NCBI RefSeq assembly: GCF_036227105.1
Contig: NZ_CP109434.1
Span: forward strand, 2,484,001-2,548,000
DNA length: 64,000 nt
Origin: Amycolatopsis sp. NBC_01488
GTDB taxonomy: Bacteria > Actinomycetota > Actinomycetes > Mycobacteriales > Pseudonocardiaceae
Direction of reading: 5' to 3'
Shown piece by piece: positions 1 to 64,000 of this stretch. How positions within the stretch are numbered: the stretch's first letter is position 1; each line of letters opens with the position of its first letter. A program made the position numbers and the translations under genes. The notes under the pieces are model-generated. The model was not told the origin of the DNA and made no database searches. It saw nothing but the letters and a program-made list of their open reading frames with translations.

Positions 1-2
1 TC

Positions 3-1634
3 GCGTCGTCGGCGCGGCTGACCGCGGCTCGGCGGGAGCAGCGGCTGGCCGCGCTCCGGCTGGCCGGGGCGACGCCGGGGCAGGTCACCAACATGGTGGC
101 CGCCGAGACGACGTTGTCCGCGGGCATCGGTGCCGTGCTCGGCCTGCTGATCAGCCCGGCGCTGCACGGCCTCGCGTCGTTCGTGCCGTGGGCCGGGGGC
201 ACCTGGCTCGCGTCGGACTTCGCGTTGCCGGTCGGCCTGACGGTGTTCATCGTCGTGGCGATTCCGGTGCTGGTGGTGCTGGCCGGGATCCTCGGCCTGC
301 GCCGCGTGCTCAAGAACCCGCTGTTCGCGACGGGCGGCCACACGAAGAAGCCGTTGCACTGGTGGCGGCTGCTGGCGCTGCCCGCGGCCGGGCTGTTCTT
401 CCTCGTCGCGGTGACGACGGCGAAGGACTCCGGCGGCATCACGATGGTCATGGCGGGGCTGTTCCTGCTGGTCGGCTCGGCCGCGATCGTCGGGCCGTGG
501 GTGACGTCGGCGGTGGGCGGCACGTTCGTCCGGATCTGGCGGCGGCCGTCGTCGCTGCTTGCCGGCCGCCGCCTGCGTGACGACCCGAAGGGCGCCTACC
601 GCGCCTCCGCCGGGATCGTGCTCGCGGTGTTCGCCGGGTCGATGGCGCTGACGCTGCTGCCGACGTTCGAGTCGATGGTGGGCGGCGGCCGGTCCTTCCA
701 GGACTCGGTGCTCTACGCCGACACCGACGCCCAGCACGCGGGCAAGATCGTCGAGCAGGCCAACGCCTCGCTGCAGAAGTACGGGCAGTCCGAGCGGGCG
801 GTCGCCGTCGGCGAGGTCTACCTGGTCCAGGGCGAGGGCCGGACGCGCAACGGCAACCGGGCGCTGGTGATGACCTGTGCCGACGCCGTCAAGCTGACCC
901 GGTACGGCCTGACGCCGGCGAACTGCACCGGTGGTCCGGCCGTCTTCGGGGAAACGCAGCTGGACCTGGCGAACTACAAGATCGCCACCGAGTGGGAGGG
1001 CCCCGCGGTGGCCGTGACCTCGGGTACGCGGGCCGAAGCCGTGCCGCCCCGGGACTCGGACCTGTCCAGCACGCTCATCATCGACCCGGCCGCGGTGCCT
1101 GCGGGCGTCACGCCGAAGTACGTCACGGTGGTCGCGCCGACCACCGACGCGAACCGCGAGATCGTCCGGACGGCGCTGGCCGGGCCGGCCGCGGGTGAGG
1201 AGATCGGCAGCCGCGACCAGTACCTGTACAACCAGCAGACCGAGCTCGGCGATCTGCGCCGCGTCACGGTGATCGGGCTGGTCGCCGCGGGGATCCTGGC
1301 CGGCTGCAGCGCCGCGGTCACGACCGCGGGCTCGGTGATGGACCGCCGCCGGACGTTCGGGGCGCTGATGGCTGCCGGCACGCCGGTGCGGGTGCTGGCG
1401 AGGGCGCTGCGGATGGAGGCCGCGCTGCCCGCGCTGGTCGCCACCATCGGCGCGGGAATCGTCGGGGTACTGGTCGGTGTTGGGCTGTACAGCATGGTCG
1501 ATCCACGCGGGATCGTGCTGAGTCCGTGGCTCCTGGCGCCGGTGGTGCTGGGGATCGGGGTGGCCGTGCTCGGCGCGTCGGTCTGCACGCCCGCCCTCAA
1601 GCGGGTCCAGGCCGAGCCGCTGGCCGACGAATAG
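3..1634 (+). CDS. FtsX-type ABC transporter permease, C-terminal part
   Basis: The frame is open from base 3, and the residues before the first ATG (at 93) read as a normal continuation (R-L-A-A-L-R-L-A-G-A-T-P), so the gene begins outside the window. The visible part has many hydrophobic segments. It ends in an FtsX-like domain: a TM, then a cytosolic stretch with M-D-R-R-R-T-F-G-A-L-M-A-A-G-T, then two more TMs. A soluble region of about 180 residues lies between the TM blocks, as in MacB/FtsX-like permeases with two FtsX domains. It probably works with an ATPase encoded upstream, in lipid or peptide export. The substrate cannot be told from this part. Confidence 0.85.
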   Translation, partial: ASSARLTAARREQRLAALRLAGATPGQVTNMVAAETTLSAGIGAVLGLLISPALHGLASFVPWAGGTWLASDFALPVGLTVFIVVAIPVLVVLAGILGLRRVLKNPLFATGGHTKKPLHWWRLLALPAAGLFFLVAVTTAKDSGGITMVMAGLFLLVGSAAIVGPWVTSAVGGTFVRIWRRPSSLLAGRRLRDDPKGAYRASAGIVLAVFAGSMALTLLPTFESMVGGGRSFQDSVLYADTDAQHAGKIVEQANASLQKYGQSERAVAVGEVYLVQGEGRTRNGNRALVMTCADAVKLTRYGLTPANCTGGPAVFGETQLDLANYKIATEWEGPAVAVTSGTRAEAVPPRDSDLSSTLIIDPAAVPAGVTPKYVTVVAPTTDANREIVRTALAGPAAGEEIGSRDQYLYNQQTELGDLRRVTVIGLVAAGILAGCSAAVTTAGSVMDRRRTFGALMAAGTPVRVLARALRMEAALPALVATIGAGIVGVLVGVGLYSMVDPRGIVLSPWLLAPVVLGIGVAVLGASVCTPALKRVQAEPLADE

Positions 1635-1639
1635 GACGT

Positions 1640-1665
1640 TCGCCCCTCTGTCGGGGGAGGGGCGA
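1640..1665 (+). terminator. Hairpin after the FtsX permease
   Basis: A perfect 9-bp stem (TCGCCCCTC / GAGGGGCGA) with an 8-nt loop lies 6 nt after the permease stop. There is no T run, which is usual for GC-rich actinobacterial terminators. Confidence 0.55.
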
Positions 1666-1685
1666 GCACCGGGGGTACAGAGGGA

Positions 1686-1733
1686 GGTCGTGAGTGCGTA
1701 ACGGTGTTAGAACACTGTTACGCACTCACGACC
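1686..1733. terminator. Long near-perfect palindrome overlapping the trmB stop
   Basis: Arms of about 22 bp (GGTCGTGAGTGCGTAAC, then GTGTT after one G-T wobble) pair across a 2-4 nt turn. The TGA stop of trmB (1726-1728, minus strand) lies inside the right arm. It sits between two convergent genes, so it most likely works as a bidirectional terminator. Its length and near perfection are also compatible with a dispersed intergenic palindrome. No second copy was seen in this window. Confidence 0.6.
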
Positions 1734-2424
1734 GCTTTTCGAAGATCAGGTCGTGCGAGACGCGGCCTTCGACGTCGGCGCGCTGCTCGAACTTCGTCAC
1801 CGGCCGCCACTCCGGCCGCGGCGCCCAGCCGTCGTACCGGTTCTTCAGCGCGGGTTCGGCGGAGCAGACCTCCAGCATCTGCTCGGCGTAGTTCTCCCAG
1901 TCGGTCGCCATGTGGAAGGTGCCGCCGGGCGCGAGCCGCGACGCCACGAGCGCGGCGAACGACGGCGAGACGATCCGCCGCTTGTGGTGCTTCTTCTTCG
2001 GCCACGGGTCCGGGAAGAACAGCCGGACGCCGTGCAGCGTCCCCGGCTCGACGTGCTCGGTCAGCAGCACGACAGCGTCGCCGTGCAGCAGCCGGAGGTT
2101 CTCGACGCCCAGCTTTTCGGCGCGCAGCATCAGCTGTCCGAGGCCGGGGTCGTAGACCTCGACCGCGACGTAGTTCAGCTCCGGCGCGGCGGCGGCCAGC
2201 TGCGACGTCGTCTCACCCATGCCGGAGCCGATCTCGATCAGCACCGGCGCCTCACGGCCGAACCACTCGGTGAAGTCCAGCTTTCCGTCGGGCAGTTCAC
2301 CGACCGTGCGGCCGAGCTTCGGCCACAGTTCGTCCCACGCGCGTTGCTGCCCGACGGTCATCCGGCCACCGCGCTTCACGTAGCTGACGACGCTGCGCAG
2401 CCGGGGCTGGTCCTGGTTCTCCAC
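1726..2424 (-). CDS. trmB: tRNA (guanine-N7-)-methyltransferase TrmB
   Basis: This class I SAM methyltransferase makes m7G46 in the variable loop of tRNAs. The 232-aa protein has the SAM-binding motif E-I-G-S-G-M-G-E near residue 65 and the family hallmark F-P-D-P-W-P-K-K-K-H-H-K-R-R near residues 137-150, followed by T-D-W near 173. Length is normal for actinobacterial TrmB. The start is a GTG; a downstream ATG at codon 22 is possible but would cut conserved N-terminal sequence. The unknown gene at 2434-3009 ends 9 nt upstream on the same strand, so the two are probably co-transcribed. Confidence 0.96.
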   Translation of the reverse strand: MENQDQPRLRSVVSYVKRGGRMTVGQQRAWDELWPKLGRTVGELPDGKLDFTEWFGREAPVLIEIGSGMGETTSQLAAAAPELNYVAVEVYDPGLGQLMLRAEKLGVENLRLLHGDAVVLLTEHVEPGTLHGVRLFFPDPWPKKKHHKRRIVSPSFAALVASRLAPGGTFHMATDWENYAEQMLEVCSAEPALKNRYDGWAPRPEWRPVTKFEQRADVEGRVSHDLIFEKRS

Positions 2425-2433
2425 CCACCGAGG

Positions 2434-3009
2434 CTAACGAACGGCTTCGAGCTCCCCGAGACGCGACCGCAGTCCCGCGAGCCCGGCGATCGCGATCGGG
2501 TTCGGCGTCCGGCCGCTGTGGGCCGGCAGGACGTCGATCCAGCCCGGGTGCCGGTCGGTGTTCATCACCGTCGTGGGAATCGCGTGTCCCGATTTCCCGC
2601 GTTCGGACGGCATGAACTCCCAGTAGCCGGACTCCCCGTCCGCCGCCCACGGGACGAATTCCCAGCCCGGCCGCCTGCCGAGCAGCTGCGCGATGCGGTC
2701 CTCGACGCGGAACCCCTGTTCCCGCGAATCCAGCTTCCCGTCCGCGATCGCGCGGAGCCACCACGGCGCGGGGATCGGCCCCGCCATCCCGGCCGAGGCG
2801 CGGAACAAGGCCAGGACGGTGTCTTCGGGCGCGCGGTGCACCCACGCCCGGCGGAGTTCGGCGGGCGTCGCCGCCGTCATGGCGGCCTGCGGGAGCTCGA
2901 TCGCCCGGGACCATTCGAGGTCCAGCATGGGCTCGAGCCGGGGAGCGTCGTCTTCGACGCGGGCGCGGGGAATCGTGTTGCCCAATTCTTGACCGGTGTT
3001 CACCGTCAA
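2434..3009 (-). CDS. Hypothetical protein upstream of trmB
   Basis: Codes for a 191-aa soluble protein with no signal peptide or membrane segment and no domain I recognise. It is rich in W and P, with G-W-E-F-V-P-W and a Y-W-E-F-M-P-S-E-R-G segment in the middle. The start is chosen as TTG because a full anti-SD match, GGAGGTGATCC, ends immediately before it. A GTG two codons later is the alternative. It is spaced 9 nt from trmB and reads as the first gene of a two-gene unit. Function unknown. Confidence 0.75.
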   Translation of the reverse strand: MTVNTGQELGNTIPRARVEDDAPRLEPMLDLEWSRAIELPQAAMTAATPAELRRAWVHRAPEDTVLALFRASAGMAGPIPAPWWLRAIADGKLDSREQGFRVEDRIAQLLGRRPGWEFVPWAADGESGYWEFMPSERGKSGHAIPTTVMNTDRHPGWIDVLPAHSGRTPNPIAIAGLAGLRSRLGELEAVR

Positions 3010-3159
3010 GGATCACCTCCAGGGGAGCGCAGACGGTTCCGGTGCTCACTTACGAATATTGCCTGGTCATAGCAGTATGTCCGGACCCTGTGAGAGAAGC
3101 CACAGCCATTTCATCTCGTCTTAACAAGAATTTTTTGCGGGCTGAGACCGCGGTCACGC

Positions 3160-3921
3160 TCAGGCGTCGCGGCGGGCCGTCACGATCACCCCGGCCGCGA
3201 ACAGGGCGACGCAGACCGCCGCGAAGTAGCCGAGGTAGCCCCATGGGCCGAGCGGTGCCGGTGGCAGCTGGAGCGCGCCCGCGCCCAGCCCGCCGGCGCC
3301 GACGAACTGGTCGGCCGCGTGGAACGGCATCCACTGGTAGATGTGCTTGCCGGCGCCCGGGATGAAGACCACCACGCCTTCGAGCACCTGCGTCCACACG
3401 AGCACCACCGTCAGGGCGAACGCGACGCTGCGCAGCAGCAGGGCCACGCCGACGCCGGCCACCGCGGCCAGCAGGAAGACCAGGCTCTGCCCGAGCACCG
3501 AACGCCACTGCGCGCCGGAGTGCAGCGCGAGGTCGGCGTCCGGCTGCACCAGCGTCGCCAGGCCCCACGAGCCGAAGCCGACGACCAGCCCGAGCCCGGC
3601 GCCGACCGCGCCGACCACGACGACCTTCGCCAGCAGCGCGGGCACGCGGCTCGGCACGGCCTGGAACGTCAGCCGCATGGTGCCCCAGTTGAACTCCGAC
3701 GCCGTCGCGAGGATCGCGAGGACGACCAGCACGGTCCGGCCGTTGCCGCTCGCGAGCTGGGTGTTGCCGACCGTCGGCGGGATCTCCGGCCCGGCCAGCG
3801 CGAAGAACAGCGCGGTGAAGCCGAGCGGCGCGGCGAACGCGAGGGCCAGGCACCACCACGGCGCGCGGGTGCTGAAGAGCTTGATGCGCTCGGCGCGCAG
3901 CAGGTTGGCGGTCGTGCTCAT
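3160..3921 (-). CDS. ABC-2 type transporter permease (pair A)
   Basis: A 253-aa protein with an N-terminal amphipathic start (L-L-R-A-E-R-I-K-L-F-S-T-R-A-P-W-W) typical of ABC-2 permeases. About six hydrophobic helices follow, ending in a short basic tail (A-R-R-D-A). It should form the membrane part of an exporter with the ATPase encoded just upstream (4-nt ATGA overlap at 3918-3921). It is clearly paralogous to the permease at 4905-5654: both share the E-R-I-K-L-F-S-T-R-x-P-W-W opening and the layout of helices. Substrate unknown; drug or peptide export is typical of the BcrA/B-like group. Confidence 0.9.
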   Translation of the reverse strand: MSTTANLLRAERIKLFSTRAPWWCLALAFAAPLGFTALFFALAGPEIPPTVGNTQLASGNGRTVLVVLAILATASEFNWGTMRLTFQAVPSRVPALLAKVVVVGAVGAGLGLVVGFGSWGLATLVQPDADLALHSGAQWRSVLGQSLVFLLAAVAGVGVALLLRSVAFALTVVLVWTQVLEGVVVFIPGAGKHIYQWMPFHAADQFVGAGGLGAGALQLPPAPLGPWGYLGYFAAVCVALFAAGVIVTARRDA

Positions 3922-4823
3922 CGGGCGGCTCCCGCGGTGAATTCGGTGGCTTCGCGGGTCAGGTCGAGGTAGGCCTCTTCGAGCGAGCCGGTGATCGGGC
4001 TCAGCTCGTGCAGCGTCGCCCCGGCGTCGAACGCGAGCTGCCCGATCCGGTCACTGTCCAATCCGGACACCACGAAGGCGCCGTCGGCCTCGGTGAACTC
4101 CGCCTGCCCGGTCAGTGCGACCCGCAGCTCGGCCGCGTGCGGGGTGCGCACGCGCACGCCGTGCCGGCTGGTCTGCGCGACGAAGTCGTCCATCGTGCCC
4201 TGGTAGATCAGCCTGCCCCGGCCGATCACGATCAGGTCCTGGGCGGTCTGCGCCATCTCGGGCAGCAGGTGGCTGGAGACGAAGACGGTCCGGCCCTCGG
4301 CGGCCAGCGTGTGCAGCAGCTGGCGGATCGAGGCCATGCCTTCGGGGTCGAGGCCGTTCACCGGCTCGTCGAAGAGCAGTACCCGCGGGTCGCCGAGCAG
4401 CGTCGCGGCGATCCCGAGCCGCTGCAGCATGCCGAGCGAGTACTGCCCGGCGCGGCGTCCCTCGGCGCTCGTCAGCCCGACCAGGGCGAGCACCTCGTCG
4501 ACGCGCTTCTCGGGGAGGCCGTTGGTCGCGGCCAGCCAGCGCAGGTGGTCGCGCCCGCTGCGGCCGGGGTGGCGCCAGGTCGCGTCGAGCATCGCGCCGA
4601 CCGTCCTGAGTGGATCTTTCAGCTGCCGGTACGGCACGCCGTCGACGAGGACCGTGCCCGCGTCGGGCGTGTCGAGGCCGAGGACCAGCCGCATGGTCGT
4701 GGACTTGCCGGCGCCGTTCGGGCCGAGGAAGCCGGTGACGCGCCCCGACCGCGCGGTGAACGTCAGCTCGTTGACCGCGGTCGTGGCGCCGTACCGCTTG
4801 GTCAGTGCGTTCGCTTCGATCAC
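3918..4823 (-). CDS. ABC transporter ATP-binding protein (pair A)
   Basis: A 301-aa ATPase with Walker A G-P-N-G-A-G-K-S-T-T near residues 34-43, the signature S-L-G-M-L-Q-R-L near 129-136 and Walker B L-L-F-D-E-P-V-N-G-L-D-P-E-G. A C-terminal domain of about 90 residues follows, as in the BcrA/CcmA-type drug and bacitracin-resistance group. It overlaps its permease by 4 nt. It is highly similar to the ATPase at 5672-6610. A strong hairpin (4841-4889) ends only 17 nt upstream of its start codon, so its own promoter is hard to place; expression may depend on read-through. Confidence 0.93.
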   Translation of the reverse strand: MIEANALTKRYGATTAVNELTFTARSGRVTGFLGPNGAGKSTTMRLVLGLDTPDAGTVLVDGVPYRQLKDPLRTVGAMLDATWRHPGRSGRDHLRWLAATNGLPEKRVDEVLALVGLTSAEGRRAGQYSLGMLQRLGIAATLLGDPRVLLFDEPVNGLDPEGMASIRQLLHTLAAEGRTVFVSSHLLPEMAQTAQDLIVIGRGRLIYQGTMDDFVAQTSRHGVRVRTPHAAELRVALTGQAEFTEADGAFVVSGLDSDRIGQLAFDAGATLHELSPITGSLEEAYLDLTREATEFTAGAAR

Positions 4824-4840
4824 CGGAGGAGCCTATCGGG

Positions 4841-4889
4841 AAACGGGAATCCGGGTCGCCCCCCGACAGCGCGACCCGGATTCCCGTTT
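4841..4889. terminator. 19-bp perfect hairpin between two ABC operons
   Basis: The arm AAACGGGAATCCGGGTCGC (4841-4859) and its exact complement (4871-4889) enclose an 11-nt loop. On the minus strand it follows the permease stop at 4905 and precedes the next ATPase start at 4823. It can end the upstream operon or attenuate transcription into the downstream one. Confidence 0.75.
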
Positions 4890-4904
4890 TCCCCTTATCC
4901 CCCT

Positions 4905-5654
4905 TTATGCGTCCCGCTTCTTCGCAACCCCGAGTGCGACGAGCAGGAACACGACCGCGATGCCGGCGAAGTACGCCAGCGCCCACCCCGGGCTCAGCGG
5001 CGAGTCCGACGGCGCGGGGCCGTCGACGACCGCCGAGCCGCGCAGGAACTTGTTCGCCACGTTGAACGGCAGCCACTCGTGGATGGTGTGCCCGATCTTC
5101 GGGATCAGCTGCACCAGCTCTTCCACGGCCAAGTAGTAGATGAGCAGCAGGGCGATGGCACCGGCGCTGTGCCGGACGAGGATCCCGAGTGCCACGGCGA
5201 GCACGGCGCTGACGGCGAACACCGGGCCGAGGCCGGCGACGTTCATCCAGTCCTGCGCCGTGTGCAGGCCGATGCCGTCGTGCGGCCGCATGAGCATGCC
5301 GAGGCCCAGCGCGCCGAACGCGGCGAGCTCGCCGATGACCAGCGCCACGACCGCGACGACGATCGCCTTGGCGACCAGCGCCGGCGAGCGGTGCGGCACG
5401 GCCTGGAACGTGGTGCGGATGGTGTTGAAGCGGTATTCGGTGGTCACCGCGAGCGCGGCGAGCACCATGACGACGGCGATGCCGAACTGGGAGCCGCCGA
5501 ACTGGGTGGCGGACAGCGTGAGCTGCGAGTCGGACGGCGTCGCGCCGGCGATGATGGCGGCGAAACCGATGGTCAGGGCCAGGGTGATGAGTGCGCACCA
5601 CCACGGCGAGCGGGTGCTGAACAGCTTGATGCGTTCGACCGCGAGTAAGTTCAT
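4905..5654 (-). CDS. ABC-2 type transporter permease (pair B)
   Basis: A 249-aa protein with six predicted membrane helices and the same opening (L-L-A-V-E-R-I-K-L-F-S-T-R-S-P-W-W) as the pair A permease. It ends in a basic A-K-K-R-D-A tail. The ATG at 5654 is chosen because it matches the paralog's start; it lies 17 nt after the upstream ATPase stop. It pairs with the ATPase at 5672-6610 to make a homodimeric or heterodimeric exporter. Because two such pairs lie in tandem, mixed complexes between A and B subunits are possible (inference). Confidence 0.9.
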   Translation of the reverse strand: MNLLAVERIKLFSTRSPWWCALITLALTIGFAAIIAGATPSDSQLTLSATQFGGSQFGIAVVMVLAALAVTTEYRFNTIRTTFQAVPHRSPALVAKAIVVAVVALVIGELAAFGALGLGMLMRPHDGIGLHTAQDWMNVAGLGPVFAVSAVLAVALGILVRHSAGAIALLLIYYLAVEELVQLIPKIGHTIHEWLPFNVANKFLRGSAVVDGPAPSDSPLSPGWALAYFAGIAVVFLLVALGVAKKRDA

Positions 5655-5671
5655 GATCTTGGATTCCCCGG

Positions 5672-6610
5672 TTACTTGGCGGACTCGAGCACGTGCTGCG
5701 CCTCGGCGTCGAGGCCCGTGTGGTACTCGACGGAGTCGCCGGTGATCTGCATGAAGGCCTGCTCGAGCGAGCCGGTCTGCGGGCTCAGCTCGTGCAGCAC
5801 GATCCGGTTCGACGCGGCGATCTCGCCGATCTTGTCGCTGTCCATCCCGGACACCACGAGCGCGTTCTCCTCGTCGGCGACTCCGGCGCTCGCGCGCTGC
5901 AGGACCTGGCGCAGCTCGGCCAGTTGCGGCGAGCGGACCTTGACGGTGTTCTCCGCGGCGCGGGAGACGAAGTCCGTGGTGGAGGACTGCGAGATCAGCT
6001 GCCCGCGGCCGATCACCACGAGGTTGGTCGCGGTCAGCGCCATCTCCGACAGCAGGTGGCTCGACACGAACACGGTGCGGCCTTCCTCGGCCAGCCGGTG
6101 CATGAACTTCCGGATCCAGAGGATGCCCTCCGGGTCGAGGCCGTTCACCGGCTCGTCGAACAGCAGCACCTCCGGGTCGCCGAGCAGGGCGGCCGCGATG
6201 CCGAGGCGCTGCGACATGCCGAGCGAGAACCCGCCGGCGCGCTTGCCCGCGACGCTGGTGAGGCCGACGACGTCGAGCACCTCGTCGACGCGGGCGGCCG
6301 GGATGCGGTTGGACTTCGCCATCCACAGCAGGTGGGCGCGCGCCGAACGGTTGGGGTGCACCCACTTCGCGTCGAGCAGCGCGCCGACGGTGCGCAGCGG
6401 TTCCTTGAGCTGGTGGTACTTCTTGCCCCCGATGGTGACCTGGCCGCCCGTCGGGTTGTCCAGGCCCAGGATCATCCGCATGGTGGTGGACTTGCCCGCC
6501 CCGTTCGGGCCGAGGAAGCCGGTGACCTGACCCGCGGCCACGGAGAACGACAGGTTGTTCACCGCCAGTGTCTTCCCGTACCGCTTGGTGAGGCCGGTTG
6601 CCTCGATCAT
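5672..6610 (-). CDS. ABC transporter ATP-binding protein (pair B)
   Basis: A 312-aa ATPase with Walker A G-P-N-G-A-G-K-S-T-T near residues 34-43, signature F-S-L-G-M-S-Q-R-L-G and Walker B V-L-L-F-D-E-P-V-N-G-L-D-P-E-G. It shares long identical stretches with the pair A ATPase. It is the first gene of the B operon and is divergent from the TetR gene at 6808. The A/T-rich spacer between them holds an inverted repeat, so this exporter is a good candidate target of that regulator. Confidence 0.94.
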   Translation of the reverse strand: MIEATGLTKRYGKTLAVNNLSFSVAAGQVTGFLGPNGAGKSTTMRMILGLDNPTGGQVTIGGKKYHQLKEPLRTVGALLDAKWVHPNRSARAHLLWMAKSNRIPAARVDEVLDVVGLTSVAGKRAGGFSLGMSQRLGIAAALLGDPEVLLFDEPVNGLDPEGILWIRKFMHRLAEEGRTVFVSSHLLSEMALTATNLVVIGRGQLISQSSTTDFVSRAAENTVKVRSPQLAELRQVLQRASAGVADEENALVVSGMDSDKIGEIAASNRIVLHELSPQTGSLEQAFMQITGDSVEYHTGLDAEAQHVLESAK

Positions 6611-6756
6611 GACTGCTCCTCTTCCGCCCCTCGCTTACGACGTGTTCATCGTCGCGGGTCGGAGCCGGTTCGCGCGTCACCCTGCAGGCCGAACCGCGCC
6701 CCCTACCTGGGTAGTACCTTGCTGGCTCTTCGGCCGATGCGCGATGGGTGATGACC

Positions 6757-6804
6757 CTGACCCGACCCTGATTCGCGCCTATTAATGAACTGTGATTCAA
6801 TAAT
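6757..6804 (+). promoter_or_regulatory. Promoter and TetR-like operator before the TetR gene
   Basis: CTGACC (6757-6762), a 17-nt spacer and TATTAA (6780-6785) make a plausible sigma-70 promoter. Overlapping the -10 box and running almost to the start codon is the inverted repeat ATTAATGAA-N6-TTCAATAAT (6781-6804), with one mismatch. Its position suggests autorepression by the TetR protein; control of the divergent ABC pair is possible. Confidence 0.55.
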
Positions 6805-6807
6805 GGC

Positions 6808-7395
6808 GTGGCCCGGCCGAGGAGCATCACCGACGAGCGCCTGCTGGGTGCGGCGGAGACCGTGATCGGCCGCTGTGGCCCCGGTTTCACGCTCGCGCAG
6901 GTGGCGGCGGAAGCGACCGTCTCGGTCGGCACGGTCGCGCAGCGGTTCGGCTCGAAGAGCGGCCTGCTGCAGGCCATGAGCCGGCGGGCCACCCGGCGGG
7001 CGGTCGAGCACATGCGGGCGTGCGCCGAGCGGGCGGACGACCCGGTCGACGGCCTGCGCGCGGCGGCGGTGTCGGTCTACGCGGTGCTGGGCGACGCCGA
7101 AGAGGCGGCGAACCACCTGGGCCAGCTCGGCGTGGACATCGGCGACCCGGTGTTGCGGTCGCTGCTGGGCGAGCACTTCACGGCGGTCGAGGACGAGCTG
7201 CGGCGGCTGGTGCGGGCGGCGGCTTCGTCGTTGCCGCACGCGCCGAGCGTGCCGCGGGCGGCCAGGGCGGTGCTCGGGGTCATCAACGGGGTGTCGATCG
7301 ACTGGTCGATCCGGCCGCACGGGCGGCTGGCCGACCGGCTGGCGGAGGACGTCGACGCGGTGCTGACCGCGTGGCGGGGACGGGAGGACTCATGA
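6808..7395 (+). CDS. TetR-family regulator
   Basis: A 195-aa protein with an N-terminal HTH of TetR type (residues about 10-55: L-A-Q-V-A-A-E-A-T-V-S-V-G-T-V-A-Q-R-F-G-S-K-S-G-L-L) and an all-helical ligand domain. The GTG at 6808 lies just after an inverted repeat and has no Shine-Dalgarno. It overlaps the SDR gene by 4 nt (ATGA), so the two are translationally coupled. The divergent neighbour is exporter pair B. The ligand is unknown; a link to the SDR substrate is inferred from the operon. Confidence 0.92.
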   Translation: MARPRSITDERLLGAAETVIGRCGPGFTLAQVAAEATVSVGTVAQRFGSKSGLLQAMSRRATRRAVEHMRACAERADDPVDGLRAAAVSVYAVLGDAEEAANHLGQLGVDIGDPVLRSLLGEHFTAVEDELRRLVRAAASSLPHAPSVPRAARAVLGVINGVSIDWSIRPHGRLADRLAEDVDAVLTAWRGREDS

Positions 7396-8303
7396 GTTTG
7401 CAGGGCAAGGTAGCCGTGGTCACGGGAGCGACCCGGGGCTGCGGACGGGCGATCGCGGTGGAACTGGGCCGCGCGGGCGCGACGGTGTACGTCACCGGCC
7501 GGACGACGCGCGAAACGGCGTCGCCGCTGAAGCGCCCGGAGACGATCGAAGAGACGGGTGAACTGGTCGAGGCGGCGGGCGGTCGCGCGGTGGTCGTCCG
7601 CTGCGACTTCACCTCGGTGTCCGATGTGGACGTCTTGAAGGCACGCATCGAGTCCGAAGTGGACGGAATCGACATCCTGGTCGACGACGTCTGGGGCGGC
7701 GACATGTACTTCCACTTCGACGCGCCGTTCTGGGAGACACCGCTCGAAGACGCGCTGAACCTGACGCACAACGCGCTGGACACCCACCTCATCGCGTTGC
7801 ACAAGCTGCTGCCGCTGGTGGTCGCGCGCCGCGGTCTCGTGATCGAGGTGACCGACGGCGACAACGACGACTACGTCGGCGCGGGCATCCCGTACTACCT
7901 GGCCAAGTGTGGCATCCGCGCGCTCGGCCGGGCTTTGGGCGTGGAGCTGAAGAAGAACGACAGCGTCGGACTCGCCGTGACGCCGGGCTTCCTGCGGTCG
8001 GAGTCGATGCTGGACCACTTCGAGGTCACCGAGGACACCTGGCGCGACGCGGTCGGCAAGCTCGCGCCGGTCGACTTCAAGATCTCCGAGACGCCGTACC
8101 TGCTCGCCCGCGGCGTCGCCGCCCTGGCACAGGATCCGGACGTCGCGCGGTTCGCCGGCCGGACGCTGGCGTCCTGGACGCTGATGAAGGAGTACGACTA
8201 CACCGACGTCGACGGCGACCGCCCGGACTTCGGCCGCTGGCTCACCGAAGTCCGCAACGCGGGCAAGGACCCGGCGACGACTCCGCCGGACGACTACCGC
8301 TAA
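7392..8303 (+). CDS. Short-chain dehydrogenase/reductase
   Basis: A 303-aa SDR with the Rossmann motif T-G-A-T-R-G-C-G near residues 12-19 and a G-R-T-T segment after strand 2 suggesting NADP preference. The active-site region carries Y-Y-L-A-K (Y-x-x-x-K) near residues 168-172. The usual N-A-G motif is replaced by V-D-D-V-W-G-G, as in the DHRS1-like SDR subgroup. It is longer than classical SDRs because of a C-terminal extension. It is coupled to the TetR gene by a 4-nt overlap. Its stop codon overlaps the stop of the convergent response-regulator gene. Substrate unknown. Confidence 0.9.
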   Translation: MSLQGKVAVVTGATRGCGRAIAVELGRAGATVYVTGRTTRETASPLKRPETIEETGELVEAAGGRAVVVRCDFTSVSDVDVLKARIESEVDGIDILVDDVWGGDMYFHFDAPFWETPLEDALNLTHNALDTHLIALHKLLPLVVARRGLVIEVTDGDNDDYVGAGIPYYLAKCGIRALGRALGVELKKNDSVGLAVTPGFLRSESMLDHFEVTEDTWRDAVGKLAPVDFKISETPYLLARGVAALAQDPDVARFAGRTLASWTLMKEYDYTDVDGDRPDFGRWLTEVRNAGKDPATTPPDDYR

Positions 8304-8956
8304 GCGAGGCCGGGGCGGGCGAGACCGGTTTCGTAGGCCAGCACCACGGCCTGCACCCGGTCCCGCAGCTCCAGCTTCGCCAGGATCCGCCCGACGTGCG
8401 TCTTCACCGTCGCCTCGGAGAGGAACAGTGCCTCGGCGATCTCCAGGTTCGACATGCCCTTGGCGATCAGCACGAGCACCTCGCGCTCGCGGTCGGTGAG
8501 CACGTCCAGCTCCGCGGTGTCCCGCATCGGCGCGCCACCGGTGCCGACGAACCGGTCGAGCAGCCTCCGGGTCACCGACGGCGAGACCACCGCGTCGCCC
8601 GAGGCGACCGCCCGCAGCGCCGACACGAGGTGGCCGGGCTGGGTGTCCTTGAGCAGGAACCCGCTCGCGCCGCCCTGCAGCGCCGAGTAGACGTACTCGT
8701 CGAGGTCGAACGTCGTCATCACCAGCACGCGCGCGGTGCCGGCGGCGACGATCCGCTTCGTCGCCTCGACGCCGTCGAGCACCGGCATCCGGACGTCCAT
8801 CAGCACGACGTCGGGGCGCAGCTCCTCGGCCATCTTGATGGCCTGCGCGCCGTCGCCCGCCTCGCCGACGACGTCGATGTCGGCCTGCGCGCCCAGCACC
8901 ATCCGGAACCCGACGCGCATCAGTTCCTGGTCGTCGACGACCACGACACGGATCAC
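8300..8956 (-). CDS. NarL/LuxR-type response regulator
   Basis: A 218-aa regulator with a receiver domain (acidic D9-D10, phospho-acceptor D54 in V-L-M-D-V-R-M-P, and K in L-L-K-D). A LuxR-type HTH follows at about residues 148-205 (L-T-D-R-E-R-E-V-L ... V-K-T-H-V-G-R-I-L-A-K-L). It overlaps the histidine kinase gene by 4 nt, so kinase and regulator form one operon and surely one signalling pair. Targets are not evident from the window; the convergent SDR gene only shares the terminator region. Confidence 0.96.
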   Translation of the reverse strand: MIRVVVVDDQELMRVGFRMVLGAQADIDVVGEAGDGAQAIKMAEELRPDVVLMDVRMPVLDGVEATKRIVAAGTARVLVMTTFDLDEYVYSALQGGASGFLLKDTQPGHLVSALRAVASGDAVVSPSVTRRLLDRFVGTGGAPMRDTAELDVLTDREREVLVLIAKGMSNLEIAEALFLSEATVKTHVGRILAKLELRDRVQAVVLAYETGLARPGLA

Positions 8957-10149
8957 TTGTCCAACCTAACCGGCAGGGCCGCGCGGACCTGCCACCCACC
9001 ACCTGGAGCCGGGCCCACGTCCAGGGTCCCGCCGTACACGTGCGCGCGTTCGCGCATGCCGATCAGGCCGTTGCCGCCCGGGAGCCGCTGCGCGGCACCG
9101 GTCGCGGCCAGCTGCGGGATCCGGCCAGCGCCGTCGTCGGACACCAGCACCTCCACCAGGTCGCCGGTGCGGTGCACCCGCACCGCCGCGGTCGCGCCGC
9201 GGCCGGCGTGCTTGAGCGTGTTCGTCAGCGACTCCTGGACGATCCGGTAGATCCCCAGCGAGACGCCGGCGGGCAGGTCGCCGAGGTCGTCGGTCTCCAG
9301 CTCCACCGGCACGCCGGCGGCGCGCATCCGGTCGGCCAGCTCGGCGAGGGCGTGCGCGTCCGGCTGCGGGACGCGGGGCTCGCCGTCGGCGTCGTCGCTG
9401 CGGAGCACGTCGAGCAGGCGCCGCAGCTCGCCGAGCGCGCCGCGGCCGGTCTCGGAAATCGTTTGCAGGGCCCGTCGGGCGAGTTCCGGGTTGCTCTCGA
9501 TGGCGTACGACGCGCCGTCGGCCTGCACCACCATGACGCTGACCGCGTGCGCGACGACGTCGTGCAGCTCGCGCGCGATCCGCCCGCGCTCCTCGGCCAC
9601 CGCGATCCGGGTGGCCTGGTCCCGTTCGGTCTCGAGCAGGTGCAACCTGGCCTCCACTTCCACGTCGTAGGCGCGCCGGGCCCCGACGAACTCGCCGAGC
9701 GTCCAGCACAGGGCGATGCCGAACACGAGGAACACGATCGCGAGGAGGAGCTCGTCGTCCGGCGGGGCGAACGCCAGCTGCACGGCCGACGAGACGACGA
9801 CCGCGCCGACGAAGATCAGGCCCTGCCGCCGGCCGGCGTAGACGACGACCGAGTAGAGGCTCATCGCCAGCCCGGCGGCGCTGCCGACGCCGAGCATCAG
9901 CGTCGCGTGCACGACGCTGACCACGAGCACGGCGTAGGCCGACCACAGCGGTGACCTTCGCCGGAACACCAGCGGCGTCACCATCGCGATGTTGACCGGC
10001 ACGGCGACGTACCACGGCGGCAGCTCCGGCAACTCGGCGAACTGGTCGGCGACGAACAGCAGCAGGTCGACCAGGCCGAGCAGGACGGCGAGCACCGTGT
10101 CGCCCGCCATGGGGTGGGCGCGCATCCAGAGGCTCAGCCGTCGCACCAC
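8953..10149 (-). CDS. Sensor histidine kinase (HisKA_3 type)
   Basis: A 398-aa membrane kinase. About five hydrophobic segments lie in residues 15-155 with no large extracellular loop. The dimerisation/phosphoacceptor helix carries H196 in A-R-E-L-H-D-V-V-A-H-A, and a HATPase_c domain follows (N box near S-L-T-N-T-L-K-H, then G-x-G-L-x-G-M-R-E-R). It phosphorylates the downstream NarL-type regulator. A TAGTGT box ends 6 nt upstream of the second of two GTG codons, so a leaderless transcript starting at about 10146 is likely. Confidence 0.95.
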   Translation of the reverse strand: MVRRLSLWMRAHPMAGDTVLAVLLGLVDLLLFVADQFAELPELPPWYVAVPVNIAMVTPLVFRRRSPLWSAYAVLVVSVVHATLMLGVGSAAGLAMSLYSVVVYAGRRQGLIFVGAVVVSSAVQLAFAPPDDELLLAIVFLVFGIALCWTLGEFVGARRAYDVEVEARLHLLETERDQATRIAVAEERGRIARELHDVVAHAVSVMVVQADGASYAIESNPELARRALQTISETGRGALGELRRLLDVLRSDDADGEPRVPQPDAHALAELADRMRAAGVPVELETDDLGDLPAGVSLGIYRIVQESLTNTLKHAGRGATAAVRVHRTGDLVEVLVSDDGAGRIPQLAATGAAQRLPGGNGLIGMRERAHVYGGTLDVGPAPGGGWQVRAALPVRLDK

Positions 10150-10275
10150 ACAACACTAGGTCGCGGGGCGGAGAACGCGCGTCGGTCGGCGGTACCACCT
10201 TCGGTGCGACCTGTGGATGAGGTGCATGGCACGATTCACCGGGGTTGTCCGTACGACCGGGGAGGGCTGGGGGCC

Positions 10276-11826
10276 GTGACGTCACCGGAGCAGGGCCGGC
10301 TCGCGGGTCCGCTGTCGATGTCGGTGGCCAACCTGTGTCACCGCCTGCAGTCCCAGGTCTCCGCGCGCACCGCGGCCGGCTTCGCGGAGGTGCTGCGCCG
10401 GCTCGGCGCGCCGCTGCAGGTGGCCGTCGCCGGGCGGATCAAGTCGGGCAAGTCCACGCTGGTCAACGCGTTGATCGGGCGCCGGGTCGCGCCGACCGAC
10501 ATCGGCGAGTGCACGCGACTGGTGACGCGGTTCCAGTACGGCACGGTCGACCGCGTCGAGATCGTCTTCACCGACGGCCGCAAGCAGGTGCTCCCCTTCG
10601 CCGCCGACGGGATGATCCCGGCGGAGCTGGGCGTCGACATCGAGCAGGTGTCGCACATCGAGGCGTACCTGACCAACGCCGTCCTGCAGGGCATGACCGT
10701 GATCGACACCCCCGGCCTCGGCTCGCTCGACGCCGCTTCGGTGTCACGCACCGAGCAGCTGCTGGGCGCCGCGAAGCACGCCAAGGACGACGACGGCTCC
10801 GACGAGCTGGACGACACTTCGCGCAACGCCGTCGCCGGTGCCGAGGCCGTGCTCTACGTCGTCACCCAAGGCGTGCGCGCCGACGACCAGCAGGCCCTCG
10901 CCGCCTTCACCGCGGCCACCGCGAGCCGCGAGGCCGGCCCGGTCAACGCCATCGCCGTGCTGAACAAGGCCGACACCATCGCGCCGGAGTCGGTCGAAGG
11001 CTCCGGCGGCGACGTCTGGAAGGCCGCGACGCTGCTCGCGGAGAAGCAGGCCTCGACGCTGAAGCCGCGCGTCGCCGACGTGCTGCCGGTGATCGGGCTG
11101 ATCGCCGAGTCCGCCGAGTCCGGCAGCTTCACCTCCGCCGACGCCGAGGCGCTGCGGCAGCTCGCCGACCTCGACGACGACGTCCTGCAGACCATGCTGA
11201 TCTCCGCCGACATCTTCACCACCTGGGAGTGCGACGTCCCGTCGGGCACCCGGCTGCGGCTGCTGGAGAAGCTCGACCTGTTCGGCGTCTCGCACGCCGT
11301 CGAGGCGCTCCGCAAGGAACCGGAGATCACGGCGGGTTCGCTGCGGCGTGCGCTGCTCGACGCGTCCGGACTGGAAGCGGTGCGGCAGCGGCTGTCGGTG
11401 GTGTTCGCCGCCCGCGCCGACGGCATCAAGGCGGCCGCGGCGCTGGCGTCGGTCACCGCGCTCGCGCACGCCTCGGGCGACCCGGCCGAGCGCCAGCGCG
11501 TCCACGACGCCATCGAGGTGCTGCTCGCCAAGCCCGAGGCCCACCAGCTGCGGCTGCTGGAAGCCCTGACGCTGGTCGCGTCCGGCGCGGTCGACATGCC
11601 GGAGGACCTGTCGGAGGAGGTGCTGCGGGTCGGCAGCAACGCCGACATCGGCGCTCAGCTGGGCAAACCCGGCGCGCCGCGGCCGGAACTGGCCGCCCAC
11701 GCCCTCGAACGCGCGGGCTGGTGGCGCTCCTTCGCGTCCTTCGGCGCGACGCCCGCGCAGAGCCGCGTCGCGCACGTCGTGCACCGGGCCTACTTCTTGA
11801 TCTGGCAACAGGTCCGCGAGGCCTAG
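10276..11826 (+). CDS. Dynamin-like GTPase A
   Basis: A 516-aa bacterial dynamin-like protein. The GTPase domain shows a P-loop (G-R-I-K-S-G-K-S, residues 53-60), a switch I threonine in G-E-C-T-R-L-V-T, D-T-P-G at 144-147 and N-K-A-D at 230-233. The rest is helical and lacks an obvious TM, like IniA/IniC-type mycobacterial proteins. GTG 10276 is preferred over an upstream ATG because a purine-rich SD (GGAGGG) precedes it and the extra N-terminus looks like noncoding shadow. A second dynamin-like GTPase lies 2.3 kb downstream; such proteins usually act as pairs in membrane remodelling or repair. Confidence 0.9.
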   Translation: MTSPEQGRLAGPLSMSVANLCHRLQSQVSARTAAGFAEVLRRLGAPLQVAVAGRIKSGKSTLVNALIGRRVAPTDIGECTRLVTRFQYGTVDRVEIVFTDGRKQVLPFAADGMIPAELGVDIEQVSHIEAYLTNAVLQGMTVIDTPGLGSLDAASVSRTEQLLGAAKHAKDDDGSDELDDTSRNAVAGAEAVLYVVTQGVRADDQQALAAFTAATASREAGPVNAIAVLNKADTIAPESVEGSGGDVWKAATLLAEKQASTLKPRVADVLPVIGLIAESAESGSFTSADAEALRQLADLDDDVLQTMLISADIFTTWECDVPSGTRLRLLEKLDLFGVSHAVEALRKEPEITAGSLRRALLDASGLEAVRQRLSVVFAARADGIKAAAALASVTALAHASGDPAERQRVHDAIEVLLAKPEAHQLRLLEALTLVASGAVDMPEDLSEEVLRVGSNADIGAQLGKPGAPRPELAAHALERAGWWRSFASFGATPAQSRVAHVVHRAYFLIWQQVREA

Positions 11827-11892
11827 AACCCGAGTTTGTTTCTCCTTGCCGACTTCGCCGGAGCGGCGGCTCTTCCCGCGTACTGTGAAAAC

Positions 11893-12540
11893 GTGCGCCT
11901 TGAAAACACGACATCCTGGCGAGCCGGCTGGAGCAGCGAGAACGAGATCGACGTCGCGCTGTACATCCGTGACGCCCTGGCCCTGTCCGTTTCCGAAGGA
12001 CAGGTGCTGCCGCCGGTGGAGCCGCGGGTTCCGGTGCACGTCCCGCCCGAGATCGACCGCGCGGCCGTCCAGGCGCAGTGGGCCGACTGGTGGGTCGACC
12101 TGCTGGCCTTCCTCCGCAACCGCGAGGACCCCGACCCGCGCAGCCCCCGCTCCCGCTACGGCAGGCCCGCGCTCGCGCAGGGTTCGGCGATGCGGCAGGC
12201 CCTCGAGTTCTTCGGGCCGGCCGCGGCCCGCCACTTCGCCAACGCGCGCGGGCCCGCTCTGCGCGGCGCGGGCGAGCCGTCGGGCGGCACGCCGTGGGCG
12301 CCCGGCTTCTACCGGCGTCAGATCGTGGCCGGCGAGCGGCTCGGCCAGCTGGTCCGCGAGGCCGAAGTCCGGCAGGGCCGGCGCGCCTACCCGTTCCGGC
12401 TGAACGTCATCGAGATCTCCGTCGCCGGCTCGATCTGGCTGCGCACGGCCGAGGACCAGCTGCTCGTCTCGTCCCGGCTCGCCGAAGACGGCCCCGGCCT
12501 CGAAGCCGTGCTCCGCGACGTGATCGACCAGCTCGTCTGA
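11893..12540 (+). CDS. Hypothetical protein in the dynamin cluster
   Basis: A soluble 215-aa protein of no family I recognise. It contains tryptophans clustered early (W-R-A-G-W, Q-W-A-D-W-W), an R-G-P-A-L-R-G-A-G basic stretch and an acidic C-terminal helix (L-E-A-V-L-R-D-V-I-D-Q-L). TACTGT (11881-11886) ends 6 nt before GTG 11893 and no SD is present, so a leaderless start here is preferred over the ATG at 11836, which would overlap the promoter. It lies between dynamin A and a small membrane protein gene. Function unknown. Confidence 0.75.
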   Translation: MRLENTTSWRAGWSSENEIDVALYIRDALALSVSEGQVLPPVEPRVPVHVPPEIDRAAVQAQWADWWVDLLAFLRNREDPDPRSPRSRYGRPALAQGSAMRQALEFFGPAAARHFANARGPALRGAGEPSGGTPWAPGFYRRQIVAGERLGQLVREAEVRQGRRAYPFRLNVIEISVAGSIWLRTAEDQLLVSSRLAEDGPGLEAVLRDVIDQLV

Positions 12541-12585
12541 GCCCCGGCTTTCATAAACCGAGCACGCGGTCTAATAATAAGCGGC

Positions 12586-12978
12586 ATGGAGACGACCGTC
12601 GACGAGCCGTCGTGGCTGCGCACCGCGTCCTGGATCGGCTGCCCGCTGGCCGGCGGCGCGCTCGGCGTGGGCGTCTGGGCCGTCGCCGCGGTCGCCGGCG
12701 GGCTCGTGCTCGGCCTGGTGTTCGCCGTGATCTGGGCGGCCGAGCGCCTGGTCGTGACGGTGTCGCCGACGCGGGTCACGCTGGTCCGCGGCGACCGGAC
12801 GCGGCGCATCGAAGCCGACCTCGAAGCCGTCTACCTGGACGGCAAGGAGCTCGTCCTGCGCACCACCGACGGCCGAGAGATCGCCCGCGAGAAGACCGAC
12901 CTGCGCAACGACGAGCTGGCGCCCGCCTTCGCCCAACACGGCTACCCCTGGCGCGACGAACCCCCGGTTGAGCGATGA
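12586..12978 (+). CDS. YqeB-like small membrane protein
   Basis: A 130-aa protein with two adjacent TM helices (about residues 15-52), then a cytosolic beta-rich PH-like region. It ends in a Q-H-G-Y-P-W-R-D motif, which I recognise from actinobacterial proteins annotated as YqeB family. It is shorter than most of those because it stops soon after this motif. An A/T-rich TAATAAT box lies just before the ATG, consistent with a leaderless transcript. The 4-nt overlap with the following TetR gene implies coupled translation. Function unknown. Confidence 0.8.
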   Translation: METTVDEPSWLRTASWIGCPLAGGALGVGVWAVAAVAGGLVLGLVFAVIWAAERLVVTVSPTRVTLVRGDRTRRIEADLEAVYLDGKELVLRTTDGREIAREKTDLRNDELAPAFAQHGYPWRDEPPVER

Positions 12979-13589
12979 GGACGGTCGACCCGGCCAAGCA
13001 CGCGGCCAAGCGCGCGTCGATCGTCGACGCCGCCGCCGGCTGCTTCGCCGAGAAGGGCTTCGAGCGGACGACGACGGCGGACATCTGCCGGGCCGCGGGC
13101 ATCAGCTCCGGCAGCCTCTTCCACTACTTCCCCAACAAGCGCGCGATCTTCACGGCGATCTTCACCGACGACGCCGTCGAGACGGCCGAACGCCTCGAAA
13201 CCGCGGCGAAGGCGGCGGACCCGTTGGCCGCCCTGCTCGACGTCGTAACCGAGCTGGCCGGGCAGGTCGCACACCCCGCCGTCGTCCGGCTGGTCCTGGA
13301 GGCCGCCGCACAGGCCGCCCGCGACGACGAATTCGCCGAACTGATCCAGCGCAACGACGGCGCACTCCGCGACGGCCTGGCCGTACTGGTCGAGCGGGCC
13401 GCCGACGCCGGGCGGATCGACCCCGGCGTTCCCGCCCGCGCGGCGGCCGGCTGGGTCGCCGGGCTGATCGACGCGATGATTTCGCGGGCCGGCCTCGACC
13501 CGGACCTCGACCTGGCCGCCGAGCAGGCGGTCCTGCGGACGATCCTGGTCCGGTTCCTGCGTCCCGTTCCGCCCCCGGATGACGCCTGA
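12975..13589 (+). CDS. TetR-family regulator
   Basis: A 204-aa protein with a clear TetR HTH (about residues 12-58: F-A-E-K-G-F-E-R-T-T-T-A-D-I-C-R-A-A-G-I-S-S-G-S-L-F-H-Y-F). A helical ligand domain follows. ATG 12975 overlaps the preceding membrane-protein gene by 4 nt. It probably regulates its own small operon; no palindromic operator stands out near 12541-12585. A role in controlling the neighbouring dynamin genes is possible but only inferred from position. Confidence 0.92.
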   Translation: MRTVDPAKHAAKRASIVDAAAGCFAEKGFERTTTADICRAAGISSGSLFHYFPNKRAIFTAIFTDDAVETAERLETAAKAADPLAALLDVVTELAGQVAHPAVVRLVLEAAAQAARDDEFAELIQRNDGALRDGLAVLVERAADAGRIDPGVPARAAAGWVAGLIDAMISRAGLDPDLDLAAEQAVLRTILVRFLRPVPPPDDA

Positions 13590-13628
13590 ATCCGCCAAAC
13601 TGGTGGAATCTGGCGGAACCGGGACGGG

Positions 13629-14117
13629 GTGGTGCGCATGGCGTGGTTTCGCAAGGACGGCTCCGTCGATCCCGACGACACCCCCACCGGTCAGATCGCG
13701 GCCGTCAGCATCACCCGGATCATCGAGGAAGCCGACACCGAACAGGGAACCGACGGCGCGACCGCGGCGTCGGACACCGATGTGCACCCCCTGCAGCAGC
13801 CGGTCGTGTCGGACCTCGGCCGAGCGCTCGCCGATCGGCAGGCGCTGATCCAGATGTGCCTGTACGCGCTGGACCGCGCCCGCAGCGGCGGTGTCGTCGA
13901 ACGCCTCGAAGCGGGCCTCGCCGCGATCGGCGTCCAGGCCCTGCGGCCGGACGGCCAGCGGTTCGACCCGGCCCGCCACGAGGCAGGCGCCGCCATCCCC
14001 ACCGAAGACCCGGCGCTCGACGGCGTCGTCGCCGAAACCGAGGTCACCGGCTTCGCCGACCACGACCGGCTGCTGCGTGCCCCGATCGTCACCGTCTACG
14101 CGAAGAAGAACCCGTGA
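13629..14117 (+). CDS. GrpE-like nucleotide exchange factor-type protein
   Basis: A protein of about 162 aa with an acidic, low-complexity N-terminus, a central helical stretch (D-L-G-R-A-L-A-D-R-Q-A-L-I-Q-M-C-L-Y-A-L-D-R-A) and a beta C-terminus. It ends D-R-L-L-R-A-P-I-V-T-V-Y, which matches the D-R-V-L-R-P-A-x-V-x-V end of GrpE. The long GrpE coiled coil is shortened. GTG 13629 or ATG 13638 may be the start. It overlaps dynamin gene B by 4 nt (GTGA), so the two act together. No Hsp70 gene is present in the window. GrpE assignment is tentative. Confidence 0.65.
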   Translation: MVRMAWFRKDGSVDPDDTPTGQIAAVSITRIIEEADTEQGTDGATAASDTDVHPLQQPVVSDLGRALADRQALIQMCLYALDRARSGGVVERLEAGLAAIGVQALRPDGQRFDPARHEAGAAIPTEDPALDGVVAETEVTGFADHDRLLRAPIVTVYAKKNP

Positions 14118-15952
14118 GCGCACCCACCGCGCCGAGCCTGCCTGCGCAGGTCCAGGCGGCGCGCGACCAGCTGCTGACCCTCCTGCGCGACGCCGACGCG
14201 AGCGCGGCGAAGTGGGTCGAGGAGGTCCGGAAGACCCGGCCGAAGAAGCCGGCGGTGGTGGTCGTCGGCGAGACGAACCGCGGGAAGAGCTCGCTGGTCA
14301 ACGCGCTGCTCGCGACGCCAGGACTGTCCCCTGTGGACGCGGACGTCGCCACCGCGACCTACCTGGTCTTCGACCACGCCGACGTGTGGGGCGCGCAGGC
14401 CTGCTACCCCGGCCAGCTCGCGCCGGTGCCGATCGACCTCGGCCAGCTGATCAACTGGGTCTCCGCGGCGCACGAGCTGCCGCCGGGCCAGATCCCGCCG
14501 CGGTACGTCGAGGTCACCGGGCCGGTACCGCTGCTGACGCGGCTTTCGCTGGTCGACACCCCGGGCGTCGGCGGGCTCGACTCGCTGCACGGCGAGCTCG
14601 CCAAGGAAGCCGCCGCGGGCGCGACCGCGCTGCTGTTCGTCGTCGACGCGTCGGCGCCGTTCACCTCGACCGAGCTGCAGTTCCTGCGCGACGTCGGCGA
14701 GCGCGTCGAGACCGTGGTGTTCGCGCTGACCAAGGTGGACGTGTTCCGCGGCTGGCGCGAGGTCGCCGACGCCGACCGGCAGCTGCTGCGCGAGCACGCG
14801 CCGCGCTTCGCCGACGCGGTGTTCCACCCGGTGTCGGCGCGGATGTTCGAGACCGCGGCGAAGGCGCCCAACGAGCAGATGGCCGCGATGCTGCGGGAGA
14901 AGTCCGGCGTCGCCGCGGTGCAGACGGCGCTGCAGGAGCTGCTCGTCGGCCGCTCGGCGATGCTCGGCGAGGCGAACACGCTGCGTGCACTCTTCAGCGC
15001 GCTCGGCGAGCAGAAGGCCAAGCTGCAGGCCGAAAGCCGGGCGCTGTCCGCGGGCGAGGCCGAGGCCGAGCAGCTGCGCGACCGCCGTGACCAGCTGCAG
15101 GCCGAGCGCCGGACGTCGACCCGCGGCTGGCAGCTGAAGCTGCGCGGCGAGGTGCAGCGCACCCGCGTCGAGGTCCTGCACGAGAGCAGCAGGCAGATGC
15201 GCGACGCGCAGACCCACTTCCGCCAGCTGATCGACGCGGCGAAGCGCGACGAGCTGGCCGCGTTGCCGCAGCAGGTCGACATCGCGTTGCAGACGACGTC
15301 GCAGCGCATCTCGATGCTGCTCTCGCAACGCCTCAACCAGGTCACCAACGTCTCGCTGTCGGAGCTGTTCTCGCCCGAGGAGCTCGACGTCATCCGCGCG
15401 CAGTTCGCCCGGGCCGGCGGCCCGCCAGTGGTACTGCGCCCGCCCGACAAGAAGCCGCCGACGGCCGAGGACAAGCTGCTCGTCTTCATGGGCATCTCGG
15501 GCGGCGTCGGCGCCGGCAAGGTGGCCGCGCTGCCGCTGGCCGGCGTCGCGATCCTCAACCCCGTCGTGCTGCCCGCGACGATCATCATCGGCCTCGGCGC
15601 CGGCTGGTGGATGGCCCGCACGCGCAAGCACGCGGCCGACAAGCAGCACATGAAGCAGTGGCTGGTCGAGGCCATCGCGGACGCGCGGTCGATGCTCGAC
15701 CAGCTCGTCGCCGAGCAGCTCATCGAAGCCGAGCAGCAGCTGTCGATGGCGCTGGACGAGGCGCTCGGCCGGCGCATCGACGCGATCGAGGCCGAGCTGA
15801 AGGAAGTCGACAAGACGATCAAGATGGGCGCGCAGGAACGCGCCAAGAAGATCGCGATCGTCTCGAAGCGGCTCAAAGAGGTCAGCGAGGGCCGTGAGCG
15901 GGCCGAAGCCTTCCTGACCCGGATCCGGGCACTGCGGGACAAGACGGCCTGA
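14114..15952 (+). CDS. Dynamin-like GTPase B with C-terminal membrane hairpin
   Basis: A 612-aa protein. P-loop G-E-T-N-R-G-K-S (52-59), D-T-P-G-V-G-G from 148 and T-K-V-D at 206-209 define the GTPase. A long coiled coil (about 300-430) follows. Two hydrophobic helices (about 455-500: A-A-L-P-L-A-G-V-A-I-L-N-P-V-V-L-P-A and the next helix) form a membrane hairpin or paddle, and a second coiled coil reaches the C-terminus. This layout fits membrane-fusing bacterial dynamins (DynA/DynB, IniA type). It is translationally coupled to the GrpE-like gene. Confidence 0.92.
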   Translation: MSAPTAPSLPAQVQAARDQLLTLLRDADASAAKWVEEVRKTRPKKPAVVVVGETNRGKSSLVNALLATPGLSPVDADVATATYLVFDHADVWGAQACYPGQLAPVPIDLGQLINWVSAAHELPPGQIPPRYVEVTGPVPLLTRLSLVDTPGVGGLDSLHGELAKEAAAGATALLFVVDASAPFTSTELQFLRDVGERVETVVFALTKVDVFRGWREVADADRQLLREHAPRFADAVFHPVSARMFETAAKAPNEQMAAMLREKSGVAAVQTALQELLVGRSAMLGEANTLRALFSALGEQKAKLQAESRALSAGEAEAEQLRDRRDQLQAERRTSTRGWQLKLRGEVQRTRVEVLHESSRQMRDAQTHFRQLIDAAKRDELAALPQQVDIALQTTSQRISMLLSQRLNQVTNVSLSELFSPEELDVIRAQFARAGGPPVVLRPPDKKPPTAEDKLLVFMGISGGVGAGKVAALPLAGVAILNPVVLPATIIIGLGAGWWMARTRKHAADKQHMKQWLVEAIADARSMLDQLVAEQLIEAEQQLSMALDEALGRRIDAIEAELKEVDKTIKMGAQERAKKIAIVSKRLKEVSEGRERAEAFLTRIRALRDKTA

Positions 15953-15964
15953 GCACCCGTCCGG

Positions 15965-15994
15965 TTGTGGAGCGGAACCGAACGGGCCTACGGT
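15965..15994 (+). promoter_or_regulatory. Promoter of the Asp-rich protein gene
   Basis: TTGTGG (15965-15970), an 18-nt spacer and TACGGT (15989-15994) precede a leader of about 55 nt that ends in an AAGGGGG Shine-Dalgarno. Confidence 0.45.
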
Positions 15995-16056
15995 GAGTCG
16001 TACCCTCCGACAGCAGGTCAGAGACGGCATCATCCGGTTCTAAGGGGGCAGTTCCC

Positions 16057-16767
16057 ATGTGGGTCGACGAGAGCGGCGGCAGCGACACCGATGCCAGCGG
16101 CACGGAGGCGATGACCGTCCACGTCGACGGCCAGGAGTACCAGGCCGAGGTCAACTACGACCTGAACCAGGACGGCGTCAACGACACCGCGATCGTCGAG
16201 CACGACGACGGCACCGCCCAGGCGTTCACCGACACGAACCACGACGGTCAGGCCGACCAGTACACCGTGCTGGACGACTCCGGGCACGTCGTCGAGCAGG
16301 CCGTCTACGACGAGGCCAGCGGCGAATGGGTGCAGAGCGGCCACGGCGGCCACGACGACTCCGGCACCAGCGGTCACGACGACAGCTCCGGCGGCCACAT
16401 CCACGCGGACATGCCGGACGGCGAGGTCGACGCGGGCGCCGCGACGATCGACACCGACCACGACGGGCACAACGACACCGCCATCGTCGAGACGAAGAGC
16501 GGCGGCACGATCGCCTTCACCGACAAGGACGGCGACGGCGAAGCCGACATCGCGGTCCAGACCGAATCGGACGGCACGACCACGACGTTCGAGCACACCG
16601 GAGCCGGTCAGTGGACCGAGGTCTCCAGTGGACTGACGGACTCCGGCAGCGACCAGCAGCTCGGCGACCCGGCCGACGACGCGGCGTGGGGCGCGGCCGG
16701 AACGCAGACGCTCGAGGGCGTCGCACGGATCGACTCCGGCACCGGGCAGTGGATCTCCCCCAACTGA
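16057..16767 (+). CDS. Asp-rich repeat protein with D-x-N/D-x-D-G motifs
   Basis: A 236-aa, strongly acidic protein without signal peptide or TM. Two copies of a block of about 45 residues each carry two calcium-loop-like motifs (D-L-N-Q-D-G-V-N-D and D-T-N-H-D-G-Q-A-D; D-T-D-H-D-G-H-N-D and D-K-D-G-D-G-E-A-D). A Gly/His/Asp/Ser-rich linker joins the blocks. The motifs resemble EF-hand-like or thrombospondin type-3 loops, usually found outside cells. SD AAGGGGG sits 9 nt before ATG. It follows dynamin B on the same strand, with its own promoter and a strong terminator. I believe related actinobacterial proteins are listed as DUF6802, but this is from memory. Confidence 0.85.
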   Translation: MWVDESGGSDTDASGTEAMTVHVDGQEYQAEVNYDLNQDGVNDTAIVEHDDGTAQAFTDTNHDGQADQYTVLDDSGHVVEQAVYDEASGEWVQSGHGGHDDSGTSGHDDSSGGHIHADMPDGEVDAGAATIDTDHDGHNDTAIVETKSGGTIAFTDKDGDGEADIAVQTESDGTTTTFEHTGAGQWTEVSSGLTDSGSDQQLGDPADDAAWGAAGTQTLEGVARIDSGTGQWISPN

Positions 16768-16788
16768 AAGTAACCCAGGTCACAGTTT

Positions 16789-16818
16789 GAAAGCCCGGTG
16801 CGCGAGCGCCGGGCTTTC
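16789..16818 (+). terminator. Rho-independent terminator of the dynamin cluster
   Basis: Perfect 10-bp stem GAAAGCCCGG / CCGGGCTTTC with a 10-nt loop, followed by TT. It ends the Asp-rich protein transcript. Confidence 0.88.
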
Positions 16819-16853
16819 TTCATGTCTTCAATGAAAACAACCTGGTCACGGGC

Positions 16854-16867
16854 GTGATCGCGGTCAC
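16854..16867. promoter_or_regulatory. Candidate CRP/GlxR-type site upstream of pckG
   Basis: GTGATCGCGGTCAC fits the CRP-family half-site pattern GTGA-N6-TCAC. It is 250 nt upstream of the pckG start, in the only intergenic space available for its promoter. cAMP-linked control of gluconeogenesis is a reasonable expectation for a pckG gene. Confidence 0.45.
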
Positions 16868-17000
16868 CGGAAGATTTACTGCGAATGCACCGTTCCGGTG
16901 ACGTCTGAATCGATTCCCTTATCGTTCTTGTGAGAGAACGTACACGTCAGCTATCGGTTACCTGCCGGTCATGCGGCTACTCTCGAGGAATCCCAAACCA

Positions 17001-17089
17001 CGCACACCGGTTCGCCAGCCGGTGTGCGAAGCCATTCGGTCGCCGGCAATGGAGCCCGCGCCGGGACAGCGTCGTTCCGGTGCGGGCTC
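17001..17089 (+). promoter_or_regulatory. Two tandem hairpins in the pckG leader
   Basis: Hairpin 1 (17001-17028) is a perfect 10-bp stem CGCACACCGG / CCGGTGTGCG with an 8-nt loop. Hairpin 2 (17052-17089) has a 15-bp stem, GAGCCCGC... paired with ...GCGGGCTC, including two G-T wobbles, and is followed by ATTT. It ends 27 nt before the ATG. The second looks like an intrinsic terminator inside the leader, so attenuation is possible. The rest of 16819-17116 holds the CRP-like site and no clear gene. Confidence 0.5.
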
Positions 17090-17116
17090 ATTTGTCGTCG
17101 GAAGTCAGGAGTAGAG

Positions 17117-18937
17117 ATGACCGCAGTCGCCATCCCCGGACTGGACACCGCGCCGACGACGCACAGTGGCGTGCTGTCCTTCGTCCGGGAGGTCGCCGAG
17201 CTGACCACCCCGGACCGCGTGGTGTGGGTCGACGGGTCTGACGAAGAAGCCGCCCGGATCAACCAGGAGCTGGTCGAGGCCGGCACGTTCGTGCAGCTCA
17301 AGTCGAAGCCCAACTCCTTCTGGGCCACTTCCGACCCGAACGACGTCGCCCGCGTGGAAGACCGGACCTTCATCTGCTCGGAGCGTCCTGAGGACGCCGG
17401 CCCCACCAACAACTGGATGGACCCGGCCGAGATGAAGGCCACCATGACCGAGCTCTTCCGGGGCTCGATGCGCGGCCGCACGATGTACGTCATCCCCTTC
17501 TGCATGGGTCCCCTCGCCGACGAGAATCCCAAGCTGGGTATCGAAATCACCGATTTCGCCTACGTCGTCGCTTCGATGCGCGTGATGACCCGCGCGGGCA
17601 GGGCGGCCCTCGACAAGTTCGTCGCGCCGGACGGCAGCGAGCGCGAATTCGTGCCCGCGCTGCACTCCGTCGGCAAGCCGCTGGAACCGGGTGAGAAGGA
17701 CGTTTCCTGGCCCTGCAACACGACGAAGTACATTTCGCACTTCCCCGAAGAGCGCGCGATCTGGAGCTACGGCTCGGGATACGGCGGCAACTCGCTGCTG
17801 GGCAAGAAGTGCTACTCGCTGCGCATCGCCTCGGTGATGGCGCGCGACGAGGGCTGGCTCGCCGAGCACATGCTGATCCTCAAGCTGATCTCGCCCGAGG
17901 ACAAGGTCCACTACGTCGCGGCCGCGTTCCCGAGCGCCTGCGGCAAGACCAACCTCGCCATGCTGCAGCCGACCATCCCGGGCTGGCGCGCCGAGACCCT
18001 CGGCGACGACATCGCCTGGATGCGCTTCGGCGAGGATGGCCGCCTCTACGCGGTCAACCCCGAGTTCGGCTTCTTCGGCGTCGCGCCGGGCACCGACTGG
18101 CACACCAACCCGAACGCGATGCGCACGATCGAGAAGGGCAACACGGTCTTCACGAACGTCGCCCTGACCGACGACGGCGACATCTGGTGGGAAGGCATGG
18201 AGAACAAGCCCGCCCACGCCACGTCGTGGAAGCACGAGGACTGGACGCCGGAGTCCACGGAGAAGGCCGCCCACCCGAACTCGCGCTACTGCACGCCGAT
18301 GTCGCAGTGCCCGATCCTCGCGCCGGAGTGGGACGACCCGAAGGGCGTGCCGATCTCGGCGATCCTGTTCGGCGGCCGCCGCAAGACGACGGTGCCGCTG
18401 GTCAACGAGGCCCGCGACTGGCAGCACGGCGTGTTCATGGGCGCCACGATGTCGTCGGAAACCACCGCTGCGGCAGCCGGCGCGGTCGGCAACGTGCGGC
18501 GCGACCCGATGGCGATGCTGCCGTTCCTCGGCTACCACGCCGGTGACTACTTCAAGCACTGGCTGACCCTGGGCAAGAACGCCGACGCGAACAAGCTGCC
18601 GAAGATCTTCTACGTCAACTGGTTCCGCCGCGGCGACGACGGCCGCTTCCTGTGGCCGGGCTTCGGCGAGAACTCGCGGATCCTCAAGTGGGTCGTCGAG
18701 CGCGTCGAGGGTCGCGGCAACGCCGTCGAGACGCCGGTCGGCTTCGTGCCGCGGGCCGAGGACCTCGACACCGAGGGCCTCACCGAGCCGATCGAGGACA
18801 TCCAGGCCGCCCTGGACGTCAAGCCCGAGGAGTGGCGCGAGGAGCTACCGCTCATCGAGGAGTGGTTCGCGAAGATCGGCGAGGTCCCGACCTCGCTGCG
18901 TGACGAGCTCGACGCGCTGGCCCAGCGCCTCGGCTGA
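17117..18937 (+). CDS. pckG: Phosphoenolpyruvate carboxykinase (GTP)
   Basis: Converts oxaloacetate and GTP to PEP, CO2 and GDP, the entry step of gluconeogenesis. The 606-aa protein has the GTP-PEPCK P-loop with the reactive cysteine (F-P-S-A-C-G-K-T-N, about 271-279). It also shows G-D-D-I-A-W-M-R-F for metal binding, F-F-G-V-A-P-G-T, and the guanine-pocket region [22 protein letters not shown] 17117 with SD CAGGAG is preferred; in-frame codons upstream run through the leader hairpins. Length is normal. Control is probably through the CRP-like site and the structured leader. Confidence 0.98.
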
Positions 18938-18948
18938 AGCTCCTGACC

Positions 18949-18983
18949 GAGAAGGGGACGTCCCGAGTGGACGTTCCCTTCTC
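18949..18983 (+). terminator. Terminator after pckG
   Basis: A 13-bp stem (GAGAAGGGGACGT / ACGTTCCCTTCTC, one G-T wobble) with a 9-nt loop begins 12 nt after the pckG stop. No T run. Confidence 0.7.
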
Positions 18984-19007
18984 CGCGTCTGCCGGTAGGT
19001 TCGCGCC

Positions 19008-19850
19008 ATGAGACCGTTCCGCTTCGGGGTGGCCCTGGTGGCGCCCGGCTCACGGGCCGAGTGGGTGGCGAAGTGCCGTCAGGCCGAGGACCTCGGCTAC
19101 GACGTCGTCGGCGTGGTCGACCACCTCGGGCGGGTCGCACCGGTGCCCGCGTTGCTGCTCGCCGCCGAGGCCACCGAGCGGGTCCGGCTGAACACCTTCG
19201 TGCTCAACGCGAGCTTCCACAACCCGGTCCTGCTGGCCCGCGACCTCGCCGGGCTCGACGAGTTCACCGGCGGCCGCCTCGAGGTCGGGATCGGCGCCGG
19301 GTACGTCCGTGCGGAGTTCGAGGCCGCCGGGATCGCGTGGGGCACGCCCGGGCAGCGGTTCGACCGGGTCGTCCGCGCGGTCGCGGAACTCGAGCGCGCG
19401 TACGAGTCCCGGCCCCGGCCGCCGCTGCTGCTCGGCGGCCGCGGCGACCGCATGCTGACCTTCGCGGCCGAGCACGCCGACACCATCGCCTTCACCGGCA
19501 CCGCGCCCGGCGCGGCCGAGGGGCGGCTGGCCCTGGCCGGTCCCGCCGCGCTCGCCGAGCGGGTCGGCTTCGTGAAACGGGCGCTCGGCGGCCGTGACAC
19601 CGAGCTCAACCTGCTGATCCACTTCATCCGGATCACCCGCGACCGGCGGGCGGCACTCGAAGCGGCCCACCGGCTCGTGCCGCACCTGGCCGTCGACGAG
19701 CTCGGCGAGCTGCCCACGGTGGTCATCGGTTCGGCGGAAGCGGCGGCCGAGCAACTGCTGCGCACGCGGGAAACCCTCGGCGTCAGCTATTTCACGGTGA
19801 TCGAAGAGGACCTGACCAGGCTCGCCCCGGTGATCGAAAAGCTCCGCTGA
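19008..19850 (+). CDS. LLM-class F420-dependent oxidoreductase 1
   Basis: A 280-aa luciferase-like monooxygenase-fold protein. It opens F-R-F-G-V-A-L-V and carries V-G-V-V-D-H-L-G near 34-41, R-L-N-T-F-V-L-N near 62-69, and G-R-L-E-V-G-I-G-A-G-Y near 90-100, all typical of the F420-binding barrel. TAGGTT ends 6 nt before the ATG and there is no SD, indicating a leaderless transcript. It is about half identical by eye to the next gene, so the pair arose by tandem duplication. Substrate unknown. Confidence 0.93.
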   Translation: MRPFRFGVALVAPGSRAEWVAKCRQAEDLGYDVVGVVDHLGRVAPVPALLLAAEATERVRLNTFVLNASFHNPVLLARDLAGLDEFTGGRLEVGIGAGYVRAEFEAAGIAWGTPGQRFDRVVRAVAELERAYESRPRPPLLLGGRGDRMLTFAAEHADTIAFTGTAPGAAEGRLALAGPAALAERVGFVKRALGGRDTELNLLIHFIRITRDRRAALEAAHRLVPHLAVDELGELPTVVIGSAEAAAEQLLRTRETLGVSYFTVIEEDLTRLAPVIEKLR

Positions 19851-19863
19851 GTACCTTGTCGGT

Positions 19864-20739
19864 ATGACTGGGGAATTCCGCTTCGGCGTCAACATGGTCG
19901 TGCCGGACAGCCGGGCCGCGTGGGTCGGGAAGTGCCGCAAGGTCGAGGATCTCGGCTACGACGTGCTGTCCGCGGCCGACCACCTCGGCATGGCCCCGCC
20001 GTTCCCGGCGCTCGTGCTCGCCGGCGAAGTCACTTCGCGCGTCAAGTTGAACACCTTCGTGCTCAACGCGCCTTTCTACAACCCGGTGCTGCTCGCGCGC
20101 GAGGTCACCGGCACCGACCAGTTCACCGACGGACGGCTGGAGCTGGGGCTCGGCGCGGGGTACGTCAAAGAGGAGTTCGAGGCGGCCGGGATGCCGTTTC
20201 CGTCCGCACGCGAGCGCGTCGACCACCTCGAGCGGACGATCCTCGGACTGAAGCGGCTGTATGCGGATCCTGAACACAAGCCGGCGCCGGTGCGTCCCGA
20301 AGGGCCACCGCTGCTGCTCGGCGGCCGCGGCGACCGGATCCTGACCCTCGCCGCCGAGCACGCCGACATCATCGGCTTCACCGGCACGGCGAAGACGGCG
20401 GACGGCGCTCCGCTCGGCCTGGCCACGTCCGAGGACATCGAGGAGCGCATCGGGTTCGTCCGGTCGAAGCTCGGTGACCGCGACGCCGAGTTCAACCTGC
20501 TCGTCCACTTCGTGAACGTCACCGAAGACCGCAAGGCCGGGCTCGAAGACCTCGAGAAGCTGGTCGGCGGTCAGCAGTCCCTCGCGCAGCTCGCCGAGCT
20601 GCCCACCGCGCTGGTCGGCTCGCCCGCCGAGGTCGCCGAGCAGCTCCACGCGCACCGCGAGCGGTTCGGCCTCACCTACTACACCGTCCTGGAGCAGAAC
20701 ATGGACCAGTTCGCCCCGGTGCTCGAAGCGCTCCGATGA
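19864..20739 (+). CDS. LLM-class F420-dependent oxidoreductase 2
   Basis: A 291-aa paralog of the preceding gene, with F-R-F-G-V-N-M-V, A-A-D-H-L-G, K-L-N-T-F-V-L-N and G-R-L-E-L-G-L-G-A-G-Y in the same places. It has a slightly longer loop after residue 130. A TACCTT box lies 6 nt before the ATG, inside the short gap after gene 1, so it has its own leaderless promoter. It overlaps the ABC ATPase gene by 4 nt (ATGA), tying this enzyme to the transporter pair. The role of the transporter for its substrate is inference. Confidence 0.93.
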   Translation: MTGEFRFGVNMVVPDSRAAWVGKCRKVEDLGYDVLSAADHLGMAPPFPALVLAGEVTSRVKLNTFVLNAPFYNPVLLAREVTGTDQFTDGRLELGLGAGYVKEEFEAAGMPFPSARERVDHLERTILGLKRLYADPEHKPAPVRPEGPPLLLGGRGDRILTLAAEHADIIGFTGTAKTADGAPLGLATSEDIEERIGFVRSKLGDRDAEFNLLVHFVNVTEDRKAGLEDLEKLVGGQQSLAQLAELPTALVGSPAEVAEQLHAHRERFGLTYYTVLEQNMDQFAPVLEALR

Positions 20740-21341
20740 TCGACGCGAGGGGCATCGGCGTCCGCGCCGGCGAGCTGTGGCTGTTCGACGACCTGGACTT
20801 CTCCGTCGACCCGGGCGAGTGCGCCGCGATCGTCGGCCCGAACGGCGTCGGCAAGTCGACCCTGATGCGCTGCTTCTACGGCATGCAGAAGCCGCAGCGG
20901 GGCCGCGTGCTGGTGGACGGCAAGGCGCCGGACGAGCGGGACGTCGAGTTCCGCCGCAAGGTGTCCGTGCTGTTCGACGACTCCGACTTCTTCGCCGAGC
21001 TGACGCCGTTGCAGCACCTCGAACTGCTGTCGGGTTCGTTCGGTGCCGACCTCGGCGACCACGAGGAGCTGTTGCGTGACGCGGGCCTTGGCGAACGCAT
21101 GCGCGTCACGTCCGGGCACTTCTCCGCGGGCCAGCGCCGCCGGCTGCTCCTGCTCGGCGTCACCGCGCGGCCGCACACTGTGCTGCTGCTCGACGAGCCG
21201 GAGCGCGCGCTCGACGTGGCCGGCAAGGAGTGGCTGGTCGAGGTGATCGCCCGATCGACGGCGGCCGGCGCGGCGGTCGTGGTGGCCACGCACCACCCGC
21301 CGCTGCTCGAAGCCGCGGACAGCGTCCTCGAACTGTGGTGA
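20736..21341 (+). CDS. ABC transporter ATP-binding protein, short form
   Basis: A compact 201-aa ATPase with Walker A G-P-N-G-V-G-K-S-T near residues 32-40 and signature F-S-A-G-Q-R-R-R-L near 129-137. Walker B is L-L-L-D-E-P-E-R-A-L-D and the switch H is in A-T-H-H-P-P. The usual signature L-S-G-G-Q is changed to F-S-A-G-Q. Coupled by 4-nt overlaps to the oxidoreductase before it and the membrane gene after it. It should power the following protein. Confidence 0.93.
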   Translation: MIDARGIGVRAGELWLFDDLDFSVDPGECAAIVGPNGVGKSTLMRCFYGMQKPQRGRVLVDGKAPDERDVEFRRKVSVLFDDSDFFAELTPLQHLELLSGSFGADLGDHEELLRDAGLGERMRVTSGHFSAGQRRRLLLLGVTARPHTVLLLDEPERALDVAGKEWLVEVIARSTAAGAAVVVATHHPPLLEAADSVLELW

Positions 21342-22612
21342 CCCTGGCACCTCGTCGGATGCGGATCCCGGGCCGGAAGCGGTTCGGCGGGATCTTCAGC
21401 GGCGACACCGCGTCGTTCGTCTTCCTGTTCGGCTTCGGGTTCCTGTTCACCGCGTTCTTCCACGTCGACGCCTGGCGCAAGGCCGTCTACGGCTCGTCTC
21501 ACGTGGACTTCCCGGCCGTGCTCGGCCTGGTCACGCTCTGCTGCGCGGTGGCCTGGCGCGGCCTGCTGCGCCGCGGGTTCGTCTGGGTCGAGCCGGCCGA
21601 GCTGACCTGGCTCGACTTCGCGCCGGTGGACCGCGGTCGCGTCGTCACACTGCGGCTGCTCGGCGCCTGGACCGGCGTGGCGACGGTGACGGGCTACCTG
21701 GCCGCGCTGATGCTCGCCGTCGGCGGGGCCGGGCTCGACCAGTGGCGGGCGGGCATCGCCGTCGTCGCCGCGACGGCCGTGGTCGCGGTCGCTTCGGCGC
21801 GGCGGACGTCGTTGCGCTTCGACGCGGCCGGCCCGCTGGTGCTGGCGGTCTTCGGGCTGGCGATCACGGCGTTCGGCCTCGGCCCGGTGGCCGTCCAGTT
21901 CGGCGCCGCGGGCGTACTGGTCGCGGCGCTGCCGCTGGCGTTCGGCGGCGAGCCGGTGGCGCGCGCGGGCCGGTCCGCGCTGCTCGCCGGGTGGGACGGC
22001 CGGGTGCTGCGCTCGGTCGCCGTCACCTTCCTCGACCCGATGATGCTGCTCCCGCCGTCCGCGCCGATCGGCCTTTCCCTCCGGCGGCCGACGGTGGCGC
22101 GGCTGGCGTTGGCGGGCACGCTCGGCCGGTCACGCTACGCGGGAGCGGCGGTGCTGGTCGGCTTCGCGGTGGTCGTCGCGCACCTCGCGCTGCCGACCCT
22201 GCCGGGCGCGGTGCTGGTCGGTATCGGCGCGTACGTCGCGCTGACGCCGTTCGGCGCCGGGCTCGGCGAGCTGTGGCGCAACCCGGGCCGTCGCCGCTGG
22301 CTGGGGTCGACGAACCGCGAGCTGGTGCTGGCGCACGGCGTGGTGCTCGCCGTCGTGGGCCTGCTCTGGACGGGTGTCCTCGCGGCGGTGGCCTTCGCGG
22401 CCGGGACGTCGTTCGCCTTGGGCGCGTGGCCGGCGGTGCCGCTGGCGGTGCTGTCGATCCTGCGCACGGTCACGCGGACGGCCGTCGACTACGCGAACCC
22501 GGGCTTCGTCGACACGCCGATGGGCCCGATGCCCGCCAACCTGACCCGGCAGCTCTTCCGGGGCCTCGACCTGCTGGTGGTGGGCATCGTGGTGCTGTCG
22601 GCGGCCATTTGA
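21338..22612 (+). CDS. Polytopic membrane protein, partner of the ABC ATPase
   Basis: A 424-aa protein with about ten hydrophobic helices, ending V-V-G-I-V-V-L-S-A-A-I. The GTG at 21338 overlaps the ATPase stop (GTGA), so it is the membrane half of the ABC system. It does not look like common ABC-2 or FtsX permeases. I think it belongs to the group annotated as DUF6297, from memory only. Two long soluble linkers occur (around residues 60-80 and 300-320). Substrate unknown. Confidence 0.85.
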   Translation: MTLAPRRMRIPGRKRFGGIFSGDTASFVFLFGFGFLFTAFFHVDAWRKAVYGSSHVDFPAVLGLVTLCCAVAWRGLLRRGFVWVEPAELTWLDFAPVDRGRVVTLRLLGAWTGVATVTGYLAALMLAVGGAGLDQWRAGIAVVAATAVVAVASARRTSLRFDAAGPLVLAVFGLAITAFGLGPVAVQFGAAGVLVAALPLAFGGEPVARAGRSALLAGWDGRVLRSVAVTFLDPMMLLPPSAPIGLSLRRPTVARLALAGTLGRSRYAGAAVLVGFAVVVAHLALPTLPGAVLVGIGAYVALTPFGAGLGELWRNPGRRRWLGSTNRELVLAHGVVLAVVGLLWTGVLAAVAFAAGTSFALGAWPAVPLAVLSILRTVTRTAVDYANPGFVDTPMGPMPANLTRQLFRGLDLLVVGIVVLSAAI

Positions 22613-22642
22613 CCTACGCTCGTTCCGACGAAGGGAGCACCT

Positions 22643-23224
22643 GTGGGCGGCGGACACGCACCGGGCGTCGGGCGGAGGGCGACCAGCGAGTTCCCGCCCG
22701 GCTGGAGCAACGAGCACATCATCTCGGTGGTCAAGGACGTCGCGAACGACCCGAGCGAAGCCCGGCGGCAGCAGCTCAACGGCCGTTGGCGCTGCGCGGG
22801 TGAGCGCTACAACGTCCACGTGATCGTACTGGTCGAGGAGAACGGCCACGTCCACACGGCGTACCCGGTGGCGGGCCCAGGCGTGACCCGCAACCCGGAC
22901 GCGGCCCGCGACCCGGCGAACCCGACGGTGGCGGACCTGAAGGAGAACCGGATCAGCTTCTTCGCGGACAGCGTGCTGACCCACCTGGCGGACCGGCTCT
23001 CCCCGGAGGACTACACGCACTACCGGACCTTGCTGTGGTCCGGCGAGTGGGAGGAACTGGCCGACGTCCTGTCGGCGCACGCGGTCAAGCGGGGCTTCGG
23101 GTTCTCGGCGGACGAGTTTTCGGACTTCGAGAAGCTGCTGAACAGCTACGACCTGCCGGTCGCGGGCTGCGCGTTCCTCAACGACCGCGACCACATCCTG
23201 AACCAGCTGCGCCCGCTCCACTAG
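22643..23224 (+). CDS. EndoU-like nuclease fragment fused to a MafI-like immunity domain
   Basis: A 193-aa soluble protein. Residues 1-85 match the C-terminal half of bacterial EndoU toxin domains: G-G-G-H-A-P-G, then F-P-P-G-W-S-N-E-H-I near 17-26, N-G-R-W near 46, and V-H-T-A-Y-P near 70-75. The N-terminal part with the first catalytic His is absent, and the usual Lys of the K-T-E-F-P motif is missing (A-T-S-E-F-P). Residues 100-190 are helical (L-S-P-E-D-Y ... L-W-S-G-E-W-E-E-L-A-D-V-L) and resemble MafI immunity proteins. SD AAGGGAG is 6 nt before the GTG. Probably a degraded or repurposed toxin-immunity fusion; assignment rests on remembered family patterns. Confidence 0.6.
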   Translation: MGGGHAPGVGRRATSEFPPGWSNEHIISVVKDVANDPSEARRQQLNGRWRCAGERYNVHVIVLVEENGHVHTAYPVAGPGVTRNPDAARDPANPTVADLKENRISFFADSVLTHLADRLSPEDYTHYRTLLWSGEWEELADVLSAHAVKRGFGFSADEFSDFEKLLNSYDLPVAGCAFLNDRDHILNQLRPLH

Positions 23225-23309
23225 AAGTCGTAACCGCTGAAGTCGGCGACCGGGCGGGGTCGGTGAACAGCACGACGTCCGTCGCGGTCGGCGCGGCGGT
23301 GAGCTGCGC

Positions 23310-23579
23310 CTAGCTCGCCTGCGAAAGCGGCGACCCAGCCGGCGCGACAGCCGCCCGCAGTTCCGCCAACGGCAGCCCCACGGCGTCCGCGATGGCCGCC
23401 ACCGTGAAGAACGCCGGCGTCGGAATCCGCCCGGTCTCGATCTTCCGGAGCGTCTCGACCGAGATCCCGGCCTCCCCGGCGACGTCGACCATGCTCCGGC
23501 CGGCCCGCGCCGTGCGCAGTGCCTGGCCGAGGCGTTCGCCCCGTTCGCGCTCTTCGTCCGTCAGCGGCACTCGCACCAT
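23310..23579 (-). CDS. XRE-family HTH regulator, small
   Basis: An 89-aa protein with an XRE/Cro HTH (residues about 15-75: L-G-Q-A-L-R-T-A-R ... V-A-G-E-A-G-I-S-V-E-T-L-R-K-I-E-T-G-R-I-P-T-P) and nothing else but a short tail. ATG 23579 is chosen; longer in-frame extensions upstream lie in a noncoding-looking A/T-richer promoter region. It stands alone between the EndoU/MafI-like gene and the aminopeptidase gene. No target can be assigned. Confidence 0.88.
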   Translation of the reverse strand: MVRVPLTDEERERGERLGQALRTARAGRSMVDVAGEAGISVETLRKIETGRIPTPAFFTVAAIADAVGLPLAELRAAVAPAGSPLSQAS

Positions 23580-23645
23580 GACCGTGATTCTAATACCACT
23601 AGTTGTCCACCGCCTGTGGACAACTCTGTGCACAGGTGTGGAAAA

Positions 23646-23675
23646 GGCCCCGCCGGACCGAAGTCCGACGGGGCC
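23646..23675 (-). terminator. Terminator of the aminopeptidase gene
   Basis: On the minus strand, a 13-bp stem (GGCCCCGTCGGAC with one mismatch) is closed by a TTCG tetraloop and followed by TTTT, 19 nt past the aminopeptidase stop. A canonical intrinsic terminator. Confidence 0.9.
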
Positions 23676-23693
23676 CCACTAGCCCTTGTGGTG

Positions 23694-25313
23694 TCAGGCG
23701 CCCGGAGGCACCGGAAGTGCCACGCCCGGCAGGCTCTGGTCGTTCGGCACGACGCCGTCGACCAGGTAGGCCTCCACGACCTTGTCCACACCCGCGTTGC
23801 CGCCGGCGTAGATGCCGTGGTCACCCTCGCCGGTGATCGTCAGCATCCGCGAGTTCGCGAACGCCTGGTGCGCGCGCCGCGCGCCCTCGATCGGGGTCGC
23901 CGGGTCGTGCTCCGACTCGACGATCAGCACCGGCGGGACACCCCTGCCGTCCAGCACGGGCAGCGGCGCCGGGGTCTTCTTCCAGAACAGGCACGGCTGG
24001 ATGAACCAGCCCGCGCCGAGCAGGGGCAGCTGCTGATCGATCAGCTTCTGCGACTGCTTGATGGCGCTGTGGGTGGAGCCGGTCCACGGACCCTCGTTGC
24101 ACGGGATGGTCCAGAACGACGCGTCGTACGAGTCGCCGTCGGTCGGGACCATCAGCGGCTGTGCGCCGGAGGTCTCGGTGCTCTTGTCGGCGGCCTTGAC
24201 CTTCTGCGCGGCCGACGTCTTGGCCTGCGCCGACGCGGTGCCCTGGGTCAGCGTGCGGACGCTGACCAGGTAGTCGGCCAGCGCCGGGAAGGCGCGCTTC
24301 GAGTAGATCTGCGACGCGATGAACGAGTCCAGGCCGTTGGCCGACACGCTCGAGCCGTCGGGCAGGGTGACCGCGCCCTGGGTCAGGGCGTAGCGGACCT
24401 GCTCGTAGGTCTGGCGGGCCGCCTCGCCGGTGGTGCCGAAGTGGTAGAGCTTGTCGTACTTCGCCATCCACGGGAGGAAGTCCTGCCGCCAGCGACGCTC
24501 GAAGCCGAGCGGCTGCCAGTCGAACGACTTCTGCCAGGTCGTGGTGAACTCCGTCGAGGAGTCGAGCACGAACCGGCCGGTGCGCGTCGGGTAGGCCTGC
24601 GCGTAGTGCGCGCCCATCCAGGTGCCCGCCGAGTAGCCGACCCAGTTGATCTTGTCGCGGCCGAGCAGTACGCGCAGCAGGTCGATGTCCTTGACCGTCT
24701 GGTCGGTGTTGATCAGCGGGCCCAGCTCGCCGGACTTCTGCTGGCACGACAGCGCCGCGTACTTCGTCGCCTGGAGGATCAGGTCCAGGTTCTGCTTGCT
24801 GCGGTCACGCGGGTCCAGGTCCGAGCCGGTGCCGATGGCGCCGCCGCACGTGATGTTCGTGCTCTTGCCGGTGCCGCGCGGGTCGAACCCGACGATCTCC
24901 TGGTGCTCCCGCAGCTTCGGCTGGTTGCGCAGCCGGGCCGGGAAGTTCCGCCCGGGCGCGCCCGGGCCGCCGGGGTTGGTGACGACGCTGGCGGTCGCGT
25001 CCTTGGTCGCCTTCAGGCGGCTGACCGCGATGGTCAGGTCGATCTGGGCGTTCGCCTGGTACCAGTTGCGTGGCGTCCGGTACGTCGCGCACTCCATGTC
25101 CTCGGCACCCGCGGGCGGGGCCGTCGGCAGCTCGGAGGGGACGGCGCACTTGTGCCAGTCCAGCTTCTGGTTCGCGTACTGCGCCGGGATGTTCGTGGAG
25201 TTCAGCGGCTGCTTGGCCGCCGCGACCTCCTGGCCTGCGAACGCAGGGGTGAACCCGGCCAGCAGGGTGCCGGCGATCGCCGGGATCACCACCGCGTAGC
25301 GAAGTCGTGTCAT
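23694..25313 (-). CDS. Secreted tripeptidyl aminopeptidase-like alpha/beta hydrolase
   Basis: A 539-aa S33-family hydrolase with an N-terminal signal peptide (M-T-R-L-R-Y-A-V-V-I-P-A-I-A-G-T-L-L-A-G ... A-F-A). The nucleophile Ser lies in V-G-Y-S-A-G-T-W, the acid in E-S-E-H-D-P-A-T-P and the His in G-E-G-D-H-G-I-Y, with a C-terminal TAP-like domain. N-P-G-G-P-G-A-P-G forms the oxyanion loop. It removes tripeptides or single residues from N-termini outside the cell. SD AGAGGGG precedes ATG 25313. Divergent from the symporter operon. Confidence 0.93.
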   Translation of the reverse strand: MTRLRYAVVIPAIAGTLLAGFTPAFAGQEVAAAKQPLNSTNIPAQYANQKLDWHKCAVPSELPTAPPAGAEDMECATYRTPRNWYQANAQIDLTIAVSRLKATKDATASVVTNPGGPGAPGRNFPARLRNQPKLREHQEIVGFDPRGTGKSTNITCGGAIGTGSDLDPRDRSKQNLDLILQATKYAALSCQQKSGELGPLINTDQTVKDIDLLRVLLGRDKINWVGYSAGTWMGAHYAQAYPTRTGRFVLDSSTEFTTTWQKSFDWQPLGFERRWRQDFLPWMAKYDKLYHFGTTGEAARQTYEQVRYALTQGAVTLPDGSSVSANGLDSFIASQIYSKRAFPALADYLVSVRTLTQGTASAQAKTSAAQKVKAADKSTETSGAQPLMVPTDGDSYDASFWTIPCNEGPWTGSTHSAIKQSQKLIDQQLPLLGAGWFIQPCLFWKKTPAPLPVLDGRGVPPVLIVESEHDPATPIEGARRAHQAFANSRMLTITGEGDHGIYAGGNAGVDKVVEAYLVDGVVPNDQSLPGVALPVPPGA

Positions 25314-25499
25314 ACGGTTGCCCCTCTTGGGTTTTCGCGTGCGGAGTCGGCTATTCCTATCGGGCCGGTCAGGGCAGGGCAACCGACGTTGGTCGGCAAC
25401 GCGGAACGCGGCGATCAAATCGATATCGGACAGACGTGACTCGCTGTCACTCAGGTTCTAAGGTCAGGCGGTCGGTTACGGGAGTGTTAGGTGAGGTCG

Positions 25500-25778
25500 A
25501 TGTCGACTGTGAAGCACGACGGGAAGGTCCGCGGGATGCAGTTCAACCCGTGGAACCTGCTCTTGATCGTCCCGCTGCTGGTCCTGGTCACGCCCCTGTT
25601 CAACATGGACGGTCCACGGCTGTTCGGGATGCCGTTCTTCTACTGGTTCCAGTTCCTCATGGTCGCGGTGGGGGTGCTCAGCACCTGGATCGTCTACCTG
25701 ATGACGCGGAAGCTGCCGACCACCGACCGACCCGGCAAGCTGAGCGTCGACGACCTGGACGAGGGGGACGCTCGATGA
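25500..25778 (+). CDS. DUF3311-type small membrane protein of a symporter pair
   Basis: A protein of about 92 aa with two TM helices (N-L-L-L-I-V-P-L-L-V-L-V-T-P-L-F and F-F-Y-W-F-Q-F-L-M-V-A-V-G-V-L-S-T-W-I-V-Y) and a charged C-tail. This is the layout of DUF3311 proteins that precede solute:sodium symporters such as MctC-type monocarboxylate carriers. ATG 25500 follows an AGGTGAGG SD; GTG 25491 is the alternative. It overlaps the symporter by 4 nt (ATGA) and probably acts as its accessory subunit. Confidence 0.9.
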   Translation: MSTVKHDGKVRGMQFNPWNLLLIVPLLVLVTPLFNMDGPRLFGMPFFYWFQFLMVAVGVLSTWIVYLMTRKLPTTDRPGKLSVDDLDEGDAR

Positions 25779-27430
25779 GCAACCTGCAGTGGCCGGAGCT
25801 GATCATCTTCACGATCCTGTTCCTGCTGGTCACCGTGCTCGGCTTCATGGCGTCGCGCTGGCAGCGCGGCGGCGCGCTGGACCACCTGGACGAGTGGGGC
25901 CTCGGCGGCCGCAAGTTCGGCTCGTGGGTCACGTGGTTCCTGCTCGGCGGCGACCTCTACACGGCGTACACGTTCGTCGCGGTGCCCGCGCTGGTGTTCA
26001 GCGCCGGCGCGCTCGGCCTGTACGCGCTGCCGTACACGATCGTCGTCTACCCGATCGTGCTGCTCCCGGCGCTGCGGATGTGGTCGGTCTCGCGGGTCCG
26101 CGGCTACGTCACCCCGGCCGACTTCGTGCGCGGCCGCTTCGGCTCGCCGATCCTCGCGCTGCTGGTGGCGATCACCGGCATCGTCGCGACCATGCCGTAC
26201 ATCGCGCTGCAGCTGGTCGGCCTCGAAGCCGTGCTGCGGACGATGGGCATCAACGGCTCCGGCATCGTCGGGCACCTGCCGCTGCTGGTCGCCTTCGTCA
26301 TCCTGGCCTTCTACACCTACCAGTCCGGTCTGCGGGCGCCCGCGCTGATCGCGTTCGTCAAGGACATCCTGATCTACATCGTGATCCTGGTGGCGATCAT
26401 CTACCTGCCCTCGAAGCTCGGCGGCTGGTCGCACATCTTCGACACGGCGGCGACGAAGCTGGGTGCGAAGAGCCCGGCCACCGGCAAGCCGGCCGGGTCG
26501 ATCCTGCTGACCGCCAACAACCAGCTGCAGTACGCGACGCTGGCGCTGGGTTCGGCGCTCGCGCTGTTCCTCTACCCGCACTCGCTGACCAGCGTGCTGG
26601 CTTCGCGCGGGCGCAACGTCATCAAGAAGAACATGGTCGCGCTGCCGGCGTACTCGCTGGTGCTGGGCCTGCTGGCGCTGCTCGGGTACGTCGCGATCAC
26701 GGCGGGCGTCAAGCCACTGACGAACGCGGCCACCGGCAAGGCGGACGGCAACACGATCGTCCCGGTGCTGTTCGACAGCCAGTTCTCGTCGTGGTTCGCC
26801 GGCATCGCGTTCGCCGCGATCGGCATCGGCGCGCTGGTGCCGGCCGCGATCATGTCGATCGCCGCCGCGAACCTGTGGACCCGCAACATCTACAAGGAGT
26901 ACATCCGCAAGAACGCGACACCGCAGGAAGAAGCGAAGCAGGCGAAGCTGGCTTCGCTGGTCGTGAAGCTCGGCGCGGTGGCCGTGATCATCCTGATCGA
27001 CCCGCAGTTCTCGATCGACCTCCAGCTCATCGGCGGCGTGCTGATCCTGCAGACGCTGCCGGCGGTCGCGCTCGCGTTGTACACGCGCTGGTTCCACCGC
27101 TGGGGCCTGATCGCGGGCTGGGTCGTCGGCATCGGCTGGGGCCTGATCATGCTGTACGGCATCCCCAACCCGGCCAACGGCAAGCAGCACTTCGGTGGTT
27201 CGGCGCTGGCCCTGGGCAACATGTCGATCTTCGGCTGGCACCCGTTCTCGGGCTCCCAGGTGCAGATCTACGTCGGCTTCGTCGCCCTGATCGCCAACCT
27301 GGTGGTCACAGTCGTCGTCACGGTGATCGCACGGCAGATGAAGGTGTTCAACGGCACCGACGACACCAACGCCGAGGACTACCACGTCGACGAGCACGAC
27401 AAGGACCTGCGCCCCATCGGGGTCCACTAG
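25775..27430 (+). CDS. Sodium:solute symporter, monocarboxylate type
   Basis: A 551-aa SSS-family carrier with about 13 TM helices. Family regions include F-L-L-G-G-D-L-Y-T-A-Y-T-F near residue 57 (Na+-site helix) and L-F-L-Y-P-H-S-L-T-S-V-L-A-S-R-G near 260. It is closest in feel to MctC/MctP carriers for pyruvate, acetate and propionate. An Asp/His-rich cytosolic tail (E-D-Y-H-V-D-E-H-D-K-D-L-R) ends the protein. Coupled to the DUF3311 partner. The convergent ceramidase-like gene ends 5 nt beyond its stop. Confidence 0.92.
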   Translation: MSNLQWPELIIFTILFLLVTVLGFMASRWQRGGALDHLDEWGLGGRKFGSWVTWFLLGGDLYTAYTFVAVPALVFSAGALGLYALPYTIVVYPIVLLPALRMWSVSRVRGYVTPADFVRGRFGSPILALLVAITGIVATMPYIALQLVGLEAVLRTMGINGSGIVGHLPLLVAFVILAFYTYQSGLRAPALIAFVKDILIYIVILVAIIYLPSKLGGWSHIFDTAATKLGAKSPATGKPAGSILLTANNQLQYATLALGSALALFLYPHSLTSVLASRGRNVIKKNMVALPAYSLVLGLLALLGYVAITAGVKPLTNAATGKADGNTIVPVLFDSQFSSWFAGIAFAAIGIGALVPAAIMSIAAANLWTRNIYKEYIRKNATPQEEAKQAKLASLVVKLGAVAVIILIDPQFSIDLQLIGGVLILQTLPAVALALYTRWFHRWGLIAGWVVGIGWGLIMLYGIPNPANGKQHFGGSALALGNMSIFGWHPFSGSQVQIYVGFVALIANLVVTVVVTVIARQMKVFNGTDDTNAEDYHVDEHDKDLRPIGVH

Positions 27431-27434
27431 TCCA

Positions 27435-28037
27435 CTAAGGACGGTTCTTGAGCACCAGTGTTCGCGAGACGAGGTAGAGCACCAGCCCGTTGAGCAGGTG
27501 CCAGAGGAAGTGCGTGCCGACCGGGACGTAGTCGCAGACGTCCCGGTCGACCGTGCGCAAGCTCAACGAGAGTGCGAACACCGCGCCTGCGACGGCGAAG
27601 TGCGTCCAGTAGGCGTCGCGCGAGAAGGCGAGAAGCGCGGCGAAGACGCCGAGACCGATCAGCGCGGAGAGGTAAAGCCCGCCGCCCAGCAACGCCGTGA
27701 CGACGGTGAGCGCGACGAACGCCGGCGCGGCGAGCCAGGCCAACCGCCATCGGTAGAAGAGACGCGCGAACAACACGGCGTACACCAGCACGAAAACGAG
27801 GATGCTCACCGAATCCGCGACGGCGGCCCAGCGCGTCGCGACCAGGTGGAAGACGCTGCTGGCTACGAAAATCAGCCCGATCAGCACGGCGAGCAGCCGC
27901 CCGGCCCGGTTCCCGGCGGCCAGCCGCCAGACCAGCACCGCGGCGACGAGGAATGCCAGATTGCTGAGACTGTTGAGCGGTTCACCCCAGAGCCCGGGTT
28001 CGACGCGTTCGCAGTACCCGTCGACGTAGTCCGTCAC
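27435..28037 (-). CDS. Ceramidase/CREST-family membrane protein
   Basis: A protein of about 200 aa with seven TM segments. The opening D-Y-V-D-G-Y-C-E-R-V-E-P-G-L-W-G-E-P-L-N-S-L-S-N-L is the hallmark of the alkaline-ceramidase-like family. Metal-site motifs are present: S-S-V-F-H (Ser and His), V-A-D-S (Asp) and G-T-H-F-L-W-H-L-L-N (two His). Such proteins are predicted lipid hydrolases of the inner membrane. GTG 28037 is preferred because homologs start at this T-D-Y; a TTG four codons upstream (28049) is possible. The start region abuts the promoter of the divergent AhpD-like gene. Confidence 0.88.
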   Translation of the reverse strand: MTDYVDGYCERVEPGLWGEPLNSLSNLAFLVAAVLVWRLAAGNRAGRLLAVLIGLIFVASSVFHLVATRWAAVADSVSILVFVLVYAVLFARLFYRWRLAWLAAPAFVALTVVTALLGGGLYLSALIGLGVFAALLAFSRDAYWTHFAVAGAVFALSLSLRTVDRDVCDYVPVGTHFLWHLLNGLVLYLVSRTLVLKNRP

Positions 28038-28069
28038 GGGACCAGCCAACCACGACTAGCGTGAAGCCC

Positions 28070-28645
28070 ATGAGCGACGCGGTGAGCCGGTTCCCGATCA
28101 CGGAACTCGAAGACCTGCCCGACGACCTTCGCGAGCGCGTCGGCGTGATCGCGGAGAAGTCCGGGTTCGTGCCGAACATCTTCCGCGCGCTCGGCCACCG
28201 CCCCGCCGAGCTGCGCGCGTTCCTCGACTACCACGACGCGCTCATGGAACGCTCCGACGGCTTGAGCAAGGCCGAACGCGAGCTGGTCGTCGTCGCGACG
28301 TCCGGGGCCAACCACTGCACCTACTGCGTCGTCGCGCACGGGGCCATCCTGCGCATCCGCGCCAAGGACCCCGAGCTGGCCGACCGCGTGTCGAGCAATC
28401 CGTGGCAGGTGGAGCTGGACGAGCGCGGCCGCGCCATCGTCGACCTGGCACTCGCCCTCGCTCAGGACTCGGCCCTGTTCGGCGAAGGCGACCTCGAAGC
28501 CGCGCGCAACGCCGGCCTCACCGACGACGAAATCTGGGACGTCGGCGCGATCACGGCGTTGTTCGCCATGTCGAACCGCCTCGCCCACCTGACCGCGTTG
28601 CGCCCGAACCCCGAGTTCTACCTGCTCGGCCGCGTGCCGCGGTAG
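28070..28645 (+). CDS. Peroxidase-related AhpD/CMD-like protein
   Basis: A 191-aa alkylhydroperoxidase-fold protein. The redox motif is H-C-T-Y-C-V-V-A-H-G (C-x-x-C plus His) near residues 83-92, and the flanking L-S-K-A-E-R-E-L-V-V-V-A-T-S matches the peroxidase-related subfamily. Likely peroxide or thiol redox function in the cytosol. TAGCGT (28057-28062) ends 7 nt before ATG 28070 and no SD exists, so the transcript is leaderless. Its last 28 nt overlap the convergent MarR-GNAT gene. Confidence 0.92.
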   Translation: MSDAVSRFPITELEDLPDDLRERVGVIAEKSGFVPNIFRALGHRPAELRAFLDYHDALMERSDGLSKAERELVVVATSGANHCTYCVVAHGAILRIRAKDPELADRVSSNPWQVELDERGRAIVDLALALAQDSALFGEGDLEAARNAGLTDDEIWDVGAITALFAMSNRLAHLTALRPNPEFYLLGRVPR

Positions 28646-29571
28646 AACTCTTGGCGCCAGGTCTCGTCGGTCAGGTTCGGGCCCCAGTCGTCGAAATCTT
28701 CTTCGTGGACGATTTCGAAGCCGGCCGCGCGGTAGATCGAGCGCGCGGCGGTCAAGATGGAGACCGTCGACAGCTCCATCGCCCGGTAGCCGTGCGCGCG
28801 GGCGAACTCCACGCATTCGGTGACCAGCCGCTTGCCGACGCCGTGCCCCCGGGCCGACGGCTCGAGCAGCAGCAGCCGCAGCTTCGCGGTGTCTTCGTCC
28901 GGGCCGCGGGTGCACGCGATGCTGCCGACGCGCTCGCCGTCGAGCTCGGCGATCCAGAACGCCTGCCGTGGGTCGTCGTGTTGCTCGGCGAAGTCGGCGA
29001 CGATGCGGGCGACCAAGCCCTCGAATCGGGCGCCGAAGCCGTACTCGCGGCCGTAGAGCGCGCCGTGCCGTTCCACCACCCAGCCGAGGTCACCCGGTCG
29101 TGGCGGCCGAATCACGAGGGCCGGGTCGCGGCGGCGGTCGCCGACCAGATCGCTGATCGTGCGCATCGCGGTCAGAAGGCGCTGCTGGTCTTCGTCGGCG
29201 AAGCGGCGCAGCAGCCCGCCGATCTGTTCGGTGGACCGCGCGTTGAGGACGGCGAACGCGTCGCGGCCCGCCGCGGTGGGCCGCACGAGCTGGCGCCGGG
29301 CGTCCTCGTCGGACCGTTCGCGCGTGATCAACCCGCGCGTCTCGAGGCGGGCGAGGAGCCTGCTGGCGTAGCCGGCGTCGAGGTCGAGACGTTTGCGCAG
29401 GTCGGTCACCGGCAGCGGGTCCTGGTGGGCGAGTTCGAAGAGCACGCGGGCTTCCGGCAGCGAGTACTCGGCGTCGGCCGGTCCTTCGTCGAGCACGCCG
29501 ATGACCCCGGTGTAGAGCCGGTTGAAGGCCCGGACCGCGGCGACCCGGTCGGCCAGCTGAGCGTCGTTCAT
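28618..29571 (-). CDS. MarR-GNAT fusion protein
   Basis: A 317-aa protein with an N-terminal MarR winged helix (about 1-140: L-P-E-A-R-V-L-F-E-L-A, R-L-L-A-R-L-E-T-R-G-L-I-T-R). A C-terminal GNAT acetyltransferase (about 150-305) shows the acetyl-CoA loop S-A-R-G-H-G-V-G-K-R-L. Helix-turn-helix acetyltransferases of this kind are known; the substrate here is unknown. ATG 29571 is preceded by a promoter with a palindrome placed right after the -10 box, so autoregulation is likely. The 3' end overlaps the AhpD-like gene on the opposite strand. Confidence 0.92.
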   Translation of the reverse strand: MNDAQLADRVAAVRAFNRLYTGVIGVLDEGPADAEYSLPEARVLFELAHQDPLPVTDLRKRLDLDAGYASRLLARLETRGLITRERSDEDARRQLVRPTAAGRDAFAVLNARSTEQIGGLLRRFADEDQQRLLTAMRTISDLVGDRRRDPALVIRPPRPGDLGWVVERHGALYGREYGFGARFEGLVARIVADFAEQHDDPRQAFWIAELDGERVGSIACTRGPDEDTAKLRLLLLEPSARGHGVGKRLVTECVEFARAHGYRAMELSTVSILTAARSIYRAAGFEIVHEEDFDDWGPNLTDETWRQEFYRGTRPSR

Positions 29572-29591
29572 TGACCACCTCAACAAGTTCG

Positions 29592-29632
29592 TTGACGAAG
29601 TCAAAGAATACTGCGGAAGGCGGCGACGGCAA
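29592..29632 (-). promoter_or_regulatory. Promoter and operator of the MarR-GNAT gene
   Basis: Read on the minus strand: TTGCCG (29632-29627), a 16-nt spacer and TATTCT (29610-29605). The palindrome TTGAC-N3-GTCAA (29592-29604) starts just after the -10 box. A second, weaker dyad overlaps it to 29581. This position fits repression by the encoded MarR domain. Confidence 0.6.
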
Positions 29633-29661
29633 GAGGATTTTTGTACCCCGGACATGGGAAA

Positions 29662-29704
29662 CCCCGCGATGCTGCCAGGTCGGGGGTCCGCCAGCATCAC
29701 GGGG
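29662..29704 (-). terminator. Hairpin downstream of the small basic gene
   Basis: A 13-bp stem with one mismatch (CCCCGTGATGCTG / CAGCATCGCGGGG on the minus strand), a 17-nt C-rich loop, then TTT. TACCCC/GGGGTA (29644-29649 and 29711-29716) can add an outer stem. It is 99 nt past the stop of the gene at 29803. It may be that gene's terminator or part of a separate small RNA. Confidence 0.45.
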
Positions 29705-29802
29705 TCGTAGGGGGTATCGACACCACTTTGGGTGGCGTTACAGCCTCAGCACTTTGTGGCATAGGTCACTCGAATGGGCGACCGCCACGGGGTGAAGAAG
29801 GG

Positions 29803-29952
29803 TCAGCGCATGTAGGCCGAGCGAGCCTGCGCGATCGCGATGAGTTCCTGACGGACCGTCGCGGTCGCGGCGGTGTCGATCGCCCGGTTCAGCGCCCGGC
29901 GAGTGCGAGTCTCGGCGCGGCGGGCACGGAGCTTGGCGGCGATGTTGTTCAT
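29803..29952 (-). CDS. Small basic hypothetical protein
   Basis: A 49-aa protein, mostly one or two helices, rich in Arg and Ala (K-L-R-A-R-R-A-E-T-R-T-R-R-A-L-N-R-A-I-D then V-R-Q-E-L-I-A-I-A-Q). Short proteins with this R-R-A-x-T-R-T-R-R-A-x-x-R-A-I pattern recur in actinomycete genomes, from memory. An AAGGGG SD lies 12 nt upstream of ATG 29952; an upstream ATG directly abutting the SD is less likely. No known function; nucleic-acid binding is conceivable from charge alone. Confidence 0.65.
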   Translation of the reverse strand: MNNIAAKLRARRAETRTRRALNRAIDTAATATVRQELIAIAQARSAYMR

Positions 29953-30143
29953 CGGTTTCTGCATCCCCTTCGGAGGGTCTCGGTGGCTTGTGCCTCTAGT
30001 ATGCACCTTTTTTCACAAGGAATCCAACGAATGTCCGGTGACTCGGCGCACTTGCCGATGAATCATCGGCAAACTTGGGTAAGGGCCGGAGGGATCGAGG
30101 GTGGCGGCAGTCATGCCGAAGCAACCTGCTACGGCTCGCTAAG

Positions 30144-30155
30144 GTTCTATAGAAC
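30144..30155. promoter_or_regulatory. 12-bp perfect palindrome in an intergenic region
   Basis: GTTCTATAGAAC lies in the A/T-richer space 29953-30213 between two minus-strand genes. I see no gene in that space. It might be an operator for the gene at 29803 or an element 3' of the ATPase gene. The order of half sites (GTTC-N4-GAAC) is the reverse of the LexA box. Confidence 0.3.
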
Positions 30156-30213
30156 TTTTCCGATATAGGTCTAGTGACGCTCATAGACCACGAGACGACG
30201 GGAAAAGTCCAGG

Positions 30214-31404
30214 TCAGTCGCGGCCGAGCAGGTAGTGGCCGAAGTGCGGCACGGTGAAAGCGATCTGGCCCCGTTCGGCGGAGAAGACGAGGCCCTTCTT
30301 CATCAGGCTGTCGCGAGCGGGCGACAGCGAAGACGGCTTCCTGCCGAGGAACACGGCGACGTCGGCGGTACCGGCCGGCTCGTCGCGGCCCTGGGTCAGC
30401 TCGGCCATCGCCTGCAGGTACTCCCGCTCGGCCGGCGTCGACCGGTCGTAGCGCGAGCCGAAGAAGCCGACCGCCAGCTCCGACTCCGCTTCGGGGGCCG
30501 CGACCTGGACGTCCTTGACCGTGATCGGATCGGACGGCGCCGCGTCCCAGGCCGCCTTGCCGTAGGCCTGGATGAAGTAGGGGTAGCCGCCGGACGCGTC
30601 GAAGAGGGCGTCGAGGGCTTCCGGTTCGATGCCGGCGTCCTCGCGCTCGATCGGCGCCAGCACGGCGAAGTCGGCGTCCTCGCGCTCGAGCCGGTCGATC
30701 CGGGCGTACCGGAAGAGCCGCTCGGAGTAGGACTTCGACGCCGAGAGCACCGCGGGCACGTGCGGCAGCCCGGCCCCGACGACGACGAGCGGCGCGCCGG
30801 ACTGCGAGAGCTCGTGGCAGGCCGCGCACAACGCGGAGACGTCGTCGGGCTGCAGGTCCTGGATCTCGTCGATGAGCAGCGCGACGCCGGTCCCGACGTC
30901 CGCGGCCAGCTCGGCGACGTCGGTGAACAGCTCGACGAGATCGATCTCGATGTCCCCGGAGTCGGCGCGCCCCTGCGCGGCGGGCACGTCGATGCCCGGC
31001 TGCCACCGGTCACGCAGTTTCGCGTCGGCCTTGTTGGCCCGGAGCGCAAACGCTTTCAGCACGCCGAGCACCTCTTCGACCCGGTCCGGCGCCCGGTGCC
31101 GCACGGCGAGGTCCCGGATGGCCCGGTGCAGCGCGGCCGACAGCGGCCGCCGCAGTTCGGCGTCCGGCCGCGCCTCGATCTTGCCCGCGCCCCACTTGTG
31201 CCGCACGGCCATCGCGCGCAACTCCCCGAGCAGCACGGTCTTCCCGACCCCGCGCAGCCCGGTCAGGACGAGACTGCGTTCGGGTCTCCCCCGCGCAACG
31301 CGCTCCAGCACCACTTCGAACGCCTTGAGCTCACGCTCGCGCCCGGCCAGCTCAGGCGGCCGTTGCCCGGCGCCCGGCGCGAAGGGATTGCGGATGGGGT
31401 CCAC
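30214..31404 (-). CDS. Orc1/Cdc6-like AAA ATPase
   Basis: A 396-aa AAA+ ATPase with Walker A G-L-R-G-V-G-K-T near residues 48-55 and Walker B L-L-I-D-E-I-Q-D-L near 177-185. Sensor-like V-V-G-A-G-L-P and a lid domain (A-S-G-G-Y-P-Y-F-I-Q) follow. A C-terminal winged helix is suggested by L-M-K-K-G-L-V-F-S ... I-A-F-T-V-P-H-F-G-H-Y-L. This architecture matches the Orc1/Cdc6-like ATPases common in actinobacteria, not a replication initiator of the host. No TM. Start GTG 31404. No partner gene adjoins it. Role unknown. Confidence 0.88.
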   Translation of the reverse strand: MDPIRNPFAPGAGQRPPELAGRERELKAFEVVLERVARGRPERSLVLTGLRGVGKTVLLGELRAMAVRHKWGAGKIEARPDAELRRPLSAALHRAIRDLAVRHRAPDRVEEVLGVLKAFALRANKADAKLRDRWQPGIDVPAAQGRADSGDIEIDLVELFTDVAELAADVGTGVALLIDEIQDLQPDDVSALCAACHELSQSGAPLVVVGAGLPHVPAVLSASKSYSERLFRYARIDRLEREDADFAVLAPIEREDAGIEPEALDALFDASGGYPYFIQAYGKAAWDAAPSDPITVKDVQVAAPEAESELAVGFFGSRYDRSTPAEREYLQAMAELTQGRDEPAGTADVAVFLGRKPSSLSPARDSLMKKGLVFSAERGQIAFTVPHFGHYLLGRD

Positions 31405-31410
31405 TCTGCC

Positions 31411-31448
31411 AAGCTATCGACGTATCTAGCGCAAGCCCGATATTCCGC
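31411..31448 (-). repeat. Motif copy A upstream of the AAA ATPase gene
   Basis: On the plus strand this holds AAGCT, TCTAGCG, AAGCC, GATATT and CCGC in that order, starting 7 nt from the ATPase start codon. The same blocks with the same spacing recur at 32338-32378. The flanking 31405-31558 has no gene. Confidence 0.4.
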
Positions 31449-31558
31449 CATAGACAGCTAGGGCGTGTCGCCGAGGTTCGACCGGATGGCCGTACATAGA
31501 GACGAACAGGTCTGCAGCCCTGCTCGTCCCTACCCCCAGCGCGCACTACGACGTCGCG

Positions 31559-32293
31559 CTAGGCGTCCAGGTTCCGTTCCGCGTAGATCTTCATCGCGTC
31601 CCGGACGAATTCCGCCGTCGCGCCTTCGAACCCGTAGCGCGGGTCGTCGACGTACAGCTGTCCGAGTCCCGCGAAGTACCCCGCGGACACCGACGACAGC
31701 GCCGGCCGGAGCCACGCGTGCAGCCGCTGCGTGATCGCCTGGACCTCGTCGGCGTCCGCCGCGAGCCCGGCCGCGCGGGCTGACCCGAACGCGGCGGAGA
31801 TGTCCACCTGCTCCTGCTGGTGGGCCTGCTTCTCCTCGGCCGACAGCGAGCGCCACCACTCGTCGCCCGTGCGGTACGCCGAAGCGCCCCAGCGTTCGGT
31901 CACTTCCTTCTCGTACTTCGTGTGGTCGAAGCCGTCGAAGACTTCGTCTGCCATCAGTCGTTCACCTCCCTTCAGTTTCCGTAGCGTGGTCCGGACCGAG
32001 TCGATCTGCCGTCCGATCCGGCGCCGCTCCTGTTCGAGCAGCTCCAGGTGGGTTTCGAGCGCCGCGACGCTGTCGCCTTGCCCGTCCAGGACCTGCGCGA
32101 TGGCTGGGAGCCCGAGGCCGAGTTCGCGCAGCAGGAGGATCCGCTGCAGCCGGACGAGTGCCTGCTCGTCGTAGTAGCGGTAGCCGTTGCTGCCGACGCG
32201 GCTGGGCTCGAGCAGGCCGACCGCGCCGTAGTGGCGCAGCGTCCGGCTCGTGGTCCCGGCCGAGCGGGCGATGTCCTGGATCGACCACTCCAT
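31559..32293 (-). CDS. MerR-family regulator with TipAS domain
   Basis: A 244-aa protein with an N-terminal MerR winged helix (W-S-I-Q-D-I-A-R-S-A-G-T-T-S-R-T-L-R-H-Y near 3-22, then G-Y-R-Y-Y-D). A coiled coil spans about 75-110, and a C-terminal helical TipAS domain contains E-V-T-E-R-W-G, W-W and G-L-G-Q-L-Y-V-D-D-P-R-Y. TipA-type proteins bind thiopeptides and other antibiotics and activate transcription. Its own promoter has the MerR hallmark 19-bp spacer, so it is autoregulated. The divergent gene encodes a DoxX-like protein. Confidence 0.94.
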   Translation of the reverse strand: MEWSIQDIARSAGTTSRTLRHYGAVGLLEPSRVGSNGYRYYDEQALVRLQRILLLRELGLGLPAIAQVLDGQGDSVAALETHLELLEQERRRIGRQIDSVRTTLRKLKGGERLMADEVFDGFDHTKYEKEVTERWGASAYRTGDEWWRSLSAEEKQAHQQEQVDISAAFGSARAAGLAADADEVQAITQRLHAWLRPALSSVSAGYFAGLGQLYVDDPRYGFEGATAEFVRDAMKIYAERNLDA

Positions 32294-32300
32294 GACCGGA

Positions 32301-32331
32301 ACGATAGAAGTTGACGCAGCGTCAAGGTCAA
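32301..32331 (-). promoter_or_regulatory. MerR-type promoter with 19-bp spacer
   Basis: On the minus strand: TTGACC (32331-32326), exactly 19 nt, then TATCGT (32306-32301). Inside the spacer is the perfect palindrome TTGACGC-T-GCGTCAA (32311-32325). A long spacer with an internal dyad is the defining layout of MerR-activated promoters. Confidence 0.85.
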
Positions 32332-32337
32332 CCGCTA

Positions 32338-32378
32338 AAGCTTTCTAGGGCTGTCTAGCGAAGCCAAGATATTTCCGC
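32338..32378 (-). repeat. Motif copy B between MerR and DoxX genes
   Basis: AAGCT, TCTAGCG, AAGCC, GATATT and CCGC recur here in the same order as at 31411-31448, with small indels. It also holds CTAG-N6-CTAG. It lies upstream of the MerR promoter. Function unknown. Confidence 0.4.
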
Positions 32379-32464
32379 AGAAACCCCGATGAGGATTCGA
32401 GCGTGGGCGGAGCGGGCACCCAAGCGCTAGGTTCGACCAGGCAGCGGCCCGTACGAGGAAGGCT

Positions 32465-33010
32465 ATGACCGTGATACTCCGTCGAGTGGCACGTCCCCTG
32501 CTCGCCACGATCTTCGTGACGGGCGGGATCAATGCGCTGAGGCAGGCCGAGGGCCACGCCAAGGCGGCGGAACCGTTCCTGAACAACGCGTTCGAGAAGT
32601 TCGGCGACGTCGTCCCGCAGCAGGTCCCCCGCGACCCGGTGACGCTGGTCCGGATCGACGCCGCGGTGAAGATCGGTGCCGGTCTCGCGCTCGCGTCCGG
32701 CAAGGCGCCGCGGCTCGCGGCCGGGCTGCTCCTCGGCAGCCTGGTGCCGACGACGCTTTCGACGCACAGCTTCTGGACCATCAAGGACCCGGGCGAGCGC
32801 CAGCATCAGCAGATCCAGTTCTTCAAGAACGCGAGCCTGGCCGGTGGCCTGCTGCTCGCGGTCAGCGACACGCACGGAAAGCCGTCGGCGGCTTGGCGCG
32901 CGCGTCACGCCGCGAAGGACGTCGGGGCCGCGGCCGGGAAGCTGAGCCGCAAGGCCGAGAAGCGCGCGAACAAGCTCGCGAAGCGGGCCCAGAAGGCCCT
33001 CCCCAACTGA
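32465..33010 (+). CDS. DoxX-family membrane protein
   Basis: A 181-aa protein with four hydrophobic segments. It opens R-P-L-L-A-T-I-F-V-T-G-G-I-N-A-L-R and carries D-A-A-V-K-I-G-A-G-L-A-L-A, both typical of actinobacterial DoxX proteins. A long Lys/Arg/Ala-rich cytosolic tail (K-L-S-R-K-A-E-K-R-A-N-K-L-A-K-R-A-Q-K) follows. SD GAGGAAGG precedes the ATG. Divergent from the TipAS-type MerR gene, but it has its own upstream space; MerR control is possible only by position. Confidence 0.9.
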   Translation: MTVILRRVARPLLATIFVTGGINALRQAEGHAKAAEPFLNNAFEKFGDVVPQQVPRDPVTLVRIDAAVKIGAGLALASGKAPRLAAGLLLGSLVPTTLSTHSFWTIKDPGERQHQQIQFFKNASLAGGLLLAVSDTHGKPSAAWRARHAAKDVGAAAGKLSRKAEKRANKLAKRAQKALPN

Positions 33011-33014
33011 CGCG

Positions 33015-33046
33015 AAAGGGCCGCCCCTCGCGAGGGGCGGCCCTTT
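33015..33046. terminator. Bidirectional terminator between DoxX and thiolase genes
   Basis: A perfect 32-nt palindrome, AAAGGGCCGCCCCTCG and its complement, followed by TT. It is 5 nt after the DoxX stop and 10 nt from the convergent thiolase stop. Confidence 0.93.
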
Positions 33047-33055
33047 TCGTGCGCG

Positions 33056-34345
33056 TTACTTCTCCAGGATCGCGGTGACGCCCTGGCCGCCGGCCGCGCA
33101 GATCGAGATCAGGCCGCGGCCGGATCCCTTCTCGTGCAGCAGCTTCGCCAGCGTCGCGACGATCCGGCCGCCGGTCGCGGCGAACGGGTGCCCGGCCGCC
33201 AGCGACGAGCCGTTGACGTTGAGCTTCGCCCGGTCGATCGCGCCGAGCGGCGCGTCCAGCTCCAGCTTCTCCTTGGCGAACACCGGGTCCTCCCACGCCT
33301 TCAGCGTGGCCAGCACCTGCGACGCGAACGCCTCGTGGATCTCGTAGAAGTCGAAGTCCTGCAGCGAAAGCCCGGCCCGCGCGAGCATCCGCGGCACGGC
33401 GTACGCGGGCGCCATGAGCAGGCCCTCTTCACCGTGAACGTAGTCGACGGCCGCGGTCTGCGAGAACGTCAGGTACGCCAGCACCGGCAGCTTGTGCGCC
33501 TTCGCCCACTCGTCGGTGGCGAGCAGGACGGTCGACGCGCCGTCGGTCAGCGGCGTCGAGTTGCCCGCCGTCATCGTGCCGCCCGGACCGCCGAAGGCCG
33601 GCTTGAGCTTGGCGAGCTTCTCCGCGGTCGAGTCGGCGCGCAGGTTCTGGTCACGCGCGAGCTTGAGGAACGGCGTCACGAGGTCGTCGAAGAAGCCGCG
33701 GTCGTAAGCGGCGGCGAGCTTCTGATGACTGCTCGCGGCCAGCTCGTCCTGCGCCTCGCGGGTGATCTCCCAGACCTTCGCTGTCAGCGCCGCGTGCTCG
33801 CCCATCGAGAGGCCGGTGCGCGGCTCTTCGTTGCGCGGGATCGCCGGGACGATGTGTCCTGGTCGGATCTTCGCGACGAGCTTGAGCCGGTCGCCGAGCG
33901 TCTTGGCGGCGTTCAGCCCGATGAGGATCTGGCGCAGGTCTTCGTTCACGGCCAGCGGCGCGTCGCTCGTCGTGTCGACGCCGCCGGCGATGGCCGAATC
34001 GATCTGGCCCAGCGCGATCTTGTTCGCGACGTTGACGATGGCCTGCAGGCCGGTGCCGCACGCCATCTGGACGTCGGACGCGGGCGTCGCGGGCGAGAGC
34101 TTGCTGCCCAGCACGCTCTCGCGGGCCAGGTTGAAGTCCTTCGAGTGCTTGAGCACGGCGCCGGCGGCGACCTCGCCGATCACCTCGCCCTGCAGCGAGA
34201 AACGGCTGACCAGGCCGTCGAGCGCCGCGGTGAACATGTCCTGGTTCGACGCTTTCGCGTACGGGCCGTTGGATCGCGCGAAGGGGATGCGGTTGCCCCC
34301 GATGATCGCGACCTTGCGAACGGCAGGCGTCTTCTTCGGCGGCAT
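33056..34345 (-). CDS. Acetyl-CoA C-acyltransferase (FadA2/FadI-like thiolase)
   Basis: A 429-aa thiolase. The acyl-binding Cys lies in Q-M-A-C-G-T-G-L near 94-101, the His in N-G-S-S-L-A-A-G-H-P-F near 375, and the second Cys in C-A-A-G-G-Q-G near the end. The length fits the long FadI/FadA2 type. It cleaves or condenses 3-ketoacyl-CoA. Divergent from fabG4-htdX, the same arrangement as M. tuberculosis Rv0243/Rv0242c/Rv0241c. A palindrome in the shared promoter region suggests joint control. Confidence 0.95.
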   Translation of the reverse strand: MPPKKTPAVRKVAIIGGNRIPFARSNGPYAKASNQDMFTAALDGLVSRFSLQGEVIGEVAAGAVLKHSKDFNLARESVLGSKLSPATPASDVQMACGTGLQAIVNVANKIALGQIDSAIAGGVDTTSDAPLAVNEDLRQILIGLNAAKTLGDRLKLVAKIRPGHIVPAIPRNEEPRTGLSMGEHAALTAKVWEITREAQDELAASSHQKLAAAYDRGFFDDLVTPFLKLARDQNLRADSTAEKLAKLKPAFGGPGGTMTAGNSTPLTDGASTVLLATDEWAKAHKLPVLAYLTFSQTAAVDYVHGEEGLLMAPAYAVPRMLARAGLSLQDFDFYEIHEAFASQVLATLKAWEDPVFAKEKLELDAPLGAIDRAKLNVNGSSLAAGHPFAATGGRIVATLAKLLHEKGSGRGLISICAAGGQGVTAILEK

Positions 34346-34378
34346 GACTCCACCTCTCTGGTCGGCTCTCTCACACTG

Positions 34379-34400
34379 TAACCTACTGGGGAGTAGGTTA
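34379..34400. promoter_or_regulatory. Operator 1 of the fadA2/fabG4 divergon
   Basis: Perfect inverted repeat TAACCTACT-GGGG-AGTAGGTTA in the 92-nt space between the divergent thiolase and FabG4 genes. Related sites lie in front of the TetR gene at 37264. Confidence 0.8.
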
Positions 34401-34437
34401 GACTGCGACGTGACGCAGACTGCACGGGAGGCAACCG

Positions 34438-35772
34438 ATGGCTGACAGGTACCAGCAGTTCACGAAAACCCCGGTGGGGAAGTTCGTGGTGCCGAAGCTC
34501 GGCCTGCCCAACCCCGCCACGCTGCGCCGGTACCAGCCCGGGCAACCCGCCCTCGAGGGTCCCGCACTTCTCGGCGCCGCGCCCGGCGGACGGCTGGAAA
34601 AGACCCTTCGCGACCAGCTGGCCGACGCCGGCATCGAGGTCGTCACCTCGGCGGTCGACCGGCACGCGGCGCTCGTCTTCGACGCCACCGGCATCACCGA
34701 CCCCGCGCGCCTGCGTGAGGTCTACGACTTCTTCCACCCGGTGATCCGCAGCGTCGGGCCGTCCGGCCGGGTCGTCGTCCTGGGCACGCCGCCGGAGCAG
34801 GTCGAAGGCCGCGAGCGGATCGCCCAGCGCGCTCTCGAGGGCTTCGTGCGCTCCGTCGGTAAGGAGCTGAAGCGCGGCGCGACGGCTCAGCTCGTGTACG
34901 TCGCCGAAGGCGCCGAAGAGGCGACGGAGTCAACGCTGCGCTTCCTGCTCTCCGCGAAGTCGGCGTTCGTCGACGCGCAGGTCATCCGGATCGGCGCCGA
35001 GGGCAAGACGGCGTCCGCGCCGTCGAACTGGGAGAAGCCCCTCGACGGCAAGGTCGCCTTGGTCACCGGCGCGTCGCGCGGCATCGGCGCGGCGATCGCC
35101 GAGGTGCTGGCCCGCGACGGCGCGCACGTCGTCGCACTCGACATCCCCGCCCAGGGCGGCGACCTGTCGAAGGTGGCGAACAAGATCGGCGGCTCGTCGC
35201 TGCAGCTCGACATCACTTCGCCCAGCGCGCCCGCGAAGCTCGCGGAGTACCTGAAGGAGCGTCACGGCGGTGTCGACGTCGTTGTCCACAACGCGGGCAT
35301 CACGCGCGACAAGACGCTGGGCAACATGAGCGAGAGCGCGTGGGACTCGGTGATCGCGGTGAACCTGGCGGCGCAGCTCGCGGTGAACGACAAGCTGCTC
35401 GGCGATCGCGTGCTGAACGAGAACGGCCGCATCATCGGCGTCTCGTCGATCGCCGGGATCGCCGGCAACGTCGGCCAGACGAACTACGCGACGTCGAAGG
35501 CGGGTGTGATCGGCATGGTGAACGTCGGCGCGCCGCAGCTCGCGGCGTACGGCGGCACGATCAACGCCGTCGCGCCCGGGTTCATCGAGACCAAAATGAC
35601 CGCGGCGGTCCCGCTGTTCATCCGCGAGGCCGGGCGGCGGCTGTCGAGCCTCGGCCAGGGCGGCCTGCCGGTCGACGTCGCCGAGACGATCGCCTGGTAC
35701 GCGAACCCGGCGTCGGCCGCGGTGAACGGCAACGTGGTCCGCGTCTGCGGCCAGGCCCTGCTGGGAGCGTGA
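34438..35772 (+). CDS. fabG4: High-molecular-weight 3-oxoacyl-ACP reductase (FabG4-like)
   Basis: A 444-aa protein with two parts. The N-terminal part (about 1-200) is a flavodoxin-like domain; the C-terminal SDR domain has T-G-A-S-R-G-I-G near 215, N-A-G-I-T near 286, S-S-I-A near 340 and Y-A-T-S-K (Y-x-x-x-K) near 353. This is the HMwFabG layout of mycobacterial FabG4, which reduces 3-ketoacyl-CoA with NADH. SD GGGAGG precedes ATG. It is one base from the MaoC gene, so one operon. Confidence 0.94.
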   Translation: MADRYQQFTKTPVGKFVVPKLGLPNPATLRRYQPGQPALEGPALLGAAPGGRLEKTLRDQLADAGIEVVTSAVDRHAALVFDATGITDPARLREVYDFFHPVIRSVGPSGRVVVLGTPPEQVEGRERIAQRALEGFVRSVGKELKRGATAQLVYVAEGAEEATESTLRFLLSAKSAFVDAQVIRIGAEGKTASAPSNWEKPLDGKVALVTGASRGIGAAIAEVLARDGAHVVALDIPAQGGDLSKVANKIGGSSLQLDITSPSAPAKLAEYLKERHGGVDVVVHNAGITRDKTLGNMSESAWDSVIAVNLAAQLAVNDKLLGDRVLNENGRIIGVSSIAGIAGNVGQTNYATSKAGVIGMVNVGAPQLAAYGGTINAVAPGFIETKMTAAVPLFIREAGRRLSSLGQGGLPVDVAETIAWYANPASAAVNGNVVRVCGQALLGA

Positions 35773-35773
35773 C

Positions 35774-36616
35774 GTGGCGATCCGCGAACTCGACAGCACG
35801 CCCAGCCTGGCGACGCTGTACCCGAAGGCCCTGCTCGGCGGTGTCCTGCGCAAGCCGTCCGGCTCGGCTTTGCCGGACACCGAGCTGGTGCGCACCGGTG
35901 TCGTCGTCGACCCGGCGCACGTGGCGGCGTACGACACGGTCTGCGGCTTCCGGCTGAGCGACGAGCTGCCGGTGACGTACCCGCACATGCTGGCGTTCCC
36001 GCTGCAGATGGCGCTGATGACCGAGCCGGGGTTCCCGTTCCCGCTGCTCGGCATGGTGCACGTGGCGAACCGCATCACCCAGCACCGCGCGCTGCGCCTG
36101 GACGAGCCGCTGACCGTGCGCGTGCGCGCGGAGAACCTGCGCCCGCACGAGAAGGGCCGTCAGTTCGACGTCGTCAGCGAAGCCTGGGCCGGGGACGACC
36201 TGGTGTGGGTCGACGTCAGCACGTACCTGCGTCGCGGCTCTTCCTCGGGTTCTTCTTCGCGGCGAGACCAGCTGGTGCCGCCGACCCCGGACGCGATCTG
36301 GCGCGTCCCGGCCGACATCGGCCGGCGGTACGCGGAAGTGTCGGGCGACCGCAACCCGATCCACCTGCACCCGCTGACGGCCCGCCTGTTCGGCTTCCCG
36401 AAGGCGATCGCCCACGGCATGTGGACGAAGGCCCACGCACTGGCCGCCTTCGAAGGCCGGCTGCCGTCGGCGTTCACGATCGACGTCCGCTTCAAGCAGC
36501 CGGTGCTGCTGCCGGCCAAGGCGTCGTTCACGTCGTGGGCCACCCCGGAGGGCTGGGCGTTCGAGCTGTGGAGCAAGTCGAAGCCGCACCTGGAAGGCTC
36601 GATCAGCTCACTCTGA
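35774..36616 (+). CDS. MaoC-like 3-hydroxyacyl dehydratase (HtdX-like)
   Basis: A 280-aa hot-dog protein. The C-terminal half carries the hydratase-2 motif: catalytic Asp and His in S-G-D-R-N-P-I-H-L-H-P, then F-G-F-P-K-A-I-A-H-G-M-W near 205-216. The N-terminal half is a second, non-catalytic hot-dog. It performs the dehydration/hydration step next to FabG4, giving with the thiolase a full ketoacyl cycle. GTG 35774 lies 1 nt after the FabG4 stop. Its 3' end overlaps the convergent TetR gene. Confidence 0.93.
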   Translation: MAIRELDSTPSLATLYPKALLGGVLRKPSGSALPDTELVRTGVVVDPAHVAAYDTVCGFRLSDELPVTYPHMLAFPLQMALMTEPGFPFPLLGMVHVANRITQHRALRLDEPLTVRVRAENLRPHEKGRQFDVVSEAWAGDDLVWVDVSTYLRRGSSSGSSSRRDQLVPPTPDAIWRVPADIGRRYAEVSGDRNPIHLHPLTARLFGFPKAIAHGMWTKAHALAAFEGRLPSAFTIDVRFKQPVLLPAKASFTSWATPEGWAFELWSKSKPHLEGSISSL

Positions 36617-37264
36617 CGGCTTCCAGACCGCGCCCTCGATGAGGTCGTTGAAGCCCAGCCAGACGAGGTTCATCAGCCAGGACGCGAGGACGCCGTCGGA
36701 GATGTCGGGGTGGTCGAGGGCCCAGTCGGCCAGCGACTCGGCCGCCCCGACCAGGGCCGCGGACAGGCCTTCGCCGGAGAACTCGGCCTGCTCGCCGACG
36801 CCCTTGCGGGTGCCCGCCGACACGACCAGGGCCGCGACCAGCTGGATCGCGCGTACCCGCATGTCGGTGACCTCCGCGGCGAACGTGCCACCGACGGTCA
36901 GGGCCTGGCGGTGCAGCACCGTCCACGACTCGCGGTACTCCGCGACGAAGCGGTAGAACGACCGCAGGCCGTGCCAAAGCTGCATGTCCGGCGGCAGGTC
37001 AGGCTGGACGCCGGCCTGGATGGCCTCGAGCAGCCGCGTCGCCTCGCGGCGGATGCACGCACCGAACAGGTCCTCCTTGGACCCGAGGTAGGTGTAGATC
37101 ATCGGCTTCGAGACGCCGGCGACGTCGGAGATCTCGTCCATCGAGGCCGCGTGGTAGCCGTGGCGCGAGAACACCTGGACGGCGGCGTCCAGGATCTGCC
37201 GCTCGCGTACCGCGCGCGGCAGCCGCCGGGCCCGCTCGGGCGGACGCTGATCATCCTCTGACAC
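36608..37264 (-). CDS. TetR-family regulator of the fadA2-fabG4 locus
   Basis: A 218-aa protein with a classical TetR HTH (R-E-R-Q-I-L-D-A-A-V-Q-V-F-S-R-H-G-Y-H-A-A-S-M-D-E-I near 20-45, then S-K-P-M-I-Y-T-Y-L-G-S-K-E-D-L-F). GTG 37264 follows SD GGGAGG. Two sites related to the operator between fadA2 and fabG4 lie just upstream of this gene, so it probably controls both itself and that divergon. A ligand of acyl-CoA type would fit but is inferred. Confidence 0.93.
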   Translation of the reverse strand: MSEDDQRPPERARRLPRAVRERQILDAAVQVFSRHGYHAASMDEISDVAGVSKPMIYTYLGSKEDLFGACIRREATRLLEAIQAGVQPDLPPDMQLWHGLRSFYRFVAEYRESWTVLHRQALTVGGTFAAEVTDMRVRAIQLVAALVVSAGTRKGVGEQAEFSGEGLSAALVGAAESLADWALDHPDISDGVLASWLMNLVWLGFNDLIEGAVWKPSE

Positions 37265-37340
37265 GCTGGACCTCCCTGTTGCTGCCCGGAGACGGTACCG
37301 GGCGCTGCCCCGGGAGGGTGATTTCGGCACGCTTGCCCGC

Positions 37341-37377
37341 CTACCTACTGGCGGGTAGCCTACGGGTGAGTAACTTG
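37341..37377. promoter_or_regulatory. Operators 2 and 3, upstream of TetR and SCP2 genes
   Basis: Two overlapping sites offset by 15 nt: CTACCTACT-GGCG-GGTAGCCTA (37341-37362) and TAGCCTACG-GGTG-AGTAACTTG (37356-37377). Each matches operator 1 at 34379 at about 15-16 of 22 positions. They lie between the TetR gene (minus) and the SCP2-like gene (plus). Confidence 0.65.
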
Positions 37378-37390
37378 AGAGGGAGTGACC

Positions 37391-38053
37391 ATGGCCGACA
37401 ACGCCGGGATGACCAGCGCAGATCAGGTCGCGGAGCTCCGTGGGGCGGCGCTCCTGGACGCACTGGAGCGGCTCGACCCGCTCGGCCCCGAAGCGCACAC
37501 CCTCGACGTCAACGCGCTCGCCGACGCGGTCAACCCACGCGATCTCGGCAAGGATGATTTCCGCCGCCTGCTGAGCACGCTGTTGCGGCTGGCCGAGCGC
37601 GCACCGGCGTTCGACCTGAGCAAGGTCGACCCGGCGCGCTTCGCCTCCCTGGTGGCCTCGGCGTCGCGCGCGCAACTCGAGAGCGTCGTCGCCGAGCGGC
37701 CCCTGCGCGAGCGCGTCCTGGACGAGATCTTCGCCCGCATGGGCGCGCACATCCGCCCCGATCGGGCCCGCGACCTGCACGCGGTGGTCCACTGGAGGCT
37801 GTCGGGCGGCATCGGCGAAGGCGGCTACGACCGCTACGAGACGGTGATTTCGCACGGCTCGTGCACGGTGACCCGCGACACGCGCTCCTCTCCCCGGGTC
37901 ACGATCACGATCGCGCCCGCGGACTTCTTCCGCCTGATCACCCACCAGGCGACGCCGGCGGTGCTGTTCGTCACGGGAAGGATCAAGGTCAAGGGCGACC
38001 TGGCCTTCGCGGCGGGCCTGATCGGATTCTTCGACCTCCCCCACCCCGTATAG
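37391..38053 (+). CDS. SCP2-like sterol/lipid-binding domain protein 1
   Basis: A 220-aa cytosolic protein. Residues about 115-220 form an SCP2-type alpha/beta domain (W-R-L-S-G-G ... Y-E-T-V-I, T-I-T-I-A-P-A-D-F-F-R-L-I, L-F-V-T-G-R-I-K-V-K-G-D). A helical N-terminal domain precedes it. SCP2 proteins carry fatty acyl or sterol ligands, which fits the adjacent acyl-CoA genes. SD GGGAG precedes ATG 37391. Its promoter shares the TetR operators. It is a paralog of the next gene. Confidence 0.88.
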   Translation: MADNAGMTSADQVAELRGAALLDALERLDPLGPEAHTLDVNALADAVNPRDLGKDDFRRLLSTLLRLAERAPAFDLSKVDPARFASLVASASRAQLESVVAERPLRERVLDEIFARMGAHIRPDRARDLHAVVHWRLSGGIGEGGYDRYETVISHGSCTVTRDTRSSPRVTITIAPADFFRLITHQATPAVLFVTGRIKVKGDLAFAAGLIGFFDLPHPV

Positions 38054-38060
38054 TCCGTCC

Positions 38061-38672
38061 GTGCCCCGAAAAGCGAAGTGGCGCCTTTCCCGGCCCCGCG
38101 GTGTGCGCGCCGGCCACGCGGTCAACGCGTTCGCGGACCAGCTGGTCATCGCCAACCTGACGCCCGAGCAGTTCATCCAGGTCCTGGAAACACTGCACAT
38201 GCTGGGCGAGTCCGGCGCGGGCATCGAGCTGAGCTCCCTGTCGACGGATGTCCTGGTGGACGTGGTTCGCCGAGCGTCCCGCGACCAGCTGAAGGCCATC
38301 GCAGACCACCCGGAGCTGCGTCCGGTGTTCCTGGACGAGGTATTCCGCCGAATGTCCGAGCATTTCTTACCGGAACGTGCCCGCCACGTCGATTTCGTGG
38401 TTTCCTGGCGCTTCTCGGACGGCACCGGAGAGGACGGCTACGACCGTTTCCAGACGGTGATCGAGGACGGTCTGTGCGTTTCATCGACCGACCTGTCCCG
38501 AACGCCGGACACGACGATCACGCTGTCGGTGGACGACTTCATCCGGATGGCCACGGGCAATGCGGCGGTGGCGGCGATGTTCGTGACGGGGCGGGTGAAG
38601 GTGAAGGGTGAGTACGCCCCGGCGGTCCGGTTCTCCAGCTACTTCGACATCCCCAAGCCAAGCACTGACTAG
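38061..38672 (+). CDS. SCP2-like sterol/lipid-binding domain protein 2
   Basis: A 203-aa paralog of the preceding protein with the same two-domain layout (W-R-F-S-D-G-T-G-E-D-G-Y-D-R-F-Q-T-V-I, T-I-T-L-S-V-D-D-F-I-R-M, M-F-V-T-G-R-V-K-V-K-G-E). It opens with a basic stretch. TATAGT overlaps the upstream stop codon and ends 6 nt before GTG 38061, so the gene has its own leaderless promoter besides read-through from gene 1. Confidence 0.88.
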   Translation: MPRKAKWRLSRPRGVRAGHAVNAFADQLVIANLTPEQFIQVLETLHMLGESGAGIELSSLSTDVLVDVVRRASRDQLKAIADHPELRPVFLDEVFRRMSEHFLPERARHVDFVVSWRFSDGTGEDGYDRFQTVIEDGLCVSSTDLSRTPDTTITLSVDDFIRMATGNAAVAAMFVTGRVKVKGEYAPAVRFSSYFDIPKPSTD

Positions 38673-38703
38673 TCTTCGGCGTCCGTTGACACTACCTCCA
38701 TGA

Positions 38704-38875
38704 CCGGGCTGTAGGCGATCGGCGACCACACTCTCCCGCGCGGGCTATGACGTCGAGCAAAACCCGCCAACGTCGCCGAACGGCAGAAACCCCGACTACC
38801 TCATCGACGGCAAGGTCTTCGACAAACTACGCGCCGTCAACCGGCCGTGCACGCAACATCTTCTCCGAGGAATGA
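38704..38875 (+). pseudogene. Remnant of a CdiA-type toxin C-terminal domain
   Basis: Codons from 38704 read R-R-S-A-T-T-L-S-R-A-G-Y-D-V-E-Q-N-P-P, then N-P-D-Y-L-I-D-G-K-V-F-D up to 38823. One extra base shifts the frame, after which 38828-38872 reads Y-A-P-S-T-G-R-A-R-N-I-F-S-E-E and stops at 38873. Joined, this is the A-G-Y-x-V-E-Q-N-P ... P-D-Y-x-I-x-G-x-x-F-D-x-Y-A-P-S-T-x-x-x-R-N-I core of CdiA C-terminal nuclease toxins. There is no start codon and both ends are missing. The rest of 38673-38914 has no gene. Confidence 0.75.
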
Positions 38876-38914
38876 AGGCTCTTGCGGACATCGAGCGCGA
38901 GTTGTAGGACCGGT

Positions 38915-39385
38915 CTAACCCTCGATGACGCGACCCTCGATCACCGTCGGCTGGTCGCGGCGAGGCTCTGGCTGTTCCGGAACCACCTCGCTGTCCACCA
39001 CCATCACCGGCCCCCGGCGTTGGTTGGCGAACCGAACAGCTCGCTTCTCCAACCGGCGAAGCCAAAGCTTGCGCGCCACCGCCCGCGAAGGCGGCAACAT
39101 CAACAGCAGCCCGATGACGTCACTGACGAACCCAGGGACCAGGATCAACACGCCGCCGAGACCCACCAACATTCCGTCGGTGAGTTCCTTCTCCGCCGGT
39201 CGCCCGGCCCGAGCCGTCTCCATGAACGCCCGCATCGCCTTGGCGCCTTCGCGGCGAGCGAGCCAAGAGCCGATGAAGGCGCCGGCCAGCAGGAGGCCCA
39301 GCGTGCCGAGCACGCCGACAGCCGAACCCACCGCCCAGATCGCGGCAATCTCGGCGAAGACGTAGAGCAAGAACGCGACAGCCAT
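38915..39385 (-). CDS. fxsA: FxsA-family membrane protein
   Basis: A 156-aa inner-membrane protein with the FxsA pattern: TM helices near 3-20, 23-45 and 75-100, the motif S-W-L-A-R-R-E-G, the charged helix F-M-E-T-A-R-A-G-R, and G-G-V-L-I-L-V-P-G-F-V-S-D-V-I-G-L. A variable charged tail ends R-V-I-E-G. ATG 39385 is chosen at the start of the first TM; upstream GTG would only add a non-conserved tail. FxsA proteins are linked to phage exclusion in E. coli but the general role is unknown. Divergent from the pentapeptide gene. Confidence 0.9.
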   Translation of the reverse strand: MAVAFLLYVFAEIAAIWAVGSAVGVLGTLGLLLAGAFIGSWLARREGAKAMRAFMETARAGRPAEKELTDGMLVGLGGVLILVPGFVSDVIGLLLMLPPSRAVARKLWLRRLEKRAVRFANQRRGPVMVVDSEVVPEQPEPRRDQPTVIEGRVIEG

Positions 39386-39453
39386 ACCCGGACAACGAAC
39401 GACCTGTCCGATTTGCTCCCGCGCCCCGGGAGCACCGGCTAGTCTCACCCCTC

Positions 39454-40749
39454 GTGTCCGACTGGCTCCGCTGGCTTCTCATCGCGTTGTGCCTGGTTCT
39501 GGCCCTGTGGGTCGTCTGGCGGGGGCGTCGGCGGAATTCGGCGTTCCCCGGGGTCACCTGGACTCGCCCGGCGCGGAAGGCCGGGCGGCGCGGGATGGTC
39601 GTGTCCGTCCTCGGCTGGCTCGTCGTCGCTCTGCTCGTCGCCGGGGCGACCGGGGGTGGCCTGCTCTGGTTCCTCGGCTGGCCCCGGCTGCCCAGTGCCG
39701 GGCAGTTCGACGTCGCCCAGGTGCTCGACCTGCTGAAGATCGCCCTCTCCGTGGTCGCCGGGTTCGGCGGGGTCGTGCTGCTCGCCGTCAACTACCGGAA
39801 GCAGCGGGTCGCCGAAGACGAGCACGACCTGGCCGTTCAGCGGGCCGAGCGCGAAACGGTCCAGAAGTTCAACGAACGGTTCGGCAGCGCGGCCGAGCAG
39901 CTGGCCAACGACAACGCTGCCGTCCGGCTCGCCGGGGTCTACGCCATGGCCGGCTTGGGCGACGACTGGGCCGACAAGCGCCAGGTCTGCGTCGACGTCC
40001 TGTGCGGCTATCTCCGGATCACCCGCGAAGCCGACGGCGAAGACCAGGTGCGGGAGGCGATCCTGCGCGTGATCCGCGACCGCACCCGCCAGAGCGGAAA
40101 ACTGTCCTGGTCCGCGCTCGACTTCGACTTCACCGGCGTCACCTTCGAGAACGCCGATTTCGCGCGGCGGAAGTTCAGTGGTGAGGTCCTGTTCGACGGG
40201 GCGAATTTCGTGGGCGGAGTCGCTTCGTTCGCCGGCGCCGAGTTCGGGAAGTTGCTGAGCTGTCACGGCACCCGGTTCTCCGCCGCCGAAACGAACTTCG
40301 GCGGGATGACCTTCACCTCCGGCAAGGCCGAATTCGTCGGTGCCGAGTTCGTCGGCGAGAAGGTCGACTTCGCCGACGGCTACCTGCAGTCCTCGTCGGT
40401 GGCCTTCTTCCGCTGCCGCTTCCGGGCGCCCGCCGTCGACTTCTCCCAGCTGGACTTCACCTTCGGCCGGCTGGTGTTCGACCGGTGCGACTTCGCGGAC
40501 CTCGAACTCGACCTCTCGATCGGCCTCGACGACCAGCCGTTCTCCCTGGTGCCGCTGCTCGCCGAGAACTGCCGGTTCGAGCGGTGCCGGATCGAACTCG
40601 GCCGGGGCGGCCAGGGGGTCAAGCTCGCGGACTGCGTGCTCGACACCGTGACCGTCGCCGACACCGGCGAACACCCGCAGACGCACCCGTGGCCGAACAA
40701 CGAGCTGCGCGGTGGCACCTCGCTGCCCGGCCACTACGCCACGGCCTAG
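39454..40749 (+). CDS. Pentapeptide-repeat membrane protein
   Basis: A 431-aa protein. Three TM helices occur near residues 5-22, 48-75 and 90-112. A coiled, charged linker (V-A-E-D-E-H-D-L-A-V-Q-R-A-E-R-E-T-V-Q-K-F-N-E-R-F) follows, then a domain with W-A-D-K-R-Q-V-C-V-D-V-L. From about 215 there are pentapeptide-like repeats with F or L at the centre (F-E-N-A-D-F-A-R-R-K-F, A-E-F-V-G-A-E-F). GTG 39454 lies 8 nt after TAGTCT, so it is probably leaderless. Homologs are common in actinomycetes; function unknown. Confidence 0.88.
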   Translation: MSDWLRWLLIALCLVLALWVVWRGRRRNSAFPGVTWTRPARKAGRRGMVVSVLGWLVVALLVAGATGGGLLWFLGWPRLPSAGQFDVAQVLDLLKIALSVVAGFGGVVLLAVNYRKQRVAEDEHDLAVQRAERETVQKFNERFGSAAEQLANDNAAVRLAGVYAMAGLGDDWADKRQVCVDVLCGYLRITREADGEDQVREAILRVIRDRTRQSGKLSWSALDFDFTGVTFENADFARRKFSGEVLFDGANFVGGVASFAGAEFGKLLSCHGTRFSAAETNFGGMTFTSGKAEFVGAEFVGEKVDFADGYLQSSSVAFFRCRFRAPAVDFSQLDFTFGRLVFDRCDFADLELDLSIGLDDQPFSLVPLLAENCRFERCRIELGRGGQGVKLADCVLDTVTVADTGEHPQTHPWPNNELRGGTSLPGHYATA

Positions 40750-42716
40750 CTCGGCACCTCGTCCAGGTACGCCCGCGCCTGGAGCGTGAACAGCTCGGCG
40801 TACCCCGCCTTCGCCGCCATCAACTCCTCGTGCGTGCCGTACTCCGCCACCTTCCCGTGGTCCAGCAGCAGGATCCGCTCCGCCTGCCGCACGGTCGAGA
40901 ACCGGTGCGAGATGTACAGCGTCGTCCGGCCTTCGGACAGCTCACGCAGCCGCGAGAACAGGTCGTGCTCCGCCTGGGCGTCCAGCGCCGACGTCGGCTC
41001 GTCGAGGATCAGGATCGGCGCCTCGCGCTGGAACGCCCGCGCCAAAGCGATCTTCTGCCACTCGCCGCCGGAAAGGCTGACGCCCTGGTCGAACCAGCGT
41101 CCGAGCGGGCTGTCGTAACTTCGCGGCAGGCGCTCGATGCGCTCGTCCGCTCCGGCACGACGGGCCGAGTCCTCGATGTGCGGACGGTCTTCCAGCCGGT
41201 TCAGGTCGCCGAGGCCGATGTTCTCCGCCGCCGTTCCCTGGTACGTCACGTAGTCCTGGAACATCGCGCTGATCCGCGTCCGCAGCTCCACCGGGTCGTA
41301 CTCGCGGATGTCGACGCCGTCCAGAAGAATCCGGCCGGCGGTCGGGTCGTAGAGCCGGCAAAGCAGCTTGAACAGCGTCGACTTTCCCGCGCCGTTGCGG
41401 CCCACCACCGCGACCGTCTCGCCCGGGCGGATTTCGAAGCTGACGTCCTCCAGGGCCGGCTCCTCCGAACCCGGGTACGCGAACGTGACCGAATCGAATT
41501 CGATGTGACCCTCCACAACAGAGGGAACGGGCCGCGGCTCGGCGGGCGCCGTGATCTCTGGCTCCGTGTCCAGGAAGCGGTACAGCGTGTCGAGGTAGAG
41601 GTTGTTCTCGTACATCCCGGAAAACGCGGTGAACAGGCCGGACACCGACGTCTGCACGGACGTCGCCGCGGCCGTGTACAGCGCCAGGTCGCCGAGCGTC
41701 AGCCGGCCGCCGACCGCCTCCAGGGCGATGTACAGCGCGATCGCCGAGCCCGCGAACGTGCTCAGCAGCCCCCACGACGTCGAGCTGATGTTGCGGTTGA
41801 TCGTCAGCTTCCGCTGCCGCTCGTACGAGACGAGGCCGAGCCGGCGGAACCGGTCGACGAAGTACGGGCCGAGCCCGAACAGCTTCGTCTCCTTGGCGTA
41901 CGTGTCCGTCGTGACCAGCGAGGACAGGTAGTCCATCCGCCGCTTGATCGGCGACATCAGGAACGTCAGCCAGAACGCGCGTGAGCCGTACTTCGACTGC
42001 GAAATGAACGCCGGGATCGGCGCCAGCAGCGCGACCAGCGCGAGCAGCGGGCTGATCGAGACGAGCAGCGCGACCATGCTGCCGAACGTGATGAGCGTCC
42101 GGACCAGGCCCAGCGCGGAGTTCATCATCGACAACGGCCGCGTCGGCGCTTCCTGCGCGGCCTGGCGCAGCATGTCGTAGGACGTCGAGCCCTCGAAGTA
42201 CGCGAGGTGCAGCTCGCTGGCGTGCGCCATCACCTGGTGGCGGATGGTCAGTGTCATGCGTTCCTGCAGCAGCGACTGCGCGATCGACGTCATGGCGCTG
42301 CTGATCGCGGTCGCGGCGAGCACGCCGAACTGGAACAGCGCGACGTTCACGATGTCGCCGGTGGTGCCCTTGTGCTGGATCGCCGCGACGACCGAGTCGA
42401 GCAGCAGCTTCGCGATGTACGCGGTCACAGTCGGCAAGAGGCCCGAAAGCAGCGTGATCAGCGCCAGGAGAATCGTCAGGACCGGGCTGGCCTGCCACGT
42501 CAGCTTCACGACCTTCGGCAGGCCGCGGACCGTGCCCGCCGCGGACGTCTTCGCCCGCTTGAGTCGCGAACGAAGGTCCTTCGGCTGGTCCTCCGGCTTG
42601 GGCTCGGGGATGTCGACCGGTCCGGTGAGCCCGCTTTCCGGGACCGTCGTGGCGTGCCTGCGTTTTCCGCGCCGGGCAAGCATGAACTCCATGCCGCCCC
42701 CACCGCCCGGGATCAC
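40746..42716 (-). CDS. ABC exporter, fused permease and ATPase
   Basis: A 656-aa type I ABC exporter half-transporter. TM helices span about 75-380. The ATPase domain has Walker A G-R-N-G-A-G-K-S-T near 440-448, signature L-S-G-G-E-W-Q-K-I near 545 and Walker [13 protein letters not shown]. It lacks a peptidase domain, so lipid or drug export is likelier than bacteriocin processing. GTG 42716 overlaps the TetR stop (GTGA); a later ATG at 42692 is possible. It is in one operon with the TetR and controlled by the palindrome at 43346. Confidence 0.94.
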   Translation of the reverse strand: MIPGGGGGMEFMLARRGKRRHATTVPESGLTGPVDIPEPKPEDQPKDLRSRLKRAKTSAAGTVRGLPKVVKLTWQASPVLTILLALITLLSGLLPTVTAYIAKLLLDSVVAAIQHKGTTGDIVNVALFQFGVLAATAISSAMTSIAQSLLQERMTLTIRHQVMAHASELHLAYFEGSTSYDMLRQAAQEAPTRPLSMMNSALGLVRTLITFGSMVALLVSISPLLALVALLAPIPAFISQSKYGSRAFWLTFLMSPIKRRMDYLSSLVTTDTYAKETKLFGLGPYFVDRFRRLGLVSYERQRKLTINRNISSTSWGLLSTFAGSAIALYIALEAVGGRLTLGDLALYTAAATSVQTSVSGLFTAFSGMYENNLYLDTLYRFLDTEPEITAPAEPRPVPSVVEGHIEFDSVTFAYPGSEEPALEDVSFEIRPGETVAVVGRNGAGKSTLFKLLCRLYDPTAGRILLDGVDIREYDPVELRTRISAMFQDYVTYQGTAAENIGLGDLNRLEDRPHIEDSARRAGADERIERLPRSYDSPLGRWFDQGVSLSGGEWQKIALARAFQREAPILILDEPTSALDAQAEHDLFSRLRELSEGRTTLYISHRFSTVRQAERILLLDHGKVAEYGTHEELMAAKAGYAELFTLQARAYLDEVPS

Positions 42717-43333
42717 TCGGCCTCCACAGCGCCGTGCAGGAAGACGTCGACCACCTGGCGCGTGGTGGGGGCGTCGTCGTCCGGCGCCATCCGGCGGCCG
42801 CCGAACAGCATGGTCAGGAAAAGGGCGGCCAGGTGCTCGGGTGGCAGCCGCAGGCGATCCTTCTCGGGTTCGAACAGCTCGGTCATCGCGCCGCGCATCG
42901 CGGCCATCGACTCGCGGCGGCCGCCCTTCCAGCTGCCCCGGAGGCGCTGTTCGGGGTCGCGGTGCTTGATCCGGCCGGACGCGTGCAGGGCGCCCATCAG
43001 CGCGCCCATCCGCTCGAGGTGCGCGCCGAGCGCTTCGGCGGCTTCGACGAGCCGGTCCGCCAAGGGCTGGTCCACCGGGATTTCGGCGATCGCGTCGAGC
43101 ACGTGGTCGGGCCGCAGCGCCTCCGCGGTGCAGGCGTCGAACAGCTCGTCCTTGTCCTTGAACGCGCGGAAGATGGTGCCCTCGCCGATGCCGGCGGCGC
43201 GGGCGATCTGGCTGGTCGTCACGTTCGAGCCGTGCTCCATGAGCAGCGGCAGCACCGCGTGCACGATCATGGCGCGCCGGGCTTCGACGCTCATGCCCGG
43301 CGCTCTTCGCCGGGTTTCGGATGCTGGTGTCAT
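42713..43333 (-). CDS. TetR-family regulator of the ABC exporter
   Basis: A 206-aa protein with a TetR HTH near 18-62 (S-V-E-A-R-R-A-M-I-V-H-A-V-L-P-L-L, then T-T-S-Q-I-A-R-A-A-G-I-G-E-G-T-I-F-R-A-F-K-D-K-D-E-L). It overlaps the ABC exporter gene by 4 nt and so reads as an autoregulated repressor-exporter pair. A perfect 20-bp palindrome overlaps its promoter. The inducer is unknown; probably a compound exported by the partner. Confidence 0.94.
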   Translation of the reverse strand: MTPASETRRRAPGMSVEARRAMIVHAVLPLLMEHGSNVTTSQIARAAGIGEGTIFRAFKDKDELFDACTAEALRPDHVLDAIAEIPVDQPLADRLVEAAEALGAHLERMGALMGALHASGRIKHRDPEQRLRGSWKGGRRESMAAMRGAMTELFEPEKDRLRLPPEHLAALFLTMLFGGRRMAPDDDAPTTRQVVDVFLHGAVEAE

Positions 43334-43345
43334 GCGATCAGTGTG

Positions 43346-43369
43346 CGGAGTGAGCGCTCACTCCGTCAA
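43346..43369 (-). promoter_or_regulatory. Promoter with a perfect 20-bp TetR operator
   Basis: CGGAGTGAGCGCTCACTCCG (43346-43365) is fully palindromic. On the minus strand it overlaps the end of the -35 box TTGACG (43369-43364) and fills the spacer to a CACACT-like -10. This is ideal for steric repression by the TetR encoded 13 nt downstream. Confidence 0.85.
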
Positions 43370-43395
43370 GCGGGTTTGCTGTCGGCGAAAGCAGC

Positions 43396-43428
43396 GAGGG
43401 CCGCCCCGGGAACCCCGGAGCGGCCCTC
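43396..43428 (-). terminator. Terminator of the bkd operon
   Basis: A 9-bp stem GAGGGCCGC / GCGGCCCTC encloses a CCCGGGAACCCCGGA inner part that can pair further. It starts 14 nt past the E2 stop and also faces the divergent end of the TetR promoter region. Confidence 0.75.
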
Positions 43429-43441
43429 GACCGGCGAAAGC

Positions 43442-44758
43442 TCAGTAGGTCATCGCCATGGCCGGGTCGGCCAGCAGGGCGCCGACGTCGGCCAGGAACT
43501 CCGAGCCCTGCTGGCCGTCGACCACGCGGTGGTCGAAGCTCAGCGACAGCTGGAGCACCTTGCGGACCTTGATCTCGCCGTCGACGACCCACGGCTGGTC
43601 CTTGATCGCGCCGAGGCACAGGATCGCGGACTCGCCCGGGTTGATGATCGGCGTGCCGGTGTCGACGCCGAACACGCCCACGTTCGTGATCGTGATCGTG
43701 CCGTTCGCCATGTCCGCCGGCGACGTCTTGCCCTCGCGAGCGGTGTCCGTCAGCGCCGTCAGCGCCTGCGCCAGCTCCTTCAGCGACATCGAATCGGCGT
43801 CACGGACCTTGGGCACGATCAGGCCGCGCGGGGTCGCCGCCGCGATCCCGAGGTGCACGTAGTCCTTGAAGACGATCTCCTGGGCGGCCTCGTCCCACAC
43901 CGCGTTGATGTCCGGAGTGCGCTTAGCCGCCAGGCACACGGCCTTCGCCGCGAACGTCAGCGGCGTGACCTTCACCCCGGCGAACTCCCGCGACTTCTTC
44001 AGCTTCTCGCGGAACTCCATCATCGGCGTGACGTCGATGGTCAGGAACTCCGTGACGTGCGGAGCGGTGTACGCGCTCTGCACCATCGCGACCGCGGTCA
44101 TCTTCCGGACGCCCTTGATCGGGACGCGCCGCTCGCGCGTTCCGCTGTCCACCCGGGACTCGACGACCGGGGTGCCGTTGGCGGCCCGCTCGACGTCCTC
44201 GCGGGTGATCACGCCACCGGACGCGGTGCCGGTCAGCGCGTGCAGGTCAACGCCGAGATCCTTCGCCAGCTTGCGCACCGGCGGTTTCGCCAGCGGGACG
44301 TACCCGCCGCGCGGAGCGGCCGGAGCAGGTGCGGGAGGCGCGGCGACAGCAGCTACCGGAGCAGGTTCCGATCCCTTGCGGGCCCGCCGCTGTGTGACGA
44401 CGGCCTTGGAGCCGTAGCCGACCAGCGGCTTCATCTCCTCTTCCTCGGCGGGAGCCGAAGCAGGCGCGGCCGCGGCCGGAGCGGCGGTCGGCGCGGGAGC
44501 GGCGGCACCGCCCGGGTCGACGTCGATGGTGAGGATCGGTGTGCCGACCTCCACCGTCTGCCCCGGCTGGACGTGCAGCTCCGTGACGACCCCGGCCCAC
44601 GGGATCGGCAGCTCGACGGCGGCCTTCGCGGTCTCGATCTCGACGACGATCTGGTTGACCGTCACGGTGTCGCCCGGCTTCACGTGCCAGGACAGGATGT
44701 CGGCTTCGGTCAGCCCCTCCGCCGTGTCGGCCAAGGGGAACTGTTTGTACGTAGGCAT
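43442..44758 (-). CDS. bkdC: 2-oxoacid dehydrogenase E2, dihydrolipoamide acyltransferase
   Basis: A 438-aa E2 subunit with one lipoyl domain (about 1-80, lipoyl Lys in E-T-A-K-A-A-V-E) and an Ala/Pro-rich linker. A peripheral-subunit-binding domain follows near 150-185 (V-R-K-L-A-K-D-L-G-V-D-L) and then a catalytic domain ending S-F-D-H-R-V-V-D-G. It transfers acyl groups to CoA. The single lipoyl domain and the operon context (separate E1alpha and E1beta) fit branched-chain 2-oxoacid dehydrogenase; the E3 subunit is not in the window. Confidence 0.94.
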   Translation of the reverse strand: MPTYKQFPLADTAEGLTEADILSWHVKPGDTVTVNQIVVEIETAKAAVELPIPWAGVVTELHVQPGQTVEVGTPILTIDVDPGGAAAPAPTAAPAAAAPASAPAEEEEMKPLVGYGSKAVVTQRRARKGSEPAPVAAVAAPPAPAPAAPRGGYVPLAKPPVRKLAKDLGVDLHALTGTASGGVITREDVERAANGTPVVESRVDSGTRERRVPIKGVRKMTAVAMVQSAYTAPHVTEFLTIDVTPMMEFREKLKKSREFAGVKVTPLTFAAKAVCLAAKRTPDINAVWDEAAQEIVFKDYVHLGIAAATPRGLIVPKVRDADSMSLKELAQALTALTDTAREGKTSPADMANGTITITNVGVFGVDTGTPIINPGESAILCLGAIKDQPWVVDGEIKVRKVLQLSLSFDHRVVDGQQGSEFLADVGALLADPAMAMTY

Positions 44759-44774
44759 TGCGCGGAAATCCCCC

Positions 44775-45767
44775 TTACCAGGCGAGCGAGCGGTCGACGG
44801 CGTGCAGCACCCGGTCCAGGTCGGGGAGGTAGTGCTCCTCGAGCTTGGCCGGCGGGTACGGCGTGTCGAACCCGGTCACCCGGAGGACGGGCGCTTCCAG
44901 CGAGTAGAAGCACTCCTGCTGGACGCGCGCGGCGATCTCCGAGGTCAGCGACGACTCGGACGGCGCCTCCGACAGCGCGATCAGCCGTCCGGTCTTGCGC
45001 ACCGACTCGAACACCGGGCCGAGGTCCAGCGGCGAGAGCGTGCGCAGGTCGATGACCTCGAGCGTCTTGCCTTCGTCCTCCGCCGCGGCGGCCGCGTCGA
45101 GGGCGACCTTCACCGAAGGCCCGTACGCGACGACCGTCGCGGTCGTGCCCTCGCGGACGACCTGCGAGGAGAACACCGGCGTCGGCGTGCCCGCGACGTC
45201 GATCTCCGCGCGCAGCGCGCCCGAGTGGTACAGCCGCTTCGGCTCGAAGAACAGGACCGGGTCGTCCGACGTGATCGCCTGCTGGATGCCCCAGTAGGCG
45301 TCGACGGCGTTCGAAATGGACACCACCTTCAAGCCCGGGATGTGCGCGAACAGCGACTCCGGGGACTCCGAGTGGTGCTCGACCGCGCCGATCCCGCCGC
45401 CGAACGGCACCCGGATCACGACGGGCATCTTGACCTTGCCCTGCGTCCGGTAGTGCAGCTTCGCCAGCTGCGAGGAGATCTGGTCGAAGCCCGGGAAGAT
45501 GAAGCCCTCGAACTGGATCTCGCACACCGGCCGGAAGCCGCGCACGGCCAGGCCGACCGCGGTGCCGATGATGCCGGACTCCGCGAGCGGCGTGTCCAGC
45601 ACGCGCTGCTCGCCGAAGTCCTTCTGGAGGCCGTCGGTGATCCGGAAGACGCCGCCGAGCTTGCCGACGTCCTCGCCCATGATCAGGACCTTGGGGTCTT
45701 CTTCCATGGCGCGGCGCAGGCCGAGGTTGAGCGCCTTGCCGATGGTGAGTTTCTGGAGGTCGGTCAT
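44775..45767 (-). CDS. bkdB: 2-oxoacid dehydrogenase E1 beta subunit
   Basis: A 330-aa transketolase-fold protein. E-D-V-G-K-L-G-G-V-F near residue 34, the V-P-F-G-G-G-I-G-A-V-E-H-H-S segment near 120 and the C-terminal transketolase_C domain are all as in BCKDH E1beta. It forms the heterotetramer with E1alpha that decarboxylates branched-chain 2-oxoacids. Its ATG shares one base with the E1alpha stop (TGATG). The E2 gene follows after 16 nt. Confidence 0.96.
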   Translation of the reverse strand: MTDLQKLTIGKALNLGLRRAMEEDPKVLIMGEDVGKLGGVFRITDGLQKDFGEQRVLDTPLAESGIIGTAVGLAVRGFRPVCEIQFEGFIFPGFDQISSQLAKLHYRTQGKVKMPVVIRVPFGGGIGAVEHHSESPESLFAHIPGLKVVSISNAVDAYWGIQQAITSDDPVLFFEPKRLYHSGALRAEIDVAGTPTPVFSSQVVREGTTATVVAYGPSVKVALDAAAAAEDEGKTLEVIDLRTLSPLDLGPVFESVRKTGRLIALSEAPSESSLTSEIAARVQQECFYSLEAPVLRVTGFDTPYPPAKLEEHYLPDLDRVLHAVDRSLAW

Positions 45768-46972
45768 CAGTGCTCACCCGCCGCTGCGAAGCCGTCGAGG
45801 TAGGAGAGGAACTCTTCGCGCTGCGCCTCGAGCACCGGGTTGCCCTCGGCGTAGACGTTGCTGAAGATCCGCTCCGGCGGCGGCTCCGGCATGTTGAACG
45901 TGTACTCGCGCAGGTCGGCGGCGAAGGCGTCGGCGTCGGCCTGGACCTGGTCGAAGAACTCGTGGTCGGCGCCGCCCTTGCGGGCCAGGAACGCCCGGAC
46001 GCGCTCGATCGGGTCCTTGAGCTTCCACTCCTCCAGCTCGTCGGAGAGGCGGTAGCGCGACGGGTCGTCGGTCGTCGTGTGCGCGTCCATCCGGTAGGTG
46101 AACGCCTCGATCAGGACGGGTCCGTTGCCGTGGCGGCACTCGTCGAGCGCCCAGCGGGACACCGCGAGGCAGGCCAGGACGTCGTTGCCGTCGACGCGGA
46201 TGCCGGGGAAGCCGTAGCCGCGGGCGCGCTGGTACAGCGGCAGGCGCGACTGGCGCTCGGTCGGCTCGGAGATCGCCCACTGGTTGTTCTGGCAGAAGAA
46301 CACGAGCGGCGCGTCGTAGACCGCGGCCCAGACGAAGCCCTCGTGGACGTCGCCCTGCGAGGTCGCGCCGTCACCGAAGTAGCAGATCGTGGCTTCGCCG
46401 TCGTCGTCACCGACCTTGCCCTCGAACTTCTGGCCCATCGCGTACCCGGCGGCGTTGAGCACCTGATTGCCGATCACGATGGTGTACGGGTGGAAGCCGT
46501 GGCCCTGGTAGTCCCAGCCGCTGTGGTCGGTGCAGCGGAAGATCCCGAGCAGGTCCTTCATGTCGACCCCGCGCGCGTACGCGACGCCGTGCTCGCGGTA
46601 GCTCGGGAAGGCCATGTCGTTCTTCTTCAGCGCGCGGCCCGACCCGATCTGCGCGGCCTCCTGGCCGAGCAGCGGGACCCAGATGCCGAGCTGGCCCTGG
46701 CGCTGCATCGCGTTGGCTTCGCGGTCCGCGCGGCGGACGAGCACCATGTCGCGGTACAGGCCGCGCAGGGCTTCGTCGTCGATGTCGTCGACGTACTTGT
46801 CGAACTGGGGCGACGGGACCCGTTCGCCTTCGGGGGTGAGCAGCTGAGTCAGCTCAGCGCCACCTTCGCTGGTCGCTCGCAATCCGGCGATCACCTGCTC
46901 GGGGGACGGCTGAGCCGCGACGGCGGCCGGCCCGTCTCCAGGCTCCGGGTGCGTCCACTGTTCGGACGGCAT
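45767..46972 (-). CDS. bkdA: 2-oxoacid dehydrogenase E1 alpha subunit
   Basis: A 401-aa protein with the thiamine diphosphate motif G-D-G-A-T-S-Q-G-D ... N-N-Q-W-A-I-S near residues 200-235 and the phosphorylation-loop-like Y-R-M-D-A-H-T-T-T-D-D-P-S. It carries a long N-terminal extension of about 60 residues. It is the first gene of the bkd operon that degrades Val, Leu and Ile skeletons and provides branched starter units. Activator-type direct repeats lie upstream of its promoter. Confidence 0.95.
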   Translation of the reverse strand: MPSEQWTHPEPGDGPAAVAAQPSPEQVIAGLRATSEGGAELTQLLTPEGERVPSPQFDKYVDDIDDEALRGLYRDMVLVRRADREANAMQRQGQLGIWVPLLGQEAAQIGSGRALKKNDMAFPSYREHGVAYARGVDMKDLLGIFRCTDHSGWDYQGHGFHPYTIVIGNQVLNAAGYAMGQKFEGKVGDDDGEATICYFGDGATSQGDVHEGFVWAAVYDAPLVFFCQNNQWAISEPTERQSRLPLYQRARGYGFPGIRVDGNDVLACLAVSRWALDECRHGNGPVLIEAFTYRMDAHTTTDDPSRYRLSDELEEWKLKDPIERVRAFLARKGGADHEFFDQVQADADAFAADLREYTFNMPEPPPERIFSNVYAEGNPVLEAQREEFLSYLDGFAAAGEH

Positions 46973-47344
46973 GGGCGGTACTCCTCGTGTCGGTGCCTCT
47001 GGCGGCCGCTTGTGGCGACCACAGCGACTGCACCGGCGGGGACCAGCGGTTCGGGTCTCCGAAGCGCTCGGTCACCGTCGGCGTTGACGGTTCACGCCGA
47101 CATCCTGGCACGAAGGCCCGCGCTTTGGTCAGACACGGTTGCTGATTTGTTGCTGAGAAAGGGGCCCTGAACAGGGAAAACGCTTGGAAGCCCGAGCATC
47201 GGACCTACGAGAGTAGGTAGTCGGTCCGCGCGCTCACCAGGAGTGGCCGCACGAGCACGCGACCGTGCGCCTGCGTGATCACCTGGTCAGGGGACGTCGT
47301 TGTGATGTGCCGCACGCTGGGACGTGCGTGGCACGATGGGCGGC
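46973..47344. promoter_or_regulatory. Intergenic control region of bkd and the M20 gene
   Basis: This 372-nt space holds no gene I can support. On the minus strand a promoter is likely: TGGTCA/TGACCA (47126-47131), an 18-nt spacer and CAGGAT (47107-47102). Just upstream are two direct repeats, GTTGCTGA (47138-47145 and 47149-47156), spaced 11 nt start to start, about -45 to -60. GGACCTAC ... GTAGG ... GGTCC near 47189-47215 forms a small hairpin. CACGAT (47332-47337) is a weak -10 for the M20 gene. Confidence 0.5.
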
Positions 47345-48763
47345 GTGGAGCAGAAATCCGTTCGTGAATCCGTTGTGGCGTCGTGGACCGACGACGTCAT
47401 CCCGAGCCTGTCCGGGCTGGTGGCCATCCCCGCCTTGTCCCCGGCCTTCGACGCCGAGTGGGCGACGACCGGTCACCTGGCCGCCGCCGTCGACCACGTC
47501 CGCGCGTGGATCGCCGCGCGCGACCTGCCCGGCGCGGCCCTGGACGTCGTGCGGCTCGAAGGCCGCACGCCCCTGCTGCTCGTCGACGTCCCGGCGACCC
47601 CGGGCGCGGCGGACAAGGGCACCGTCCTGATGTACGGCCACCTCGACAAGCAGCCCCCGGTCGGCGGCTGGTCCGAGGGCCTCGGCCCGTGGACCCCGGT
47701 GATCCGCGACGGCCGCCTGTACGGCCGCGGCTCCGTCGACGACGGCTACTCCGGCTACGCGGCGACGACGGCGATCGAAGCCGTCCACGCGGCCGGCGGC
47801 GAGCACGCCCGGATCGTGGTGCTCCTGGAGACCGGCGAGGAGTCCGGCAGCCCCGACCTCCCGGCGTACGTCGAGCACCTGGCCGACCGCATCGGCGACG
47901 TGTCCCTGGTGGTCTGCCTCGACGCCGGCGGCAGCGACTACGAGCGGTTGTGGCTGGTCACGAGCCTGCGCGGGATGCTGCACGTCGACGTCACGGTCCA
48001 GCTGCTGAGCTCGGCGCAGCACTCCGGCGTCGCTTCGGGCGTCGTCGCCAGCTCGTTCCGGATCCTGCGACGCCTGATCGAGCGGCTCGAGGACAGTGCC
48101 ACCGGTGAGCTGCTGCTCGACGAGCTCAAGGTGGACGTCCCGGCGGACCGGCTGGCCGAGCTGAAGGCCGTCTCGCAGGACTTCCCCGAGGCGCTGGCGA
48201 AGGCGTTCCCGCTGGTCGAAGGCGGCCGCGTGATGTCCGAGGACGCGCTGGAACTGATGCTCAACAACGCGTGGCGCCCGACGCTGTCGGTGATCGGCGC
48301 GGACGGCTTCCCGAAGCCGGCCGACGCGGGGAACGTCCTGCGCGAGAGCACGACGTTGACCCTGAGCTTCCGCCTCCCTCCGACGGCCGACGCCGCGAAG
48401 GGGCTCGAAGCCGTGAAGAAGGCCCTGACCACCGACGTCCCGTACGGCGCGAAGGTCACCTTCGGCTCACCGCAGGCGGAGGACGGCTGGAACGCGCCGA
48501 CCGAGTCGCCCTGGCTGACGAACGCCCTTCGCACGGTCGGCGACGAGGTCTTCGGCCAGCCCCACCGCGCGACCGGCATGGGCGGCTCGATCCCGTTCAT
48601 GGGCCTGCTCTCGCGCAAGTACCCGGACGCGCAGTTCCTGGTGACGGGCGCGTGCGGCGCGGACTCGAACATCCACGTGCCGGACGAGTGGCTGCACCTG
48701 GACTACGCGCAGCGGGTCACGGAGGCCGTCGCGCACATCCTGGACGCCCACGCCCGGGGCTGA
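47345..48763 (+). CDS. M20-family dipeptidase
   Basis: A 472-aa metallopeptidase. Zinc ligands and catalytic acids are visible: H in M-Y-G-H-L-D-K, D-D in G-S-V-D-D-G-Y, E-E in L-E-T-G-E-E-S-G, D in C-L-D-A-G-G, and a late H. A dimerisation lid lies between. It removes N-terminal residues from dipeptides, probably in the cytosol. GTG 47345 is chosen; ATG 47336 is the near alternative. No SD; a CACGAT box 7 nt upstream suggests a leaderless transcript. Confidence 0.92.
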   Translation: MEQKSVRESVVASWTDDVIPSLSGLVAIPALSPAFDAEWATTGHLAAAVDHVRAWIAARDLPGAALDVVRLEGRTPLLLVDVPATPGAADKGTVLMYGHLDKQPPVGGWSEGLGPWTPVIRDGRLYGRGSVDDGYSGYAATTAIEAVHAAGGEHARIVVLLETGEESGSPDLPAYVEHLADRIGDVSLVVCLDAGGSDYERLWLVTSLRGMLHVDVTVQLLSSAQHSGVASGVVASSFRILRRLIERLEDSATGELLLDELKVDVPADRLAELKAVSQDFPEALAKAFPLVEGGRVMSEDALELMLNNAWRPTLSVIGADGFPKPADAGNVLRESTTLTLSFRLPPTADAAKGLEAVKKALTTDVPYGAKVTFGSPQAEDGWNAPTESPWLTNALRTVGDEVFGQPHRATGMGGSIPFMGLLSRKYPDAQFLVTGACGADSNIHVPDEWLHLDYAQRVTEAVAHILDAHARG

Positions 48764-48768
48764 TTTCC

Positions 48769-48803
48769 CCTGAGCGGCGCTTTCCCGGAGAGCGCCGCTC
48801 AGG
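48769..48803. terminator. Bidirectional hairpin overlapping the transglutaminase stop
   Basis: A perfect 13-bp stem CCTGAGCGGCGCT / AGCGCCGCTCAGG with a 9-nt loop, 5 nt after the M20 stop. The stop codon of the convergent gene (48799-48801) is inside the right arm. Confidence 0.8.
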
Positions 48804-49641
48804 CCAGCCGGGTCAGGTGGACCGAGACGTCCAAAGTGGACTGCCCACCTCCGGTGAAGATCCCCTTCAACGGCGCCACGTCGGCGTAGTCGCGCCCCAT
48901 CGCCACCCACACGTGCCGCGGCCCGACCGGGATCGCGTTCGTCGGGTCGTACGCCCACCAGCCGCCGGTCCAGACGTCGACCCAGGCGTGCGATTCGCCC
49001 TCCACCACCTCGCCGAGCTTCGCGTCCGGTTTCGTGTGCAGGTACCCCGAGACGTACCGCGCCGGGACGCCGATCGCGCGCAGCATCACCAGCGTCACGT
49101 GCGCGAAGTCCTGGCACACGCCTTCCCGTGCCTGCCAGGCGTCGGTCGCCGTCGAGTGGACGCCGGTGGTGCCCGGTTGGTACTTCAGCTGCTTGTTGAC
49201 CCACTCGCACACCGCCAGCACCGACTCCGCCGGATCCAACCCCGTCCGCAGCGCGCGGGCCTCGCGCGCCAACGTCGCGTCGTGCGGGGTGTAGTCGGTC
49301 GGGGTCAGGTACTCGGTGCGGTGGTCGACGACCGTGTCCGAACGCAGATCCTTCCACGACGCCGTGCGGATCGGCTCGGCCTCATCCGCCGTCTCGACCA
49401 CCGACGTCGCCAGCACCGTGAACTCCGTGTGCGGCGCGTGCAGGTCGAACGACGTCACGACCGTGCCCCAGTAGTCCGTGTACCGGTACGCCCGCGTCGC
49501 CGGGGCCGTCTCGATGCGCGTCGCGACCGTCGTCTGGCGGCGGTCCGAACGCGGGGTCAGGCGCGCCTCGTTGTACGACTGCGTCGCCGGCGTCGCGTAC
49601 CGGTACCCCGTGCGGTGCGCCACCCGCAGCTGCCACGTCAC
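48799..49641 (-). CDS. Transglutaminase-like protein of the alpha-E module
   Basis: A 280-aa protein. An N-terminal bacterial transglutaminase-like domain opens W-Q-L-R-V-A-H-R-T-G-Y-R-Y. The catalytic core has Cys in R-E-G-V-C-Q-D-F-A-H, His in E-S-H-A-W-V-D-V-W and Asp in Y-D-P-T-N. Overlaps the alpha-E gene by 4 nt. This trio (ATP-grasp, alpha-E, transglutaminase) is a conserved bacterial module predicted to make or trim a peptide product; the chemistry is still unsettled. Confidence 0.93.
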   Translation of the reverse strand: MTWQLRVAHRTGYRYATPATQSYNEARLTPRSDRRQTTVATRIETAPATRAYRYTDYWGTVVTSFDLHAPHTEFTVLATSVVETADEAEPIRTASWKDLRSDTVVDHRTEYLTPTDYTPHDATLAREARALRTGLDPAESVLAVCEWVNKQLKYQPGTTGVHSTATDAWQAREGVCQDFAHVTLVMLRAIGVPARYVSGYLHTKPDAKLGEVVEGESHAWVDVWTGGWWAYDPTNAIPVGPRHVWVAMGRDYADVAPLKGIFTGGGQSTLDVSVHLTRLA

Positions 49642-50585
49642 AGCGAAACCTCCGCACCGCTCCACGCCACCCACGGCGACGTGCTGAAGTACTGCAACGA
49701 CACGGTTTCCCCGATCTCCCGGATCGTCGTCTGCAACGCCCCGAGCCGCCGCGGCAGGTCGGTCAGCAGGTCCGCCGGGCGCAGGAACTCCAGCTCGCTG
49801 CGGGCGCGGCCGAGCTGCCGCAACGCCTCGGACTTCTCGTTGCTGCGCGTGCCGCCGCCCGGGTCGAGCCGCTGCAGGCATTCCTCCGCCTGGCGCAGCG
49901 CGTGGAACACCGAACGCGGGAACAGCGTGTCCCGCACCAGGAACTGCACGACGCGCCCGGCGTCCAGCGCGCCCCGGTACGTCCGCAGGTACGTGTCCTG
50001 CGCGCCGGCCGAGCGCAGCACCGTGATCCACCCCGGTGAGGACGCGCGGTCCGCGACCCGCGACAGCAGCAGCCGGACGACCATGTCGGCGCGTTCGATC
50101 GAGCGGCCGAGGACCATGAACAGCCAGCCGTCGTCCCGCGACATCGTCGAGTCGGCGAGCCCCGCGAACATCGCCGCGCGCTCCTCGACGAACGACAGGA
50201 ACGCATGCGGGCCGGCTCGACGCGCGTAGCGCTGCCGGTCCGGGACCGCGTTCCACGTCGCGTTCAGGCATTCCCACAGCTCGGTCGAGACGACTTCGCG
50301 CGCGCCCCGCGTGTTCTCGCGCGCCGAGTTGATCGAGCCGACGATCGACGCCGGGTTGTCCTTCTCGTACGCCACCAGCTCGGTCAGCTTCCAGACGTCG
50401 AGGGACTCCGTGCCTTCCGACTCGATGCCCAGGACGGCCAGCAGCTGGCGGCTCGCGTGGTCGGGGTCGACCGTCGCGTCCTCCAGCAGCTGGTGGACCG
50501 AGACGTTGAGGATCCGGGAGGTGTCGTCGGCGCGTTCGACGTACCGGCCGATCCAGTACAGCGACTCCGCGTTGCGTGCCAGCAT
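49638..50585 (-). CDS. Alpha-E domain protein
   Basis: A 315-aa all-helical protein of the DUF403/alpha-E type. It opens M-L-A-R-N-A-E-S-L-Y-W-I-G-R-Y-V-E-R-A-D-D and contains R-S-I-E-R-A-D-M-V-V-R-L-L-L, both hallmarks. No catalytic motif of its own. ATG 50585 starts right at the conserved segment. It is 9 nt downstream of the ATP-grasp gene and 4-nt coupled to the transglutaminase gene, so all three are made together. Confidence 0.95.
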   Translation of the reverse strand: MLARNAESLYWIGRYVERADDTSRILNVSVHQLLEDATVDPDHASRQLLAVLGIESEGTESLDVWKLTELVAYEKDNPASIVGSINSARENTRGAREVVSTELWECLNATWNAVPDRQRYARRAGPHAFLSFVEERAAMFAGLADSTMSRDDGWLFMVLGRSIERADMVVRLLLSRVADRASSPGWITVLRSAGAQDTYLRTYRGALDAGRVVQFLVRDTLFPRSVFHALRQAEECLQRLDPGGGTRSNEKSEALRQLGRARSELEFLRPADLLTDLPRRLGALQTTIREIGETVSLQYFSTSPWVAWSGAEVSL

Positions 50586-50594
50586 CGGACCTCC

Positions 50595-52244
50595 CTAACT
50601 CTGCTGCTGCTGTTGCTGTTGCTGAGACAACGACAGCTCGGGCCCCTGCTCGGCGACCAGACCGTCCACTGCGGACACCGCGCCGAGCGCCGGCTGCTCC
50701 AGCTCGCGTTCGGCGCTCGACGTCCGCGACGCCAGCACCCACGTGTCCTTCGAACCGCCGCCTTGCGACGAGTTGACGACCAAACTGCCCTCCGGCAGCG
50801 CCACCCGCGTCAGCCCGCCGGGCAGGACGAAGATGTCCTTGCCGTCGTTGACCGCGAACGGTCGCAGGTCGACGTGCCGCGGCGCGAGCCGGTCCTCCAC
50901 CTTGGCCGGCACCGTCGAGAGCTGGACCACCGGCTGCGCGATCCAGCCGCGCCGGTTCGCGCGCACCTTCCGCCGCAGCGTCGCCAGTTCCGCCGGGGTG
51001 GCTTCGGGGCCGAAGACGATCCCGTAGCCGCCGGAGCCTTCGACCGGCTTGACGACCAGCTCGTCGAGGTGCGCCATGACGTGGTCGAACTCGTCCGGCA
51101 GCCAGCACCGGAGCGTGTCCACGTTGGGCAGCAACGGCTTTTCGTTCAGGTAGTACTTCACCATCTCGGGCACGTAGGTGTAGACGAGCTTGTCGTCGCC
51201 GACGCCGTTGCCGATCGCGTTCGCGACGACGACGTTGCCCGCGCGCGCCGCGTTGAGGACGCCGGCGATGCCGAGCACCGAGTCCGGCCGGTAGTGCACC
51301 GGATCGAGGAACTCGTCGTCGATGCGCCGGTAGATGACGTCGACCTGGCGCTCGCCCTCGGTGGTCCGCAGGTAGACGACGTTGTCGCGGCAGAACATGT
51401 CCCGGCCTTCGACCAGCTCGACGCCCATCAGCCGGGCCAGCAGCGAGTGCTCGAAGTACGCCGAGTTGTAGACGCCGGGGGTGAGCACGACGACCATCGG
51501 GTCGGCGACGTTCGCGGCGGCCGCCGCGCGCAGCGCCCGCAGCAGGTGTGACGCGTAGTCACCGACCGGCCGGACCCGGTGCTGGGCGAACAGGTCCGGG
51601 AAGACCCGCGCCATCGTCCGCCGGTTCTCCATCACGTACGACACCCCGGACGGGTTGCGGAGGTTGTCCTCCAACACCCGGAACGTGCCCTCCTCGTCGC
51701 GCACCAGGTCCACTCCGGACACGTGGATGCGCACGCCGTTCGGCGGGTTGATGCCGAACGCCTCCCGCTGGAAGTGCTCGCACGAGGTGATCAGCCGCCG
51801 CGGCAGCACGCCCTCGCGCAGGATCAGGCGGTCGCCGTAGATGTCGGCGAGGAACGCTTCGAGCGCGCGGACGCGCTGGGCCACGCCGCGCTCGATCTTC
51901 GTCCACTCGGCCGCCTGGATCACCCGCGGCACCAGGTCCAGCGGGAACGGCCGTTCCTGCCCGGACAGCGAAAACGTGATGCCCTGGTCGACCATCGCCC
52001 GGTCGAGGGCCTGCGACCGCGACTGCAGGTCGTGCGCGTCGAGCGCGGCGATCGACTCGTACAGCGCGCGGTACGGGCCGCGGACCGTCCCGTCCGGCGC
52101 GAACATCTCGTCGAAGGCGCCGGCGTGCGGCCGTTCGGGCGAGAGGTACCCGTCGAACCGGGCCCCGGGCCGGGTGATCCGGCGGGTCGTCGCCTTCCTC
52201 GCACGTCGACCGGACGGGGGCAGCCGGGGCAGGGTCGCGTTCAT
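50595..52244 (-). CDS. Circularly permuted ATP-grasp protein with poly-Gln tail
   Basis: A protein of about 549 aa. The core (F-D-E-M-F near 40; R-P-F-P-L-D-L-V-P-R near 100; V-L-E-D-N-L-R-N-P-S-G near 190; V-V-K-P-V-E-G-S-G-G-Y-G near 395) is the type-2 circularly permuted ATP-grasp family, predicted to form amide bonds. The C-terminus ends in eight glutamines and Ser, coded by CAG/CAA repeats. ATG 52244 is chosen because GTGAGG lies 9 nt upstream; earlier GTG or ATG codons add 3-5 residues. First gene of the trio. Confidence 0.93.
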   Translation of the reverse strand: MNATLPRLPPSGRRARKATTRRITRPGARFDGYLSPERPHAGAFDEMFAPDGTVRGPYRALYESIAALDAHDLQSRSQALDRAMVDQGITFSLSGQERPFPLDLVPRVIQAAEWTKIERGVAQRVRALEAFLADIYGDRLILREGVLPRRLITSCEHFQREAFGINPPNGVRIHVSGVDLVRDEEGTFRVLEDNLRNPSGVSYVMENRRTMARVFPDLFAQHRVRPVGDYASHLLRALRAAAAANVADPMVVVLTPGVYNSAYFEHSLLARLMGVELVEGRDMFCRDNVVYLRTTEGERQVDVIYRRIDDEFLDPVHYRPDSVLGIAGVLNAARAGNVVVANAIGNGVGDDKLVYTYVPEMVKYYLNEKPLLPNVDTLRCWLPDEFDHVMAHLDELVVKPVEGSGGYGIVFGPEATPAELATLRRKVRANRRGWIAQPVVQLSTVPAKVEDRLAPRHVDLRPFAVNDGKDIFVLPGGLTRVALPEGSLVVNSSQGGGSKDTWVLASRTSSAERELEQPALGAVSAVDGLVAEQGPELSLSQQQQQQQQS

Positions 52245-52401
52245 GAACGACATCCTCACCCACGTGCCCCTTCGTGCGCGACACTCCGAAGGCGATGGAC
52301 ACGGTGCGAAACGTTGCCGTAATTAGCCAGTGCTGTGCTTTGGTATGGATGAGTGGCAATATGCGTGCTCTCACGAACTGAGAACTACGAGGAGTGACGA
52401 C

Positions 52402-53343
52402 GTGGCCCGAGGATCCCAGCTCAAGGCGCTCGCCCTGCTGCCGGCGTTCGCCCTGGTCGGACTGACCGTGGCGTGCGGTGCCGGTGGCAACGGCTCCGGC
52501 GGTGTCGCCACGAGTTCGCCGGCTGCGGCGTCCGGGACGGCCGCGGCCGGCGAGATCCCGGCGGCCGCCAAGGACGACAAGCTCGCGACCGAGGTGCCGG
52601 CGGACATCAAGGCCGACGGCAAGATCGTGGTCGGCCAGGACCAGAGCTACGCGCCGAACGAATTCGTCGACAACGGCAAGGCGACCGGCTTCGACGTCGA
52701 TCTCGGCACCGCGATCGGGCAGAAGCTCGGCCTGCAGATGGAGTTCCAGAACGCCGACTTCTCGGGCATCATCGCCGGTATCGCCGCCGGCAAGTACGAG
52801 CTCGCGATGTCCTCGTTCAGCATCAACGCCGACCGGGTCAAGCAGGTCGACATGGTGTCCTACTACAAGGCGGGCACCTCGCTGGCCGTGCTCAAGGGCA
52901 ACCCGGACAACATCAACCTCGACGACCTCTGCGGCAAGACCGTCGCGGTGCAGAAGGGCACCACCCAGGTCGACGACCTGCAGGGCCGGTCGGACAAGTG
53001 CACGCAGGCGGGCAAGCCGGCGATCACCCTGTCGCAGCTCACGGCCCAGACCGATGTGAACCTCGCCCTGACGGCGAAGCGCGCTCAGGCGATGCTGGCC
53101 GACTCGCCGGTGGTCGACTACGCGGTGAAGCAGACCAACGGCGCGCTGCAGGTCGTCGGCGACCCGTACGACAGCGCGCCCTACGGCATCGCCCTGAAGA
53201 AGAACCAGGGCCAGTACACCCAGGCGATCCAGGGAGCCGTTCAGGCGCTGATCGACGACGGCACCTACCGGAAGATCCTCGACAAGTGGGGCCTCAACCC
53301 GGTCGGCGTGATCACCAAGTCGGAAATCAACCCGGCGGGCTGA
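52402..53343 (+). CDS. Amino-acid ABC transporter substrate-binding lipoprotein
   Basis: A 313-aa lipoprotein. The signal peptide ends in the lipobox L-T-V-A-C with Cys at residue 25. A low-complexity Gly/Ser/Ala linker follows, then an SBP_bac_3 domain ([24 protein letters not shown]). It binds polar amino acids such as glutamate or glutamine outside the membrane. SD GGAG is 8 nt before GTG 52402. First gene of a three-gene importer. Confidence 0.95.
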
Positions 53344-53354
53344 GGGGAATCTTC

Positions 53355-54320
53355 GTGTCGAGCCCGTCGACGGAGTCCACCGCGCCGTCTCCGGAGCCTG
53401 CCGCGGCGCCGGATGTGGAGCCGATCCGTGCGATCCCGGTGCGCCATTACGGGCGCTGGGTCGCCGGTGCGGTGATCGTCTTCATCGCTTTCATCGTCGT
53501 GCGCAGTGTCGTCACCAACTCCAACCTGCAATGGGACGTGGTCGGCGACTACCTCTTCGACAACCGGATCCTCCGGGGGTTGCAGAACACGCTGATCCTG
53601 ACCGGCATCTCGATGGTGATCGGGGTCGTCGGCGGCGTCCTGCTCGCGGTCATGCGGCTGTCCCCGAACCCGTTGATGTCGGGTGCGGCCGGGATCTACA
53701 TCTGGCTGTTCCGCGGCACGCCGCTGATCACGCAGCTGCTCGTCTGGAACTACCTCGCGGCGGCCTACCCGCGCGTCGGCCTCGGGATCCCGTTCGGTCC
53801 GGAGTTCGTCAGCTGGAACACGAACAACCTGATCAACTTGTTCGCGGCTTCGCTGCTCGGCCTCGGCCTGAACGAGGCCGCGTACATGGCCGAGATCGTC
53901 CGCGGCGGTATCGCCTCGGTCGACAGCGGGCAGCTGGAAGCCGCGAGCGCGTTGGGGATGAAGCGCACCACGACGTTGCGCCGGATCATCCTGCCGCAGG
54001 CGATGCGGGTGATCATCCCGCCGACCGGCAACGAGACGATCGCGATGCTGAAGACGACGTCGCTGGTCGTCGTCATCGGCTACTTCGAGCTGATGGTGTC
54101 CGTGCAGCAGATCTACGCCCAGAACTACAAGATCATCCCGCTGCTGCTGACCGCGGGGGTCTGGTACCTGTTCATGACGTCGATCCTGACGCTGATCCAG
54201 ATGCAGATCGAGAAGCGGTTCTCGCGCGGCACGTCGCGGGGCGTCGCGAACCAGGCCAAGTGGCGCTCGCGGATGCTGGGCTTCCGGTTCGGCCGCGGCG
54301 GAGCAGGAGCAGCCCGATGA
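53355..54320 (+). CDS. Amino-acid ABC transporter permease
   Basis: A 321-aa HisM/GlnP-type permease. A disordered Pro/Ser-rich N-terminus precedes about five TM helices. The EAA loop reads [21 protein letters not shown] near residue 198. It likely dimerises to make the channel of the importer. GTG 53355 follows SD GAGGGG by 8 nt. It overlaps the ATPase gene by 4 nt. Confidence 0.95.
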
Positions 54321-55090
54321 CACCGGTCGTTTCCGCGCAGAAGATCTGCAAGAGCTTCGGCAGCGTCGACGTCCTCAAGGGCATCGACCTCGAGGTGCAC
54401 GAGCGGGAGGTGCTCTGCCTGATCGGGCCGTCCGGCTCGGGCAAGTCGACCCTGCTGCGCTGCATCAACCACCTCGAGAAGATCGACGCCGGCCGGCTGT
54501 ACGTCGACGGCGTGCTCGTCGGTTACCGGCAGCGCGGTGACAAGCTGCACGAGCTGCGTGAGAAAGAGGTCGCGTTCCAGCGCAAGGACATCGGCATGGT
54601 GTTCCAGCGCTTCAACCTCTTCCCGCACATGACCGCGCTGGAAAACGTCATGGAGGCGCCGATCCAGGTGCGCCGCGAGCCGAAGGCCAAGGTGCGGCAA
54701 CGTGCGCTGGAGCTGCTGGACCGCGTCGGACTCGGCGACAAAGCGAAGAGCTACCCGGCGCAACTGTCCGGCGGCCAGCAGCAGCGCGTCGCGATCGCGC
54801 GGGCGCTCGCGATGGAACCGAAGCTGATGCTGTTCGACGAGCCGACGTCCGCGCTGGATCCGGAGCTCGTCGGTGACGTCCTGGGCGTGATGAAGCAGCT
54901 CGCCAAGGACGGCATGACCATGGTCGTCGTCACGCACGAGATGCAGTTCGCGCGCGAGGTGGCGGACAAGGTCCTGTTCATGGACGGCGGGGTTGTCGTC
55001 GAAGAGGGCCCGCCCGACCAGGTCATCGGCGACCCACGCGAGGAGCGCACGAAGTCGTTCCTCGCCCGGGTGCTCAACCCCAACGCCTGA
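54317..55090 (+). CDS. Amino-acid ABC transporter ATP-binding protein
   Basis: A 257-aa GlnQ/GluA-type ATPase with Walker [10 protein letters not shown] near 38-46, signature L-S-G-G-Q-Q-Q-R-V near 155 and Walker [14 protein letters not shown] in [11 protein letters not shown] completes the site. An insert of about 15 residues ([12 protein letters not shown]) occurs after strand 4. Coupled to the permease; last gene of the importer operon. Confidence 0.96.
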
Positions 55091-55176
55091 CGTGAATTCG
55101 GCCGTGGACCCGCGAAACGCCTGCGAATACCGTTCGCGTTCGCTACTTTGAAGGAGGGTGAGGGAGGGGGCCGCTC

Positions 55177-57492
55177 ATGACGACCGAGAGTGCGCTCCCT
55201 CCGCTCGACCCGTTCGCGGGCATCCCGGACCGCCGTTACGAGGTCAAGGCCTCCGACCTGCTGAAACCCGGCAACGGCGGCCTGCTGCGCTGGCGGCGGC
55301 AGGCCACGAACGCGCCGATCGTCTACGTCGAGGACGCCTACATCACCGGCACGCTCGACCTGCGCGCCGCCGACCTCAAGTACCTTTTCCGGTTCGAGCG
55401 CTGCCGGTTCGAGCAACCGCCGGACGTGCGTGAGGCCAACCTGCTGGGTCTCGTGTTCCGCAAGTGCTGGCTGCCCGGGCTCAAGGCACGCAACATGCGC
55501 AGCCGCAACGACGTCCGGCTGATCCGCAGTGTCGTGCAGGTCGACGGCGCGGACCGCGAGATCGAGGAGACCACCGTCCAGCGCGGTGACGACCGTGAAC
55601 GCGGGATGCCGAACGCCGCGGTCAACCTCACCGACGCCGTCATCGAGGGGTCGCTGGTCCTCACCCGCACGGTGATCTCCCACCCGCACGGCAAGGCGAT
55701 CCACGCCGACCGGCTGGTGCTCGCCGGCGCGCTGCTGGCGTACCGGATGGTCGCGAACGGCGAAGTCCGGCTCCCCGGCCTGCGGACCGGCGGCAACGTC
55801 AACTTCTCCGGCGCCACGCTGAACAACCCGGACGGCTTCGCGCTCAACGGCAACGGCCTGCACATCGGCGGCAGCCTGCTCTGCGAAGTCGACAACTACG
55901 GGCCCGCCAGCCAGCGAAAACGCTTCTCCGCCACCGGGATCATGTACCTGCCCAGCGCCACGGTCGACAGCGACATCGTGCTGCGCGAGGCGAAGCTGAC
56001 GGTGTCCCAGCAGGGGCCGATCGCCGTCGACGCGTGGAAGTCGAACGACCCGTACCTGGACCCGCGGCCCGCGCTGGTCGCCGACCGGATGCGCGTCGAC
56101 GGGAACGTCGAGCTGTCGGACGGCCTGCAGGCGCTCGGCACGCTGCGCATGGTCAACGCGCGGATCGGCGGCTCGCTGCGGCTGGCCGGCGCCGAGATCA
56201 GCGTGGTGCGCGGCAAGTCGCAGCCGTACTACGACCGCGCGCTGCACCTGGACGGCACCGAGATCGGCGGCGACATCGAGGCGACGAGCCTGCGCGTCCC
56301 GACCGGCCAGCTGCGGCTGGCCGACGTCACGGTCGGCGGCAACTTCCTGGCCTGGAACTCGATGTTCCGCCACCCGGGCCGGGACGTGTTTTCGGCGCGC
56401 CGGTCGAAGATCGCGGGTAACTTCCAGCTCACGGACGCGACGATCCACGGCACGCTGCGCCTGCAGGGCGTCGAGGTCGGCGGCTCGATCAACCTGGCGG
56501 GCACGCGGTTGACGGAACCGGGCCTGCGCGCGACGAGCAGCTTCTCCCTCGACATCCGCACCGGCCGGATCGGCCGCGACCTGACCCTGCGGGACAACAA
56601 CGGCCGCCCGTTCGTCGCGGAGGGCGGCGTCAACCTCGACGGCGCCCAGGTCGCCCGGCGCGTGGACCTGCGGGGTTCGCAGCTGAGCTCGTTCCCGCCG
56701 TTCCTGGTGGCGCTCGACGCCGGCGACGTCGCGGCGGACGAGTTCACGCTGACGCCGAGCATCCCGCCGGCCGGTCACGTGGTGCTGCGCCGTGCGCACT
56801 GCGGGACGCTGACCGACAACGAGGAGTTCTGGGCCGCGTCCGAGGGCATCGAGCTGGAGGACTTCCGCTACGACGCGCTGGGCAAGAGCATCCCGCTGGC
56901 CGACGACAAGGCGCTGGACCACCGCATCGAGCTGCTGAGCAAGGCCATGCGCGGCTACCGCCCGGGCCCGTACGACCAGCTCGCGCACATGCTCCGCGCG
57001 GCGGGAAACGAAGAACACGCGTCCACAGTGGCGTTGCGCAAGCAGCAGTTCCGGTACGAGGCACTCGCCCGCGGCTTCAAGTTCTTCGGGCCGGGCGTGC
57101 GGCTGTGGAGCTGGCTGCAGCGCTCGATGGTCGGCTACGGCTACCGCCCGGTGCGCGCGCTGGGCTGGCTGTTCACGCTGCTGGTGCTGGGCAGCCTGTG
57201 GTTCGGCCTGGGCACCGACGACTGCATCCACTGGAAGTCGGCCGACCCGGCCCACGAGATCATCGCGAACGGCCCGCGGTGCGTGGTGAACCAGCAGGAC
57301 ACCGGGCTGCAGTGGAACCCGGTGATCTACACGGCGGACCTGCTGGTGCCGATCGTGGACTTCGGCAACAAGTCGCGCTGGTACATGCACGGCCCGGACA
57401 ACTGGGTGGCGGCCGGCTTCACGGCGTCGGGCTGGATCCTGGCGACCACGGTGGCGGCGGGCGTGAGCCGGATGCTGCGCCGGGAAAGTTGA
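55177..57492 (+). CDS. Large beta-helix protein with C-terminal membrane domain
   Basis: A 771-aa protein. Residues about 45-560 are made of irregular repeats with alternating Gly/Leu/Ala and Asp (I-T-G-T-L-D-L-R-A-A-D-L, I-E-G-S-L-V-L-T, V-G-G-S-I-N-L-A-G-T), predicted to coil as a beta-helix like bactofilin or pentapeptide proteins. A helical segment and two or three TM helices (about 655-675 and 735-760) form the C-terminus. Similar actinomycete proteins are annotated membrane-associated oxidoreductase without known activity; I see no redox motif. SD GAAGGAGG precedes the ATG. Confidence 0.85.
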   Translation: MTTESALPPLDPFAGIPDRRYEVKASDLLKPGNGGLLRWRRQATNAPIVYVEDAYITGTLDLRAADLKYLFRFERCRFEQPPDVREANLLGLVFRKCWLPGLKARNMRSRNDVRLIRSVVQVDGADREIEETTVQRGDDRERGMPNAAVNLTDAVIEGSLVLTRTVISHPHGKAIHADRLVLAGALLAYRMVANGEVRLPGLRTGGNVNFSGATLNNPDGFALNGNGLHIGGSLLCEVDNYGPASQRKRFSATGIMYLPSATVDSDIVLREAKLTVSQQGPIAVDAWKSNDPYLDPRPALVADRMRVDGNVELSDGLQALGTLRMVNARIGGSLRLAGAEISVVRGKSQPYYDRALHLDGTEIGGDIEATSLRVPTGQLRLADVTVGGNFLAWNSMFRHPGRDVFSARRSKIAGNFQLTDATIHGTLRLQGVEVGGSINLAGTRLTEPGLRATSSFSLDIRTGRIGRDLTLRDNNGRPFVAEGGVNLDGAQVARRVDLRGSQLSSFPPFLVALDAGDVAADEFTLTPSIPPAGHVVLRRAHCGTLTDNEEFWAASEGIELEDFRYDALGKSIPLADDKALDHRIELLSKAMRGYRPGPYDQLAHMLRAAGNEEHASTVALRKQQFRYEALARGFKFFGPGVRLWSWLQRSMVGYGYRPVRALGWLFTLLVLGSLWFGLGTDDCIHWKSADPAHEIIANGPRCVVNQQDTGLQWNPVIYTADLLVPIVDFGNKSRWYMHGPDNWVAAGFTASGWILATTVAAGVSRMLRRES

Positions 57493-57506
57493 GCTTTCTC
57501 CGGCTT

Positions 57507-57534
57507 TCTGGCGTTGCTCCTAGAGAGCGCCAGA
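57507..57534. terminator. Hairpin between convergent genes
   Basis: A 7-bp stem TCTGGCG / CGCCAGA around a 14-nt loop, between the beta-helix gene and the convergent SUKH-like gene. Confidence 0.5.
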
Positions 57535-57539
57535 GTCGG

Positions 57540-58115
57540 TTAGTCGATGAAGCGGGACCAGAAGTCGATGTACCGCGGGCCGTCGGGTGGGGCGGTGCTG
57601 ATGCCACCCGTCGCGAACTCGCGGTGGAGGTAATCGCGCAGGTCAGAGCCGTACACGATGATGTCCGTCTGGTACACCGAGAGCACCGGGTAGCCCGCGG
57701 CGCCCGGAACGCCCGGTAGGTACCGGTGCCCGCACACCGGCACCAGCTGGGGGACGTCGGCCAGGCGTCGGCGGGCTTCGCGGACCGCATCCTCCGGGCC
57801 GACCGGGCGCGTGCCCCAGTCCGGGAGCCAGAAGCCGTTGTGCTCGACGTCGTACAGCACGCCGTCGACCGGCCACGCCAAGCGTTTGCGCAGCTGCTCC
57901 GGGTTGCCGCAGCGCCAGTCGGGCCAGCGGTCGCCGATCGGGACGCCGGCGGACAGGAACGTGCGGTGGTCCGCGGCGAAGCGGAAGCCGAAGCGGCGCT
58001 CGACGTCGTCGAGCTCGGGTCCGGTCAGCCCGGGACGCACGGGTTCCCGGAGGTTCTCCTGCAGGTGCCGTGCCTCCTCGAAGGTGAGGGCGCCGGCCGG
58101 CTGGACGGGGGTCAT
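57540..58115 (-). CDS. SMI1/KNR4 (SUKH)-like protein
   Basis: A 191-aa soluble protein. Features are E-L-D-D-V-E-R-R-F-G-F-R-F-A-A-D-H-R-T-F-L near 35-55, W-P-D-W-R near 68, G-V-L-Y-D-V-E-H-N-G-F-W-L-P near 85-98, and V-P-V-C-G-H-R-Y-L-P. They fit the SUKH superfamily, many members of which are immunity proteins of polymorphic toxins. No toxin gene is beside it, so its role is open. Standalone gene. Confidence 0.75.
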   Translation of the reverse strand: MTPVQPAGALTFEEARHLQENLREPVRPGLTGPELDDVERRFGFRFAADHRTFLSAGVPIGDRWPDWRCGNPEQLRKRLAWPVDGVLYDVEHNGFWLPDWGTRPVGPEDAVREARRRLADVPQLVPVCGHRYLPGVPGAAGYPVLSVYQTDIIVYGSDLRDYLHREFATGGISTAPPDGPRYIDFWSRFID

Positions 58116-58252
58116 GACAGGAGCGTAAGCGGCGGCTCACCCCGCCGCGCGTTCTTTTCCGCGCTCTTCACGGGCACCCCCTTGGGGTGAGTTTGTTCTC
58201 TCATCGGCTGAACTCCGGAACAGAGCGTGAGCGGGTGTAGTTCACTCTTGCC

Positions 58253-64000: not shown

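Follow-up and report, generated by a model that had tools for sequence, protein, structure and literature searches.

The locus lies in a stretch of 64,000 nucleotides (hereafter the window) of the Amycolatopsis sp. NBC_01488 chromosome, which is ~9.5 Mb in size, and all features described for it are on the plus strand. Two dynamin-like GTPases are encoded, D1 of 516 residues (10276..11826) and D2 of 612 residues (14114..15952). Both match the Pfam family Dynamin_N (E-values of 9.9e-14 and 9.7e-15, respectively) and retain the P-loop, DxPG and NKAD/TKVD motifs, which places them in the dynamin superfamily by their GTPase domain. Hydropathy analysis revealed a hydrophobic hairpin at approximately residues 455-493 of D2 and no hydrophobic segment in D1, in keeping with the initial annotation, which had described a dynamin pair with a membrane hairpin in one member. 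The gene for a GrpE-like protein (13629..14117; PF01025, E 9.2e-8) precedes D2 and shares with it a GTGA stop/start overlap (14114..14117), so that the coupling of this gene to the second dynamin is borne out as well.

Three inserted genes separate D1 from the GrpE-like gene, and many relatives do not have them. They encode an uncharacterised protein of 215 residues without a Pfam match (11893..12540), restricted to part of Amycolatopsis, a YqeB-like bacterial PH-domain membrane protein (12586..12978; PF23494, E 1.9e-35) and a TetR-type regulator (12975..13589; TetR_N, E 2.2e-18), the latter two missing in most relatives; all three probably lie outside the core of the cluster. The core itself, D1-GrpE-D2, is intact in 80/80 Pseudonocardiaceae loci, with D1 present in every one, and the genes for a DUF6802 protein and PEPCK usually come next; PEPCK and a two-component pair are stable neighbours in most of the family. 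A separation of the GrpE-like gene from the dynamin genes, which the initial annotation had named as grounds for doubting the cluster, was seen at none of these loci.

The DUF6802 protein (16057..16767; PF20615, E 2e-9, 37.8 bits against a cut-off of 27) is strongly acidic, as had been noted earlier, with 22% Asp+Glu, only 3 Lys/Arg residues and four D-x-[DN]-x-D-G-x-x-D motifs of the DxNxDG type. The motif residues are invariant or almost so across 47 orthologs, and no hydrophobic segment was found by hydropathy. It is plausible that the conserved Asp-rich loops bind calcium, and the protein is a probable metal-binding accessory. The model of this protein gave only weak OspA-like sheet matches (best Z 6.0), and no fold is claimed for it. 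A promoter of its own had been proposed, however, this is unsupported, since a scan of 13400-17150 gave no sigma-70-like promoter. The proposed terminator fared better in part: a strong, terminator-like RNA hairpin is present at 16789..16818 (minimum free energy of -29.4 kcal/mol and z of -4.8 for the region 16768-16835), but it is not among the terminators of a strict scan.

With regard to the dynamins, D2 resembles the IniA structure 6j72 across residues 40-569 (E 2e-17) and the position of D1 in the tree is IniC-like. The trees group both proteins with loci that have the GrpE-like gene, apart from loci in the order IniA-IniC and from a second locus of the same genome; neither falls within the IniA or IniC clade having that gene order. 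The IniA/IniC kinship suggested initially therefore stands for D2, but the clade is separate from iniBAC, and this is so even within this genome. Judging by their family, D1 and D2 would pair heterotypically at the inner membrane in the manner of IniC/IniA. D2 also matches the PADLOC models for LeoA (1.9e-28) and LeoBC, and actinobacterial GAP1-N2 systems can include HSP70, GrpE and an HSP70 devoid of the peptide-binding domain (PMC7159879), which raises the question of an anti-phage or conflict system comparable to the LeoABC dynamins or to such GTPase-centred systems. We find this improbable, as the steady synteny with PEPCK and the two-component pair does not resemble a mobile defence island, the match to the Leo models may come from dynamin kinship in general, and no effector was seen.

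The GrpE-like protein consists of a short helical part followed by a GrpE beta domain. Its Pfam match is above the cut-off and covers only this C-terminal domain (residues 91-156, profile positions 99-163), and an FDPxxHEA signature aligns with the canonical GrpE of the same genome. Both the Pfam span and this alignment indicate that the long N-terminal dimerising helix, or coiled coil, is absent, and because of this any exchange activity may be altered. On structure prediction, which had been suggested as a check of the GrpE fold, the best matches were all GrpE, although the model is weak overall (mean pLDDT 61). Solved structures of GrpE bound to DnaK, for example 1dkg, show the beta domain touching the ATPase domain of Hsp70.

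An Hsp70 was found neither at the window cluster nor in the sequence flanking the 80 orthologous Pseudonocardiaceae loci (1.67 Mb). The earlier statement that the cluster has no Hsp70 holds at these loci, but not in other families, where a search for a flanking Hsp70-like gene found one at the same cluster in many cases. Among genomes from other families of the order with D1 of the same clade, 22/28 carry an Hsp70-type gene at no more than 10 kb from the cluster, and in a class-wide sample, for which loci were chosen by D1 alone, it is that close in 17/20. These two counts are used in place of a larger tally (57/65), which is biased because many loci of the order had been added once an Hsp70 close by was already known. 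The gene may lie upstream, convergent downstream or inside the cluster, and since its arrangement varies, the linkage is not that of one frozen gene order. The trees of Hsp70, D1 and D2 divide alike, into a clade with the GrpE-like gene and a clade of IniA-IniC order without it. The cluster without a linked Hsp70 was also observed in five genomes of two genera (g45 and g58 of family f15), and several genomes without the GrpE-like gene still have Hsp70.

The Hsp70-type proteins retain the nucleotide-binding motifs, while their homology to DnaK ends at the nucleotide-binding domain (NBD), most linked copies aligning with DnaK only over approximately residues 1-367. In one of them, P0001 (PF00012, E 4.3e-31), the phosphate and adenosine motifs are present and similarity to DnaK stops past the NBD, with no homology to the substrate-binding domain. 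A crude scan detected a strong hydrophobic segment behind the NBD in 39/62 linked copies. The architecture shown by these comparisons is that of a predicted ATPase made up of an NBD without a substrate-binding domain, usually with a membrane anchor.

It may be argued that the GrpE-like protein needs no Hsp70 and that its target is D2, which it would serve as an adaptor or nucleotide-exchange factor; the GTGA coupling to D2, and an adjacency kept in 80/80 loci without a nearby Hsp70, are what one would expect. We nevertheless regard this as unlikely, for an Hsp70-type gene lies in or beside the cluster in other families and the part of the protein that is conserved is the Hsp70-contacting beta domain. 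Moreover, in one genome (locus L197) the gene order is D2, GrpE-like, Hsp70, D1, and here the GTGA overlap joins the GrpE-like gene (PF01025, E 7e-10) to the Hsp70 gene (PF00012, E 5.6e-26) and not to D2. Both roles had been considered in the initial annotation; we favour recruitment of a distant Hsp70 over direct regulation of the GTPase, since many other families have Hsp70-type genes next to the cluster and here nothing but the linkage has been lost.

Three Hsp70-type proteins of the matching clade are encoded elsewhere in this genome, namely Hsp_e (chromosome 1631300-1632541, minus strand), Hsp_c (9283821-9285677, minus strand) and Hsp_d (2998078-2999253, plus strand), ranked in this order as candidate partners. 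Orthologs of Hsp_e occur in 118/122 Pseudonocardiaceae genomes that have the GrpE-like gene, and it is Hsp_c, not Hsp_d, that is the genome's own paralog closest to the linked Hsp70 genes. The choice among the three is a guess, because linkage of Hsp70 to the cluster is lacking here, as in almost the whole of Pseudonocardiaceae. An apparent co-loss of the GrpE-like gene and Hsp70 within the family (122/122 versus 9/28) has a raw Fisher p of ~1e-17, which is inflated because the genomes share ancestry, and on the PEPCK marker tree, with only two Hsp70 losses, it is not significant. As for the housekeeping chaperone, the GrpE fold and the presence of a DnaK in the genome would be compatible with a protein that recruits DnaK to fold or disassemble the dynamins. 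However, the canonical DnaK is already served by its own overlapping grpE and by dnaJ, and the linked Hsp70s lack a substrate-binding domain and fall in a clade apart from DnaK; we consider such recruitment improbable.

Taken as a whole, the cluster resembles a component of a dedicated machine that combines dynamins with Hsp70. We judge it reasonably probable that it is the dynamin and exchange-factor half of an Hsp70-GrpE-dynamin module whose ATPase is encoded in trans here, and genomic context suggests that the GrpE-like protein is the exchange factor of this special Hsp70-type ATPase. Outside Pseudonocardiaceae the ATPase gene lies beside or inside the cluster in most relatives, while in this family it would have moved elsewhere on the chromosome. 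In the proposed mechanism the D1/D2 pair would be governed by the dedicated ATPase, which, anchored in the membrane, would bind and hydrolyse ATP and be reset by the GrpE-like protein; hypothetically, this cycle would set where or when the pair assembles on, or leaves, the stressed envelope membrane. A more far-reaching version is offered tentatively, and we would not expect it to hold in full: the anchored ATPase, which has no substrate-binding domain, would be reset by the truncated GrpE, would directly drive the assembly or disassembly of the pair, and would partner paired dynamins generally throughout Actinomycetes. If true, this would be a bacterial parallel to the eukaryotic action of Hsp70 on membrane coats. 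IniA and IniC are drug-tolerance proteins, and an Hsp70-type ATPase encoded with its exchange factor and paired dynamins offers a concrete, testable regulator of dynamin activation and placement. The case also illustrates that the correct reading of an orphan GrpE-like gene depends on relatives whose partner gene stayed linked.

Amongst known systems, mycobacterial iniBAC also has paired dynamins, and D2 resembles IniA over nearly its full length; the window cluster, however, belongs to a separate clade with reversed gene order and a GrpE-like gene between the dynamins, and has DUF6802 in the stead of IniB. IniB and IniR genes were not found beside it, whereas the second, iniBAC-like locus of this genome (L137) has IniB-like and IniR-like genes. 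Streptomyces DynA/DynB and Campylobacter Cj-DLP1/2 are, like D1/D2, paired dynamin-like proteins and are encoded adjacently, with no mention of an Hsp70 or GrpE partner in the portions of the source consulted (PMC6104087). A literature search for dynamin-GrpE or dynamin-Hsp70 operons surfaced nothing but a dnaK-like gene of M. smegmatis and the GAP1-N2 systems. The latter, predicted to lie near the membrane, resemble the module in combining GTPases with HSP70, GrpE and an HSP70 minus its peptide-binding domain, although the word dynamin is absent from the main text of that paper (PMC7159879); GAP1, FNIII, DnaJ and effector components were not noticed here, in a comparison that did not go component by component. 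The DnaK-GrpE pair differs in having the long GrpE helix and a substrate-binding domain, whereas the module is usually membrane-anchored and linked to dynamins, yet both bring together a GrpE beta domain and an Hsp70 nucleotide-binding domain.

The cluster lies on a chromosome represented by a single contig of 9.5 Mb, of which the window covers positions 2484001-2548000. It comprises two dynamin-like GTPases with intact GTP-binding motifs, D1 (10276-11826) and D2 (14114-15952), both on the forward strand; only D2, a homolog of mycobacterial IniA, carries a hydrophobic hairpin. A GrpE-like gene (13629-14117, forward strand; alternative ATG start at 13638) precedes D2, the stop of the former and the start of the latter being joined by a GTGA overlap. 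Three further forward-strand genes, encoding a 215 aa protein of unknown kind, a YqeB-like PH protein and a TetR regulator, lie between D1 and the GrpE-like gene and are present only in part of Amycolatopsis. An acidic DUF6802 protein (16057-16767) and PEPCK (17117-18937) follow on the same strand, and a histidine kinase and response regulator (8300-10149) are encoded upstream in the opposite direction.

Among 80 loci retrieved by D2 across Pseudonocardiaceae genera, D1, the GrpE-like gene and D2 occur together in all 80, mostly followed by DUF6802 and then PEPCK. The module is real, conserved and little-described. The two-component genes upstream and PEPCK downstream also keep their positions across most of the family. 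In a genome outside the order (L201:2827-7819), D1 (72 % identical), GrpE-like, D2 and DUF6802 genes are found together, possibly through horizontal transfer or a misassigned contig.

The small protein matches the C-terminal part of GrpE in Pfam and NCBIfam, and its orthologs share with the canonical GrpE of the genome an FDPxxHEA region and, further along, G, R and V positions. Although the mean pLDDT of its AlphaFold model is low (60.9), scores are good for the helical segment and several of the strands, and the top seven matches are GrpE chains both in Foldseek, where unrelated folds begin at E 2.4, and in VIA-align (Z up to 6.5). The protein is a truncated GrpE, as the long N-terminal helix is missing.

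The initial annotation described the cluster as having no Hsp70. This holds at the window cluster, and no Hsp70 was found in the 80 Pseudonocardiaceae loci (1.67 Mb), but it fails as a general trait, since in other families of the order an Hsp70-type gene adjoins D1-GrpE-D2. Taking D1 of the same clade as matches over about 200 bits in genome-wide tables, such a gene lies within 10 kb in 22 of 28 order genomes outside Pseudonocardiaceae, and in one of 28 sampled within it (G165, about 5 kb away). Across the class, 17 of 20 loci chosen by D1 matches alone are linked, five of these also having a GrpE-like gene (Pfam check on three). Even at 10 % per locus, the binomial odds of chance linkage are about 1e-14 or lower, related genomes not being independent. 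The arrangements vary, which argues against one frozen ancestral order; in the sharpest case (L197), D2, GrpE-like, Hsp70 and D1 genes run in one direction, and the GrpE-like and Hsp70 genes share a GTGA overlap (8690-8693). At the window cluster, then, the linkage to Hsp70 has been lost locally. Elsewhere, three Hsp70-type genes flank D1-GrpE-D2 in a distant family within the class (L213:5012-18349), and in another family an Hsp70 nucleotide-binding domain (NBD) fused to WD40-like repeats lies directly downstream of a dynamin pair (L144:10797-12860).

The linked Hsp70-type proteins retain the NBD but have no substrate-binding domain. In most, the NBD is followed by a proline-rich linker and a hydrophobic segment, the segment being strong in 39 of 62 linked copies by a crude hydropathy scan. 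Their tree separates clade A, linked to D1-GrpE-D2, from clade B, linked to loci of IniA-IniC order, and the D1 and D2 trees show the same split. Of the paralogs encoded elsewhere in the genome, Hsp_c, Hsp_d (no membrane segment predicted) and Hsp_e belong to clade A and are unlinked to the window cluster; Hsp_b belongs to clade B and lies two genes behind the second dynamin of the genome's own IniA-IniC pair.

Of 150 Pseudonocardiaceae genomes, 122 carry the GrpE-like gene. Every one of these 122 also encodes a clade-A-level Hsp70, and 118 have an Hsp_e ortholog (E below 1e-120). In genera g29 and g30, the Hsp_c query finds a single gene of this kind, and the two members included in the tree group with the Hsp_e clade. 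On these grounds, Hsp_e is the best candidate partner. The GrpE-like gene is absent from the other 28 genomes, and 19 of them have no clade-A-level Hsp70 either; these 19 absences amount to only two losses on the PEPCK tree, and co-loss is therefore suggestive at best.

In the four Asp-rich loops of the acidic protein, the key residues vary little or not at all, which makes metal binding plausible; that it is calcium-responsive, as earlier proposed, is a guess. Family f4 loci encode, after D2, one or two DUF6802 proteins of larger size (L118:14391-16478, L157:11149-14012, L156:14135-17341), and the acidic protein is thus part of the module beyond Pseudonocardiaceae.

The gene linkage, truncated GrpE fold, NBD-only Hsp70 architecture and paired dynamins are shown here; beyond them, we infer that the GrpE-like protein acts as nucleotide-exchange factor for the Hsp70-type ATPase, which would position, assemble or disassemble the dynamins at the inner membrane when the envelope is stressed. 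The membrane-repair role first suggested is likewise a guess. We found no literature treating a dynamin-Hsp70 link as general; the dnaK-like gene of M. smegmatis is a published case bearing on it (PMC5760070).

The genome has other dynamin loci. A third pair (L145:7277-12761, chromosome about 0.69 Mb) has a nearby weak NBD-like gene, divergent and degenerate, with a C-terminal membrane segment and no match in Pfam. The second locus (L137:8742-18649, chromosome 7.84-7.85 Mb) is iniBAC-like, its genes in one direction encoding a LuxR/AAA regulator (IniR-like) and a Gly/Asn/Gln-rich repeat protein (IniB-like), both named by architecture and position, dynamins in IniA-IniC order, an acidic 403 aa protein and Hsp_b, an Hsp70 with a membrane segment. 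The window cluster thus represents a paralog of this system rather than the genome's own iniBAC.
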